Below are positions 1-54,445 of a stretch of 54,445 nucleotides of DNA, in pieces. Under the pieces are notes generated by a model. It saw only the letters and a program-made list of their open reading frames with translations, ran no database searches and was not told the DNA's origin. Source of the stretch: Desulforamulus aquiferis (lineage in GTDB: Bacteria; Bacillota; Desulfotomaculia; Desulfotomaculales; Desulfotomaculaceae); the NCBI GenBank assembly GCA_004143605.1, contig AWVY01000052.1, positions 4,060 through 58,504 on the forward strand, in the 5' to 3' direction. The translations under genes were made by a program, and so were the position numbers. The number at the start of each line of letters is the position of its first letter. Positions within the stretch are counted from its first letter, which is position 1.

Positions 1-689
1 GGGTTGATACAAAGAGCAAAAAACGGTGAAGAAAAGGCCCGGGAAGAACTCATTCGAAACCACCGGGATTACATCATCAAGGTCAGTTCCCGCATTTGTA
101 AACGGTATTTATGCTGGGAAAATGATGACGAATTGAGTATTGCCCTACTTGCCTTCAACGAGGCTATAGATTGTTATGAGTTTAACCAACGAGCTTCCTT
201 TTCTTCCTTCGCATATACCGTAATCCACCACCGTCTGACGATTATTTCAGAAAAAATCCGGCCAAGTATGAAATGTTATTGGCAGAGGAACAAGGCTGTT
301 CCGAAGATAGGATCTTTAGCATACTGGAACAAAAATCGCATCATTCCTATCAGGATCGTATAAAGCAGGAAAACATGGCTGAAACCATTGAACTGTACCA
401 GCAACAGTTAAGAAGTTATGATATTACTTTAGAGGATTTAGTTCGCTGTTCGCCCCGGCACCGGGATACCAGGGAAAAGTTAATGCAAGTAGCTATGACC
501 GTAGCCCATGATCCGGATCTACTTGGTTTCTTAAAAAATTATAGCAAACTGCCAGCCAAAATATTGGTTGAAAGAACAGGTTTAAGTAACCGTGTGCTAG
601 AAAAGGGCCGTAAATACATCATTGCTACAGTAATACTGCTAACAGACCCAAACCTATCGGTTCTAAAGAGATTTACTAAAATTAATTAA
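1..689 (+). CDS. sigI: RNA polymerase sigma-I factor, 5' end outside the window, one frame break
   Basis: Alternative sigma factor of the SigI family, which in Bacilli and Clostridia answers heat, envelope or polysaccharide signals and is held by the membrane anti-sigma RsgI. The reading frame is open to the window edge, so the start is probably upstream; the TTG at 4 is only the first possible start. The N-terminal part carries the region-2-like segment (RNHRDYIIKVSSRICKR, then FSSFAYTVIHHRL). At about 241 one base is missing (acgat where acggat would continue as RLTDYFRKN), and the C-terminal SigI domain continues in the next frame, ending SVLKRFTKIN. Identity is strengthened by rsgI starting 17 bases downstream. 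Confidence 0.85.
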
Positions 690-706
690 CCAAGAGGTAA
701 TTTTAA

Positions 707-1651
707 ATGACAAAGGTAAAGGCTGTAGTTTTGGCTTTAAGGAACAATCATAAAAACGCACTGGTTTATACTGAAGAAGGTCAATACCTTAATACTAGGA
801 TAAAACCGGATCCTCTGGTTGGTTCAACTGTGCTTGTCGAAGTCTCCCCACCGATGTTTTTTAATAAAAAATTACTAGCGGTGGCCGCCGCAGCATTGCT
901 AATTCTTTTCACCGGATTGCTACCTAGCTTTAACACCCCCCCGGCATCGGCGGCCTATTTAAATATCGCTTTATATCCCGAATTGGAAATATGGTTTAAC
1001 CAAGAAGGTATGGTGACGCAGGTAGAAATAGCTGAGTTAGATGACAGTTCTTATACAGATACTCTGTTGGGTAAAAATCTTTACGATGCTTTAGGGCAAT
1101 TAATTCAATACTCAAAGGAGCAAGGTTATCTAAAAACAAATAGTCAGGATATTATCATCAGCAGTTTTATAAAACCAGATAACATTAATATTCCTAACAT
1201 AAGCGAAACCCAGTTAAAGATATTCATTCTTGATGAATTGAAAAAATCTGCTTATCAAGGATCTATGATTGTAACAAGTCCGAGTGAAACTGTTATGGAT
1301 TCAGCTAAAGCTGCACAAGTTTCCCTCGGAAAATATCTTGTTTATGAAAAATGCCTGGAAAAGAACTTGCCTTTAAGTCTTGATAACCTGCGAGAGAAGG
1401 ATGTCACCAGTGCATTATCCCTAATGGGTATAGATGCAAAGGATTTATTTGGAGCGGATTATATAGAAATTAGTGAGCACTACGGTAGTAAGTCAGTTGA
1501 AACCATGCAGAATAATCAGCATCTGAATAATATGAGACAAAATCATCAGATGAATCACAACAGTAGTAGCATGCCTATGGAGCAACCTGGAAACGGTCAT
1601 CATAAGCATCCCGTCACGCAGGCTCCTGATCTAATGCCTAACCACAACTAA
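707..1651 (+). CDS. rsgI: Anti-sigma-I factor RsgI family, single-pass, His/Met-rich C-terminus
   Basis: 314 residues, intact. Residues 1-50 form the cytoplasmic RsgI N-terminal domain expected to bind SigI (KAVVLALRNNHKNALVYTEEG). One membrane helix lies at about 53-75 (KLLAVAAAALLILFTGLLP). The rest is outside: a region starting AAYLNIALYPELEIWFNQEG, typical of RsgI proteins just after the membrane, then a predicted alpha/beta part, and a last ~55 residues very rich in His, Met, Asn and Gln. There is no carbohydrate-binding module as in clostridial RsgI proteins. An AGAGGTAATTTTAA ribosome site precedes the ATG, and sigI is immediately upstream. The metal-like tail next to copA suggests metal sensing, which is inference. 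Confidence 0.85.
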   Translation: MTKVKAVVLALRNNHKNALVYTEEGQYLNTRIKPDPLVGSTVLVEVSPPMFFNKKLLAVAAAALLILFTGLLPSFNTPPASAAYLNIALYPELEIWFNQEGMVTQVEIAELDDSSYTDTLLGKNLYDALGQLIQYSKEQGYLKTNSQDIIISSFIKPDNINIPNISETQLKIFILDELKKSAYQGSMIVTSPSETVMDSAKAAQVSLGKYLVYEKCLEKNLPLSLDNLREKDVTSALSLMGIDAKDLFGADYIEISEHYGSKSVETMQNNQHLNNMRQNHQMNHNSSSMPMEQPGNGHHKHPVTQAPDLMPNHN

Positions 1652-1687
1652 GATTCTATTCTAGCTATGGCACGAACTCGAACAATG

Positions 1688-1731
1688 AAAAAGCCAGGGA
1701 GCATATCATTCACAATGCTCTCTGGCTTTTT
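1688..1731. terminator. Bidirectional terminator between rsgI and copA
   Basis: Inverted repeat with arms AAAAAGCCAGGGAGCAT and ATGCTCTCTGGCTTTTT. It is flanked by A and T runs on both sides, so it can end both the sigI-rsgI transcript and the converging copA transcript. Confidence 0.85.
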
Positions 1732-1738
1732 GCCAACT

Positions 1739-4205
1739 TTAATCCATCAGTTCAGCAGCAGGCTTAAAGGCTTTTAATCTCATAGTGTTTAGAACAACAG
1801 AAATTGAACTAAACGCCATAGCTGCAGCAGCAAGCATTGGATTTAAGATAATTCCAAAGAAGGGCCATAATAAACCAGCTGCAACTGGAATGAGTACAAT
1901 GTTATAGCAAACGCCCAAAACAGATTCTGCCATATCATAACCATAGTAGATTTTGAAAGTCTAATTGCCGTAGGAACACCCCGCAAATCGCCTCGGATAA
2001 GGGTAATATCTGATGCTTCCATAGCTACATCAGTACCTGTTCCAATGGCTATACCTACATCTGCCTGTGCTAATGCTGGAGCATCGTTAATACCATCCCC
2101 AACCATAGCCACAACCTTTCCTTCCTCTTGCAGTTTTTTTACCTCTTGTGCCTTATGTTCCGGTAAAACCTCTGCAAGGACACGATCAATTCCGACTTGA
2201 CGGCCAACTGCATTAGCAGTACGCCTGTTATCTCCGGTTAGCATGATTACTTCAATGCCCATCCGTTTTAGTTCTTTGATAGCTCTCAATGATGTTTCCT
2301 TCACAGTATCAGCAACAGCAATAACCCCTATTGCATTTCCATTTATAGCTATAAACATTGGTGTTTTACCTTCATCGGCTAATTTATCCGAAACATTTAG
2401 CATATTATCAGAGAAATCAACATTCTTAGATTTCATTAATCGTAGGTTTCCTATGAGTATAGCCTTACCTAATACCTTTGCTAAAATTCCGTGGCCAGGA
2501 ATTGCTTCAAACTCCTCAGGTTCAATCAGATGAAGTCCTTTTTCCTTAGCACTTTTAACAATTGCTTCGCCTAGGGGGTGTTCTGACCTAGTTTCAACCG
2601 AGGCTATCAGATGCAAAACTTCTTCCTTCTGGAAATCGTCAGTAACAATAAGGTCTGTAAGAGAGGGCTCCCCTACAGTAATAGTACCAGTCTTATCAAA
2701 CACGATAGTCTTAATCTTATAAGCAGATTCCAAGCTTTCTGCACCCTTTATCAGAATCCCGTTCTCGGCACCTTTACCTGTGCCTACCATGATAGCTGTG
2801 GGGGTAGCTAGGCCTAGTGCACAAGGGCAAGCAATAATTAGAACGGCGATGAAAGTAGTTAACCCGAAGATTAAGGATGGCTCCGGACCAAAGGCCCACC
2901 ATAGTATAAAACTTATGATTGCTGTAATCACTACAGCTGGAACAAAGTAGGCGGAAACCACATCCACAAGCTTTTGAATCGGAGCTTTTGAACCCTGTGC
3001 TTCCTCAACAAGCTTTATAATCTGTGCTAACATAGTATCTTTTCCAACTTTTGTCGTTCTAAACTTAAAGACCCCTGTTTTGTTAATAGTAGCACCAATA
3101 ACCTCATCACCTATTGATTTTTCTACAGGCATACTTTCCCCTGTAAGCATAGATTCATCTAGCGATGAACGACCACTTATAATGTCGCCATCCACAGGAA
3201 CTTTTTCGCCTGGGCGAACTATTACGATATCTCCCAGAATTACATCTTCAATAGGAATATCTATTTCTTGATTTTTTCTTATGACTCTGGCAGTCTTAGC
3301 CTGCATCCCCATTAATTTGCGAATTGCTTCAGATGTTTTACCCTTAGCTTTTGCTTCTAATAACCTACCTAGTAAAATCAAAGTCGTAATTACTGTTGCC
3401 ACGTCATAATACAATTGATATGGAAAACCTAAGTTTGTTAAAAAATCAGGAAACAATGTCATGGCAGCGCTATAAAGCCAGGCCGAAGTTGTACCCATTG
3501 CTACCAAAACATTCATATCACTAGTACCATGGGATAAAGCTGCATAGGCTCCCCTATAGAATCTCCATCCAGATATAAACTGTACTGGAGTAGTTAGAAG
3601 TAGTTTTGTTAAAGGCATTACTAACACTGCTGGAACCCATTGACCCCACCCCTCCATCATATCTGGCAGGGAACCAATTAATACAATTGTTGTTAAAACT
3701 GCCCCCAAAAGAAAATCAAATCTTAACTTTCTCATTTCTTTTTCTCTCTCTAACTTTTCCCGGTCTACGGCAGTCTCCATTTGGGCCTCAAAAGCCTGGT
3801 AACCGAGTTCAACAACCTTACCTTTGATGTCTGATAGAGAAATGACATCGCCATCATATTCTACTGTAACCTTTTCTGTAGCTAGGTTAACAGATACAGA
3901 AGTTACTCCCACTAACTTTTTAACAGCACTTTCAATACGCCTTACACAAGAAGCACAAGTCATACCGCCAATGGGTAATGTCGCTTTCTCAACTTGTGAT
4001 GAGTAAGCCTTATAACCCATTTTTCTATAGAAGCAATTATTTGTTCCGCCTTTATAGTTGACTCATCATAATTAATAGTAGCCTTCTCAGTGCTAAGATT
4101 TACATTAGCCTCTCGAACACCTTTTATTATTTCAAGACCTGTTTCCACCCTCCGAACACAGGATGCGCAGGTCATACCTTTGATTTTTAGCGTTAATTGT
4201 TTCAA
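1739..4205 (-). CDS. copA: Copper-exporting P1B-type ATPase with two HMA domains, two frame breaks
   Basis: Membrane ATPase that pumps Cu(I) out of the cytoplasm, about 820 residues if the frames are joined. Two N-terminal heavy-metal domains each carry [10 protein letters not shown]. The core shows TGES (actuator), the membrane metal site CPC ([11 protein letters not shown]), the phosphorylation motif DKTGT, the P1B His-Pro pair (EHPLGEAIV) and GDGINDAP. One break, near 4022, lies between the HMA domains, where A5 should be A6 to read SIEKMGYKAY. The other, near 1915, precedes the last helices ([19 protein letters not shown]). The start follows an AGAGGT site. No csoR or copZ is adjacent. 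Silver transport is also possible. Confidence 0.93.
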
Positions 4206-4362
4206 ATCAATAATACCTCTTTATTCATAATTTAAAATTAACCGCATCAATATTTCCAGACATAATTTAGTATTACCAAAAAACAATAATACTTCTAACC
4301 TATATATCTAGAAATCTTTATAATAGTAACTAAATAACAAGGGGTATGAAATATAACTCTAA

Positions 4363-4391
4363 TTAAAAAGACCTGTGGCTAAGCCACAGAT
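4363..4391 (-). terminator. Rho-independent terminator of the SHOCT gene
   Basis: Read on the minus strand: stem CTGTGGCT/AGCCACAG, extended by A-CC/GG-T pairs, followed by TTTTTAATT. It overlaps the 3' end of the broken SHOCT frame. Confidence 0.7.
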
Positions 4392-4620
4392 CCTTAATGA
4401 TTCGGCCCCTTGTCCTTTGAAAATCATCCTGAGTAATTTCCCCTTTGGCCAGCCTGATTTTTTAAACATCCAATGGCTTATTTTGGTTAGTTTTTTCTTT
4501 CAATTACTCGTACTCCTACGGTCAATATAGCCCATATCACCAAAATTATAGGTAAAGCCATACCTATAATCATCACAAGGGACCAGAAAAACCTGTTATT
4601 CCTCCTGCAAATGTCATCAT
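4363..4620 (-). pseudogene. Small SHOCT-domain membrane protein, broken
   Basis: A strong ribosome site (AAAGGAGTGGATACACT) leads to an ATG at 4620, reading MMTFAGGITG. The frame then breaks and continues as FWSLVMIIGMALPIILVIW, one membrane helix. After an in-frame TAA and another shift it ends in a recognisable SHOCT motif (KIRLAKGEITQDDFQRT). Such short helix-plus-SHOCT proteins are often found beside copper or metal resistance genes. At least two disruptions occur in about 85 codons, so this may be a true remnant, not only a read error. It lies upstream of copA on the same strand. Confidence 0.6.
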
Positions 4621-4841
4621 AGTGTATCCACTCCTTTATAATAGGATTAAATTCTAACCTTAGGATAACAAAGAACTTTTACAAAGCCATAACAACAGTT
4701 TCACAGTTTTGTAACAAGTGCTTCTTCGTTTATTCAAAATAATAAATATAAACAAAATGTGATATTGATGAAACAGATTTGTTAAATGTATTTGCTATAG
4801 TAATAACTGTAAAGAAAAACTTTCGATGGGAGGTGGACAAA

Positions 4842-4889
4842 ATGGTTACCCTGCACATAATTCCCCCTACATTGGTTCCTGTTAAATAA
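4842..4889 (+). CDS. Possible 15-residue leader peptide
   Basis: A well-formed ribosome site (GGGAGGTGGACAAA) precedes an ATG whose frame reads MVTLHIIPPTLVPVK and then stops. It lies 31 bases before the Met-rich secreted protein gene and shows no similarity I recognise. It could be a leader peptide or a chance ORF after a purine-rich stretch; the ribosome site is the only support. Confidence 0.3.
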   Translation: MVTLHIIPPTLVPVK

Positions 4890-4920
4890 CCTTAAAAAAT
4901 ATGAATTGGAGGAATAAAGA

Positions 4921-5265
4921 ATGAAATTTAAAATCACATTAGGTATTGCCATTATAGCCCTTGCTGCATTGCTGGTTCCCAATGCCTTTGCAGCCATAGA
5001 TAATCAAGGAGAAAACACTAGCCAAAATGATAATCAACAGTTTATAAACCAGATGTTTGATCAACATAAAGCCTGGCTGGATCAAGCAGTAAAAGGTGGT
5101 AAAGTCACTGAAGATCAGGCTACTACCTGGAACGAGCATTTTGAGCAAATGAAAGAATTTCACAGCAAAAACGGTATCTCTCCTATGATGAACGGTGGTA
5201 TGATGAATATGATGGGAAATGGTTCAGGTTTATGTCCAGGTTTTGGTAACAACGGTACCCAGTAA
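4921..5265 (+). CDS. Secreted Met-rich protein, DUF2680/YckD-like
   Basis: 114 residues. A clear signal peptide (MKFKITLGIAIIALAALLVPNAFA, cut near AFA-A) is followed by a short helical segment typical of DUF2680 proteins (FINQMFDQHKAWLDQAVKGGKVTEDQATTW). The tail is Met/Asn/Gly-rich with clustered Met pairs (SPMMNGGMMNMMGNG) and one Cys. Met clusters outside the membrane are a known way to bind Cu(I) or Ag(I), and copA lies nearby, so a metal-binding role is a fair guess but not shown. GGAGGAATAAAG precedes the ATG. It stands alone, with its own terminator. Confidence 0.75.
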   Translation: MKFKITLGIAIIALAALLVPNAFAAIDNQGENTSQNDNQQFINQMFDQHKAWLDQAVKGGKVTEDQATTWNEHFEQMKEFHSKNGISPMMNGGMMNMMGNGSGLCPGFGNNGTQ

Positions 5266-5304
5266 AAGTTAATATTATGATGTATTAACTAAAACCTCTA
5301 GTTT

Positions 5305-5343
5305 AGAAGCAAGAACACAGCATTAGTTGTTGTTCTTGCTTCT
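5305..5343 (+). terminator. Terminator after the Met-rich secreted protein
   Basis: Perfect 13-bp arms AGAAGCAAGAACA and TGTTCTTGCTTCT around a 13-base loop, 40 bases after the stop codon. The T-run is weak (TTCTGATTT). Confidence 0.7.
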
Positions 5344-5355
5344 GATTTAAATGAA

Positions 5356-5405
5356 ATAGTATTAAAAGTCTGTGGTTTTGAAAACCACAGGACTTTTAAT
5401 ACTAT
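5356..5405. repeat. 50-bp near-perfect palindrome
   Basis: A 24-bp stem with a single one-base bulge, made of an outer arm ATAGTATTAAAAGTC and an inner arm TGTGGTTTT, around a one-base loop. It may be the terminator of the remnant on the minus strand (T-rich outer arm). It shares the CTGTGG/CCACAG core with the hairpin at 4363-4391. Confidence 0.75.
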
Positions 5406-5490
5406 ATACCGGCCATCTTTCTGCATTCATTAGCACATCGCTGAAAATGACTGTCCAGCCCATAAAGGCTACCACTTCTTGGCAATTGTT
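5402..5490 (-). pseudogene. Remnant of a four-helix-bundle copper-binding protein (DUF326-like)
   Basis: Minus-strand frames joined across one shift read CQEVVAFMG then LDSHFQRCANECRKMAGI and stop. The HFQRCANECRKMA segment resembles the C-terminus of Cys-rich four-helix copper storage proteins (pattern H-x3-C-x3-C-x2-M). I find no start codon or upstream Cys-rich helices, so most of the gene is missing. Its position by copA fits the assignment. Short and uncertain. Confidence 0.4.
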
Positions 5491-5633
5491 ATATGGTTAA
5501 TTTTTACGGTTCTATGCCCAATTGACTGTTTTGTTGTAAAAAACCACATAAAAAAGGCTATTCTAAAAATATGTAGAAGTTAAAACTACAAGGACATGGA
5601 ACGTTAAATATTCTATAGGGAAGTGTATTTCAT

Positions 5634-6368
5634 TTGTTTTTGCGTAAAGTAACTTTATTAAAAGAAAATATTACAGATTTCAAAACTTATCCCTTCTTTA
5701 TTCCTGCAATAAAAGAAATGGACACGTTGAATTTCAATAGCCATGTAACCTTTTTCGTAGGGGAAAATGGTTCTGGAAAGTCTACTTTGCTTGAAGCAAT
5801 TGCGTATCAGTGTGGCTTTAATACCGCAGGTGGTGGTAAAAACAACATACATGATGTGGATTCATCCCAAGCTGCATTGGGAGATTACATTCGTCTCTCT
5901 TGGCTACCAAAAGCCACTAAAGGATTCTTCTTAAGGGCGGAAAGTTTTTATCATTTTGCTTCTCATCTTGACCAAATAAACAAGGACGATCCCATTTTCA
6001 ATTATCAAGGCTATGGCGGTAAGTCGCTACATCGCCAATCTCATGGAGAGTCCTTTATATCACTGCTTTTAAACCGATTTGGAGATGCTGGGATATACCT
6101 GTTAGACGAACCAGAGGCAGCGTTATCCCCTGCACGCCAACTAGCATTTATGAGAATTATTCATCAACTGGCATGCGCTGGGAATTCTCAATTTATTATA
6201 GCTACTCATTCTCCGATTCTTCTGGGCTACCCAGGTGCAACAATCTTTAGTTTTGCTTCCTCCATTGAAAATATCATGTATAAAGATACGGAGCATTATC
6301 AAATTACTAAAGGGTTTCTAAATAGCCCTGAGAGATATTTAGTAGAGTTGTTTCGTGATGACGAGTAA
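5634..6368 (+). CDS. Predicted AAA/ABC-type ATPase (COG3910-like)
   Basis: 244 residues, intact, soluble. Walker A GENGSGKST at 43-51, an ABC-like signature SHGES at 136-140, Walker B LLDEPEAAL at about 156-164 and a His switch THSP at 191-194. This layout, with no membrane partner, matches the stand-alone ATPases related to RecF/SMC heads and OLD-type enzymes, not transporters. The start is a TTG at 5634, preceded by a weak AGGGAAG site. It is a single-gene unit; the convergent ybaK follows within 20 bases. Cellular role unknown. Confidence 0.75.
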   Translation: MFLRKVTLLKENITDFKTYPFFIPAIKEMDTLNFNSHVTFFVGENGSGKSTLLEAIAYQCGFNTAGGGKNNIHDVDSSQAALGDYIRLSWLPKATKGFFLRAESFYHFASHLDQINKDDPIFNYQGYGGKSLHRQSHGESFISLLLNRFGDAGIYLLDEPEAALSPARQLAFMRIIHQLACAGNSQFIIATHSPILLGYPGATIFSFASSIENIMYKDTEHYQITKGFLNSPERYLVELFRDDE

Positions 6369-6385
6369 GGGTAGCAATCTCTGTT

Positions 6386-6864
6386 TTAGAGCTTTGAACA
6401 AATAATATCTGCTAAGCCGAATCTAAAAGTCTTTTTTAATTCTTCAAGACTCATCTCTACCTGATAGCCAATTTTCCCAGCACTAAATATAATTGTTTCA
6501 AAATTTGTTGCCGACTCATCAATGGTAGTAGTAAATTTTTTTTCATCCCAATAGGTGAGCATCCTCCATGAATATACCCTGTTATAGGCAATAAGTCTGT
6601 CGCTTTCAACATTTCAATGGCCTTTTCGTTGACACAATCAGCAGCTTTTTTAAAATCCAATTCATCTGCTACTGGCACAAGAAAGACATAGTATTTATTT
6701 GTTTTCCCTACAGTTACCAATGTTTTGAACACTTGTTTTGGATTCTGATTTAGTACACTTGCAACCTCAATGCCACTAATAGCATTTGTATTGGCATAAG
6801 TATGACTTTTATATTCTACTTTAGCCTTATCTAATATTCTCATCACATTTGTTTTATAAGCCAT
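6386..6864 (-). CDS. ybaK: Cys-tRNA(Pro)/Cys-tRNA(Cys) deacylase family, one frame break
   Basis: YbaK/EbsC-type editing domain, which removes Cys or other wrong amino acids from tRNA. The first frame reads MAYKTNVMRILDKAKVEYK and continues to the active-site region GYIHGGCSPIGMKK. A T8 run near 6540 then breaks the frame. The remainder (TIDESATNFETIIFSAGKIGY... FGLADIICSKL) lies in another frame and ends at 6386, giving about 159 residues, the normal length. I chose the ATG at 6864 because it matches family N-termini; an ATG six bases upstream is equally possible. Confidence 0.85.
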
Positions 6865-6952
6865 ATTCATCACCCTATAAATATAATTAGTCTTTACTTT
6901 CTCTTTTCTCAATAAACCTGTCATACTCTTTGAAAATACCTTGGTAGTTGCA

Positions 6953-6980
6953 GAAAAGCCCAGCGTAGTGCTGGACTTTT
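6953..6980 (-). terminator. Hairpin upstream of ybaK
   Basis: Arms AAAAGCCCAGC and GCTGGACTTTTT pair with one G-T wobble. A/T runs lie on both sides, so it could end transcription in either direction. It separates ybaK from the SLH gene. Confidence 0.55.
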
Positions 6981-7132
6981 TCTATACTTATCCATTATCA
7001 ATCGTAGGCATAATTACACTCTTTCTGTAAGTATACCCTTACACAATCTAAATTGCCACCTGCTTTTTATAGTTAAATCTTAATAGGTACCCAATGATGC
7101 CGAATGTTTATGTTCCAGTATAGCCCATTGTT

Positions 7133-9418
7133 TTATAGATTGTGTTTTGCTTTTTCCGCAATATCTAGTAGTCTTGCCAGCATTACTGTTGCTTCAGCTC
7201 TTGTGGCATTCTTGTTTGGCTCAAACTTAATCTTTTCTTCAGAGATTATCCCTTTGACAATCCCCATCGCACTAGTAGTTGCAACACTCTGTCTCGCCCA
7301 AAGGGAGATTGACCCTGCATCAAAGAACAACTCCATGGAAGCATCATTTTGACCTAGGCTGATCCCCATATTTTCTATTGTATTAGAAATCATAGCTGCC
7401 ATTTGCTCTCTGTTTACATATTGATTGGGTTTGAAGTAACCACCATCATAACCACTTACAATTCCTGCATGGAACGCCTTGGCAATACTTTCGTAATACC
7501 AGTCTTTTTCTGAAACATCGTTAAATGTATTTATCGCCTTCTCGTTTAAACCCAACAATCTTGATAACAAAATCGCTAACTCGGCCCTTGTGATGTTCGC
7601 ATTTGGTCTAAAGGAATCGTCGTTGTAGCCGCTAATTATCCCCCTTGCAGCCATTAATTCAATATCTTTTTCTCCCCAGTGTCCTTTTACATCAGTGAAC
7701 TTTCTTTCTGGTTTTTTGAGAACAGCATATTTACTAAAATGAGGTGTGATAAAAATAAGTTCTTGACTGTCAATATTATGAATTGCTTGCATCGATTCCC
7801 AATTAGAATCACTTTCATTGTAAAAAAAGACATCTAACCAGTTGTGGCTTTCTCCTAACCATATGTCAGATTTTACAGGTAAGGAGACTCTTACTGACTG
7901 GTTAAGGGGGTTCTTTTGAGTTATTTCATCACTCTTAATTTCTACAGTTATTTCAAATATACTACCAATCAATTGATAGTTACTTTGGCTAACCAGTTCT
8001 TTCGCTGTGACATCAGACAATCCTTCAACTCTAAATTCTAACGAGTCTCCTTCCAATAGATTTATGGACCCTGGGTTTAGTGTTATATTAACATCCTGCA
8101 TGGAAACAACCATATCTTTTCCGGAATCTACCAACAGTTTATACTGTTCTCCAGTGATGTTAAGACTATATTTTCCTGATGGTGCAAAAAGTGTTACTGT
8201 TCCCTGAGAAAGATTAATAGCTTCTTTTATTTGCTGGTCTGTAAAGGTTGTATTAATTGTGCTTGCATTAGTCTCACCTGTATTGATTCCTGATGATCCG
8301 CTACCTCCTCCGGAACTTCCTCCCGTTGAACGGCTAGAAATACTTAAGTTCAATGTTTGACTGTAAGTATGGCCCAGGGTGTCTGTAACGGTAACTATAA
8401 AAGAATAGTCTCCACTAATGGCGGGAATGCCGGAAATAACTCCCGTCATCGTATCCAATGTTAGGCCTTCTGGTAAAGTACCCCAGGTAATTGCCCATGA
8501 CAATGGTACTTTTCCACCAGTTGCATTCAGTTCTGTAGAATATGTTGTTCCCTCAGCTCCGTTTGGCAGTGATGTTGTTAGTATTTCCAGCTTAAAGACC
8601 ATCTCGATGGGTTCAAGAATAACCCCTCCCTCTCCCACTTCGATTACATCGGGAGCAATATAATCTTCAAAATCATTTGCTTTAATTGTCATATGATAAA
8701 ATCCTGGCATAACCTTATATGTAAATTCAGTAATATCACCATTAGATATTACCCTAAGAGGCATAACTTTTATATCTTTATTCTCCGGCTTCAAGAAAAC
8801 GGAGGCGATTACCCCTTCTGGTAAACCAATGATAGTTCCAAAAACCCTAGCTACATGTATATCTTCAACTCTAATATCATCCTCCACCTTTATAGGTTTC
8901 ATTACGGCAGTGGCACCGTTAATTAACACACAAAGGGTATATTCACCGGCGGGTACATTTGAGAAACTGAAATCTACTTGTCCTATCTCAAAATCTTGTG
9001 AAACAACCATTTCTCCGGTACCTTTGTTCAGCATGACCTTAACGGAATCTTCTTCTGTGATTCCATAGATATAACCGATGACTGAATAAGTTGCAATTTC
9101 TTCTTCCTCAATAACCTCGGTTAGTGTTTCTTCTACAGTTTCCATATATGTGCCCTCTTCTATGCTGGGGTCACCACCAGTAGAGTTATCAGTTTCCTGA
9201 TTCAAATCAATGCTATCCAAGTTGTCATCTTGGTAGACTGCTTGCTGTACAGATGTAGCTTCAGTATCGCCACCTCTTTGTTCAGTCGGAATAACTTGTC
9301 CAACTTCTTCCGCCTGTACTTGTTTAGTGATGCTAAATGAGAAAATGTTTAATAGTAAAAGAAGTGACATAACAATAGATACTGATCTTATGCGGGAATA
9401 TAGTTTACTTATAGACAC
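7133..9418 (-). CDS. S-layer homology (3x SLH) surface protein with Ig-like domains
   Basis: About 761 residues, intact. I chose the GTG at 9418 because AGGAGGAAGGCAT precedes it. A signal peptide follows (SIVMSLLLLLNIFSFSITKQVQA). Next come an acidic Thr/Glu-rich stretch, carboxypeptidase-like and Ig-like repeats including a putative Ig domain (LPNGAEGTTYSTELNATGGKVPLSWAIT...GDYSFIVTVTD), a Ser/Gly linker (SSGGGSGSSG), and a beta region. Three C-terminal SLH repeats begin FTDVKGHWGEKDIE, FNDVSEKDWYYESI and FFDAGSISLWARQS. SLH repeats anchor proteins to pyruvylated wall polymer. The ligand of the outer domains is unknown. Single transcription unit. Confidence 0.9.
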   Translation of the reverse strand: MSISKLYSRIRSVSIVMSLLLLLNIFSFSITKQVQAEEVGQVIPTEQRGGDTEATSVQQAVYQDDNLDSIDLNQETDNSTGGDPSIEEGTYMETVEETLTEVIEEEEIATYSVIGYIYGITEEDSVKVMLNKGTGEMVVSQDFEIGQVDFSFSNVPAGEYTLCVLINGATAVMKPIKVEDDIRVEDIHVARVFGTIIGLPEGVIASVFLKPENKDIKVMPLRVISNGDITEFTYKVMPGFYHMTIKANDFEDYIAPDVIEVGEGGVILEPIEMVFKLEILTTSLPNGAEGTTYSTELNATGGKVPLSWAITWGTLPEGLTLDTMTGVISGIPAISGDYSFIVTVTDTLGHTYSQTLNLSISSRSTGGSSGGGSGSSGINTGETNASTINTTFTDQQIKEAINLSQGTVTLFAPSGKYSLNITGEQYKLLVDSGKDMVVSMQDVNITLNPGSINLLEGDSLEFRVEGLSDVTAKELVSQSNYQLIGSIFEITVEIKSDEITQKNPLNQSVRVSLPVKSDIWLGESHNWLDVFFYNESDSNWESMQAIHNIDSQELIFITPHFSKYAVLKKPERKFTDVKGHWGEKDIELMAARGIISGYNDDSFRPNANITRAELAILLSRLLGLNEKAINTFNDVSEKDWYYESIAKAFHAGIVSGYDGGYFKPNQYVNREQMAAMISNTIENMGISLGQNDASMELFFDAGSISLWARQSVATTSAMGIVKGIISEEKIKFEPNKNATRAEATVMLARLLDIAEKAKHNL

Positions 9419-9670
9419 ATGCCTTCCTCCTTTTTTGTTTTCAAAGAACAGAACATATTTTATTTTCTTGCTATCCTCCTTAAAGTTATATTTAATCATT
9501 ACATAAATTCTAGCATCCAATTTTCACAAAACCTTTTCAAAGCTATGACATTAATGTGATATTTAAAACAACACCTAACAATAAGAAAAATGGAATGAGT
9601 AAATACTGGTCTGATGTTGCCCCTTGCTTTGAAACAAATTAATAAGTTAATCTGCATAAGTCCTGAAAAA

Positions 9671-9713
9671 TAATAAAGCACGAACACACCAAAGTGATGT
9701 TCGTGCTTTATTA
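9671..9713. terminator. Terminator after the first histidine kinase
   Basis: Perfect 16-bp arms (TAATAAAGCACGAACA and its complement), starting just past the kinase stop codon. It isolates the kinase from the SLH gene downstream. Confidence 0.85.
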
Positions 9714-9719
9714 TTTTTA

Positions 9720-11177
9720 CTACTCAGCTCGATTAATGGGCAGTACAATGTTAAAGGTAGTACCCTCATTTATTTTACTTTCCACATTAATCTGTCCCCC
9801 ATGTCCTTCTACAATCCTCTTAACAATGGCCAACCCAAGCCCGGTGCCACCCTGATGTCGGGTACGGGATTTATCACCTTTATAAAACCTTTCCCAAATC
9901 ATAGGCAAATCCTCTGGCTTAATTCCTACACCATTGTCGCTGACACGTAGGTGAACTTGATTCGCCTTGCTGGTAACATAAAGAGAGATCTTACCCCCAT
10001 GGGGTGTATGGCGGATTGCATTATCAATAAGATTTATTAACACCCTTTCTATGCGGTCACTGTTACAAGCAACAAAAGGCAGCTTCCTCTCAATATTAAT
10101 TGCAAAATTTATGTCTTTCTCAATAATTAGTTGAGTAAGCTTTCGGTGTACGCCATTAATGATTTCCCGAAAATCACAGGGTTCTACGTCAAAATCAAAG
10201 TGGCCTTCCTCCATACGCTTTAAATCCAGCATCTCATTCACAAGCCTTTTTAGTCGATTTATTTCCTCTAAAATATTACTAAGATACTCTTCCCTTTCTT
10301 TTTCTGTCTTCACTAAACCATCCACCATGGTCTCAGTAAATCCCTGCATAATAGTTAAGGGTGTTTTGATTTCGTGGGCCACGTTGCTAACAAACTCCCG
10401 CCTAATTTGCTCTTGCTTTTCCAATTGGCCAATCTTTTCTTGCAGTCGAGATGCCAGAGTATTAAGAGAGTTGGACAGCAAACCCATTTCATCGTTAGAT
10501 TGTATATCTACTCTGTTCTGATAGTTACCGCTAGCCATTGCTAGGGCAACTGTATTCATTTTGACCAAAGGTTTGGAAATAAACCGGGAGAAGAATAAAC
10601 TTAAAAGAGCTGCTATAATAATACCCCCAGCTGCAGTATAAATTGTTAGCATCTTTAAACCTTTTAGTTCGTCCGCCAGGGGTTCCAGGGGAGCGTGAAT
10701 GATGACAGTCCTGCTAATGTTATCATGATCCTTAAAGGGTATGCCCACTGATAAAACATCGGTTTTAAAATATGGATTATTACCCTTGTATACAACTGTA
10801 TTTCCGTTAAATAGCTGTTCTAAATCCTTAGTGCTCAAAGGTCCATGATGGGGATTATTCATATCCATAGGCATATCCTTGGTACTGATGCCCATACCCT
10901 GGCAGCTCATAACTATACCCTTTTCATTTAATATCATTACATTTGCATTATAGAGCTCGGCAATCAGGGACACCTTATTATCCAATACTAGTGGATCCTG
11001 CTCAGTTCGGGCAATATTCGATACCTTGTTGCCTAGGCTCTTTAGCTGCTTTGCCTGCTGATTGTAATAAAGCCCCTCCATAAAGCTGCTCTGGACTGCC
11101 CCGACAATGCCGATTACTACAAGCACCAAAATGGTCATAATTACCCATAGTTTGGTGACGATGTTATTTATTTTCAT
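9720..11177 (-). CDS. Two-component sensor histidine kinase (HAMP-HisKA-HATPase)
   Basis: About 485 residues, intact. Two membrane helices (near 10-30 and 180-200) bracket an outside sensor region containing a Met/His-rich loop (DMPMDMNNPHHGP). HAMP follows, then HisKA with the phosphorylated His in AHEIKTPLTIMQGF, and the ATPase boxes DNAIRHTP, DNGVGI and GGTGLGLAIV. I chose the ATG at 11177 because GAGGTGGGG precedes it; a GTG nine bases upstream overlaps that site. Its OmpR-type partner lies 212 bases upstream on the same strand, with a terminator between them. The signal is unknown; the loop suggests a metal or a cationic compound. Confidence 0.9.
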   Translation of the reverse strand: MKINNIVTKLWVIMTILVLVVIGIVGAVQSSFMEGLYYNQQAKQLKSLGNKVSNIARTEQDPLVLDNKVSLIAELYNANVMILNEKGIVMSCQGMGISTKDMPMDMNNPHHGPLSTKDLEQLFNGNTVVYKGNNPYFKTDVLSVGIPFKDHDNISRTVIIHAPLEPLADELKGLKMLTIYTAAGGIIIAALLSLFFSRFISKPLVKMNTVALAMASGNYQNRVDIQSNDEMGLLSNSLNTLASRLQEKIGQLEKQEQIRREFVSNVAHEIKTPLTIMQGFTETMVDGLVKTEKEREEYLSNILEEINRLKRLVNEMLDLKRMEEGHFDFDVEPCDFREIINGVHRKLTQLIIEKDINFAINIERKLPFVACNSDRIERVLINLIDNAIRHTPHGGKISLYVTSKANQVHLRVSDNGVGIKPEDLPMIWERFYKGDKSRTRHQGGTGLGLAIVKRIVEGHGGQINVESKINEGTTFNIVLPINRAE

Positions 11178-11340
11178 GCTCCCCACCTCAAATCAAAATT
11201 TGCTACACCAGAATACTGTCGATAATAGTTAGAATGAATTACATTTGATAAAGTATCCTAGTGTTATATAGTAACGCTAGTTATGTATATTTGTCAAAAC
11301 ATTCAAATGAATATCACAAAAATGTTAAAGATGGGTTAAG

Positions 11341-11376
11341 TTAAAATCAGCCAGCACAACTGCTGGCTGATTTTAA
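11341..11376 (-). terminator. Strong hairpin between response regulator and kinase
   Basis: Perfect 16-bp stem (TTAAAATCAGCCAGCA and complement) with a 4-base loop, 12 bases after the regulator stop codon. The T-rich arm follows on the minus strand. It should limit read-through into the kinase gene. Confidence 0.85.
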
Positions 11377-11388
11377 CAATTTCAATGT

Positions 11389-12074
11389 TTATTCCACATC
11401 AATTTTATAGCCAATGCCCCAGACGGTCTTAATATAATTAGCTGCACCGGCAGCACGAAGCTTGTCCCTAAGTCGGTTGATGTGAGTATCAACTGTCCTA
11501 ACATCCCCAAAATAGTCAAAGCCCCAAACCATCTCCAGAAGTTGTTCCCGGCTGTAGGAACGCCCCTGGTTTCTGGCTAGAAGTGCCAGTAGGTCAAACT
11601 CCTTTGGGGTTAAGGTGATTACTTTATCCTGGATCGAAACCTCCCGGCTAATTAGATTTATGCTCATACCGGTGACATTGATAAGATGTTCTTCCGCCTT
11701 CTCATTAGTAACCATTCTGCGCATTACAGCCTTAATGCGAGCAATTAATTCCCGTGGGCTAAAGGGCTTACCCATATAATCATCTGCCCAAATTCCAGAC
11801 CCAGTATACGGTCTACTTCATCATTCTTTGCAGTTAACATAATAATCGGAACCTTAGATGTCTTACGAATTTCCTGGCAGACAGTTACGCCATCCAATTT
11901 AGGCATCATCACGTCGAGTATAATTAAATCCCAAGACGAAACGCGAAACATGCTAAGGGCCTTCTCTCCATCTTCAGCTTCTCCCACGTCAAAACCTTCA
12001 TTTGTTAAGTAGATGCGAATAACTTGTCGAATTTTGTCCTCATCATCTACGACCAGTACACGTAACCGGTTCAT
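11389..12074 (-). CDS. OmpR-family response regulator, one frame break
   Basis: Receiver domain (VVDDEDKIRQVIRIY, phospho-Asp in LIILDVMMPKLDG, Lys in GKPFSPREL) plus a winged-helix DNA-binding domain (LTPKEFDLLALLARNQGRSYSREQLLEMVWG, DTHINRLRDKLR), about 228 residues. Near 11787 the G run is one base short (GGGCAGATG for GGGGCAGAT), which splits the gene after LGLEFG. AAGGAGGCTTTCT precedes the ATG. It is followed by a terminator and then its likely kinase partner. Confidence 0.92.
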
Positions 12075-12307
12075 AGAAAGCCTCCTTCTTTTTCCAAAGC
12101 CAATAGTATTATTATCTATAGTAAAGCTATATTAAAGCCTTTGTCAAAGTATATAAGGATTATCACAAAAATGTTAAACTTACCATATTATTTTTGTGGC
12201 CATTCCGGTAAGAACAAACATCGTTGTAATTCAATTTCCCTTGTCATATAATAAATTAATTTAAAGATTTGGGTGTTGATTGATTTTATAAATGAAAGGT
12301 GTCTACT

Positions 12308-12931
12308 ATGACTATTATGTATTCACTAGACCTATTGGGATCCTTTGCCTTCGCATTATCTGGTGCTATCTTGGCAATTAGAAAAAATATGGATCTATTT
12401 GGTATTTTTGTCCTTGCCTTTGTAACTGCCATTGGCGGAGGTACAACGAGGGATCTTTTATTAGGTGACACGCCTGTCTTCATTCTTACTGAGCCAATCT
12501 ATATTTACATCTCAATTATTGCATCCCTTTTAGCTTTCCTTTTTTATAGGGCATTGATTAGAATTAATTCAGTAATTCTTTTAGCAGACGCCTTAGGTCT
12601 GGGTACCTTTGTATGTATTGGTGTGTCAAAGGCATTGGCAGCAGACGTTTCCTTTGCAGGGGCAGTGATATTAGGCTTAATCACCGCAGTGGTTGGTGGG
12701 ATCATCAGGGATTTGCTGGCAAATGAAATACCGGCTGTACTTATGAGGGACTTTTATGCCATAACCTGTATTGGTGGTGGAATCATCTATGTGCTCCTTC
12801 ACAACCATGGCATACCACAAAATTTTGTTATGTTATCATCGGCCGGTTTTGTAATCTTATTAAGGGTTTTAGCCATTAGATTTAACTGGTGTTTAGTTAG
12901 AGTCCACTCAAATACAACAGGGAGTTTATAA
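12308..12931 (+). CDS. TRIC-type cation channel family membrane protein (YicG/UPF0126)
   Basis: About 207 residues with seven hydrophobic segments. It has the two-repeat structure of the UPF0126/TRIC family: each half has a glycine-rich kink motif followed by RD (AIGGGTTRDLLLGDTP and VVGGIIRDLLANEIP). Family members form trimeric potassium-permeable channels, though glycine transport has also been suggested. I chose the ATG at 12308 because AAAGGTG precedes it at good spacing; a GTG at 12299 falls inside that site. It is divergent from the response regulator upstream and single-gene. Confidence 0.88.
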   Translation: MTIMYSLDLLGSFAFALSGAILAIRKNMDLFGIFVLAFVTAIGGGTTRDLLLGDTPVFILTEPIYIYISIIASLLAFLFYRALIRINSVILLADALGLGTFVCIGVSKALAADVSFAGAVILGLITAVVGGIIRDLLANEIPAVLMRDFYAITCIGGGIIYVLLHNHGIPQNFVMLSSAGFVILLRVLAIRFNWCLVRVHSNTTGSL

Positions 12932-12951
12932 GATTTAGCCATAAATTCAAA

Positions 12952-12992
12952 GGACGGCTTTCTGAAAGTAGAATTTCCAGAAGCAGCCGTCC
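12952..12992. terminator. Hairpin between TRIC gene and lipoprotein gene
   Basis: Arms GGACGGCT and AGCCGTCC with a partly paired interior (TTCTG/CAGAA). It follows the TRIC stop by 20 bases and faces the convergent lipoprotein gene. No long T-run, so only moderate support. Confidence 0.5.
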
Positions 12993-13120
12993 CAATTTAA
13001 AATATTTAAACTAGCTGGTCAACATTTTGACCAATTTCATTATTTAAATTGCTACTACCCTCCATAGGGAACTATCAGTCCCGCTGGAAGCTGATAATAT
13101 ATTCATTAGTACCTCCTTGC

Positions 13121-13717
13121 TTACATCCCAGGTGGTGGGCCACCCATTGGGCCGCCAATTCCTTCTCCCTGCCTATTACCTTGTTCTTGCTGAGTAGCTC
13201 TATTTTTGTTATTACCTATTACTTGGACAAGGGTGATTGTCTCTTCATCTTTCCAGATTCTTAATGTGCTTTCAGCTGTAATCTTGGTAATTTCAATTTC
13301 CTTAGTTTCTCCATTTTGCAAAGAAATAATTGGTACCCCAACAGGTATCATTAAAGTTTCTGTCTCCTCTGCAAAAGCAACCTCAAATCCACCGCCACCG
13401 GGCCTATTTTCACTAGGTCTTGGAATATTATCACCATTAGGTGCTTTTTCAGCAGCATCCTCCTTTGGTTCCGGTTTTTCCTGTCCGTCCAAAGCTTTGT
13501 AAATAGTAACTTCATTCCCCACAATCTCTTTAACCTTGCCTATTAGGTTTGGTTTTTCCTTTGGTAAAGTAATATTCTTAATCACCTCGCCCTTTTGTGG
13601 CTGGGCCTCTGAAATGCCACCACAACCACTAAGGCTTAGGCATATCAAACTAAGTATAACCAATAGCAGCACAGCTTTACATTTAGTTAAAGCTGGCAAA
13701 AAAACAATTTTCATCAT
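13121..13717 (-). CDS. Hypothetical lipoprotein
   Basis: 198 residues. N-terminal signal with a lipobox (SLICLSLSGC-GG), so it is probably lipid-anchored on the outer face of the membrane. A conserved-looking core reads LIGKVKEIVGNEVTIYKALDG and LMIPVGVPIISLQNGETKEIEITKI, suggesting a small beta-barrel or OB-like fold. The C-terminus is Gly/Pro/Met-rich (GGPMGGPPPGM). GGAATGGAGATGTT precedes tandem ATGs. It lies downstream of a two-component system and could belong to its regulon. I do not recognise a named family. Confidence 0.7.
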   Translation of the reverse strand: MMKIVFLPALTKCKAVLLLVILSLICLSLSGCGGISEAQPQKGEVIKNITLPKEKPNLIGKVKEIVGNEVTIYKALDGQEKPEPKEDAAEKAPNGDNIPRPSENRPGGGGFEVAFAEETETLMIPVGVPIISLQNGETKEIEITKITAESTLRIWKDEETITLVQVIGNNKNRATQQEQGNRQGEGIGGPMGGPPPGM

Positions 13718-13894
13718 AACATCTCCATTCCTTCATAGGATATTTGATTATTTGTCTTAATTACTCATAGTTTCACCTCTCAGCCAGTATTTGTAATTTT
13801 AAATCCCATAATTATCTTAATTCAGATTTATGAGTCTACACTGAATGCTTACTGAAAACCAGCTTAAGCTAACCTTAAGGCTTCCTTAAAATAT

Positions 13895-13934
13895 AGAAAG
13901 GCACTTACAAAGGTCAGCATGTAAGTGCCTTTCT
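13895..13934 (-). terminator. Terminator of the second two-component operon
   Basis: Perfect 14-bp arms AGAAAGGCACTTAC and GTAAGTGCCTTTCT, 17 bases after the kinase stop, with T-rich sequence following on the minus strand. Confidence 0.8.
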
Positions 13935-13950
13935 GATATTATATTAAAGG

Positions 13951-15474
13951 TTATAATCCAGGAAGCTGAATACAAAAAGTAGTTCCTTCTCCTTCTTTGC
14001 TTTCAACAGTAAGTAAACCCCCATGGGCATCTACTATGGACTTCGTAATAGATAGGCCTAGTCCAGCTCCCCCGTATTTACGTGTTCGGGAAGTATCAAC
14101 ACGGTAAAAACGTTCAAAGATGTGGGGGAGGTGTTTTACGTTTATCCCTGGTCCATTATCCTGAACAGATAACCTGTAGCCATATCTGTTTTGACTAGTT
14201 CAATCCTTATCTTTCCCCTATCAGGATCGGTATGCTGCACAGCATTATGGAACAAATTTAAAATAACTTGTTTCATCTTATCTCGATCAAATTTACATTT
14301 GATGTTGGACTGTATCTGTAAATCAAGGGTTCTGTTACCTGCCAAGATTCTGAACTGGGGCTCCATTTCATTGACTACTGTTTCTAGTTGGCCTTCTGCA
14401 AGTTCAATGTGAGAGGTACGATCCATTTTGGCAAGGAGTATTAGATCCTGTACAATTTTATTAAGACGCTCCGATTCACCATGCATGCTCTTTAGTGCTT
14501 TGTGAAGTTGTTCTGGCTGATTGGCTGCACCTCGTAATAATACTTCTAGAAATCCATGAATTGAGGTTAAAGGGGTTCGAAGCTCATGGGACGCATCGGC
14601 AATAAAACGACGCATTTGTTCCTTTGTTTCTCTTTCTGTTTCAAAGGAAGCTTCTAATCTCTCCAACATTCCATTGAAGGATTCAGATAAACCATCAATT
14701 TCTAATTGGCCCTGTTGTGTTGGGAAGCGTTTTGCTAAATTACCGGCATCTATCTGTTCCGTCGTATCCACCATATTATATAATGGCACCAATGTTCTTC
14801 TAAGTATTGGTAAAAAACCAAATAATCCAAATAACATGGCAGTGAGGGAAAGGAACAAAAAGGTGAGCAACTGACGAATGAGCAATTCCTTCAGAGGGCC
14901 AGTCAAGGTGCTTATCTGTACAATTCCAAGGATCTGACCCCTTTCAATTACAGGCTGCAGCACAATTAATTGTTCAGCTCCACCAGCATGGATAATCTTG
15001 TAATCCGGACCGGGACTTCTCTTCAGTATATCCAAATGCTCTGGCCTATCAACCCTTGGCGAATCTTGACTGCCGGGCCGATCGTGTTCCGGTTTCTTCA
15101 ATGCATTTAAATATACTTGTCTATCAAATCTCGGAGGTTCCGCACTACCAGGACCCATGGATAATATGGCGTAGCTGCCCTGCACATCTATAAATGCCAA
15201 ACTGGTCTCCGGAAAAAATATTCTTTGAGAGTATTTAGCTTCATTTTCTAAGTTAATACCAGGATATTCCCAGTTAAAATGAGGTATCGAACGGACTTGA
15301 CTAATCAAACTGCTGGCTTTATTTTTGTAGATGACATCCTTCATAAAAATATATTGCAGCAGCCCTATAAGCACTAGCATAACTGCAAGGATTAATAATG
15401 TTCGGGATAGAAGTTGGATCTGGAGTGAGTTGGCAGCAAATATGGTATTAACTGATGATTTTTTTGGACATCAT
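13951..15474 (-). CDS. Two-component sensor histidine kinase, two frame breaks
   Basis: About 505 residues when joined. The probable start ATG at 15474 overlaps the regulator's stop (ATGA). An A7 run just inside the gene breaks the frame, which resumes as [32 protein letters not shown] (helix 1). An outside sensor domain, helix 2 and HAMP follow, then HisKA ([20 protein letters not shown]) and HNAVQHT. A second break near 14155 separates QDNGPG, the F-box ([10 protein letters not shown]) and [19 protein letters not shown], which are all present in the next frame. The organisation resembles general OmpR-type kinases (YkoH/CssS class). Ligand unknown. Confidence 0.9.
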
Positions 15475-16151
15475 GAGACATCCACCCGATACCCTGCCCC
15501 CCTCAAGGTTCGTATCAACCTGTGTTCTTTATCATGCAATTTTTCCCTTAATAACCTTATGTAAACCTCAACAATGTTTTCCTCTCCAGCAAAATCATAG
15601 CCCCATACTTTATCTAAGATCATGGTTTTACTTAAAACTAATCCATGATTAAGGACTAAATATTTTAGAAGCTCATACTCTGTGGGAGAAAGCTCTAAAA
15701 TACGATTTTCCAACCTTATTTCTTTACGACGATCATCTATCTGAAAGGGTCCGATCACCACTTCTCCAAATAAGTTAGGGAATTGGTTTCTTATTCTAGC
15801 ATAGATCCTAGCCAGTAATTCCTCAAAGCTAAAGGGTTTTACCATATAATCATCCGCCCCTAGATTTAAGCCTTTTACCCGATCATCCACCTCGTCCCTA
15901 GCAGTCAGCATGATAATTGACACATTATCCATTTTTTGATCATTCGGCATACTTCAAAGCATCCATCCCCGGCATCATCACATCTAATATAACAACATGG
16001 GGCTGGAATTTCTTCATTAATGTAATGGCTGTCATGCATCAAGGGCTGTCCCTATCTCAAATCCTTCGTTTTGTAGACCTAACTCTAAAAATTGCAATAT
16101 ATTTGGTTCATCATCCACTATAAGAATTTTTATACCCTTTAGCTGCTGCAT
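15471..16151 (-). CDS. OmpR-family response regulator, two frame breaks
   Basis: About 227 residues if joined: MQQLKGIKILIVDDEPNILQ..., then KKFQPHVVILDVMMPGMD (phospho-Asp), then NVSIIMLTARDEVDDRVKGLNLGADDYMVKPFSFEELLARI and a winged helix (ELSPTEYELLKYLVLNHGLVLSKTMILDKVWGYDF). Breaks lie near 16038 and 15965; each can be repaired by one inserted base. The ATG at 16151 starts a perfect family N-terminus. Its 3' end overlaps the cognate kinase by four bases, indicating translational coupling. Confidence 0.9.
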
Positions 16152-16424
16152 TCCTTACACTACCACCTTCATAGATTCAATATGCCTATAATTATCTGCT
16201 AATTAACTTAATGGAGACTGAATGAAAACTGAAAGTTTGTTGAATATATTGTATTATAAACTATATTTTACCTGTAACAAGCAAATTAGATTGTTAATTA
16301 CATTACATAGCTTCCGTCTAATTACAGTTCTTCCACTAGCTTTGACTTTACGTAACTAATTATTTACTGTATTATTGATTTTACCGTCATCATAAAACTT
16401 TGTTCACAGATAGGAGGTTTTAGG

Positions 16425-16604
16425 ATGTTAGGACATCTAAACTATATTAAGGATGCTGGCACCACAAACCTGTTGACCCATGTCAAACTTTCCAGCAAGC
16501 AAAATGAAGCACCACTGTTTTCAAAATTTTACACAGTAACTACTTTAAAAAGAGAAAGTAATGTGATTAAGAGATTTAAGTCCTTCTTAAAGTTGATAAA
16601 TTAG
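16425..16604 (+). CDS. Small hypothetical protein, 59 residues
   Basis: TAGGAGGTTTTAGG precedes an ATG that opens a 59-codon frame (MLGHLNYIKDAGTTNLLTHV to the end FKSFLKLIN). It is basic, soluble, with a Lys/Arg-rich C-terminal half (TLKRESNVIKRFKSFLK). A strong terminator starts four bases after the stop. A perfect ribosome site, an isolated position and an exact terminator are the signature of a real small gene. No family recognised. It could be a small regulator or peptide. Confidence 0.6.
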   Translation: MLGHLNYIKDAGTTNLLTHVKLSSKQNEAPLFSKFYTVTTLKRESNVIKRFKSFLKLIN

Positions 16605-16607
16605 TAA

Positions 16608-16644
16608 ACTAGAAAAGGTCTGACACGGGTCAGACTTTTCTAGT
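16608..16644. terminator. Shared bidirectional terminator
   Basis: 17-bp arm ACTAGAAAAGGTCTGAC pairs with GTCAGACTTTTCTAGT, leaving one bulged base. It sits between two convergent small genes, with A/T-rich arms on both sides. Confidence 0.85.
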
Positions 16645-16686
16645 ATTTTATGGCACTATTTTCTACTCCTATTAATTTGTTCTAGC

Positions 16687-16848
16687 TTATAGCAGAGAAT
16701 TAATTAAATAATTCATTTGATCCATATTAGCTTCTGTTGATTCTATTGACAAATACCTTTCTAATACATTAAATATCAGAAAGGATATGCCAACTACCAA
16801 GGAAATCTTTAATAGTGAATATATAAAAACCATAAATAAATCAATCAT
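16687..16848 (-). CDS. Small single-helix membrane protein, 53 residues
   Basis: Read on the minus strand: GGGAGGTAG, then ATGTTTATG. I prefer the second ATG for spacing. The frame gives MIDLFMVFIYSLLKISLVVG then ISFLIFNVLERYLSIESTEA and ends NYLINSLL. One N-terminal membrane helix (about residues 4-27) is followed by an acidic, probably cytoplasmic or outer tail. It shares a terminator with the convergent 59-residue gene. No family recognised; support comes from the ribosome site and the coherent membrane helix. Confidence 0.5.
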   Translation of the reverse strand: MIDLFMVFIYSLLKISLVVGISFLIFNVLERYLSIESTEANMDQMNYLINSLL

Positions 16849-16890
16849 AAACATCTACCTCCCATATATAAGACCTATGCCCATGAATAC

Positions 16891-16932
16891 AAAAAGCACT
16901 GAGTCCAGTCTCTTCCTGGTTTTTCAGTGCTT
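16891..16932 (-). terminator. Imperfect hairpin in a long intergenic stretch
   Basis: Arms AGCACTGA and TCAGTGCT with an inner CCAG/CTGG pair; followed by TTTTTG on the minus strand. It lies between the small membrane gene and the FapA-like gene. Apart from it, I see nothing clear between 16855 and 17223. Confidence 0.45.
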
Positions 16933-17223
16933 CATTGCCTGTGTTTTAATAAGTTTATAGGATCTTCATTGCTCCTGCTTAAATTCTAACAGCATAACTA
17001 TTTCTCATCAATGGTTTAGACATAGATATACAGTATTTTTCAGAGCTTGCCTGTTATATTTTACCATTTTATACTCTCAACCTGCTTATGTTAAAATTAA
17101 AATATAGTTAAATTAGTAACCGGGACCATTGGCCCATGTTAAGTGGATATATGTCCTATTTATATCCAGGATAAAATTACCTATGATAGAATTAGCAAGA
17201 TTTATCAGAACGGGGGTAATGAA

Positions 17224-19043
17224 ATGATAGATAACTTTGATAAAAAAAGTATAAGCGGATCAATCCCCCTCAATAACCCCGATAATGAATCCAATAGTAA
17301 ACAAAGGTCCGTTGCATGGGTCAATGGGGGAAAAGTTTACGTACAAACTACCAGCCCAGAAGATACAGTTACAATTGTCCCCTGTCCAGAAATACAGCTA
17401 TTCGTGAACGGAGAACAAATTACAAAACCTGTGGAATTAACCACGGCTGATGAAATATCCGTAAATCTTCCAGCCTTTACTGAGCCGGGTTTTGTTAGGG
17501 TCCATGTATCTCCTGATAAAATGTCCGCCTTTATAGATATTAAACCGGATGTTCTTAACAATTATCAGTTAGAAGATTCACCTCCCGCCCCAAAACTCTT
17601 TTTAAAAGTCAAACATATCAAAACTACTACGATATCAGAAACAACAGAGTCCCTAGCAACCTTACTTAATAAAAGCAACATTAGCTATGGTATTGATCAG
17701 GAAAGAGTAAATGATATCATTAGAAACACTTCTAACGGAATGGTTCTAGTGGCTAGTGGGTTGCCCCTTCCCCACCCATTGATGACACTATAGATATTGT
17801 TTTTGATAAAAGAAAATCAATAGCTAATTCCTCTGAGACTATTAATTTTAAAGAAATGCAATCTATTCCATCTGTTTCCAGTGGTGATGTTCTAGCCATT
17901 AAGATACAGGGCCAACTAGGCAAGCCGGGTAAAAATGTATTAGGTCAGGAAATAAGAGTTAATGAACCTAAAAGAATAAACCTGTTATCTGGCTTCGGCG
18001 TTCAAATTATAGAAGATGGCATTAAAGCCATCGCTCAAACAGAAGGACTGCCTGTTGTCCAAAAGTCTGGTACAAATTATATTATTTCTGTAGATCCGGT
18101 TCTTAAGATTCCTGAAGATGTTAATGTGAAAACCGGTAATATTCGCTTTAAAGGAAATGTAACAATTCTTGGTTCAGTGGAAAATGATATGAGTGTTAGT
18201 GCCAGTGGTGATATTACCGTATCAAATATCATTACGAGATGTACTATAATTGCAGGCGGGAATGTTACTGTAAAGGGTAATATAGTTAATTCAGAGATTA
18301 TTAGTGGTGGTTTTTTCGTCATTTGCAATACCCTCAAGCCCCCTCTTCAAGAATTAGGTAAAGCTCTAGAAAATCTCCTGCTAGCCGGGGCTATCATGTA
18401 TGACAAATTACCACCCAATACAAATATCAACTTTGGCAATGTTCTGGTTCTTCTTATTGAAAAGAGGTATACTAATTTTATTGGGCTGCTGGATAAAATT
18501 CAAAAAATGTTTAAAGAACTTGACATGAAGCTTTTAGGTGAGTATGACCATAAGCTTCAGAAACTTGTTAATAATCTTCATTTAATTAAACTTGTTCAGT
18601 ATCAAACCCCCGCTGATTTTGAAGCCACCATAAACGAGCTAAACTCATTTTTCTACTATGCAGCAAGGCACGAGAAAAACAGGAGCTTGGTAGATGTAAA
18701 TGTAGTACTAAATTCTGTCATCAAAAGTTCCGGTGATGTTATGGTTCAAGGCGCGGGTTGCTTCAATACACATATTATTGCCGAAGGCAATGTTACTGTT
18801 AATGGAGTTGTCAGAGGAGGCGTCATTGAAGCTAAAGATGATATCTTCATTAAAGAACTTGGATCGGAATTTAGCTCAAAGTCAGTGGTTATAACAGCCA
18901 AGGATAAAAAGATTAAAATTACTAATGCCTTTGAGGGCGTAAAGGTACAGGTTGGTAAAATGCAAAAGGTATTAGAGAAAAAGATGACAAATATAGAAGT
19001 AAGTCTGGATGAAGAAGGATATTTGCAAATTAAGAATTTCTAA
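17224..19043 (+). CDS. FapA-like (DUF342) polymer-forming protein, one frame break
   Basis: About 605 residues when joined. The N-terminal part is a variable domain with KPVELTTADEISVNLP. The FapA core follows (GDVLAIKIQGQLGKPGKNVLGQEIRV), then a right-handed beta-helix rich in short repeats (NIRFKGNVTILGSVENDMSV, SASGDITVSNIITRCTIIAG, GNVTVKGNIVNSEIISGG), a helical insert, and a second beta-helix (HIIAEGNVTVNGVVRGGVIEAKDDIFI). Near 17758 a G run is one base short. I chose the ATG at 17224 because GGGGGTAAT precedes it. FapA proteins are linked to flagella or signalling in Clostridia; no flagellar gene is in this window. A UspA-like gene follows after 11 bases. Confidence 0.8.
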
Positions 19044-19054
19044 AGAGGTAACCA

Positions 19055-19524
19055 ATGTCGGCACGAATATTATTTATAACTGATGGGTCTCCCTCATCAA
19101 TGGCCGCTGCTGAAACAGCCATTGAATTTGCTTCCTTTAAAAATGCTATTCTTCATGTAGTATTTATTCTGGATCAAGGCTGGCGGAATCTGCTGGGTGA
19201 CGAGTGATGAGCTCCTCATCCACTCGAATAAGTTTCCAGGATTGGCTTGAAATTGGCCTAACAGAGCAGGCAGAAAGCATATTAAATAATACCATAGAAC
19301 TAGCAGGAATAACATCTGTCGAAACCATTGCAGAGGTAAAGGTTGGCAAGACTGAAACAGTGATATATGATACCGTATCTATGATTAAACCCCTGCTCTT
19401 AGTTCTGCCAAACCCCTATTCCACCGCCCCGGGTGCAGCAGGTGGATTATCCTACAATATAAAGTCATTAACGAAGAAGATAACTTGTCCCATCTATCTC
19501 GGCCCCAAATTACCAATAGCTTAG
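19055..19524 (+). CDS. Universal-stress-protein-like domain, one frame break
   Basis: About 156 residues. It starts MSARILFITDGSPSSMAAAE, the first strand and loop of UspA, and ends with a typical final strand (KKITCPIYLGPKL). A break after LLGDE (near 19207, GAGTGATG where GAGTGGATG continues as EWMSSS) splits it. The usual G-x2-G-x9-GS ATP motif is not obvious, so it may be a non-ATP-binding member. AAGAGGTAACCA precedes the ATG. It is probably co-transcribed with the FapA-like gene, 11 bases upstream, and ends at a terminator. Confidence 0.65.
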
Positions 19525-19527
19525 ATT

Positions 19528-19560
19528 AAGGTTAGTATTGAATAATACTCAACCTTTTTT
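19528..19560 (+). terminator. Terminator of the fapA-like/usp operon
   Basis: Stem AAGGTTAGTATT/AATACTCAACCTT (one mismatch) and a T6 run, right after the UspA-like stop codon. Confidence 0.85.
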
Positions 19561-19696
19561 ATTTGTCAATTATTTTTGTCATTAATGGCAGAATACAGAT
19601 TAACATAATCTAATCTTTGCTGCTGAATATAGATCTGATATACTTGTATATATACTATGTTCTATAATAATACATTAAAATGATGGAGATAGTTGC

Positions 19697-21315
19697 ATGT
19701 CAATAGATAAAAAACTTCTTAATATAATATTAGTTTTCCTTTTAATAGTAATTATTTCTTCTGGAATACTGTTTAAAAATTTCTTTACTAGCTTTAGTCA
19801 AGTTGGTGAACTGGAAAAATATTACTATAATTTCAACAGTTATAATGATCTATCCTCTGACATTTTACTAATGACCATAAATTTACAAGATTACATTTCT
19901 TACTCAGAAGGTGAATACTTAGATATTTATTTTAAACATAGTTCATTAGCTATAAAAAAAGAGTTAGAATTGCTAAATAGTGCTTCCCTCGATAATAAAC
20001 AAGAAATATTAGATATGATTGAAATGACTAAATCATATATTTCCTTTGTTGATAAGGAAGTCATTCCTGTAATAAAATCAAATGAGTATTCTACTGAAGA
20101 TTTAAAATCCTTGCACCTTAGAAATAAAGTGTTCTCCCAGGAATTAACAGAGAAATTACGTGCTACAACTAGCGCCAATCATATAAGGTTGATCATTACT
20201 TTCAAGGTACGATTATAAAAATGAATGGCAATATAATGCTTTTATTAGTTATATTGTTATCTGCCCTCATAATACTTCCCTGGTTCATGTTTAAGACTTT
20301 TCACCCTTTCTTAAGTCATTGTTTTTACTTAGATAAGCTAGCACACTATAATAAATTTGCCTCAATATTTGTTGATAATAAGGGTTATATAAAACACATT
20401 AATAATTCTGCTAAAGAATTGTTTGGCATACTTCCAAGTTCAATACAAGATCGAAATATTCAAGATATACCAGGTCTATTTCCCCATCTGCAAAGCATCA
20501 CCCAGCCTTTGCTCCAAGTACTTTTACAAGATAAGGAAATCTCAAAGTATCGTATTAGTTATGCCTTGGATGGTCGGAATATTGATTTATCAGTAGATTA
20601 CTCCCCCATCATGATCTTAAATAAATCAGCCGGAGCAATGCTTGTTGCAGTTGTGACAGATACGCAAAAAGACAAGCCATTACTTTTAGATACTTTAGAA
20701 AAGGAAAGAAAAAGAATATCCATTGAGATCCATGATTGGATCGGGCGATATATGTCCACTATCATTCATTCTCTCGATTATATATTGCGACTTAACAAAA
20801 ACGCTAATATTAAAGGTGAGCTCTTGGATAGTCTCCTAGATCTTCGCTCCCACTGCCAGACAGCAGCCATTGAGATGAGAGGAATTATGAATGATATTCA
20901 CCCGTATTTAATAGATAAAGTAGGTTTAATATCAGCCCTTGAATCATATGTACTAACTTTTGAAAAACTTAATAAAATTAAGGTATACATCTTATACCAG
21001 GACCGTGCGCTAAGGATTAAAAAGAAGGACGAGATTATTATCTATAGAATCATTCAAGAGGGACTAAGCAATATTACCAAACACGCTAAGGCCACCGAGG
21101 TGGATATTAGTTTCACCGTTTTAAATGACTTGCTAAAAATAGAGATTCAGGACAATGGGGGTACCGATGGAGATTTTGTCGCAGGTAAAGGTTTATGGGG
21201 TATGAAGGAACGTGCCAGCCTTATTGGTGGTGAAATTTCCTTTGGTCAAAATGATTCTGGTTTCTGTGTCACCCTTACAGTTCCTATTATGCCGGGAGGG
21301 CAGCTAAATGAGTAA
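19697..21315 (+). CDS. NarL/DegS-type sensor histidine kinase, one frame break
   Basis: About 540 residues if joined. Helix 1 (NIILVFLLIVIISSGILFKN), an outside all-helical region, then a break near 20200 followed by helix 2 (MLLLVILLSALIILPWFM). A PAS domain is next (FASIFVDNKGYIKHINNSAKELFG). The kinase core is HisKA_3 with phospho-His in ERKRISIEIHDWIGRYMST, then N box IIQEGLSNITKHAKA and G box IQDNGG...GKGLWGMKERA. The frame before the second ATG continues upstream as FQGTIIKMNGNI, which argues for one gene rather than two. It overlaps its LuxR-type regulator by eight bases. Confidence 0.88.
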
Positions 21316-21920
21316 TATAAAGGTTATGCTGATTGAAGATCATAATGTCTTCCGGGAAGGTCTCAAAAAACTATTGGAGCTTGAAGACAATATTTCTGTT
21401 GTGGCTGAGGCTGGCTCTTGTAGTGAGGCATTAGAGAAGGTAAATTCAAATGTCGATGTAATTCTCCTGGATATTGGTCTACCGGACGGAGACGGCCTGG
21501 ATTTGTCCAATGAAATAAGAAAACTATACCCCCATATAAAGCATGTTGCACTTACTACCTACGATGATGCCATTTTCATTAAGAAGGCTATGGAATGTGG
21601 AGTAAAGGGGTTCGTTCCCAAATATGCCTTCTTTGATGAAATTAAATCAGCTGTGGTAATGACTTATAATGGGCGTTCCTATCTCTACCCGGGCCTTAAT
21701 ACCCACACCCTTTGAACCTTTCGGACCCTGGTCTATCAGATAAGGAAATTCAAATATTACAGTTACTCGCCAGCGGACAAAACCAAAAGGAAATTGCCAA
21801 TATTCTTTTTATGAGCCTTTCAACCTTTCGGAGAGACTTAGGGATATATTTTCCAAGTTATCGGTAAATTCCGTGGAAGAAGCTCTAACAATTGCTGTTA
21901 AAAAGGGTCTAATTAAGTAG
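21308..21920 (+). CDS. NarL/LuxR-type response regulator, two frame breaks
   Basis: Receiver domain with MLIEDHNVFREGLKKLL, phospho-Asp in VILLDIGLPDGDG and the T/K positions in VALTTYDD and GFVPKYA. After a break near 21712, a LuxR helix-turn-helix follows (GLSDKEIQILQLLASGQNQK then EIANILFMSLSTFRRD). A second break near 21837 precedes the end (DIFSKLSVNSVEEALTIAVK). About 203 residues. GGAGGGCAGCTAA precedes the ATG, which overlaps the kinase's 3' end. Target genes unknown. Confidence 0.88.
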
Positions 21921-21939
21921 GACAAATATGGAGGATATG

Positions 21940-23411
21940 ATGAAACAATCTCCACAGAGCAAAAATATGTTCCCCATGTTTGTTATTATTTCTTTTATAA
22001 GCGTTTTTATCTTGTTTGGTGTTATGGAGTTTAGGCACACAAAAAGTGTATTAAATGATTATGAGAACAGTATTCAGCAGGTGGCCATCAATAAACAAAT
22101 TTGTTTACTGAAGATCTTAAGGCTATAAGCATAAGTGCGGCTAAAAAGGTTGAAAGTGAAAATGATATTGACGAATCAATAGCTAGAATACCTTCATATG
22201 ATCATCGCATTACAAACGTTTATTTACTTGACAAGCATGGGAATATTAAGTCCAGTCTTTTTAAGAATTCTTTTGTTGATGATGTTGTTAATAATCTATT
22301 TAGAAAGGAACTTGAGCATGGCCCTTCAGATATTATTACCTCTGAGGTCCATACTGATTTAGACTCTCAGTTCAAGGTAATTAGTATTCTAGTTCCACTA
22401 CAAACAAATGATAATGCCCTGGTTATTTGCTTTAGGTTTGATCAATACCAAAAAGAAATGCTGCAGGAATTTATGGATAACAACTACAGCATTGCAGTAT
22501 TTGATAAGAATAATTATCCCATCATTTGGCCCTTTGATGAAGCATCCCTGGAAGACTTTGTACATTTACAGGACAGCTATTTCTGGGGCAACATAAAATA
22601 TAATGTCAAGTACACCATCATTGAAAAAACAGACTGGAAGGTTTATTTTTTCTTTAGAGATAACAATTTTGAAACCTATAGAGCCATTACAATATTGCTT
22701 TTGGTATTTGCCCTTTATGCCTGCCTATATCAATTATTTGTAGAGTTCTGGGGAGTAAATACCGCAAAGACCTATTTTGAAAATATTGATTTTGCCATCT
22801 TTAATCAGATTAATGAAGGTGTTATAATTGCCAATAATTCTGGCCTGATACTTTTTGCCAATGAAGCTGCCCATAATATTTTTGCTAATCGTCGAAGCAC
22901 GCTAAGAAATATAAAACTTAAGGAACTCTTCAGCAATGTTGACATTCAGGATGGTAATGATAAGTCTTTAACCCTATCCCTAAAGTTTGGTGATAAGCTA
23001 TATAAAACCATTCACTCACCAATAGTAAAAACAAATAAAATATTGGGTTCGTTAACTGTTATCAGAAACAGTGCCAGAGAGGACAATGAATATGTTCATA
23101 TTCTAGATAAACTTATAGAATCTATACCCCAGGGTATTTTATTCGTGGATAAAAATCATCAAATTTCCTTTGCTAACCTCATTGCAAAGTATTTATTCGG
23201 CAACTTGAATATAGGCACCAATGTTGGTGTAGTTGACCCTGAACTGGCTGAAAATATTTATAGTAACATTGATTCAGGCGGTCGCAAAAGGATAGAGTTA
23301 AAGTCCTTTGGATTAACCTGTGATATCGTTCCGGTATATGATGTGGATGGCATTTATGATGGAACCCTGGTACTGTTACTCCCTCCGGCGGGGGAATTAA
23401 TTAATAACTAA
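21940..23411 (+). CDS. Membrane sensor with extracytoplasmic domain and two PAS domains, no kinase; one frame break
   Basis: About 490 residues if joined. An N-terminal helix (MFPMFVIISFISVFILFGVM) precedes a break near 22100. A large outside domain of the Cache type follows (VYLLDKHGNIKSSLFKNSF, ISILVPLQTNDNALVICF), then a second helix (AITILLLVFALYACLYQLFV) and two PAS domains (EGVIIANNSGLILFANEAAH and QGILFVDKNHQISFANLIAK). It ends with no HisKA, GGDEF or methyl-accepting domain. I chose the ATG at 21940 because GGAGG lies four bases ahead. It may feed the kinase/regulator pair immediately upstream. An orphan signal-input protein. Confidence 0.78.
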
Positions 23412-23412
23412 A

Positions 23413-23450
23413 AAAGAACTGTACCATAATAATGCATGGTACAGTTCTTT
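23413..23450. terminator. Bidirectional terminator after the PAS sensor
   Basis: Perfect 15-bp arms AAAGAACTGTACCAT and ATGGTACAGTTCTTT with flanking A and T runs. It ends both the sensor gene and the convergent yeiH operon. Confidence 0.88.
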
Positions 23451-23452
23451 TA

Positions 23453-23599
23453 TTAATGTATTACTAATATTACTATAACTATAACAAGGGCAAGGGATAG
23501 GGCTACATAATCCTCTATTCTCTCTGTGGGGAATATTGTTAGGAGCCTATGCTTTTGTTTATTCTCCTCTGGCCCCTTTTGTTCTCCTAAGCCACTCAT
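23453..23599 (-). CDS. 48-residue membrane protein in the yeiH operon
   Basis: A very strong ribosome site (TTAAGGAGGTACAGTG) precedes ATG at 23599. The protein starts MSGLGEQKGPEENKQKHRLL, then TIFPTERIEDYVALSLALVI and a C-terminal membrane helix ending VIVIVILVIH. It is charged at the N-terminus and has one helix. It lies 47 bases after the YeiH-family transporter on the same strand and before the shared terminator, so it is probably co-expressed and may be a small transporter subunit or stabiliser. Too small for routine gene calling. Confidence 0.65.
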   Translation of the reverse strand: MSGLGEQKGPEENKQKHRLLTIFPTERIEDYVALSLALVIVIVILVIH

Positions 23600-23646
23600 C
23601 ACTGTACCTCCTTAAGGTCCTTCAGAAACAAATAATAGAACCACTA

Positions 23647-24737
23647 TTAAGCTAGCACTGCCTTTAACAGAGCTGCTGCCGAGCCAACTGCCAGGGGCTT
23701 CCCCCCTGCTTTTCTTAGTTCCTTTAGGGATATTTGCATTCCTAAACCCGTTAAACCGATGGCAAAAAACCAATTGTATAACTTTCGGATAGTAATAAGT
23801 TCTGGTGAAGGTGGCGAGGTATGACCTAAAAAACCAAAGGAAGTAAGAAATACCATAACTAAAAATCCTAAGACAAACACAGGGAATTTGCTCCAGAGCC
23901 CAGTATGAATATTTATATGTTCATCCGGTAGCTGAGCTGATTTACTTGTTACAGCTGCCAGGGCCAAAACAACAAAGGGTAAAAATAAGACCCTGGTAAG
24001 ATTATAAATCTCACCGGTTTTCAAGCTAACAGAGGCATGTTCTGCAGTCCCAGGATCAAAGGCTAGACATGCTGCCAATACTTGTCCAGAACTTAATATA
24101 CCTGTGCCGGCCCAGACACCAAACTGGTGAGGACTAAGGCCAATTATTGCACCTACTAAAGGAAATATAAATAAAGATGCCACACCAAAAGATAATATCG
24201 TTGCAATAGAATATACTACATCGGTGGTCCTAGCCCGTACTGCCGGTGCTGTGGCTACAACTGCCGAAACACCACACACGGCGGTTCCGGCTGCCAATAC
24301 TGCCGATGATGCCGGGTCCATGCCATATCTATTGCCAAGCCAAAGGGTAAATATCATGGTGAAAATAATAAAGAATAATACCAATATTATGGCAGTGGCA
24401 CCAAGCTGTGCTAAGTCAACAAAGCTGTAAAGTGAGCCTAGAAGTATGACGCCTAGTTTAATGAAAAGTCTTGAGGTTAACACACCTGGCAATAGCAATT
24501 TGGTATTGTAAAAAGATTCCCTATGATCATGCCAATAAGGATGGATAATAGTATATAGTTTAAGCGGAGGTAATCAATAAAAAACAGCTTCGTATATTCA
24601 TTGAATACGAATATTGACTCCAACCCCGGCCAGGGTATGCCTAGATCACTTCCACCCATGGTGAAAACAGCAATGGCAAACATGAGAAGAATACCTGGAA
24701 TGGGTTTAATAATAAATGACATTATATTAAAATGCAT
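23647..24737 (-). CDS. YeiH-family putative sulfate exporter, one frame break
   Basis: About 362 residues with roughly ten membrane helices, matching the YeiH/PSE family (Pfam Cons_hypoth698). It starts MHFNIMSFIIKPIPGILLMF and breaks near 24490. It continues LLPGVLTSRLFIKLGVILLG with the family signature regions PASSAVLAAGTAVCGVSAVV and GVWAGTGILSSGQVLAACLA. CAGGAGGAATTA precedes the ATG. Family members are proposed to export sulfate or sulfite-related anions, but substrate evidence is thin. A 48-residue membrane protein follows in the same operon. Confidence 0.88.
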
Positions 24738-24869
24738 TAATTCCTCCTGAAGCCAAACTTGGATTATTAATATTATAGCAGTATTCAATATTTCTCGACA
24801 TATATTCTTGAAAAGGAAAATGCACAGGGAGCATACCCCTGTGCATTAATTTTATCATTTTATTTTGTA

Positions 24870-25586
24870 TTAAGGTAATTTATTATTGCTATTGTCTACA
24901 AATTTATATCCAATGCCTCTAACTGTTTTAATGTACTGGGGATTAGATGGGTCATCCTCTATTTTCTGTCTGACATATCTTACATGAACATCCACTGTTC
25001 TTGTGTCTACATTAAACTCAAATCCCCAGACCCTATCCAGCAGCTGTTCCCTGGTAAATACTTTACCTGGATATGCCATCAAGGTATGAAGTAGTTTAAA
25101 CTCCTTAGGTGTAAAATTTATCAGCTGATTATTAAGTAATACTTGAAACTTTTCGACATCAATTACTAATCCTTCTGATTTTAGTTCTCTGCTGCTTGTA
25201 AACTGGGGTTTTTCATTCTTCGTTCGGCGCAAATTAGCTTTGACCCTTGCATTCAATTCCCTGGGGCTGAAGGGTTTTGGTATATAATCATCAGCACCCA
25301 TTTCAAGACCAACCACCCTGTCTAAAATATCGCCCCGAGCGGAAATCATAAGGATAGGTATTGATGAAGTATTATCATCATGGCGAAGCTTTCTGCAGAC
25401 TTCAAGTCCATCTGGTTCTGGGATCATCACATCTAGGATTATTAAGTCCGGTAATTCAACTTTAGCAAAATGTAAGCCTTCTTCACCATTTTTTGCTAGG
25501 ATAACCTGATGACCATCCTTTTCTAAGTTAAATTTAATTAACTCTAAAATATTATCTTCATCATCTATCACTAGTATTTTACCCAC
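24870..25586 (-). CDS. PhoB/PhoP-type response regulator, orphan
   Basis: 238 residues, intact. Receiver with ILVIDDEDNILELI, phospho-Asp in LIILDVMIPEPDG, GADDYIPKPFSPREL, and a winged helix (FTPKEFKLLHTLMAYPGKVF, TREQLLDRVWGFEFNVDTRT). It ends with the PhoP-like YIKTVRGIGYKFVD. The GTG at 25586 has AGGGGAT upstream. No kinase is adjacent: yeiH is downstream and mdh upstream, each with its own terminator region, so its partner kinase must be elsewhere. Its location beside mdh does not prove a metabolic target. Confidence 0.9.
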   Translation of the reverse strand: MGKILVIDDEDNILELIKFNLEKDGHQVILAKNGEEGLHFAKVELPDLIILDVMIPEPDGLEVCRKLRHDDNTSSIPILMISARGDILDRVVGLEMGADDYIPKPFSPRELNARVKANLRRTKNEKPQFTSSRELKSEGLVIDVEKFQVLLNNQLINFTPKEFKLLHTLMAYPGKVFTREQLLDRVWGFEFNVDTRTVDVHVRYVRQKIEDDPSNPQYIKTVRGIGYKFVDNSNNKLP

Positions 25587-25681
25587 ATTAAATCCCCTAT
25601 CTCAGATATTCACTAGTTAAATTGTAATTATCATTTGTTAAAGCACACTGAACTAAGGGTTAATTTTGAGTTAAAATAAAG

Positions 25682-25714
25682 TTAAAGCTTGGTTCCTTAA
25701 AAACCAAGCTTTAA
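25682..25714 (-). terminator. Terminator downstream of mdh
   Basis: Perfect arms TTAAAGCTTGGTT and AACCAAGCTTTAA, with T-rich sequence on the minus strand. It lies 43 bases past the mdh stop codon. Confidence 0.8.
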
Positions 25715-25756
25715 TAAATTAAATTATAGGATGCTATTCCTAGACGAACATTAAGA

Positions 25757-26681
25757 CTAGCTTAAACGTGCAATATTGCTTCGAACAGAATTAATAGAGT
25801 TCTTAAGGGCTTGCATTTCATTTTCACTTAAATCTATTTCAATGATCTTTTCCACACCATCTCCACCAATAATGGCAGGAACACCGGCAAATACATCCGA
25901 CTCACCATACTCACCTTGCAGGTAAGCGGAAACTGGTAGAATCCTCTTTTTATCTTTCAGGATACATTCTGCCATTTGCATTACGGATGCACTGGGGGCA
26001 TAGAAAGCACTTCCTGTCTTAAGGTAGTTTACAATCTCTGCTCCGCCTTTTCTGGCCCTTTCAACCATAGCTTCCAGTTTATCTTCAGGGATTAGGGTTG
26101 AAACTGGTATGCCACCAACATAGGTATATTTGACCAGTGGCACCATATCGTCACCATGTCCACCAAGAACAAAGGTGGTAACATCTTCAAAGGACACGTT
26201 TAGTTCCCGGGCAATAAATGTACGGAATCTGGCTGAATCAAGAACCCCGGATAGTCCAAATACACGGTTTGGCCCAAATCCACTGGCCTTGTAGGCAATA
26301 TATGTACTTACATCAACCGGGTTGGTTACTACCAGGATATAGCAATTAGGTGAGTATTTTACGATTTGTTCTGTAACATTACGAACAATACCGGCATTTG
26401 TATTGAGTAGGTCATCCCGACTCATACCAGGCTTTCTAGCTATTCCGGCCGTAATAATAACAACATCTGAGTCAGCAGTATCCGCATAGTCATTGGTACC
26501 GATGATAATACTATCATAACCTTCAACCGGGGCAGCCTCCATTAAATCAAGGCCTTTCCTTGGGGAGTTCCCTCGGCCACGTCGATAAGAACGATATCCC
26601 TAATTCCTTAGCAGCGGCCCAATGGGCACAAGTTGCTCCAACATTACCGGCACCTACAATAGTGATTTTGTTTCTCTTCAT
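25757..26681 (-). CDS. mdh: NAD-dependent malate dehydrogenase, two frame breaks
   Basis: Interconverts malate and oxaloacetate, about 309 residues. N-terminus [20 protein letters not shown] contains the nucleotide loop. Two one-base losses (near 26598 and 26548, both in G positions) split the next segment, which reads [20 protein letters not shown] then [13 protein letters not shown]. Catalytic features: malate-type loop [12 protein letters not shown] (the Arg that separates MDH from LDH), VVTNPVDV, and the active-site His in [20 protein letters not shown] precedes the ATG. It lies 124 bases beyond frdB and is the first of the C4-acid genes, all on the minus strand. Confidence 0.93.
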
Positions 26682-26804
26682 TCTTTAAGGTTCCTCCCAT
26701 TATTATATAATGCAAATAATTTAGCTCATTTAAATAATGTGCCTATTTAAATTTAGCACGCGAAGGGATGATTATCAACTATATTAGTAATTATTAACAT
26801 CTGT

Positions 26805-27530
26805 TTATGACTTCAAACCTGCCATAGTGATCTTACGCCTCACAAAGGCCAGCTGTAATTGTAAGGGCAGTCCCATGGGGCAATTATCATCACAGGCCAT
26901 CAAGCCCATACATCCGAAGGCCCCTTCGTCGGAACCAATGACTTCAAAATATTCCATATCAGAGCGCTCATCCCTGGGATCTACCATAAAGCGTCCTACC
27001 CGGTTAATGCCCGCAGCTCCAAGAAATTCCTCTCTGATATTGGCAGTTGCACAGCCAGCTATACAGCAGCCGCACTCAATACAACGCTCAGATTCGTAAA
27101 TATTTAGGGCCACTTCATTATCCATGCGATCTTCTTGAGCAATGGGATCAAACTTTTTGTTGGTATGAATCCAAGACTCGGTTTTTAAAGACATGTGCCT
27201 AAACCAGGTTCCTGTGTCTACTGCAAGGTCACCAACTAGTTTAAATACCGGCAGGGGCATCAATGTGATTGTATCCTTAAAGTCTTTAGTTAAGGTCTTA
27301 CAGGCTAGCCTGGGACGACCGTTTATTACCATAGCACAGGAACCACAAATTGCCGCCCGGCAGACAAAATCAAAATTAAGGGATGGGTCCTGCTCCTCTC
27401 GTATTTGGTTAAGGGCCACAAAGATGGTCATGCCGGTGCTTTCATTTAGTGTATATTCCTGCATTCTAGGGGCCGAAGACGGATCGTTAGGATTATACCT
27501 AAATATACTAAAAGTAAGTTGCCTACTCAT
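26805..27530 (-). CDS. frdB: Fumarate reductase/succinate dehydrogenase iron-sulfur subunit
   Basis: 241 residues, intact. Carries electrons between the membrane cytochrome b and the flavoprotein. The N-terminal ferredoxin domain has the 2Fe-2S cysteines (CRAAICGSCAMVINGRPRLAC, written here as CRAAICGSC and PRLAC). The C-terminal part has CIECGCCIAGC for 4Fe-4S and CMGLMACDDNCPMG for 3Fe-4S. It follows frdA closely (about 15 bases), in the order C-A-B typical of Wolinella-type enzymes. An AAGGAGGCTGCT site precedes the ATG. Confidence 0.95.
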   Translation of the reverse strand: MSRQLTFSIFRYNPNDPSSAPRMQEYTLNESTGMTIFVALNQIREEQDPSLNFDFVCRAAICGSCAMVINGRPRLACKTLTKDFKDTITLMPLPVFKLVGDLAVDTGTWFRHMSLKTESWIHTNKKFDPIAQEDRMDNEVALNIYESERCIECGCCIAGCATANIREEFLGAAGINRVGRFMVDPRDERSDMEYFEVIGSDEGAFGCMGLMACDDNCPMGLPLQLQLAFVRRKITMAGLKS

Positions 27531-27545
27531 AGCAGCCTCCTTGAG

Positions 27546-29362
27546 TTACTTTTTTCCTTGGTTAGCACTGGATTCACCGTAACCCCTGTCTCCAGGCGGT
27601 AATTCAGTAATCTTCACCGATTCATAATCTAATTTGGGTAAACTGCTGCCGGCTGGCCAGTAAGCAAGGTTCTCTTAAGCCAGTTAACATCATCCCTTTT
27701 GGGGAAGTCCTCCCTGGCGTGGCTGCCGCGGCTTTCTGTGCGCTGTAATGCACCGTAGGATATACAGAGGGCTAGTTTTAACATCCCTGGCATCCTTAGG
27801 CATTTGACAGCTCTGGATTAGCCCACTTACCATCTGACTTTAGACCAAGCTTAAGGATCTGTGGTAAAGCTCTTGCAGCTTTGCCACTGCCTTTTCTAGG
27901 TCGGGTCCGTTACGGAATATTCCCACATAGTCCATAAGGGTTTGTTCCATTTCACGCCGGATCTGATATACGTTCTCTTTACCCTGTTTACCGCTGATTA
28001 AGGTATTGATTTTTTCCCTCTGCTGTTTAGCAAAATCCTGTACCTGTGTATAGTTATAGTTTAAGCTTGCTCCTAAGGTGTATTCTGCTACCTTCTTACC
28101 TACTATCATACCGCTGACCACTGTTTCAGCCAAAGAGTTTCCACCAAGGCGATTAAATCCATGCAAATCCCAGCAGGCTGCTTCGCCAACGGCAAACAAC
28201 CCTTTAAGTCCGTAGCAGCGCCATCAATATTTGTTCTTACCCCGCCCATACTATAGTGCTGGGTAGGCCGGACAGGTATTAAATCCTTTATGGGATCAAT
28301 GCCGTTAAAGTTTCGACAGATATTTGCGATTTCCCGCAGGTTTGTATTGATATGTTTTTCCCCTAAGTGACGTATATCCAGCCATAGGTGTTGTCCATAT
28401 TGGCTTTCTACACCCAGCCCCTTGCGGATATGCTGAATCATTCTCCGGGAAACCACGTCCCTAGAGGCTAACTCTTTCTTTGCAGGCTCATAATCAGGCA
28501 TAAAACGGTGTAGATTCTTATCTAATAAATATCCTCCATCCCCCCGTGCGCCTTCGGTTATCAGAATCCAGACTGGCACCATGCCGGTTGGGTGAAATTG
28601 TACTGCCTCCATGTTACCTAATGGCACAATCCCCGTGTCTATGGCGATATACATACCACTACCTTCGTTTATAATCGCGTTGGTAGATGCTCCATAGAGT
28701 CTTCCATAGCCGCCAGTGGCAATAACCGTTGACTTGGCCAGATAGATACGCAGCTCACCACTGCGGAGGCAGCGAACCACCATGCCCTGGCAAGTTGTAC
28801 CATCATGAATTAAGGAAATTGCCTCGGTTCTGTCATGGACGGTGATTCCCATTTTTATAACAACACTGTCAACAGCATACTGCATGGTATGTCCGGCGCC
28901 ATCTGAAGTGTAGCAGGTCCGCCATTTGGCCGTTCCTCCGAAATCCCTGGCAGTTATTAAGCCTTCCATATCCTTTGTGTCTTCAATTTCCCGGCCATCG
29001 GGCAATGTTTTCTTTCCTGCCACCACCCTGTTCCAAGGTACTCCCCAGTAAGACATTTGCCTTACTGCAATAGGTACGGTATTTACAAACAAACGGGCAA
29101 CCTCCTGGTCACAGCCCCAGTCAGATCCCTTAACGGTATCTGCAAAGTGAACATCTGGTCCATCACCTTTGCCCATGGCACAGTTTCCTAGGGATGCTTG
29201 CATCCCCCCCTGAGCTGCTGTGCTGTGTGAGCGCCTTGGAGGTACAAGACTTAATATTATGCAATCCAGACCGGCGGCTGCGGCTTCAATGGCGGCGCGC
29301 TCCCCTGCCAATCCAGCACCGACTATTAATACATCAGTGGTTATAATCTGATAGTTGCTCAT
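27546..29362 (-). CDS. frdA: Fumarate reductase/succinate dehydrogenase flavoprotein subunit, about four frame breaks
   Basis: FAD-binding catalytic subunit for fumarate/succinate interconversion, about 605 residues joined. The FAD loop is [18 protein letters not shown]; the covalent-FAD His is in [11 protein letters not shown]; catalytic-region motifs are HPTG and TEGARGDGG. Long frames cover 29362-28200 and 28199-27840. The C-terminus ([58 protein letters not shown]) continues through three more breaks near 27838, 27793 and 27650 to a stop at 27546. It overlaps the cytochrome b gene by 29 bases and is followed by frdB. Confidence 0.93.
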
Positions 29363-29992
29363 AGGGCACCTCCCAATGCATTAAATACCCAGAGGCTGCA
29401 AAGCCAAGTCCAAGAATTATAGTAGTTATTACCTTGCAAACAAAGCCTAAGGGCCTGCGGGGGAACCAGCCCCACTTTACAAACTGACGGTAGATGCCAA
29501 ATCCGGCGTGATACTCACCCAAGAGCAGCAGAACTAGGTAAAACCACCAAAATGCTGTCATACGTTCAGTACTAATTGCTGCATCAATAGGCCATTGGGC
29601 CAGAACAACAAAGACGTGAATAGCTCCAAGGGCCAGAATACTAACCCCGGTAATTACTTGAAATATCCAAACCCAGGTATCTGTTCCCTTTAACATTTTG
29701 GCATGACGCCAAATAACTTTTTGCTCTTGATATCTGGTAGGAATACGACGGCCCGCTGATAACACATGCATAATTGCCACAATAATGATAAATGGAATAC
29801 CTATGTAGGATAGATAATAGTCATCCAGTCCGGCAGCTAAAATATCATATACCTCAGTGCCGAGCAAAATGGTGGACACAAATATCATATGGGTCCACAG
29901 AAATCCTACCAGGGTCAGGCCGGTAAATAACTCAACTATGTCGTAGTAGAGTTCAGCCCGGGGATTTTTGTGAGTAACCTCTGTGCTTGCAT
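29334..29992 (-). CDS. frdC: Fumarate reductase cytochrome b subunit (diheme type)
   Basis: About 219 residues, five membrane helices. Anchors frdAB and passes electrons from menaquinol. Four histidines sit in the places expected for two hemes: [25 protein letters not shown] and GEYHAGFG. The open frame runs back to a TTG at 30068, but AAAGGAGAAAGTC lies just before an ATG at 29992 that is one frame off. Family N-termini match [16 protein letters not shown] right after it. I therefore propose the start at 29992 with a small base loss near 29985; the upstream TTG is the alternative. First gene of the frdCAB operon. Confidence 0.88.
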
Positions 29993-30220
29993 GACTTTCT
30001 CCTTTCGTGATTATCTTAATTAACAACCTCCGGGCATACCCGTAAGTTGAAAATAACGAAGATTGCAAAATTTCAGTTACTTATAATGCCTACTGTCTTT
30101 TCTACATAAACGGGGCTGTACTATTAAGCTAGTTAGAGTATAACATGAATAGCGGAGCTATTTTCCGAATTATCTGATATATCCTGTATACATGGAATAT
30201 TTAGTCTATTTCAGGCGCTT

Positions 30221-31745
30221 CTATAGCATAATAATTTCTTCTTTAAGTCCACTATATTTGGCAAGCCAATTTCTTCTTTCTTCACGAAGTCTTTGTACCA
30301 ATTCATTATAGCTTTGCGGTTCATAATAACCCTTGGGTAAGTATTCCTTTATATTGAGTCCTGGGATTTCAACAGGTATATCATAGCCCCAATCTGAGTC
30401 TTTCTCCCATTTGATTGTTCCCTTGGCAATATGCTTCATTATTTCGGTGGAAATCTTAATAGTAACTTTTTTACCAGCTTGCTCTGGTTTGGCTCCAACT
30501 GCTCCGGTGTTAAGAATATAGCATTCCATATCAGGATTGGCCTTCAGTATAACCAGTAATCTATTCCCTTCTTCTGCTTCTGGTCCCATAATAAATGGAT
30601 TGGTCCCAACTTCCCTTTTGGACTGTCCGGCCTTTGTAGGATCACCGGCAGAAGTTTCTATTGACTCTCCCAGCATAAAATAGGCTGCAGCCTGTTCAGG
30701 AGTTAGTTTGGCAACAGGGGGAATAATATCATTTCTTCTGGTAATAAAGATAATCTTATTTGCCTTTTCTAAATCTATCTTATCGTCCGTGCCAATAACC
30801 TCGCTTCGCAAAATAACCCCTCTACCATTGGAGGTTAATTCAACGTTATCAAAATCAATGGTTCCATCGTCCATGACTTTAACGTTTTCAAAAATTGCCT
30901 GTGGAGATATTGCAGCATTATATAACACATGTTGGGATTCATCTAAGCCTTCAGTCTTGATATAAAAACCATTTTCCGTGCCGAAGCAATAACCCTTAAT
31001 GTTCATCAATACTACATCATCTTGCCTAATCATGACTTTTTCTGGTTCAATAAGTTCATGATCGTGCATGGTTAGAGTAGTTTTGCCTGTACCAGACAGA
31101 CCGAACATTATAAATCCAACATCAACTAATTCATCCTGGCTGTTGGTTACCCTGAGGACTTTACTGCCGGCATGGAAGCCTAAACCGCCTCTTTGTTTAA
31201 TATCAAACATTGCTTTGCGCAAAAGGATTTTTTACACTCACCAAAATAGTCCGGACCTAGGATATAGGATATTTTTTCCACTGGGTGACAGAAAATAATT
31301 TTTTCCGGCCATTCAGGCACATAGATACTAACTAAATCAGGTTCAGCGTTTTTATCCTCTGGCTCAAAGGTCATACTGGTCCACTGCAATGGAATGCTGG
31401 CAAAATCCTTTGTGATATATAATCTGCAATGGTACTTAAAGCTTGTATGGGTGCATAACTGGCGGTCCATTTGGATAACTTCTTTATCTTGTAAAAATTG
31501 GTGTACCTGCTCTGCCAATGCCAGGGCCTTTTCAGGAGCCATGCCCTGCTGGTCAACACCTAGATTAAACCCATCTGCATCAACCACAAAGGTAACCTTT
31601 GCGCTTCTATTACGCATTTGAGAGATAAAACTAGCACTACCAAATTTAGTGGTTTTTTCTTTGTGCGCAGCCATTCTCCTTAGTTCTTCTGGTGAAGGAT
31701 TATTGATAATATTGGCAGCCTCCACAAACGTTTTAAATTCGCCAT
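30221..31745 (-). CDS. pckA: ATP-dependent phosphoenolpyruvate carboxykinase, two frame breaks
   Basis: Converts oxaloacetate plus ATP to phosphoenolpyruvate and CO2, or the reverse. About 507 residues. Walker A-like loop GLSGTGKTTL, kinase-2 motif RQDDVVLMN, and TRRNDIIPPVAKLTPEQAAAYF (given as TRRNDIIPP). One break near 31215 separates FGECKKSF from LRKAMFDIKQRGG. A second lies in the start region, where AAAGGGGAT precedes ATGGCGAATTTAAAACG; adding one A gives MANLKTFVEAANIINNP. I therefore set the start at 31745. A perfect 30-bp palindrome lies 37 bases upstream. Confidence 0.93.
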
Positions 31746-31781
31746 TTTTGGTATCCCCTTTCTTAATAACCCTGACTACAA

Positions 31782-31811
31782 TTAGTGTATATTGTATACA
31801 ATATACACTAA
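31782..31811. promoter_or_regulatory. Perfect 30-bp palindrome, probable operator upstream of pckA
   Basis: Each arm is TTAGTGTATATTGTA with no loop; the centre reads ATTGTATACAAT. Such TTGTATACAA cores are typical of GntR-family operators. It lies 37-66 bases before the proposed pckA start and 57 bases before the probable end of fumB on the other side. With no T-run next to it and an AT-rich centre, it is a better protein-binding site than a terminator. Confidence 0.7.
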
Positions 31812-31875
31812 GGCGTCAACGTGAACCAGTCAGTTAACAAGAAATGCTCATATTAACGCCTGTATTTTATTGGTT

Positions 31876-32429
31876 TTATTCTATGGCATATAGTTTTCTA
31901 CCAGCCTGATATAAATCTCCGCCGAATGCATCATTAACAACAATGGCTGGGAAGTCCTTAATAACCAATCTATAAATAGCCTCTGGACCCAATTCCGGAT
32001 AGGCCACAACTTCAGCTTCAACAATACATTTGGAGATTAGGGCCGCAGCTCCACCGATGGCAGCAAAATACACTGCACCGTATTCTTTCATGGCCTTAAT
32101 TACCGACTCACTGCGTGCTCCCTTGCCAATCATTCCCTTTAAACCCTTTTCTATGAGCCTAGGTGCATAGGCATCCATACGCCCTGAGGTAGTAGGACCA
32201 GCAGAGCCAATAACTCTCCCTGGAGGTGCTGGAGAAGGTCCAACATAGTAAATTATCTGTCCGTCAAGGTCCACCGGTAGATCTTCTCCCTGTCTAATAG
32301 ATCAACGAGCTTCTTGTGGGCTGCGTCTCTCCCGGTATAAATAACTCCGTTTATTAATACCTGTTGTCCAATTCGTAAATTATTTACTACCTCCATATTT
32401 AAAGGAGTATTTAAACGCACTCTGGTCAC
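31876..32429 (-). CDS. fumB: Class I fumarate hydratase, beta (C-terminal) subunit, one frame break
   Basis: Second subunit of the two-subunit iron-sulfur fumarase (fumarate + water to malate), about 184 residues. It starts with a GTG after AGGAGGGTAATAAG (TRVRLNTPLNMEVVNNLRIG) and breaks near 32288 where a G is missing (DRGEDLPVDLDG in the repaired frame). The diagnostic segment is YVGPSPAPPGRVIGSAGPTT then SGRMDAYAPRLIEKG. It lies 12 bases after fumA in one operon. Related enzymes are tartrate dehydratases, but the close mdh-frd-fum cluster favours fumarase. The symbol denotes the beta subunit, not E. coli FumB. Confidence 0.88.
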
Positions 32430-32441
32430 CTTATTACCCTC

Positions 32442-33284
32442 CTATATTTCAACGGATTTATGCCTTGCAGCATGGCAGTTTATATTGACTGCCACAGGTA
32501 AACTAGCAATATGAGCACCAAATATTTCTATATGTACACCCAATGCTGTGGTTCTACCGCCTAAACCTGCAGGTCCAATACCCATCCTATTGATTTTATC
32601 CAATAACTCCTGTTCTAGTTTAGCAATATCTTCTAGGGGGTGAGGTTTTCCAATCTGTCTGAGTAAAGCCTCTTTGGCCAGTAATGCGCATCTTTCCATA
32701 GTACCGCCAATCCCAACACCTATTACCAGGGGCGGGCATGGGTTTGGTCCGGCATTTTTGATAGTCTCTAACACAAAGCCTTTTACACCTTCAACACCTT
32801 CAGCGGGCTTGAGCATTTTAAGGGCACTCATATTCTCACTGCCGCCACCCTTTGGCGCAACAGTTATTTTTATTTTCTCACCAGGAACTATATTAGTATG
32901 TATTACAGCCGGGGTATTATCACCGGTATTTACCCTGTCCAGAGGATTGCCAACTATAGATTTACGAAGATATCCTTCTTGATATCCCTTCCTGACACCC
33001 TCATTAATAGCTTCGTTAAAATCACCATTAATCACATGAACATCCTGCCCCATTTCTACAAATACCACGGCAAAACCAGTATCTTGACACATGGGAATGG
33101 ACTCGGATGAGGCTATATGTGCATTTTCCAGCAAAAGATTAAGTATTTCCTTACCACTTTGGGAGACTTCTGTGTTACAGGCCTTTTTAAAGGAGTCCAG
33201 AACATCATCCTCCAATTTATAGTTCGCCTCTTGGCAAATTTTTGCCACTGCCTCAATTATTTGCTGTACATCAATAGTTCTAAT
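32442..33284 (-). CDS. fumA: Class I fumarate hydratase, alpha (N-terminal) subunit; probable ATT start
   Basis: About 280 residues. Iron-sulfur ligand regions are visible: IPMCQDTGFAVVF, GPNPCPPLVIGVGIGG and ERCALLAKEALLR. The frame is open to 33359, but that stretch contains a sigma-54 promoter (33336-33350), so the start must be inside. AAGGAGG at 33293-33299 points eight bases on to an ATT codon at 33284, giving IRTIDVQQIIEAVAKICQEA, which aligns with the usual family start MRxIDV. No ATG, GTG or TTG in frame fits this site. An ATT start, or a sequencing substitution of ATG, is proposed. Confidence 0.9.
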   Translation of the reverse strand: MRTIDVQQIIEAVAKICQEANYKLEDDVLDSFKKACNTEVSQSGKEILNLLLENAHIASSESIPMCQDTGFAVVFVEMGQDVHVINGDFNEAINEGVRKGYQEGYLRKSIVGNPLDRVNTGDNTPAVIHTNIVPGEKIKITVAPKGGGSENMSALKMLKPAEGVEGVKGFVLETIKNAGPNPCPPLVIGVGIGGTMERCALLAKEALLRQIGKPHPLEDIAKLEQELLDKINRMGIGPAGLGGRTTALGVHIEIFGAHIASLPVAVNINCHAARHKSVEI

Positions 33285-33335
33285 GCCGGTAACCTCCTTA
33301 TTCAATCTATCACTTATTTTATTTACTATATTCTT

Positions 33336-33350
33336 GCAATATACGTGCCA
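33336..33350 (-). promoter_or_regulatory. Sigma-54 (-24/-12) promoter of fumAB
   Basis: Minus strand reads TGGCAC-GTATA-TTGC, an exact match to the TGGCAC-N5-TTGC consensus with GG and GC ten bases apart. Transcription should start near 33325, about 40 bases before the proposed fumA start. A sigma-54 activator gene is the next gene upstream. Confidence 0.88.
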
Positions 33351-33436
33351 TAAGCACAAACAGTTACCATTACCTGGTAACCTTCCATTAACAGTTGCTT
33401 AGCAGGGGTGAATGGTCTTATTTTAACCTTAAATGG

Positions 33437-33458
33437 TAACATATTAATTAATGTGTTA
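33437..33458. promoter_or_regulatory. 22-bp imperfect palindrome upstream of the fumA promoter
   Basis: TAACATATTAATTAATGTGTTA: ten of eleven pairs match. It lies between the sigma-54 promoter and the activator sites, about 90 bases upstream of the -24 box. It could bind a second regulator or a bending protein such as IHF/HU; its function is unknown. Confidence 0.4.
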
Positions 33459-33476
33459 TCACATATATTTATCAGT

Positions 33477-33564
33477 TTCTAAATATTAGAAGCCCACACC
33501 CATTAGAACATGGTGGTGAGCTCTTTGATGTTTCTAATATTTAGAATTATTCTAAATATTAGAA
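33477..33564. promoter_or_regulatory. Three putative enhancer sites TTCTAA-N3-TTAGAA
   Basis: Copies at 33477-33491, 33532-33546 and 33550-33564 share the inverted repeat TTCTAA/TTAGAA with a 3-base spacer (ATA or TAT). The last two are 18 bases apart, centre to centre. The last overlaps the final codons of the activator gene (S-N-I-stop). They lie 127-215 bases upstream of the fumA -24 box, the usual range for sigma-54 enhancer sites. Confidence 0.75.
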
Positions 33565-34922
33565 GTTAAAATATTATATTTTTTGACTTTATTATACAAA
33601 GTAGCCAGGGAAATATTTAGAAACTTGGCTGCCTGCCGTTTACCTTCCACGCTGACTCCATATTTTTCAAGGGCCCTTGTAATCATGATTTTTTCAATAT
33701 GATCAAGGGGCATTAATCCTAGTTCAGGCACATCCTGGTTGCCCAAGCCCATAGTTATATGGGGTGCTAATTCTTTGATGGTGATTAATTCTGAGTCCAG
33801 GGAGACCATAATTCTCTCCAGAACGTTTTCCATTTCTCTAATGTTTCCAGGCCAATTATAGCCGGACATTGCCCCAAGGGCCTCTGCAGTTAATCCCACC
33901 ACCTTACGTCCTAGCTTTCTGTTAAGACTAGTGATAATGTGGTTTGCTAATTCTGGTAAGTCCTCAGTTCTCTCCCTTAGGGTAGGCAAATTTATTTCCA
34001 CTACACTAAGGCGGTAATAGAGATCTTCCCTGAACTTCCCCTCCCTAACCAGTTGTTTAAGGTTTCTATTGGTTGCGGCAATTACCCTCACGTCGATACT
34101 AATAGTTCTATTGCTTCCTAAAGGCTCAAATTCACGTTCTTGCAGTACCCTTAGCAGTTTTGCCTGCAATAGTAAATTCATATCCCCTATCTCATCAAGA
34201 AATAGTGTGCCTGAATGGGCCAAGCTAAACTTTCCAATTTTGTCCTTTAAGGCGCCGGTAAAGGCACCCCTGGCATAACCAAAGAGTTCACTTTCCAAAA
34301 GGGTGTCGGGTATTGCTGCACAATTAATGGCAATAAAGGGATTATCTCTCCTGGGACCTCCATTATGAATAGCGTTGGCAAACACTTCTTTACCAGTTCC
34401 ACTCTCACCTAGAATGAGTACCGTACTGCTGCTTCTAGCTGCCATCTGGGCGGTTTTTATACAATCTCCTATGGCAGCACTGCCCCCAACAATGTTTTCA
34501 AAGCCATATTTACTCTGGGTTACCTGACCATATTTATCGGAAAGATCCCTAATCATGTTGGTACTGCGCTTTAAGTCTTCTATAAGCTTAATAATATCCG
34601 TGATATGTTGAAATATAACCACTGCGCCTATGATCTCACCATTGACCACCATAGGTACAGCATTAGAAATTACTTCAGCATTACTACCCCCAACCTTTGT
34701 TCTGTGACCTGTAATGGACTTTCCTGTTTTTAAAGCTAAGGCCAAAGCACCCTCAGGTGATATATTAAAGATATTTTCTTTAGTTCTGGTTTCAAAGGGG
34801 ATACCGGTTATTCGACAGAAGGCAGGATTTACATAAATAATATTCCCATCTTTATCTGTTACTTCTATGGCCTCTTGAACCGAATCCAACACAGCAGCTA
34901 TAATACCAAGAGATAGCACCAA
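33552..34922 (-). CDS. Sigma-54-dependent activator with PAS sensor domain
   Basis: 456 residues, intact. An N-terminal PAS domain (about 8-110: AIEVTDKDGNIIYVNPAFCR) senses a small ligand or redox state. The AAA+ domain has Walker A GESGTGKE (172-179), the sigma-54 contact loop GAFTGA (219-224), Walker B LFLDEIGD (240-247), and the arginine-finger region REDLYYRLSV. The C-terminal Fis-type helix-turn-helix (KRQAAKFLNISLATLYNKVK) binds enhancers. It starts with TTG after GGGGGTGAT. It is immediately upstream of the fumAB promoter, which it very likely activates; C4-dicarboxylates are the obvious signal candidates (inference). Confidence 0.92.
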   Translation of the reverse strand: MVLSLGIIAAVLDSVQEAIEVTDKDGNIIYVNPAFCRITGIPFETRTKENIFNISPEGALALALKTGKSITGHRTKVGGSNAEVISNAVPMVVNGEIIGAVVIFQHITDIIKLIEDLKRSTNMIRDLSDKYGQVTQSKYGFENIVGGSAAIGDCIKTAQMAARSSSTVLILGESGTGKEVFANAIHNGGPRRDNPFIAINCAAIPDTLLESELFGYARGAFTGALKDKIGKFSLAHSGTLFLDEIGDMNLLLQAKLLRVLQEREFEPLGSNRTISIDVRVIAATNRNLKQLVREGKFREDLYYRLSVVEINLPTLRERTEDLPELANHIITSLNRKLGRKVVGLTAEALGAMSGYNWPGNIREMENVLERIMVSLDSELITIKELAPHITMGLGNQDVPELGLMPLDHIEKIMITRALEKYGVSVEGKRQAAKFLNISLATLYNKVKKYNILTSNI

Positions 34923-35003
34923 ATCACCCCCATGATATTATTCGCCCGTCCTGCTTAAAAAACCTTTCAGAATCATATTAATACATTTTGTTCCTGAAAT
35001 ACT

Positions 35004-35395
35004 CTAAGCATGTGTTTTAACTTGTAATGGATTAGGCTTTTTCTTTGCCTTTTTCATCAAAACAAAAAAAGCTGTTGAACCAATCAGCCAGCATATGATA
35101 CCGGCTACGATGGAAGGGGCTAATAAATTCATATTCTTTATGGAAAGCCATGTTGCTAAAACACAGATTAATCCCCCACACATTCCGGCAATGGCCCCAT
35201 AAGCTACCTCCGATGCCTCGGTGCGGCCCTTTTCTGATCCGGCAATGATTACTGCGGAAATCATTACCGCTGGGAAGGCTGCAAATATCCCTGCCAAGCT
35301 CTTCCAGGGAATTATTATTAATAAGATATAGCAAAGGGCTACAGCTGAGCTCCTAAGACAAATCTCACTGACAAATCTATGATGTTTTTGCTCAT
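35004..35395 (-). CDS. Small four-helix membrane protein (DUF3147-like), second copy, one frame break
   Basis: About 130 residues. ATG at 35395 after GGATGGGGGCAATGATC gives MSKNIIDLSVRFVLG, then a break near 35345, then SAVALCYILLIIIPWKSLAG and the signature GIFAAFPAVMISAVI. Two further helices follow (GAIAGMCGGLICVLATWLSI and APSIVAGIICWLIGSTAFF), and a basic tail. It resembles DUF3147-type proteins as I recall them; not verified. It is paralogous to the gene just upstream, sharing GIFAAFPAV. Function unknown. Confidence 0.6.
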
Positions 35396-35420
35396 GATCA
35401 TTGCCCCCATCCAAGATAAT

Positions 35421-35755
35421 TTATTGAAAAAATATGATTAAGGATACCAGCATCCATATTGCCAAAGAGGATAATATCCCTTTCCAGTGCCCCTGTCTGA
35501 TTATGAAATAGCTGGCTGCAACCGCACATATCATATTGGCAATCATTCCAACTACTGCACCCTTTGATATTGATTGGGCTGCCAGCAAAGCTTGTTCTCC
35601 TTGGAACTGCCAGACAGAACCTACTAAGCAGCCAGGTAAACAGCAGGAAAAGCAGCAAATATGCCACCCACCTTCCCCCCCACAGACCTTGCCACAATGG
35701 TGGACATTACCACTGCTATGCCGCCAAAGGCAAATCTTAGTAATACCCCGGACAT
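35421..35755 (-). CDS. Small four-helix membrane protein (DUF3147-like), first copy, one frame break
   Basis: About 112 residues. ATG at 35755 after ATGGAGGCAATTTCA gives MSGVLLRFAFGGIAVVMSTI then VARSVGGKVGGIFAAFPAVY, and after a break near 35635 LVGSVWQFQGEQALLAAQSI, GAVVGMIANMICAVAASYF and a last helix ending SLIIFFQ. The RSVGGKVGGIFAAFPAV segment repeats in the downstream copy, so the pair is a tandem duplication. The two genes are 26 bases apart and probably form one operon. No function known. Confidence 0.6.
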
Positions 35756-35824
35756 TGAAATTGCCTCCATCTGACATCACTCCAATTGTTTAAATATTAA
35801 AACAACATCTATAAAATACAAAAC

Positions 35825-35842
35825 CCGGGGTAATTACCCCGG
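35825..35842. promoter_or_regulatory. GC-rich perfect palindrome in front of the small-membrane-protein operon
   Basis: CCGGGGTAATTACCCCGG, followed on the minus strand by GTTTTGTATTTTAT. It lies 70 bases before the first gene of the pair, so it could be a leader terminator (attenuator) or an operator. Confidence 0.5.
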
Positions 35843-35950
35843 AAATCGGTTATTCCATCTTATGGTCTGACCTTTGGCTTTATTGTACTCCTGTGTATTT
35901 CATCAAGCAACATCTATTTGCTAATTATAATAAATAATTTCATTTAATTA

Positions 35951-35964
35951 CGAACAAGTGTTTT
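35951..35964. promoter_or_regulatory. SOS box (LexA operator) of lexA
   Basis: CGAACAAGTGTTTT matches the Gram-positive LexA/DinR consensus CGAAC-RNRY-GTTYC at all but the last base. It lies about 70 bases before the lexA ATG and just upstream of a TATAAT-like box (GTTATAATAT), so LexA should repress its own gene. Confidence 0.8.
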
Positions 35965-36032
35965 GCATATTGCCACCAAGATGTTATAATATACCAAAAG
36001 AAAACTCAGCGACCTTGAAAGGTGTGAATAAT

Positions 36033-36668
36033 ATGCTTAATTCCAGAGAGGAATCAATATTAAATATTATCATAGAAAATGTAAAGCAAAAGGGCTATCC
36101 CCCATCAGTAGGGAAATAGGTGAATCAGTAGGCTAGCCTCAAGCTCCACTGTACATACATATTTGAAAAAATTAGAGCAAAAGGGTTATATTCGGAGAGA
36201 TCCTACCAAACCAAGGGCAATTGAAATTATTACGGATCAAGATAAGTCAGTTGATTCTACTTCAACTAGCAAGGGCAAGTTTAATGATGATGAAGAGTTA
36301 ATCACAGTACCTCTTTTAGGACAAATTGCTGCTGGCGTTCCCCTGCTGGCAGTAGAAAATTATGATGAAACCCTTACTCTCCCCAGAAGTTTTACAGGTT
36401 TGGTGATTTTTTCATGTTAACGGTAAAGGGAGATAGTATGATAGAAGCAGGTATTTTTGAAGGGGATTTAGTGTTGGTAAGAAGGCAGGAAACAGTAAAT
36501 AACGGTGAAATTGCTGTGGCTCTTCTTGAAGACGAGGCAACCCTTAAAAGATTCTATAAAGAAAAGAATATGATCCGACTCCAGCCAGAAAATAGTAATT
36601 TATCTCCTATCTATACTAAAAATGTAAAGGTACTTGGTAAAGCAGTTGGTTTGATTAGAAAAATATAA
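36033..36668 (+). CDS. lexA: SOS repressor LexA, three frame breaks
   Basis: About 212 residues when joined. [20 protein letters not shown] starts a winged-helix DNA-binding domain. Two early breaks (near 36112 and 36133) split [11 protein letters not shown] and [20 protein letters not shown]. The hinge has the self-cleavage Ala-Gly in [14 protein letters not shown] third break (near 36405) precedes the catalytic Ser in [15 protein letters not shown] and Lys in [27 protein letters not shown] precedes the ATG. Both catalytic residues remain, so the breaks look like read errors. It represses DNA-repair genes until RecA triggers self-cleavage. Confidence 0.93.
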
Positions 36669-36691
36669 AAAAGAGGCCATTAGGCTCTTTT
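36668..36691. terminator. Hairpin shared by lexA and the MerR gene
   Basis: AAAAGAGGCC/GGCTCTTTT with one bulged base and flanking A and T runs, between the convergent lexA and merR-type genes. Confidence 0.65.
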
Positions 36692-36692
36692 C

Positions 36693-37103
36693 TTATTGTT
36701 CAGAGTTAGCTTGACAACCATTTTTAAAGTGAGGGCAGACACTGCACTGGTCAGCTAAGTCCTCCAGCACAAAACAGTATGTACCCTGCTCTTTCCAACA
36801 TGGTTTACTGGTATTAGCCCCATCACCCTTGTTATTGTTCCCGGAGCAATGCTTTGTAGTCCAACAAGGATACATGCTAATTATTTGTAGGACTCCAGCA
36901 ATGTTGAGACCCTTATCATTGATTAACATATGAATAAATTGCAGTCTCTTTACGTCATTATTGCTGTACAGACGTTGTTTATTTCGACGGGAGGGTTCTA
37001 CCAAGCCATGTTTTTCCCAAATACGCAATGTTTCTGGGTGAACCTTTAAAAGTTCCGCAATAACTCCTATATTAAACATTGGTTGATCATCATTACGAAA
37101 CAA
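36693..37103 (-). CDS. MerR-family regulator with Cys-rich C-terminal domain
   Basis: About 136 residues. N-terminal winged helix of the HspR/GlnR-like MerR class (FNIGVIAELLKVHPETLRIW then EKHGLVEPSRRNKQRLYSNN). The C-terminal half holds seven cysteines: PCWTTKHC, KPCWKEQGTYC, QCSVC and a final C near NGCQ. The spacing suggests an iron-sulfur or zinc site. I prefer the TTG at 37103 because AGAGGAGATACAG precedes it at eight bases; an ATG at 37121 overlaps that site. It is convergent with lexA and 169 bases downstream of the DUF4387 gene. Target genes unknown. Confidence 0.7.
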   Translation of the reverse strand: MFRNDDQPMFNIGVIAELLKVHPETLRIWEKHGLVEPSRRNKQRLYSNNDVKRLQFIHMLINDKGLNIAGVLQIISMYPCWTTKHCSGNNNKGDGANTSKPCWKEQGTYCFVLEDLADQCSVCPHFKNGCQANSEQ

Positions 37104-37271
37104 ATCTGTATCTCCTCTCATAACAATTTTTTATATTTATATACATTATAAAGTCTCCAAACCAAATTTGTAAATAAGCTAAATAACTCAAAAATCTTAA
37201 AAAAATATTAAATATCTTCAGCGCATGGGACAAACCTCGAATTTTTGTAGATTTTGCCGATTTTAGTGTGA

Positions 37272-37594
37272 CTAATCAATATTAAACTTCAGTTCCAATA
37301 AAGGCGCATGCTGCTGGGCCCCATAGACATCAGTTTCACCTAAAGCCCCGGATGGTATTGGGCGGACTATAGTAGCTTAATGGCATTAGCAGGTGCAAAT
37401 TCCACAATGCTGATTACTTGTTCTTCGTTTATCCCATAAAGCTCAGCAATTTTCGACTCAGTAATTACTTTTTCTTTACAAGCTGCATTAAATATTTTTT
37501 TATCATTAAAGATTATATCCAGGGTTAATTCATAGGGACCAGAGTTTTTACTTCTTATTACAGAGGCTACCTCGGAAAGACTAATTAACTTCAT
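37272..37594 (-). CDS. DUF4387 family protein, one frame break
   Basis: About 107 residues. MKLISLSEVASVIRSKNSGP starts at 37594. A break near 37378 leads into TIVRPIPSGALGETDVYGAQ then QHAPLLELKFNID, ending at 37272. DUF4387 proteins (Pfam PF14330) nearly always follow AtuA-family genes, as here, and the two are sometimes fused elsewhere. It starts one base before the atuA stop. The DVYGAQQHAPLL segment is the strongest family mark. Enzymatic role unknown; it probably forms a complex with the AtuA-like protein. Confidence 0.8.
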
Positions 37595-37595
37595 G

Positions 37596-38962
37596 CTATT
37601 TCCCCTCTCCAAAGTTAATAATATCTATAGGAAATAAACTAAGTGGATTCTCGACTTCCATGAGATGGTATATATTGAAATTATAAACAGCTCCGCCCTT
37701 AAAATCAGATGGTGAGTAAGGGAAGGCCAAGTTTCCTGCAGTGGCTACTCGTCCAGGATAACCATAATGTAACATGGTAGACCTGGCAAAGGAACATATG
37801 GTATTGGCAATTTCTTGTGTCTCACCAACTGCCTCTATGATAATGCCTAGTTCATGGCTATTAATAACTTTCTCCGGCTCAAGTTGAGCCATTACACCGT
37901 TTTTACCATATATATTGAAGTTCAAATAATATTCATAGTTATACTTGCTAAAGTTATCCTGAACTCTCCCGCGAACTGCTTCAATTATATGCTCCATCTT
38001 AGAAATCATAATTGGGTCCCTGCACCCGGCTATGGAAACAGTTCGGTAGCCAACTTTTTTTGCTCCCTCTAACTTTATGGTGTATTTTTCATTTGCTATA
38101 TACCTGCTCCCCGCCACCTTTACGGACCTCTCAGTTTCCTCGGTGAAGCTTGTTTCCCTCAAGTCCAAAACTCCCCCTGGACCCGGTAATAAATATGGAT
38201 TAGTTTTTTCATACAAGGTGTGGGCAGCTACGGATGTTGGGGTGCACTTTCTTTCCGTAGTTAGTGGCTCTACAATAAAGCAATCACTTCTTAATGTACC
38301 TAACAGACAATCACTGCCACTTCCAGGAGTTGCTGCAATTGCCCCACACTCAAGTATTTTTCCCATATGAATGGCCAAGCCTTTGTCAAAACCTGCATTT
38401 ATGGCAGAGGCACTAAATACCGCCGGATCATAGGCCCTTCCCGCTAGGACAACCTTTGCCCCCTTATTCAATGCCTCGATAACAGGTTCTACACCCATTT
38501 GTCCCACGATACGCTCAGCAACCTGAATCTCATGCAGATTTAGCTCAGGTACTGGGTATAGGGGCGAAATCTTGCAATTATTAAAGGCCTCGATAACCTT
38601 ATCTTTATCTATTTCCGAATTAATAACAGCTATGGGAAAGGCCCAATCCTTTTCCTCCGCCAATTCCTTAATGATCTCCAGATTCCAATCCAAGTGAGCT
38701 TTAGCACCACATCCCCCGGCAGTACCAATAACTACTGGTATTTCTTTTTGCAAACCGGCTGAAATAATCAGCTCTAGGTCTCGCTTTACAGCCATTCGAT
38801 CAGTAAAAGACACTCCTGCCCCAAGATAATAGGGGCCTGGATCTGTAGAGCCTGCATCCACAGCAATTAAATGAGGATTCTTTTCCAGCCCTTTAATAAA
38901 TGATTGTTCCGGGAATCCGTAGCCCAGTATAGCTGTAGGTGATAATACCTGTATTCCTTCAA
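37596..38962 (-). CDS. AtuA/DUF1446 family protein, frame break near the start
   Basis: About 455 residues (Pfam DUF1446, acyclic terpene utilisation family). QVLSPTAILGYGFPEQSFIK opens the family core; GSTDPGPYYLGAGVSF, GTAGGCGAKAHLDW and GRAYDPAVFSASAINAG are family hallmarks. The family start is MKxIRVLSPTAILG; here GGAGGGATTTATC precedes TTGAAGGAATACAG, which gives LKEIQVL if one A is restored, so I place the start at TTG 38962. It lies in the TRAP operon downstream of dctM, with a strong hairpin between. Substrate unknown; related clusters handle carboxylic acids or acyl-CoA. Confidence 0.82.
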
Positions 38963-38984
38963 GATAAATCCCTCCAAAAATGTT

Positions 38985-39011
38985 AGGGTGAGACCAAATT
39001 GGTCTCACCCT
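38985..39011 (-). terminator. Perfect hairpin between dctM and the AtuA gene
   Basis: 12-bp arms AGGGTGAGACCA and TGGTCTCACCCT with a three-base loop, followed on the minus strand by AACATTTTTGGAGGG. It ends 22 bases before the proposed start at 38962. It may act as a partial terminator or RNA stabiliser between transporter and enzyme genes. Confidence 0.8.
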
Positions 39012-39029
39012 ATTATATACATCTGCCAG

Positions 39030-40310
39030 TTATTTCATTAAGACTCTCGGGATATATAATGAAACATCCTCCCAAAGCACAAAGAATATTAGCATGACTA
39101 CCATTATAAGTATGAAGGGTAGTACACCACGCACGACATTTTCCAATCTATCCTTGGCCATAGCACTTACCACGAATAGATTCAAACCAACGGGAGGAGT
39201 AATCATCGCCAACTCCATGTTCACAGTCATCACAACTGCGAATTGAATTAAGTCTATTCCCAAATGGTGAATCATTGGTAACAATATAGGCAGGGTAATG
39301 AGTGTGATTGATACTGCCTCCAAAAATGTTCCCATGACAAAGAACATTATATTTGTGGCTAGGAAAAATAGGTATTTGTTTAGATGGTTCTCAGATATCC
39401 AGTTTCCAACTGCCATAGGAATCTGATTAGTTGTAAGAAAGAAGGAAAAAATCATGGCTGCTGCAATAATCATAAATATCATGGAGGATATATTAATGGA
39501 TTCCTTTAGTACCCCCCTGATATCCTTTAAGTGCAGTTCTTTATAAATGAAAACCGATACTGCTATGGTATAAAAAACTGACAATACAGCCGCTTCCGTC
39601 GGCGTTACTATGCCGGTATAAATGCTCCCCAGAATGAAGATTGGCAAAAAGCCTCCTGGCAAAGCTTTTATAGTTGATTTCCAACGTTCAGGCCAAGAAC
39701 TCTTTTCTCCGCGACCAAAGCCACCTCTAATAGAATATATGACTGCTGAGCTAATTAGTGCAAGGGTTAATATAGCCCCTGGAAGTAGTCCACCCATAAA
39801 TAATTTTCCGATGGATTCCTCAGCTACCACGCCAAATATAACCATGGTGACACTGGGTGGAATTAGAATGCCCAGGGTTCCACCTACAGCCACAAGTCCC
39901 ATGGCATAACGCTTAGGATACCCATTATCAACCATAGCAGGTAGCATAATTGCCCCAATGGCTGCAGCAGTGGCAGGGCTGGAACCGGATATGGCTGCAA
40001 AAACAGCACAGGCCAGGATTGTAACAACTGCTAATCCACCTGGAAGATGGCCTAACCAAGCCCTTAAAAAGTTAACAAGATACTTTGCAATACCACCCCT
40101 GGACATTAATACACCCGCAAACACAAAGGCGGGTATTGCCATCAAGGTAGGAGACAGTAGGGATGCAAACATCCTCTGGATAATCATGTATAGGCTGAAA
40201 TCTGATGTAGCAGCTAATATAATGATGGCTGAAACAGCCAAAGAAATGGCAATAGGTACATTTAAGAGGAATAGTATAACAAATAGCAAAAACAATAGTG
40301 CAGTTGTCAT
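39030..40310 (-). CDS. dctM: TRAP transporter large permease subunit
   Basis: 426 residues, intact, about eleven to twelve membrane helices. It shows the TRAP DctM family core (AFVFAGVLMSRGGIAKYLVN, AAISGSSPATAAAIGAIMLP, LGILIPPSVTMVIFGVVAEE) and the C-terminal repeat (NMELAMITPPVGLNLFVVSA). It forms the channel that takes up a carboxylate using the sodium or proton gradient, fed by DctP. It starts with ATG after GAGGAGCATTAA, directly adjacent to dctQ's stop codon. The operon order is dctP-dctQ-dctM-atuA-DUF4387. Confidence 0.93.
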   Translation of the reverse strand: MTTALLFLLFVILFLLNVPIAISLAVSAIIILAATSDFSLYMIIQRMFASLLSPTLMAIPAFVFAGVLMSRGGIAKYLVNFLRAWLGHLPGGLAVVTILACAVFAAISGSSPATAAAIGAIMLPAMVDNGYPKRYAMGLVAVGGTLGILIPPSVTMVIFGVVAEESIGKLFMGGLLPGAILTLALISSAVIYSIRGGFGRGEKSSWPERWKSTIKALPGGFLPIFILGSIYTGIVTPTEAAVLSVFYTIAVSVFIYKELHLKDIRGVLKESINISSMIFMIIAAAMIFSFFLTTNQIPMAVGNWISENHLNKYLFFLATNIMFFVMGTFLEAVSITLITLPILLPMIHHLGIDLIQFAVVMTVNMELAMITPPVGLNLFVVSAMAKDRLENVVRGVLPFILIMVVMLIFFVLWEDVSLYIPRVLMK

Positions 40311-40820
40311 TTAATGCTCCTCCCCCCTATCCCTTTTTAGCCATTCACTGCCGCCCTTAGGAATTAGGTAGTATAACTTCTCAATAAACCTAATACCTAA
40401 CATTACACCACTGGCGGGCATGATTAAATTTACTATCCATAGGGGAAATTGGCTGTCAGTGGATTTTTGACCGTAAGTGATATAGGTTTGAACAAGCTCA
40501 ACTCCGTAATATATAAAGAAAATAGCAAAGGCCAGACCTAAACTATTTGCAAAAATACTGACAAATCTCTTAATATTGATAGGCAAAAAATTATAAAGCA
40601 TGTCAACTTTAATGTGGTGATCATTACGTAAAGCTACTGCAAGTCCAGCCATGGTTCCCCACACCACAAAGTATACAGAAAATTCATCCAATAATGATTG
40701 GGGCATATTAAAAAAGTACCGTAATACTACATTTATAAATACCATAGTTAAACCTAGAAAAAGCATGCCACCTGAGAAGTAATCTTCAAAAGCCGTATAA
40801 TATTTATTAATATTTTTCAA
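40311..40820 (-). CDS. dctQ: TRAP transporter small permease subunit
   Basis: About 169 residues, four membrane helices (GGMLFLGLTMVFINVVLRYF, FSVYFVVWGTMAGLAVALRN, FVSIFANSLGLAFAIFFIYY, LWIVNLIMPASGVMLGIRFI), the layout of DctQ proteins. It has the family pattern GTMAGLAVALRNDHHIKVDM. I chose the TTG at 40820 because GGGGGGGAGTCTA is the ribosome site; a GTG at 40835 falls inside it. It ends directly against dctM. A hairpin lies upstream between dctP and dctQ. Confidence 0.88.
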   Translation of the reverse strand: MKNINKYYTAFEDYFSGGMLFLGLTMVFINVVLRYFFNMPQSLLDEFSVYFVVWGTMAGLAVALRNDHHIKVDMLYNFLPINIKRFVSIFANSLGLAFAIFFIYYGVELVQTYITYGQKSTDSQFPLWIVNLIMPASGVMLGIRFIEKLYYLIPKGGSEWLKRDRGEEH

Positions 40821-40843
40821 TAGACTCCCCCCCACATGATAAA

Positions 40844-40877
40844 AATGGGGACGGAATAAAAACCACCGCCCCCATTA
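40844..40877 (-). terminator. Hairpin between dctP and dctQ
   Basis: Arms AATGGGG(G)GCGG and CCGTCCCCATT around an AT-rich loop, followed by TTTTATCATG on the minus strand. This kind of partial terminator usually lets the binding protein be made in excess over the membrane subunits. Confidence 0.7.
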
Positions 40878-40889
40878 AGAGCTAATTAT

Positions 40890-41912
40890 TTACTTACTAG
40901 CCTTGGCTGCGTCAATGTACTCTTTGCCAATTTTTCCTTCATACTCAGCATATAGGGGTTCTAATACCTTAATAAACTTCTCCCGGTCTGCTTCAGTTAG
41001 CTCATAGAACTCCACCTTGCCGGAGGCTTCAATATTCTCCCTGCTCTTATCATTGAGTTCATTTGCAAGCTTAGTTGCAAACTCAGTAGCCTCCTGCATG
41101 GATTCATTAAAGATATTTTGTTGTTCTGGAGTTAGACTGTTCCAGAACTTGGTGTTAGTAAGTACAACATAGTCTAAACGTCCGTGTCCAGAAACAGTTA
41201 AGTACTTCTGAACCTCTTGATATTTCTGAGTATCTGTGTTATTGAAGGTATTTTCCTGTCCGTCAACTGTTCCATTTTGCAAGGCCTGATAAACTTCAGC
41301 AAAGGCCAGAGTTTGGGAACCAGCACCCAATGCCTTAAATTGTGCGTCCAATAAACCGCCGCTCTGGGTTCTAAACTTCAGTCCTTTAAAATCCTCAGGA
41401 GTCTTAAGTGGTCGTTTATTGTTCGTGAAGTGTTTTGCACCGTTTGGCCACCAGGCAATACCTAGCATACCCTTTGGTTCTAAGCTATGCATAAGCTTCT
41501 GACCCATTGGGCCATTATAGAAGTTCATGGCTGCTTCGTCGCTGGCAAATAAGAAAGGCATATCAACTAATTGGAAAGAAGGTTCAAAGCCTACCAGTTT
41601 GGTTACTGAAGGAGCAATTATTTGTATATTATTGGCCAAAAGAGCCTCTAATTCTTCTTTATCACCCACTAATTGAGAAGAAGGGAACACCTGCACTTCC
41701 ATTTGTCCACCGGATTTTTGTTCTACCAATTCCTTGAATTTTAGAGCAGCTTGACCCTTGGGAGTTGTTTCTGCAACTACGTGGGAAAATTTAATTACCA
41801 CTTTTTCTGCTTTTTTTTCACCGTCGTTGCTACTTCCGCCACCGCAACCCACAAGGGACAGTGCTAAAACTGCAGCAACCAATACACTGATAATGGTTTT
41901 AAACTTTCTCAA
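40890..41912 (-). CDS. dctP: TRAP transporter substrate-binding lipoprotein
   Basis: 340 residues, intact. Lipobox at ALSLVGC-GGGSS, so it is anchored on the outside. The mature part is a DctP fold: VVIKFSHVVAETTPKGQAAL, the carboxylate-binding Arg in LKFRTQSGG, AEVYQALQNGTVDGQENTF and the C-terminal helix. Starts with TTG after GAGGAGGTATTAGA. The conserved Arg implies a carboxylate ligand; neighbours (fumarase, fumarate reductase, malate dehydrogenase) make C4-dicarboxylates likely, but the adjacent atuA gene leaves other acids open. First gene of the operon. Confidence 0.93.
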   Translation of the reverse strand: MRKFKTIISVLVAAVLALSLVGCGGGSSNDGEKKAEKVVIKFSHVVAETTPKGQAALKFKELVEQKSGGQMEVQVFPSSQLVGDKEELEALLANNIQIIAPSVTKLVGFEPSFQLVDMPFLFASDEAAMNFYNGPMGQKLMHSLEPKGMLGIAWWPNGAKHFTNNKRPLKTPEDFKGLKFRTQSGGLLDAQFKALGAGSQTLAFAEVYQALQNGTVDGQENTFNNTDTQKYQEVQKYLTVSGHGRLDYVVLTNTKFWNSLTPEQQNIFNESMQEATEFATKLANELNDKSRENIEASGKVEFYELTEADREKFIKVLEPLYAEYEGKIGKEYIDAAKASK

Positions 41913-41990
41913 TCTAATACCTCCTCATTTTATATTTAATAATTTTGAATAGTATGAATACGGAGCCCAAAATCACCCCCAAGCCCGAAA

Positions 41991-42009
41991 TGGTGTATAC
42001 AATATACCA
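41991..42009. promoter_or_regulatory. Possible operator upstream of dctP, partial match to the pckA palindrome
   Basis: TGGTGTATACAATATACCA. The centre and right half (GTATACAATATAC) match the pckA palindrome exactly; the left half is truncated. It lies about 80-100 bases upstream of the dctP start, in an AT-rich promoter region. Confidence 0.5.
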
Positions 42010-42134
42010 ACATAATAAGAATATTTAGTTAATTTGTATGTCTCAATGATAGTATGTTATGTCTTATTAACCAAGAAAAAACCGCAAACGGTAAAATTTT
42101 GACCCCGAGTGGTTTTCGAAACTCTTGCTTAAAT

Positions 42135-42171
42135 AAAACACACTGCCTTTTTATTGTTGGCAGTGTGTTTT
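42135..42171 (-). terminator. Terminator of the ynbB gene
   Basis: Perfect 13-bp arms AAAACACACTGCC and GGCAGTGTGTTTT, 16 bases after the stop codon, with a T-rich minus-strand tail. Confidence 0.85.
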
Positions 42172-42186
42172 AAAATCGTGAAGGCG

Positions 42187-43424
42187 TTACTTCACCTGCA
42201 TTACAGCCTTAGCAGCTGATATAACACCTAATCGAACATATTCCTTTGACATTCCTCCCTGTAGATACACCGAATAGGGTGCCCTCAAGGGAGCATCAGC
42301 AGTTAGCTCAAGGGATGCCCCTTGCACAAAGGTTCCTGCTGCCATTATTACATCATCTTCATAGCCAGGCATATAGTTTGGTTCCGGTAGAACGTGGGCA
42401 TCAACTGGCGAAGCACCCTGTAGCCTCTGCAAAAAGCAACCAACCTCTCTGGAGACTCTAAGGCAATGGCCTGAATAATGTCAGAGCGTTCTTCATTATA
42501 GCCCGGTGATACTTTAAATCCGAGCCGTTCAAATAATCTGGCGGCAAAGGCTGCTCCTTTTATGGCTTCGGCCACGGTATGGGGTGCCAGAAAGATGCCT
42601 TGAAATAATAACCTTTGATGCCCAAGGGATGGTCCAACTTCAGCCCCAATCCCAGGTGCTGTCCATCTATTTGCCGCCATTTCTACCAGTTCTCTCTTAC
42701 CCACCACATAACCACCAGTGGGGGCAATGCCACCACCCGGATTTTTTATTAATGACCCTGCAATTATGTCTGCCCCCACAGCCGGTGGCTCCAAGGTGTC
42801 AACCAACTCACCATAACAATTATCAACAAATATTAGAGCCTGGGGAGCAGCTTTCTTTATAAATGATGTCAGTTTCTTTAGTTCATTAAGGGTTAATGAT
42901 GGTCTCCAAGCATACCCCCGGGATCGTTGCACCAAAACCACCTTGGTTTTACTGGTTAAGGATTTCCCTATCTCAGCATAGTCCAGAAGGCCCTGTTGCT
43001 TAATTCCACTTGCTTGTATGTTACGCCTAAATCCTTTAGCGACCCTGGCGCATCACCCTTTTTCCTATGAGTTCCTCAAGGGTATCATAGGGGGACCCTT
43101 GGACAGCAAGCAGTTCATCACCCGGCCTAAGGAGTCCAAATAACGTTATTGCTATGGCATGGGTTCCAGATACTATTTGCCCCCTGACCAGAGCTGCTTC
43201 CGCACCAAACACATGGGCATAAACTCTTTCCAGTGCTTCTCTCCCGGCATCATCATAACCATAGCCGTAGAACCCTTCAAATGATAATCTGAGACCCTGG
43301 CTAAGTGAAATCCTTCCAGCACCCGGGCATGATTTACCATAGCCTTAGCTTCTATCTCCCGATAAACATTTTGTACCTCTCCTTCTACTTCCAACGCCAG
43401 CTTGTCCAATTGATGTGTGTTCAT
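42187..43424 (-). CDS. ynbB: Methionine gamma-lyase-like PLP enzyme (YnbB/aluminium resistance family), several frame breaks
   Basis: About 412 residues if joined. MNTHQLDKLALEVEGEVQNV starts it; then the substrate-pocket region HLKGSTGYGYDDAGREALER, the central PLP domain (FVDNCYGELVDTLEPPAVGA), and the PLP-binding Lys in DIIAGSLIKNPGGGIAPTGG. The end is VRLGVISAAKAVMQVK. Breaks lie near 43265, 43045, 42990 and 42435. The family is annotated as methionine gamma-lyase or aluminium resistance protein; the true substrate is unsettled. Its place beside spoVK and hfq matches the order in Bacillus subtilis (spoVK-ynbA-ynbB). Confidence 0.85.
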
Positions 43425-43469
43425 TATTCCTCCACTAATATTCTAAATTAATTACAGTGCCCTGGAGAG

Positions 43470-44426
43470 TTATAAATCCTCCAGAGCCCCTGCTAAATCT
43501 TCTTTATTGATAGCCATTAAATCTTCCCTGGAGATATTTTTCCCCCCACTAACCTAACAGCCTGATGCCTCATAGCCCTTTCTATAAGATTCCTTACCAA
43601 ACGGGCATTGCCGCTATGCTCATGGCGCCTGGTCTGATTATCTAACATTTTTATAAGTTCTTCCCTGGCTAATGGAGAAAGAATATATTGACGTTGGTTT
43701 AACATTAAATCTGCAATATTCATTAGCTCATCAATGGAGTAATCAGGGAAAGTTATATGTATAGGAAACCTAGATCTTAAACCAGGATTAATCTCTAAGA
43801 AATAATCCATTTCCTCCTGATAACCTGCCAGAATAATAATTAGGTTATCTTTATTATTTTCCATACTGGCTACCATTGAGTCAATGGCTTCTTTACCAAA
43901 ATCTTTTTCTCCACCCCGGGCCAGTGAATAGGCTTCATCGATGAAGAGTATTCCCCCAGAGCCTTTTTAATCTGATCCCTGGTTTTTGATGCAGTATGCC
44001 CAATATATTCACCTACCAGATCCGCCCGCTCTACCTCAATCAAATGACCCTTGGGGAGCACCCCAACCTCTTTAAATAGTCTGCCAATGATTCTTGCCAC
44101 CGTGGTTTTACCAGTACCTGGGTTACCCTTGAAAATCATGTGTAAAACCATTGGCTCATATATTAATTTCTCCCTTTGCCTAAGCTTTTGTATTTCAACA
44201 AAGGCCTGTATTTCCTTAACTAATTTTTTACACTATTTAACCCCACTAATTGGTTTAATTCCCCTAGAATCTCTTCTGCAGCTTTTTTACTCAGTTCTTC
44301 TCCCGGCTGTGCCTTGTCCTGATCGCCAGATGTTTTACCTAGCATGGCTGGTTTCTTAAGTAAATTAGCAGGCTTTGGGGGCTCACTGCGACTTGGCGGT
44401 CTTTGCCACATCCTTATTTTAACCAA
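43470..44426 (-). CDS. spoVK: AAA+ ATPase of the SpoVK/CbbX family, three frame breaks
   Basis: About 319 residues. A polar N-terminal part ([20 protein letters not shown]) is followed by the CbbX-type AAA+ core: [20 protein letters not shown], Walker [21 protein letters not shown], Walker [21 protein letters not shown], sensor [20 protein letters not shown] and the arginine-finger region [16 protein letters not shown]. Breaks near 44230, 43955 and 43545. I chose the TTG at 44426 because CGGAGGTGATAGTCCAA precedes it; the GTG at 44438 is inside that site. SpoVK is needed for full spore maturation in Bacillus; its exact work is unknown. Confidence 0.85.
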
Positions 44427-44588
44427 TTGGACTATCACCTCCGAGACGAAACGGTTAAAAACACCCTTTCACATTATACGCTCGGACATGATAATAGTTA
44501 CCTAATAAGAATAGTCTTAAATAAAATCTCCTTAGAACTGATATAAAAATGAAATGCCCCTCCACAGGGGAGAGGCAAATATTTTCCT

Positions 44589-44831
44589 TTAGAGGGGCTT
44601 ACTCTCCGAAAAGGAGGTATTGACAGGTCTAAGCGGACTAATGGTGGAAATGGCGTGCTTATAAACCATTAGCTGTTTACCGTCACTCTCCAAAATGACT
44701 GTAAAATTATCAAACCCTTTAACCATACCCTTTAATTGGAATCCGTTAATAAGGAAAATGGTCACTGGAATATTTTCCTTTCTCACCTGATTGAGAAAAG
44801 CATCCTGTAAGTTTATTTGGGCTTTAGTCAT
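44589..44831 (-). CDS. hfq: RNA-binding protein Hfq
   Basis: 80 residues, intact. Sm-like RNA chaperone that helps small RNAs find mRNAs. Motifs: [40 protein letters not shown] (Sm1) and VYKHAISTI (Sm2, YKH). I chose the ATG at 44831 because TTGGAGGTACCTCTA precedes it; the open frame extends 15 bases further without a site. It lies 50 bases after miaA in the standard miaA-hfq order. Confidence 0.95.
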
Positions 44832-44881
44832 TAGAGGTACCTCCAATTGGAAAATTTTTTCTAATATATATTTAAAGATTT

Positions 44882-45826
44882 CTACACTATTGATAATTCT
44901 CCTGCTATTTGTTGACCTATTTCATTGGCTACTTCTTTTTTATTATTGAACTTTTCTAATTCAATCCATTTTATTCTTTTATCCGCCCGGAACCAGGTTA
45001 GCTGCCTTTTAGCAAATCTTCTTGTATTTCTTTTAAGTAATTCTAAAGCTTCTTCCAGGGAAGTTTTACCTTCCAGATATAGGGCTATTTCTTTATAGCC
45101 TAAGCCCTGCATAGCAGTTCCCATATTCCCATATTTACCCATGAGACCCTTAACTTCCTCAACCAGTCCCAGCTTTACCATTAGGTCAACCCGCTGCTCA
45201 ATTCTTTGGTATAGTAATTTCCTATCCATAGTTAATCCAAACATATGCAATTCGTATTTGGGCTCTGACTGCTTATTATTTTCTGACTGGGAAATTGGTT
45301 TACCTGTCTGGTGATATACCTCCAAGGCCCGAATAACTCTTCGCAAATCATTGGGATGAAGACGTCCCGCTGTTATTGGATCTACCTCTGCCAGTTTGGC
45401 ATGCATGCCAACTGGTCCAATATTTTCCGATTCTATTTTTAATTTTTCTCTGATACCATCATCCTTTGGTGCTTCAGAAAAATCATAGTGGTCTATTACC
45501 GCCCGTACATATAGTCCGGTGCCCCCTACCAGCAGGGGAAGTCTTCCCCTATCTGAAATACCAGAGATGGACTGCTCCGCTAATCTTTGATACCTAGCAA
45601 CACTGAATTCTTGATCCGGTTCCACAACATCCATTAAATGATGTGGAATGCCCCCCATCTCTTCTTTGGTGGGTTTAGCTGTTCCTATATCCATCCCCCG
45701 GTAAACCAGCATAGAATCGGCAGATACTACCTCACCCCTTACCATCCTGGCAAGTTCAATGGCGACATCGGTCTTTCCGGCAGCAGTTGGTCCCACTATA
45801 ACAATCAGGGGTTTAAGGTATTTCAT
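44882..45826 (-). CDS. miaA: tRNA dimethylallyltransferase
   Basis: 314 residues, intact. Transfers a dimethylallyl group to A37 of tRNAs reading UNN codons. P-loop GPTAAGKT near the N-terminus, [19 protein letters not shown], the substrate region [16 protein letters not shown], and the family segment [16 protein letters not shown]. The C-terminal KRQLTWFR-x-D motif is complete. The start overlaps the preceding methyltransferase gene by 14 bases. Confidence 0.96.
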
Positions 45827-46618
45827 TGTCCGCCACCACCTTATGAATTATGCCGTAGGCCACCGGTGAATATCTTCCTCCCTGAATGGTATGAAAATTT
45901 AATCGCTTAAATTCCTGACTGAACCTATTTTCTTTCATTACTACCCTATGCTTAGCCACCCTTCTGGCTTCGTTGACAGCATCCGGTGATAGGGGATTAC
46001 TATTGGCAAAGGGCCTAAGGGGAGCCATGGAACTTGATTGTTCCCTGGGCTTCCTAAACATAGGGTCAAAGTAAACTATATCAAAGCAATTATCCGGTAG
46101 TTGCCTTAAATATTCTAAGTGGTCACCCTGCACCACATTTATTCGGCGCATGGCATCTAGCAATTCTGGTCTCTCGCATGATAATTTTTTAGTCCTCGAC
46201 TAACGATTTCAGCTACCGCAATGGAGGCCTCAATTCCCACCACTGTTCCTAGGGAACCTGCAATATAGCTGGCCACAATGGCATCAGAGGCAATACCCAA
46301 GGTACAATCAAGTACTGTTTTTCCTTCGGACAATGCCATTGCACTAATCATTTGGTCAGTTTTCCCAGCCTGTAGCTCCTTTATACGTAATTTGGCTAAT
46401 CCTGGATGAAAAAACAATTCCATCCCATTGGTTACTAATGACAGCCTGTTATTATTCACTAGTATGATACTTTCAGCACTGGCCCTTTGTCTAATTGACT
46501 CTAGGGATTGCTTTTCTCTTGGGAGATATGGCAGCTTTAACTTGTTACTAAGTTCCAGGGCCAAGTCCTCCACCTTTTCAGAATTCCTTAAACCCGTGGT
46601 GATCACAAGATTATTCAT
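45813..46618 (-). CDS. Class I SAM-dependent methyltransferase (RsmJ/DUF548-like), one frame break
   Basis: About 268 residues. An N-terminal extension ([20 protein letters not shown]) leads to the SAM-binding motif VLDCTLGIASDAIVASYIAG and the acidic GIEAS. After a break near 46180 comes INVVQGDHLEYLRQLPDNCF and the catalytic-type DIVYFDPMFRKP. DPMF is close to the DPMYP of RsmJ-type 16S rRNA methyltransferases, so an RNA substrate is likely; not certain. It overlaps mutL upstream (ATGA) and miaA downstream, so all are in one operon. Confidence 0.8.
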
Positions 46619-48456
46619 CGTTTAAAACGTTTGTTCATCTCCTCATGGGAAATATTTACCAGGGTAGGTCGTCCATGGGGGCATGTATATGGCTGTTGGC
46701 ATTCGGCCAGCCCCATTAGTAATGCTCTTATTTCTTCATTCCCCATATGCTGCCCAGCCTTAATTGCATCCCGGCAGGCCAGGGCTGCGGCCAGTCTATT
46801 TAATATCATAGTCGGCTCCAGTCTTTGTACCGAGTATTCCTGAAGTCTGCTTAGTAAATCTAGAAATATTTCTCCTGGATTGATGGCTGCAGCAGATGGA
46901 ATTCCCCTTAGCAAAAAAGTATCCCCACCAAAGTGTTCAAGTATAAAACCTAACTCACTGAAGGAAAGAATATTTTCAATCACCAGTTGTACTTCGTGAT
47001 TCGGCAGATTCAGGGTTATAGGTTCCAGTAAGATTTGTGATTCCACCGTGGCTAATTGCCTTTGGTATTTCTCATAGAGCACCCTTTCGTGGGCGGCATG
47101 TTGATCTATGATATATAAGCCTCCCGTACCCTGGGCCAGCACATAGGTAGGCAAAAACTGTCCCACCGGTAAAAGGCTAGGGAATACTTCAGCCGCTTCA
47201 TAGCTGCCCACACTTTCATACATACCGGAGCTGTTTGAACTCTTTCTAGTCTCAAACAGGGGCTTTTGTTCATAGGTCCTAGGTGTCATATTATCTATAG
47301 GTGGCTTTAAGGAGGGTAGGCTCATTTGTTTAACAAAATTCATTGCTTCCCCCTCATTCTTTACAGGTCCCATTCTTTCCCCGTTACTGCTTTGAAGGCT
47401 TTTTGCCTCCTGATCTGCTTTAAAAGGATTTGTTCTGGAGGGCAACACTTCCCATAAGCCAGGAATAGCAGTAGGTAAACTTAGTGGTTCACTTAAAGCC
47501 CTCTGTAATTCCTCTGCCAACTCCTTCTCCCGTGCCAGACGAACCTCCATTTTTGTTGGATGGACGTTAACGTCTACTTGAGTTGGGTCAAGGTCAATAT
47601 GTAATACAGCAATGGGGAATCTTCCTGAGGGGATTTGGGTTTGATAGACTTGCTGCAATACAGAAGCTACTAGTCCACTCTTAACATATCTTTTATTAAT
47701 AAAAAACTCTGGTATTGACGTGATGCCCTGGTCAATAGAGGTTTGCTTATTAAACCTCTAACGGTAAGATATTCGCCCTTGTAATCAACCTCAAGCATGC
47801 TCTTGACATTTTCATAGCCAAAGACGCAGGCAGCGGCATCTTTAATAGAGTCGTTCCCAGGCTATGGAATACAGTCTTTCCACTTAGCCGCAATTCAAAC
47901 TTTACATCAGGACGGGCAAGGGCCATTCTCGATAATAAATCGCTTACTTGCCCGGTTTCTGCAGCCTGTGTTTTAAGGTATTTTCTTCTGGCTGGGGTAT
48001 TAAAAAATAAATCCTGGACCTCTATGGTTGTTCCAACCGGACAGCCAATTGTTGAAGCTTCCTTTAATTTCCCTGCCTCTACAGATATTTGTATACCTTC
48101 CAGCTGTTCATGATGTCTTGTGGTCAAGGCAACCCTGGTAACCGAGGCAATACTGGAAGGGCCTCTCCCCTGAATCCCAGGGTGTATATACTATTTAAAT
48201 CTGCTGATTGATTAATTTTACTGGTTGCATGTCTCTGAAAACAAAGGTGTGCATCCTCCGGGGTCATGCCACAGCCGTTATCTACCACTTTAATACAGGA
48301 TAGCCCCCCCTGGAGCAGCTCAATAACAATCTTTGTTGCTCCCGCGTCCAGGCTGTTTTCAACTAATTCCTTCACCACTGAAACCGGTCTTTCTACAACT
48401 TCCCCTGCAGCGATCTGGTTGGCTGTAAACTCGTCAAGAACTTTAATAATACCCAA
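46615..48456 (-). CDS. mutL: DNA mismatch repair protein MutL, at least four frame breaks
   Basis: About 613 residues if joined. GHKL ATPase motifs: [45 protein letters not shown] and GFRGEAL; then [20 protein letters not shown]. The transducer region ([37 protein letters not shown]) crosses three breaks. The C-terminal domain has the endonuclease motif [17 protein letters not shown] and ends with [22 protein letters not shown]. Breaks near 48150, 47850, 47760 and 47705. The DQHA-x2-E motif makes it a nicking MutL, as in most bacteria without MutH. Start TTG after AGGGGTTGACAAT. Confidence 0.93.
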
Positions 48457-48467
48457 ATTGTCAACCC

Positions 48468-49821
48468 CTAACCGTCTGAACGTAGTTCCCGGCGTTCTTC
48501 ACGCTGGTGAGTCATATAGGTATCAGTGGATTTATCTTGAAGATATACATAATTAAACCGATAGTCCTTCTTAAAACGCTCATAGGTATCCCAGCCGTCC
48601 TCTTGACAAAAGCGGCAAGCCTGGAAGGGTATAGTAACAGCCAGGATTCGGTATCTTTTACCGTCCTGGTGATAGGCCTGGGAATCAATGGCTATATAAC
48701 CTGGACATTGGTTACATACCCTAACCTTTTCAATTTGCTTTTCCTCAATGAATTGGGTGTCATAAAATATTGGTTTTGTTCTTTGGTAGTATTTATTGCC
48801 GGAGGCCAGTTCAAACTTATCCTTAGAATTTCTGTTGGCCCAAATTTCTTGGAGATTTTCTACAACCTCATGTACCTGGGATGTCACTTTTGGATCTTCT
48901 TTAAACCCTCCCGAACGATAATCAGGCTCTACCACCGATGAATAATCCTTCCCGGCAAGGGCCAGGAGAATTGCTAAATTAACATAGGCAGGGCCGTTTC
49001 AATGGCATAGCCACCCTCCAAAACCGCTAAATCAGGTTTAAGCTTTTCTGTAAGCTGAGCATAGCCCTGGGCCGTGATTAGCATTTCTCCCAGGGGATCG
49101 GTAAAATGATTATCCTGTCCAGCGGAATTCACCACAAAATCAGCCTCAAAGTCCTTTAGTATGGGTGATATTAGGTTGTCCATAACATAATGTAGTCCTG
49201 AATCTGTTACCCCCGGCGGTAAAGGAATATTTATTGTTGAACAGTAGGCACCAGGTCCACCAAGCTCATAGGTAAAACCTGTACCTGGGTAAATGGTGCG
49301 GCCATCCTGGTGAAAGGAAATGAATAACACATCAGGGTCGTGGTAAAAAATATCCTGGGTGCCATCACCATGATGCACGTCAGTATCAACTATGGCAATT
49401 TTTTTAACACCATGGACCCTGCGCAAATACTCAACCAGAACAGCCTCGTTATTAATGCTGCAGAAACCCCGGTTGCCGTGAACAACCCTCATGGCGTGGT
49501 GGCCGGGAGGCCGAACCATGCAAAGCCATTTCTCAGATCTCCAGCTATTATCCGATCCCCTAAATTTAAAGTAGCACCTGCAGCTATTCTATGGGCCTCT
49601 AAAACTTGATCCTTAACCCCTGGAACACAAAAATGAGCCCTGGCTATATCATGCTCTGTGGCTAAACGCGGGGTAAATTCCTCAATCTCGGGTAAATCTA
49701 AAATTCCCTCTTCAAACACCTGATCCCTGGTATATAGCAAGCGTTCTTCCCTCTCTGGGTGAGTTGCAGAAATGGCCCAGTCAAAGGCCGGAAAGAAGAT
49801 CAAACCTGTTTTTTTTCTCAT
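48468..49821 (-). CDS. Histone-deacetylase-family protein with Cys-rich C-terminal extension, two frame breaks
   Basis: About 450 residues if joined. Zinc deacetylase motifs: [40 protein letters not shown] (metal-binding Asp/His), [16 protein letters not shown] and [12 protein letters not shown]. Breaks near 49507 and 48988. The last ~155 residues go past the usual domain and include two CxxC pairs (CNQC and CRFC) about 38 residues apart, a possible zinc ribbon. Relatives hydrolyse acetyl-lysine, acetylpolyamines or other amides (AcuC, acetylpolyamine amidohydrolase). It overlaps the upstream hydantoinase-type gene by four bases. Confidence 0.85.
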
Positions 49822-51497
49822 TTTAACAACCTCCCACCGGAGCCAATATGACCCAATATACCCCTTGGTGTTTGAACAGATATATCGTAGAGCTTACCTG
49901 TGGTTTGCCATTCCCTTACAATATTAAATACATCCTTGTTAGTAATCTCTATATCTCTGACATAATCCTGCAGGTTCATTTTTTCTGCCCTTTTAACTAA
50001 CCAGGACTTTGCCAGCTCCACTGCGCCAATTTCATCAAGGGACCCGGAGATTTTTCCCTGGTACCCCTCTTCTTCAATTACATATGTTTGCCTCTGGGTG
50101 TCTGCCCGCAGGGAAACCTGCAATGTTGGACGGGCTACAGCAGCGCCTATGGCATTGGCTACCGGAGCATAGGGTGGGAGGATTGGATAACATCCCATAC
50201 GGGCAGCAATTTGAGGCACCAACCCAGCCGCACCGCCACCTACACCCACTACGTTTTGGGACGTAGCTTTCTCTTTTGCAATACCTCCCATACCCGATAG
50301 GAAGGTTCCTGCTCCCATTCCATAAACATCTGTTCAATTTCTGCAGTTATTGTAGAAATAACCAATTCTATAATGGTGTGGGCAACTTCCATAGGCTTCA
50401 TGCCCACCGGCGCACCTAAATTAATCATGGCCTCCAGGCCCTATCCACGTCACCAAGCTGTGTCATACCCATAAAGCGCAAGGCATCGGTGGGTGTTGGC
50501 AAACTTCCACCCAGGCAATAGGCCGGACCCATACGTTCTGAATAAACAATAAATTCTCGGCCAACCCTTTCAACTACACTATCCCCACCAACAGGAACAG
50601 ATTTGACAGAAAGGGCTCTAACCTGGGTAAATCGGTCTCCTATCTTTGCTCCTTGAGAAGCAAGTAGGGGCTGACCCGACAATATTAATGCCAAATCAGT
50701 GGTGGTCCCCCCAATGTCTACCACCAGGGAAGTTTCACCAGGAGGTGTCAAGGCCTGTACTCCTAGGGTGCTGGCTGCGGGACCTGAAAATATGGTTTCC
50801 ACAGGTACTTGCTCGGAAGCTGTTAGGGGCAAGGTGCCACCATCAGCCTTAAGAATAAAAACACTGCCGGTTATATTTCTTCTGAGCATAGAATCCCTTA
50901 CAGCGTTGGCAAAATAGTGATATTTTTCCCTGGTGGCACAGGTTAGTACGGTATTTGCTATCCGTCGGGGAAAGTTCAGCTTTCCACCAGCCATATAGCC
51001 CACCTCAATATGCCAATCAGGATGACGTAATTGAAGGTAATTTTTCACCCTCAATTCATGGGAATTATTCCGGGTAGAAAATTTCCCAACCACTGCCACT
51101 TTTGTATACCCTCTGCTTTCCAGCCAGCTAAGGGCATTTTCAATCTCATTATCATTTAGGGGAATAATCTCTCTACCACGATAGTCTATAGCACCGTTAA
51201 GAAAAAACACCTCATCCTGCTCACGAATATCATTAAAGGCACGGCCAGGTCCCGGCAGCAAGAGTACGCCCACCGGATCATATTTCTTCTCGGCTATAAG
51301 ATTGGTTACGATTGTAGTGCTAAAGACAACCCGCTCTACACTTTCTCCCGGAATGCCCTTTAAAATATTGTCAAGGGCATCTCCTAAAGACAGCATTAAA
51401 TCATCCTGGGTTTCTACCTTGCTGTAGCCCTAACTGCACTGCCATCTAATAGAACTGCATCTGTACAAGTGCCCCCAACATCTATGCCGATAAACAT
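49818..51497 (-). CDS. Hydantoinase/oxoprolinase family protein (HyuA-like), about three frame breaks
   Basis: About 555 residues if joined. It starts MFIGIDVGGTCTDAVLLDGS, an ASKHA ATP-binding opening, after GGGAGGCCAGTT. Further family marks are RVVFSTTIVTNLIAEKKYDP, the second phosphate-binding strand VVDIGGTTTDLALI, and GVGGGAAGLVPQIAARMGCY, NAIGAAVARPTL. Breaks near 51420, 50430 and 50320. Enzymes of this family hydrolyse cyclic amides with ATP, but many members are uncharacterised. It is a single long subunit without a HyuB partner and is coupled (TGA/ATG overlap) to the deacetylase gene. Confidence 0.87.
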
Positions 51498-51630
51498 AAC
51501 TGGCCTCCCTTATCATTATTAACCTTCATCCTCGTGGGGATGACATATATCTATCCGAAAAGGACTATAGTTATTTAAGTTTATCATAATATCATTTGAC
51601 AATGCATTATGAAAATACTCAATTATTCTT

Positions 51631-54232
51631 TCATTCATTCAATTCCTTCTGTAGTTTATATAAATAATTTAAGCACTCAATGGGAGTCATGTTCCCAAGA
51701 TTTAATGCTGTGATATCTGATTTAAGTCGTTCCAATGGATTTTCAGCAAATAGGGTGAGTTGATGTTGCGTTTGTGCCCCTTGCTTTGAGCCGGCAACAA
51801 CCTCCTGGGCAGCACGCTGATGAAATTCCAATTGTTCCACCAGTTGATTAGCCCTCATAATGATATCGTTGGGCAAACCAGCCAGTCTGGCACAGTGAAT
51901 TCCATAGCTTTTGCTAGCCTGAGACCTGATTACCTTCCTAAGAAAGGTTATATTATCACCCTGCTCCTTAACAGCAGTTGCATAATTTTTTAAGCCAGGT
52001 AAAATATCCTCCAACTCCGCCAATTCATGATAGTGAGTTGAGAATAGTGTCTTACAACCCACAGAATTATGAAGATATTCTATTACTGCTTGGGCAATGG
52101 CCATACCCTCAAGGTTTGAGGTACCCCTTCCTAACTCGTCAATAATAACCAAGCTCCTGGAGGTTGCCTTATCAATGATTTGTTTTGTTTCAAACATTTC
52201 CACCATGAAAGTACTTTGACCCGATGATAAATCATCTGAAGCGCCCACCCGGGCAAATATCCTGTCTACCACTCCTATTTCTGCGGTGGCAGCGGGAACG
52301 AAGCTACCAATTTGTGCCATAAGAACTATCAAAGCAACCTGTCGCTGATAAGTACTCTTACCACCCATATTGGGACCGGTGATTAAGCAAAGATGATTAT
52401 GCTTATCATCAAATGACAATCATTTGGTACAAAGGCTCCTGGACCGAGGTTTAGCTCCACCACTGGATGTCGGCCATCAATTATAACAATTTCGCTGCTA
52501 TTGGTAACCATTGGACGGTTATAGCCTTGACGTTGTGCAACCTGAGCCAAGGAGAGCATCACATCAAGGGTGGCTATTAATCTGGCTGTTTTCTGAATCC
52601 TTACCACCTGGGAGGCCACTTGACTGCGAATCTCCACAAAAAGGCAGTACTCAAGTTCAACCAGACGATCCTCTGCCCCTAATATTGTACTTTCATATTC
52701 CTTTAACTCCGGTGTTATATATCTCTCAGCGTTAGCTAAGGTTTGTCTTCTTTGATAATATTCTGGCACAGCAGCTAAATTTGATCTGGTAACCTCCAGG
52801 TAATAGCCAAATACCTTATTAAAGCCTACCTTTAGTGATTTTATCCCGGTTTTTTCTTTTTCCCTGGCCTCAAGCCCAGCCAGCCACGCTTTTCCATCTC
52901 GAGAAGCTGACCTTAGCCTGTCCACCTCGGATCAAAACCATCTTTAATCAAGCCCCCATCCCTGAGAGATAAGGAGGGGACTCACTTATTGAAGCTTTTA
53001 GCAACTCCCGCAAATCTTCAAGCTGATCGAATTGTGAGCATATATCTTTCAGTAGCGGGCTAGAACAATCCTCTAAAATTTGATGAAGCTGGGGTAGCTT
53101 TTCCATGGAGCAAAGTAGTGCAGACAAATCTCGTCCGTTGGCACTTCCGTAAACCGCCCTGGCGGCTAATCTCTCTAAGTCGTATATTTTATTTAGGGCA
53201 TTAGACATTTCTTCCCTTAACATAACAGAATTATTAAGCTCTTCTACTGCGTCAAGGCGTCTATTTATTTCGTCTAGCTCAACTAAAGGCTGGTCCAGCC
53301 AGGTCTTTAGCATCCTGCCACCCATGGCAGTCTTAGTTGCATCAAGAACCCAGAGCAGAGAGCCCTGCTTACTCCCATCCCTAAGTGATTTGGTTATCTC
53401 CAAGTTTCTACGGGCGATACTGTCTAACACTAGGAAGGAGACGGTTTTATAGGTTATTATCTCGCTAATATGCTCTAGCTTTCGTCTTTGAGTTGCTGAA
53501 AGATACTGAATTAGTGCCCCTGCAGCACCAGCCAAATGCTCAACCTTAAGGCAGCCTGAAGCTTGAACTTTAGACTCACCAAAATGTGTACAAAGGACCC
53601 TTTCTGCCTCTAGAGAATCATAGAAGCGGTCCTCCATAGTGGTAACTGTTGATTTAAGGCTACTGATTGTGTCTACTAAATGATCACTTATCTTTAACCT
53701 GTGGGAAGGATTATCTCCCTTGGAGAAAGACGTTCTATTTCATCTATTAGGCTTTCTGTAGAATGGGGATCTTCTAATAATGTAATTTTAAATACTCCGG
53801 TGGATAAGTCAGTAAGAGCCAAACCATAGCCAGTTTTACCGGGGCAGACAGCTACCAGATAGTTATTTTCCTTATCCCCCAGCATGCTTGCATCTATTAA
53901 AGCCCCCGGCGTAATTACTCTAATAACCTCTCGCTTAACCAATCCCTTGGACGCTTTAGCGTCCTCCACCTGTTCACAAATGGCCACTTTAAATCCCTTT
54001 TCAATCAATCTGGCTATGTAACTATCAGCTGCATGAAAGGGTACTCCGCACATTGGAACACGCTCAGGTTCACCTGCCTCCCTGCCTGTCAGGGTTATTT
54101 CCAGCTCTTTAGAGGCCAGCTTGGCGTCCTCAAAAAACATTTCATAGAAATCACCAAGTCTGAAAAACAATATTGTATCAGGATACTGTTTTTTATATCT
54201 AAATACTGCATCATCATGGGAGTTAATGCCAC
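51631..54232 (-). CDS. mutS: DNA mismatch repair protein MutS, four frame breaks
   Basis: About 867 residues joined. Start GTG at 54232 after AGGAGGTAGATATT ([20 protein letters not shown]); an A run near 54185 is one base short. The mismatch-recognition F-x-E is in [12 protein letters not shown]. The core continues through breaks near 53680, 52935 and 52405 ([40 protein letters not shown]). The ATPase has Walker [28 protein letters not shown], Walker [17 protein letters not shown] and [12 protein letters not shown]. It recognises mispairs and recruits MutL. No hairpin separates it from the other genes downstream of its stop. Confidence 0.95.
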
Positions 54233-54335
54233 AATATCTACCTCCTGTACCAATTATAGCACAGTAATAGACTTCATCATCAAAGAAACTTGGCTTCTGT
54301 CAAGCTTTATAGATTAGACTTCAGCTATAAAATAG

Positions 54336-54364
54336 AAACTCCCAGGAATAAACCTGGGAGTTTT
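54336..54364. terminator. Terminator upstream of mutS
   Basis: Arms AAACTCCCAGG and CCTGGGAGTTT flanked by A/T runs; it separates mutS from the gene entering at the right edge. Confidence 0.85.
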
Positions 54365-54379
54365 CAGATTGTCGAGAAA

Positions 54380-54445
54380 CTATCTATATTCGGGTTTTAA
54401 TAATCCCTCACGACTCCTATCTCTGCAGTGAACAGCGCTAATCCT
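54380..54445 (-). CDS. Possible 3' end of a gene entering from the right
   Basis: On the minus strand a frame open at the edge reads ISAVHCRDRSREGLLKPEYR and stops at 54380. A terminator follows 15 bases later, which suits a true gene end. Too short to name. Confidence 0.3.
   Translation of the reverse strand, partial: RISAVHCRDRSREGLLKPEYR

Follow-up and report, generated by a model that had tools for sequence, protein, structure and literature searches.

A probable sigma-54 fumarase switch with an AUU start codon in Desulforamulus aquiferis and its order

Is the class I fumarase of Desulforamulus aquiferis made under the control of sigma-54 and of the activator encoded next to it, and at which codon does its alpha subunit begin? 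The first question was raised by an earlier note on the window, i.e., the whole stretch of 54,445 nucleotides analysed here, which placed an exact TGGCAC-N5-TTGC element on the minus strand about 40 bases before fumA. The element is present: TGGCACGTATATTGC (33336-33350, minus strand) matches the consensus of a −24/−12 sigma-54 promoter exactly. The distance had to be corrected, as 51 nt separate TGGCACGTATATTGC from the fumA start supported below (ATT, 33284-33282). The start of the listed fumA reading frame, TTG at 33359, lies upstream of the −24 box and was rejected as the start of the gene. The usual spacing between a −24/−12 element and the transcription start would place the latter near 33324. 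The motif match by itself is unremarkable within the window; since four matches with at most one mismatch were observed and 2.9 were expected, the motif alone cannot carry the case. The longer consensus TGGCACG-N4-TTGCW has three copies in the 3.57-Mb genome of the window, and one of the other two, in L004, ends about 85 nt before an open reading frame.

The earlier note also described the upstream neighbour of fumA as a complete sigma-54 activator, and this description holds. The gene (33552-34922, minus strand) encodes 456 residues, in which a PAS domain, a sigma-54 AAA+ domain with GAFTGA, an AAA lid and a Fis-type helix-turn-helix (HTH_8) were found. The protein thus has what defines an enhancer-binding protein, namely an AAA+ sigma-54 interaction domain with GAFTGA together with a DNA-binding helix-turn-helix, and GAFTGA is present in all 42 orthologues examined. 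Twenty-seven orthologues at 58-74% identity were found among 60 genomes, 7 of the 8 other members of the genus included; the best 80 of 588 relatives, at 35-57% identity over the best segment, held no match at the level of an orthologue. The best NCBIfam match of the activator is the family of PrdR-type activators (NF041552), with 435 bits over PAS, AAA+ and helix-turn-helix; the first 135 model positions are uncovered, and with a cut-off of 795 bits the assignment as a PrdR equivalog was rejected. PrdR-type activators have another target. The rpoN domain is present in 52 of the 60 genomes. In the genome of the window, PF04552 (rpoN) is matched across in-frame stops, which are probably assembly errors; the frame is open in the 8 other members of the genus.

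For comparison, 91 genomes of the order were searched for fumA and 83 loci, one per genome, were used; genomes without a match (G023, G033, G042, G050, G060 and G078) or with partial matches (G012 and G064) were left out. Close second copies of fumA (L170-L175) and distant ones (31-45% identity) also stand outside the 83. A locus was termed linked if an activator at more than 52% identity lies directly upstream of fumA on the same strand, as in 46 of the 83. The element was sought within 250 nt before fumA in a relaxed form, [TCG]GG[CT]A[CT]N5[TC]TGC, and in a strict form, TGG[CT]A[CT]N5TTGC; the upstream sequence is short in L154 (1130 nt) and L182 (231 nt).

Of the 46 linked loci, 45 have the relaxed element before fumA, versus 2 of the 37 unlinked loci, and the strict form is found in 42 of the 46; when the linked sequences were shuffled, each locus gave about 0.005 relaxed and 0.001 strict matches. 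Its position is likewise constrained, the element starting between −81 and −52 in 44 of the 45 linked loci and at −132 in the remaining one (G063). The sole linked exception, G062, has kept the activator and has a degraded −12 box. The two unlinked loci with an element, G007 and G021, have no activator next door; in G007, which we take to be D. reducens, the 1900 nt upstream hold no match to the activator, and fumA adjoins a lexA-like gene. Outside the order, the 24 best-scoring loci from 146 genomes of the phylum with a match, which are not a random draw, carry the element in 7 of 7 cases with a complete activator and in 0 of 17 others. Judged by this comparison, conservation in 45 of 46 orthologous promoters raises the element above chance.

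A further feature of the locus, unmentioned in the earlier note, is a set of three perfect TTCTAA-N3-TTAGAA palindromes between the end of the activator gene and the promoter (33477-33564). S1 (TTCTAAATATTAGAA, 33550-33564) overlaps the stop codon of the activator; S2 (TTCTAATATTTAGAA, 33532-33546) lies 18 bp from S1, and S3 (TTCTAAATATTAGAA, 33477-33491) 55 bp from S2. In the 46 linked regions, 61 palindromes with at most one mismatch were observed and 0.2 were expected, and for exact palindromes the figures are 22 and 0.0. At this level at least one palindrome is present in 35 of 46 linked loci and in none of the 37 unlinked loci, while 11 linked loci have weaker sites only. In most linked loci the first two palindromes are about 18-20 bp apart, with the third usually about 50-70 bp further on. 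The palindromes are probable binding sites of the activator. Because the exact palindrome occurs in the window's genome (72% complete) in these three copies only, the activator probably has a single target, the fumAB locus. Between the palindromes and the promoter there is also a terminator-like hairpin (33382-33362), of a kind of which one was found and 1.4 were expected by chance. A reading of the region as an RNA element was rejected, as a scan of the window at Rfam gathering thresholds returned 0 matches.

The regulators next to fumA that lack the AAA+ domain provide another line of evidence. Four were found, two within the order (L148 and L175) and two outside it (L218 and L229). The regulator of L148 (L148:1122-1607, 161 aa) consists of PAS and helix-turn-helix; that of L175 (L175:1926-2573, 215 aa), which was found on a 3.8-kb contig in an incomplete genome and stands outside the 83, joins a PAS domain 76% identical to that of the window to a helix-turn-helix. 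Those of L218 (L218:497-1441, 314 aa) and L229 (L229:521-1450, 309 aa) have an additional Rossmann-type N-terminal part, which in L229 reaches 26.8 bits for DapB_N, above the cut-off, and in L218 has no Rossmann match in Pfam and was assigned by eye alone. None of the four loci has a −24/−12 element before fumA or, within 330 nt, a palindrome with up to two mismatches; L148 has two weak palindrome matches further off, 592 and 2102 nt upstream. Since the junctions of the domain loss differ between L148 and L175, their deletions of the ATPase domain appear to be separate. There is a counter-case, L036 (G026), where a complete regulator, 43% identical, stops 41 nt short of fumA, whose upstream region is free of the element.

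These observations bear on the proposal that TGGCACGTATATTGC is a chance word and that an ordinary sigma-A promoter drives fumA: a one-mismatch pattern whose count in the window is close to the chance expectation and a weak sigma-A-like match on the fumA strand between activator and fumA (TTAATA-16-TAAAAT, 9/12, 33447-33420) speak for it, but with the element in nearly all linked and hardly any unlinked loci, its absence beside regulators without the AAA+ domain, and sigma-A-like matches near chance level in 33200-35100 (8 on both strands versus 5.7 expected), it is hardly credible, and a chance match for TGGCACGTATATTGC was rejected on the ground of conservation. Because the element is conserved, candidate activator sites were found and the element is missing where the ATPase domain is missing, control of fumA by sigma-54 through the adjacent activator is, as far as sequence comparison can tell, strongly supported.

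The start codon of fumA is, in our opinion, more surprising than the sigma-54 part, and it too was absent from the earlier note. The gene (32442-33284, minus strand) encodes the alpha subunit of a class I fumarase, 280 aa, when begun at ATT; a Shine-Dalgarno sequence, AAGGAGG (33293-33299, minus strand), lies 8 nt before this codon. Both families of the two-subunit class I fumarase, PF05681 and PF05683, were found, and the alpha subunit matches NCBIfam NF004885 with 437 bits (cut-off 276), the match beginning at position 2 of the 279-position model and at residue 2 of the protein. Across the 83 loci the starts are ATT in 37, ATA in 12, ATC in 7, TTG in 18, GTG in 4 and ATG in 5, so that AUU, AUA or AUC begins fumA in 56, TTG or GTG in 22 and AUG in 5. 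These counts include corrected automatic calls (L147, L150, L152, L153, L161, L166 and L203), and the start is ambiguous in L150 and L197. The close second copies L170-L175 start with ATG, GTG, TTG, GTG, TTG and ATC, respectively. In the 24 outgroup loci, read by eye, 16 starts are ATG, 6 are GTG (2 possibly TTG), 1 is ATT and 1 is ATA. Within the order, ATT, ATA or ATC is found in 37 of 46 linked and in 19 of 37 unlinked loci; because the unlinked loci share the trait to this extent, the non-AUG start is independent of the sigma-54 switch.

The gene for the beta subunit served as a control. A canonical start lies at or near the aligned start of fumB in all 42 visible cases (40 called by script; L022 and L188 by eye), and fumA at the same 42 loci has ATT, ATA or ATC in 30. 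A rival proposal is that fumA begins at a canonical codon, an upstream TTG or GTG or a downstream GTG, and that AUU is an ordinary isoleucine codon. In the window there is indeed an in-frame TTG 7 codons upstream, lacking a Shine-Dalgarno sequence of its own, and a GTG 12 codons downstream, and 21 of the 56 ATT, ATA or ATC loci have some canonical codon upstream in the open frame. The other 35, however, have none, and in 20 of these the next canonical codon is at least 20 codons downstream; in G008, the frame is closed by a stop 3 codons upstream, and the first canonical codon to follow is at 50. Moreover, a Shine-Dalgarno sequence that agrees with AGGAGG at 4 or more of the 6 positions lies 7-10 nt before the codon in 55 of the 56 loci, and the NCBIfam model begins at the AUU residue. 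A canonical start is thus very unlikely, and AUU is the start we retain.

A less extreme proposal about transcription is that the sigma-54 promoter is real and tops up a constitutive sigma-A promoter, with basal fumarase always made and the activator boosting it. Fumarase may serve biosynthesis, the sigma-A-like match at 33447-33420 is compatible with such an arrangement, and Kosaka (2006) reportedly describes the mmc cluster as having multiple promoter sequences. Against it, that match reaches just 9/12 in a region where such matches are near chance level. We consider this arrangement unlikely, though far more credible than a chance word.

The available text of PMC5472188 describes initiation factor IF3 as repressing non-canonical starts and infC, the IF3 gene, as autoregulated, with Streptomyces sigR (start GTC) as a proven case outside infC. 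Both genes are like fumA in combining a non-canonical start codon with a strong Shine-Dalgarno sequence, but the product of fumA is a metabolic enzyme, and a response of fumA to IF3 is proposed by analogy. In the order itself, infC, the textbook example of an AUU start, was sampled at 29 loci, of which 21 were readable, 5 were not tabulated, 2 were cut and 1, in the genome of the window, is frame-broken; all 21 readable loci start with ATT (18) or ATC (3), with a Shine-Dalgarno layout that by eye is like that of fumA. By this comparison, fumA shows the infC pattern of an AUU-like start behind a strong Shine-Dalgarno sequence, and its translation may well be sensitive to IF3. A competing proposal is that AUU, as a fixed weak start, simply keeps the level of the alpha subunit low, with no regulation by IF3. 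Substitution by TTG or GTG in 22 of 83 loci looks as if plain weakness were selected; the interchange of isoleucine codons (ATT, ATA and ATC), the rarity of AUG and the identical layout of infC in the same order point the other way. A fixed weak start is a serious contender, with a chance somewhat short of even, and discrimination by IF3 is the reading we carry forward.

What the activator senses may differ, to judge from its domains, within the family. The activator of the window has PAS as its only sensor and no Rossmann domain; this PAS domain may, as the earlier note envisaged, gate a response to a ligand or to redox state. In 26 of 42 orthologues (L015-L032, L034, L195, L197, L198, L200, L201, L206 and L209) the protein is extended at its N-terminus by about 120 residues, and the extension is absent from 9, i.e., the window, 7 others of its genus and G037; the locus edge cuts the remaining 7, so that 26 of 35 orthologues with a visible N-terminus carry it. 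For an alignment as a Rossmann domain, 24 of the 26 were used, L018 and L019 being left out as close to L017. The aligned extensions are divergent: not one column is invariant, and the GxGxxG motif is missing from a few. Their profile gives weak but consistent matches to NAD(P)-binding Rossmann domains, the best being meso-diaminopimelate dehydrogenase (E 9.9e-6); L176 scores 22.9 bits for DapB_N, below the cut-off of 25.6. Because the extension resembles NAD(P)-binding Rossmann domains, the long form of the activator may read a nicotinamide cofactor, and for orthologues with this domain a redox cofactor is a plausible signal. More tentatively, and with somewhat less than even confidence, we suggest that fumarase is doubly gated in the order, by a dedicated sigma-54 activator, which in its long form combines an NAD(P)-type Rossmann domain with PAS and AAA+, and by an infC-type AUU start, and that on more than one occasion the regulator was rewired through loss of its ATPase domain along with the sigma-54 promoter.

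The earlier note considered a fumarase under sigma-54 control to be seldom reported, which holds in part. One precedent concerns Geobacter, which belongs to a different phylum. In the available text on Geobacter sulfurreducens, microarrays suggest that RpoN positively regulates the fumarase GSU0994 (PMC2725144); unlike the window, that text describes no adjacent activator or site for fumarase. The main text of a Clostridiales sigma-54 regulon paper, as far as available, does not contain the string "fumar".

The other related system is the mmc (methylmalonyl-CoA) cluster of Pelotomaculum thermopropionicum and Desulfotomaculum species. Kosaka (2006) reportedly proposed that in a propionate-oxidising syntroph fumarase acts as the central metabolic switch. 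Three genomes of our sample are presumably known species: G016 Pelotomaculum thermopropionicum, G068 D. gibsoniae and G005 Desulfotomaculum ruminis. G016 and G068 resemble the window in having the activator, the element and, at fumA, ATT or ATC as the start; the window itself differs from the mmc cluster in that pckA and sdhCAB come after fumAB in place of the methylmalonyl-CoA genes, and in that its activator is without the Rossmann domain. According to the available portions of the sources, the fumarase genes of the cluster are named mmcB and mmcC (PMC11206085), the Desulfotomaculum gibsoniae cluster Desgi_1951-1961 contains the fumarase genes Desgi_1952-1953 together with the gene that precedes them (PMC4148979), and the cluster of P. 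thermopropionicum rises more than 4-fold upon syntrophic coculture (PMC6046458) and is reportedly not highly expressed in fumarate culture (PMC10308238, citing Kato 2009); these portions do not mention a sigma-54 promoter, activator sites or an AUU start. The literature searched, which comprised few subscription papers and did not include Kosaka (2006), yielded no sigma-54 promoter or palindromes at a Desulfotomaculum or Pelotomaculum fumarase and no report of a non-canonical fumarase start, AUU or other.

The wider neighbourhood on the minus strand runs from two DUF3147 genes through the activator, fumA, fumB, pckA and sdhCAB to malate dehydrogenase, the sdh and mdh names being read from translations. 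The frame of fumB (beta subunit, GTG start, 31876-32429, minus strand) is broken near 32300, and the piece of it that was compared with NCBIfam, a C-terminal part owing to this frameshift, scores below its cut-off; pckA (ATP-type PEP carboxykinase, 30221-31725, minus strand) lies in two overlapping frames and is possibly downstream on the fumAB transcript. Broken frames thus occur in fumB/pckA (31180-32300) and in rpoN (G000:C2:81892-82362), and they probably are base-level errors in an assembly of a genome 72% complete. A perfect 30-bp palindrome between fumB and pckA (TTAGTGTATATTGTATACAATATACACTAA, 31782-31811), the sole copy in the window at up to three mismatches, has, by its sequence, the look of an operator through which pckA would be controlled by a regulator of its own. 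Divergent from the set of DUF3147 genes, activator and fumA lies a lexA-like gene (about 35960-36500, by eye) with a possible LexA box, and further on (37596-41912) TRAP-type transporter genes, named from their translations, stand beside an AtuA-family protein (PF07287).

Taken together, we hold with good confidence that this is a local sigma-54 fumarase switch, probably with a single target, whose AUU start is probably held down by IF3. The activator, with its PAS domain, GAFTGA-bearing AAA+ domain and Fis-type helix-turn-helix, would bind the three palindromes, which lie about 160, 215 and 233 bp before the predicted transcription start, and open RNA polymerase-sigma-54 sitting at TGGCACGTATATTGC. 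The resulting mRNA would consist of a predicted leader of about 40 nt followed by fumA, which would be translated from AUU behind the strong Shine-Dalgarno sequence; synthesis of the alpha subunit would probably also be limited by IF3 discrimination, as for infC.

The candidate parts of the switch are now concrete: a promoter, three probable activator sites, an activator and an unusual start codon. The regulators without the AAA+ domain amount to a natural experiment on the possible conversion of a sigma-54 activator into an ordinary regulator. A conserved AUU start in an enzyme gene would add to the few non-canonical starts characterised so far, and it suggests that database entries may in many cases give a wrong start for fumA, as start prediction, according to the available text of PMC5472188, relies on the set ATG, GTG and TTG, outside which AUU falls. 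If the proposed reading is true, a metabolic enzyme gene would have an order-wide, largely conserved AUU, AUA or AUC start, and the synthesis of fumarase would be tied to IF3.
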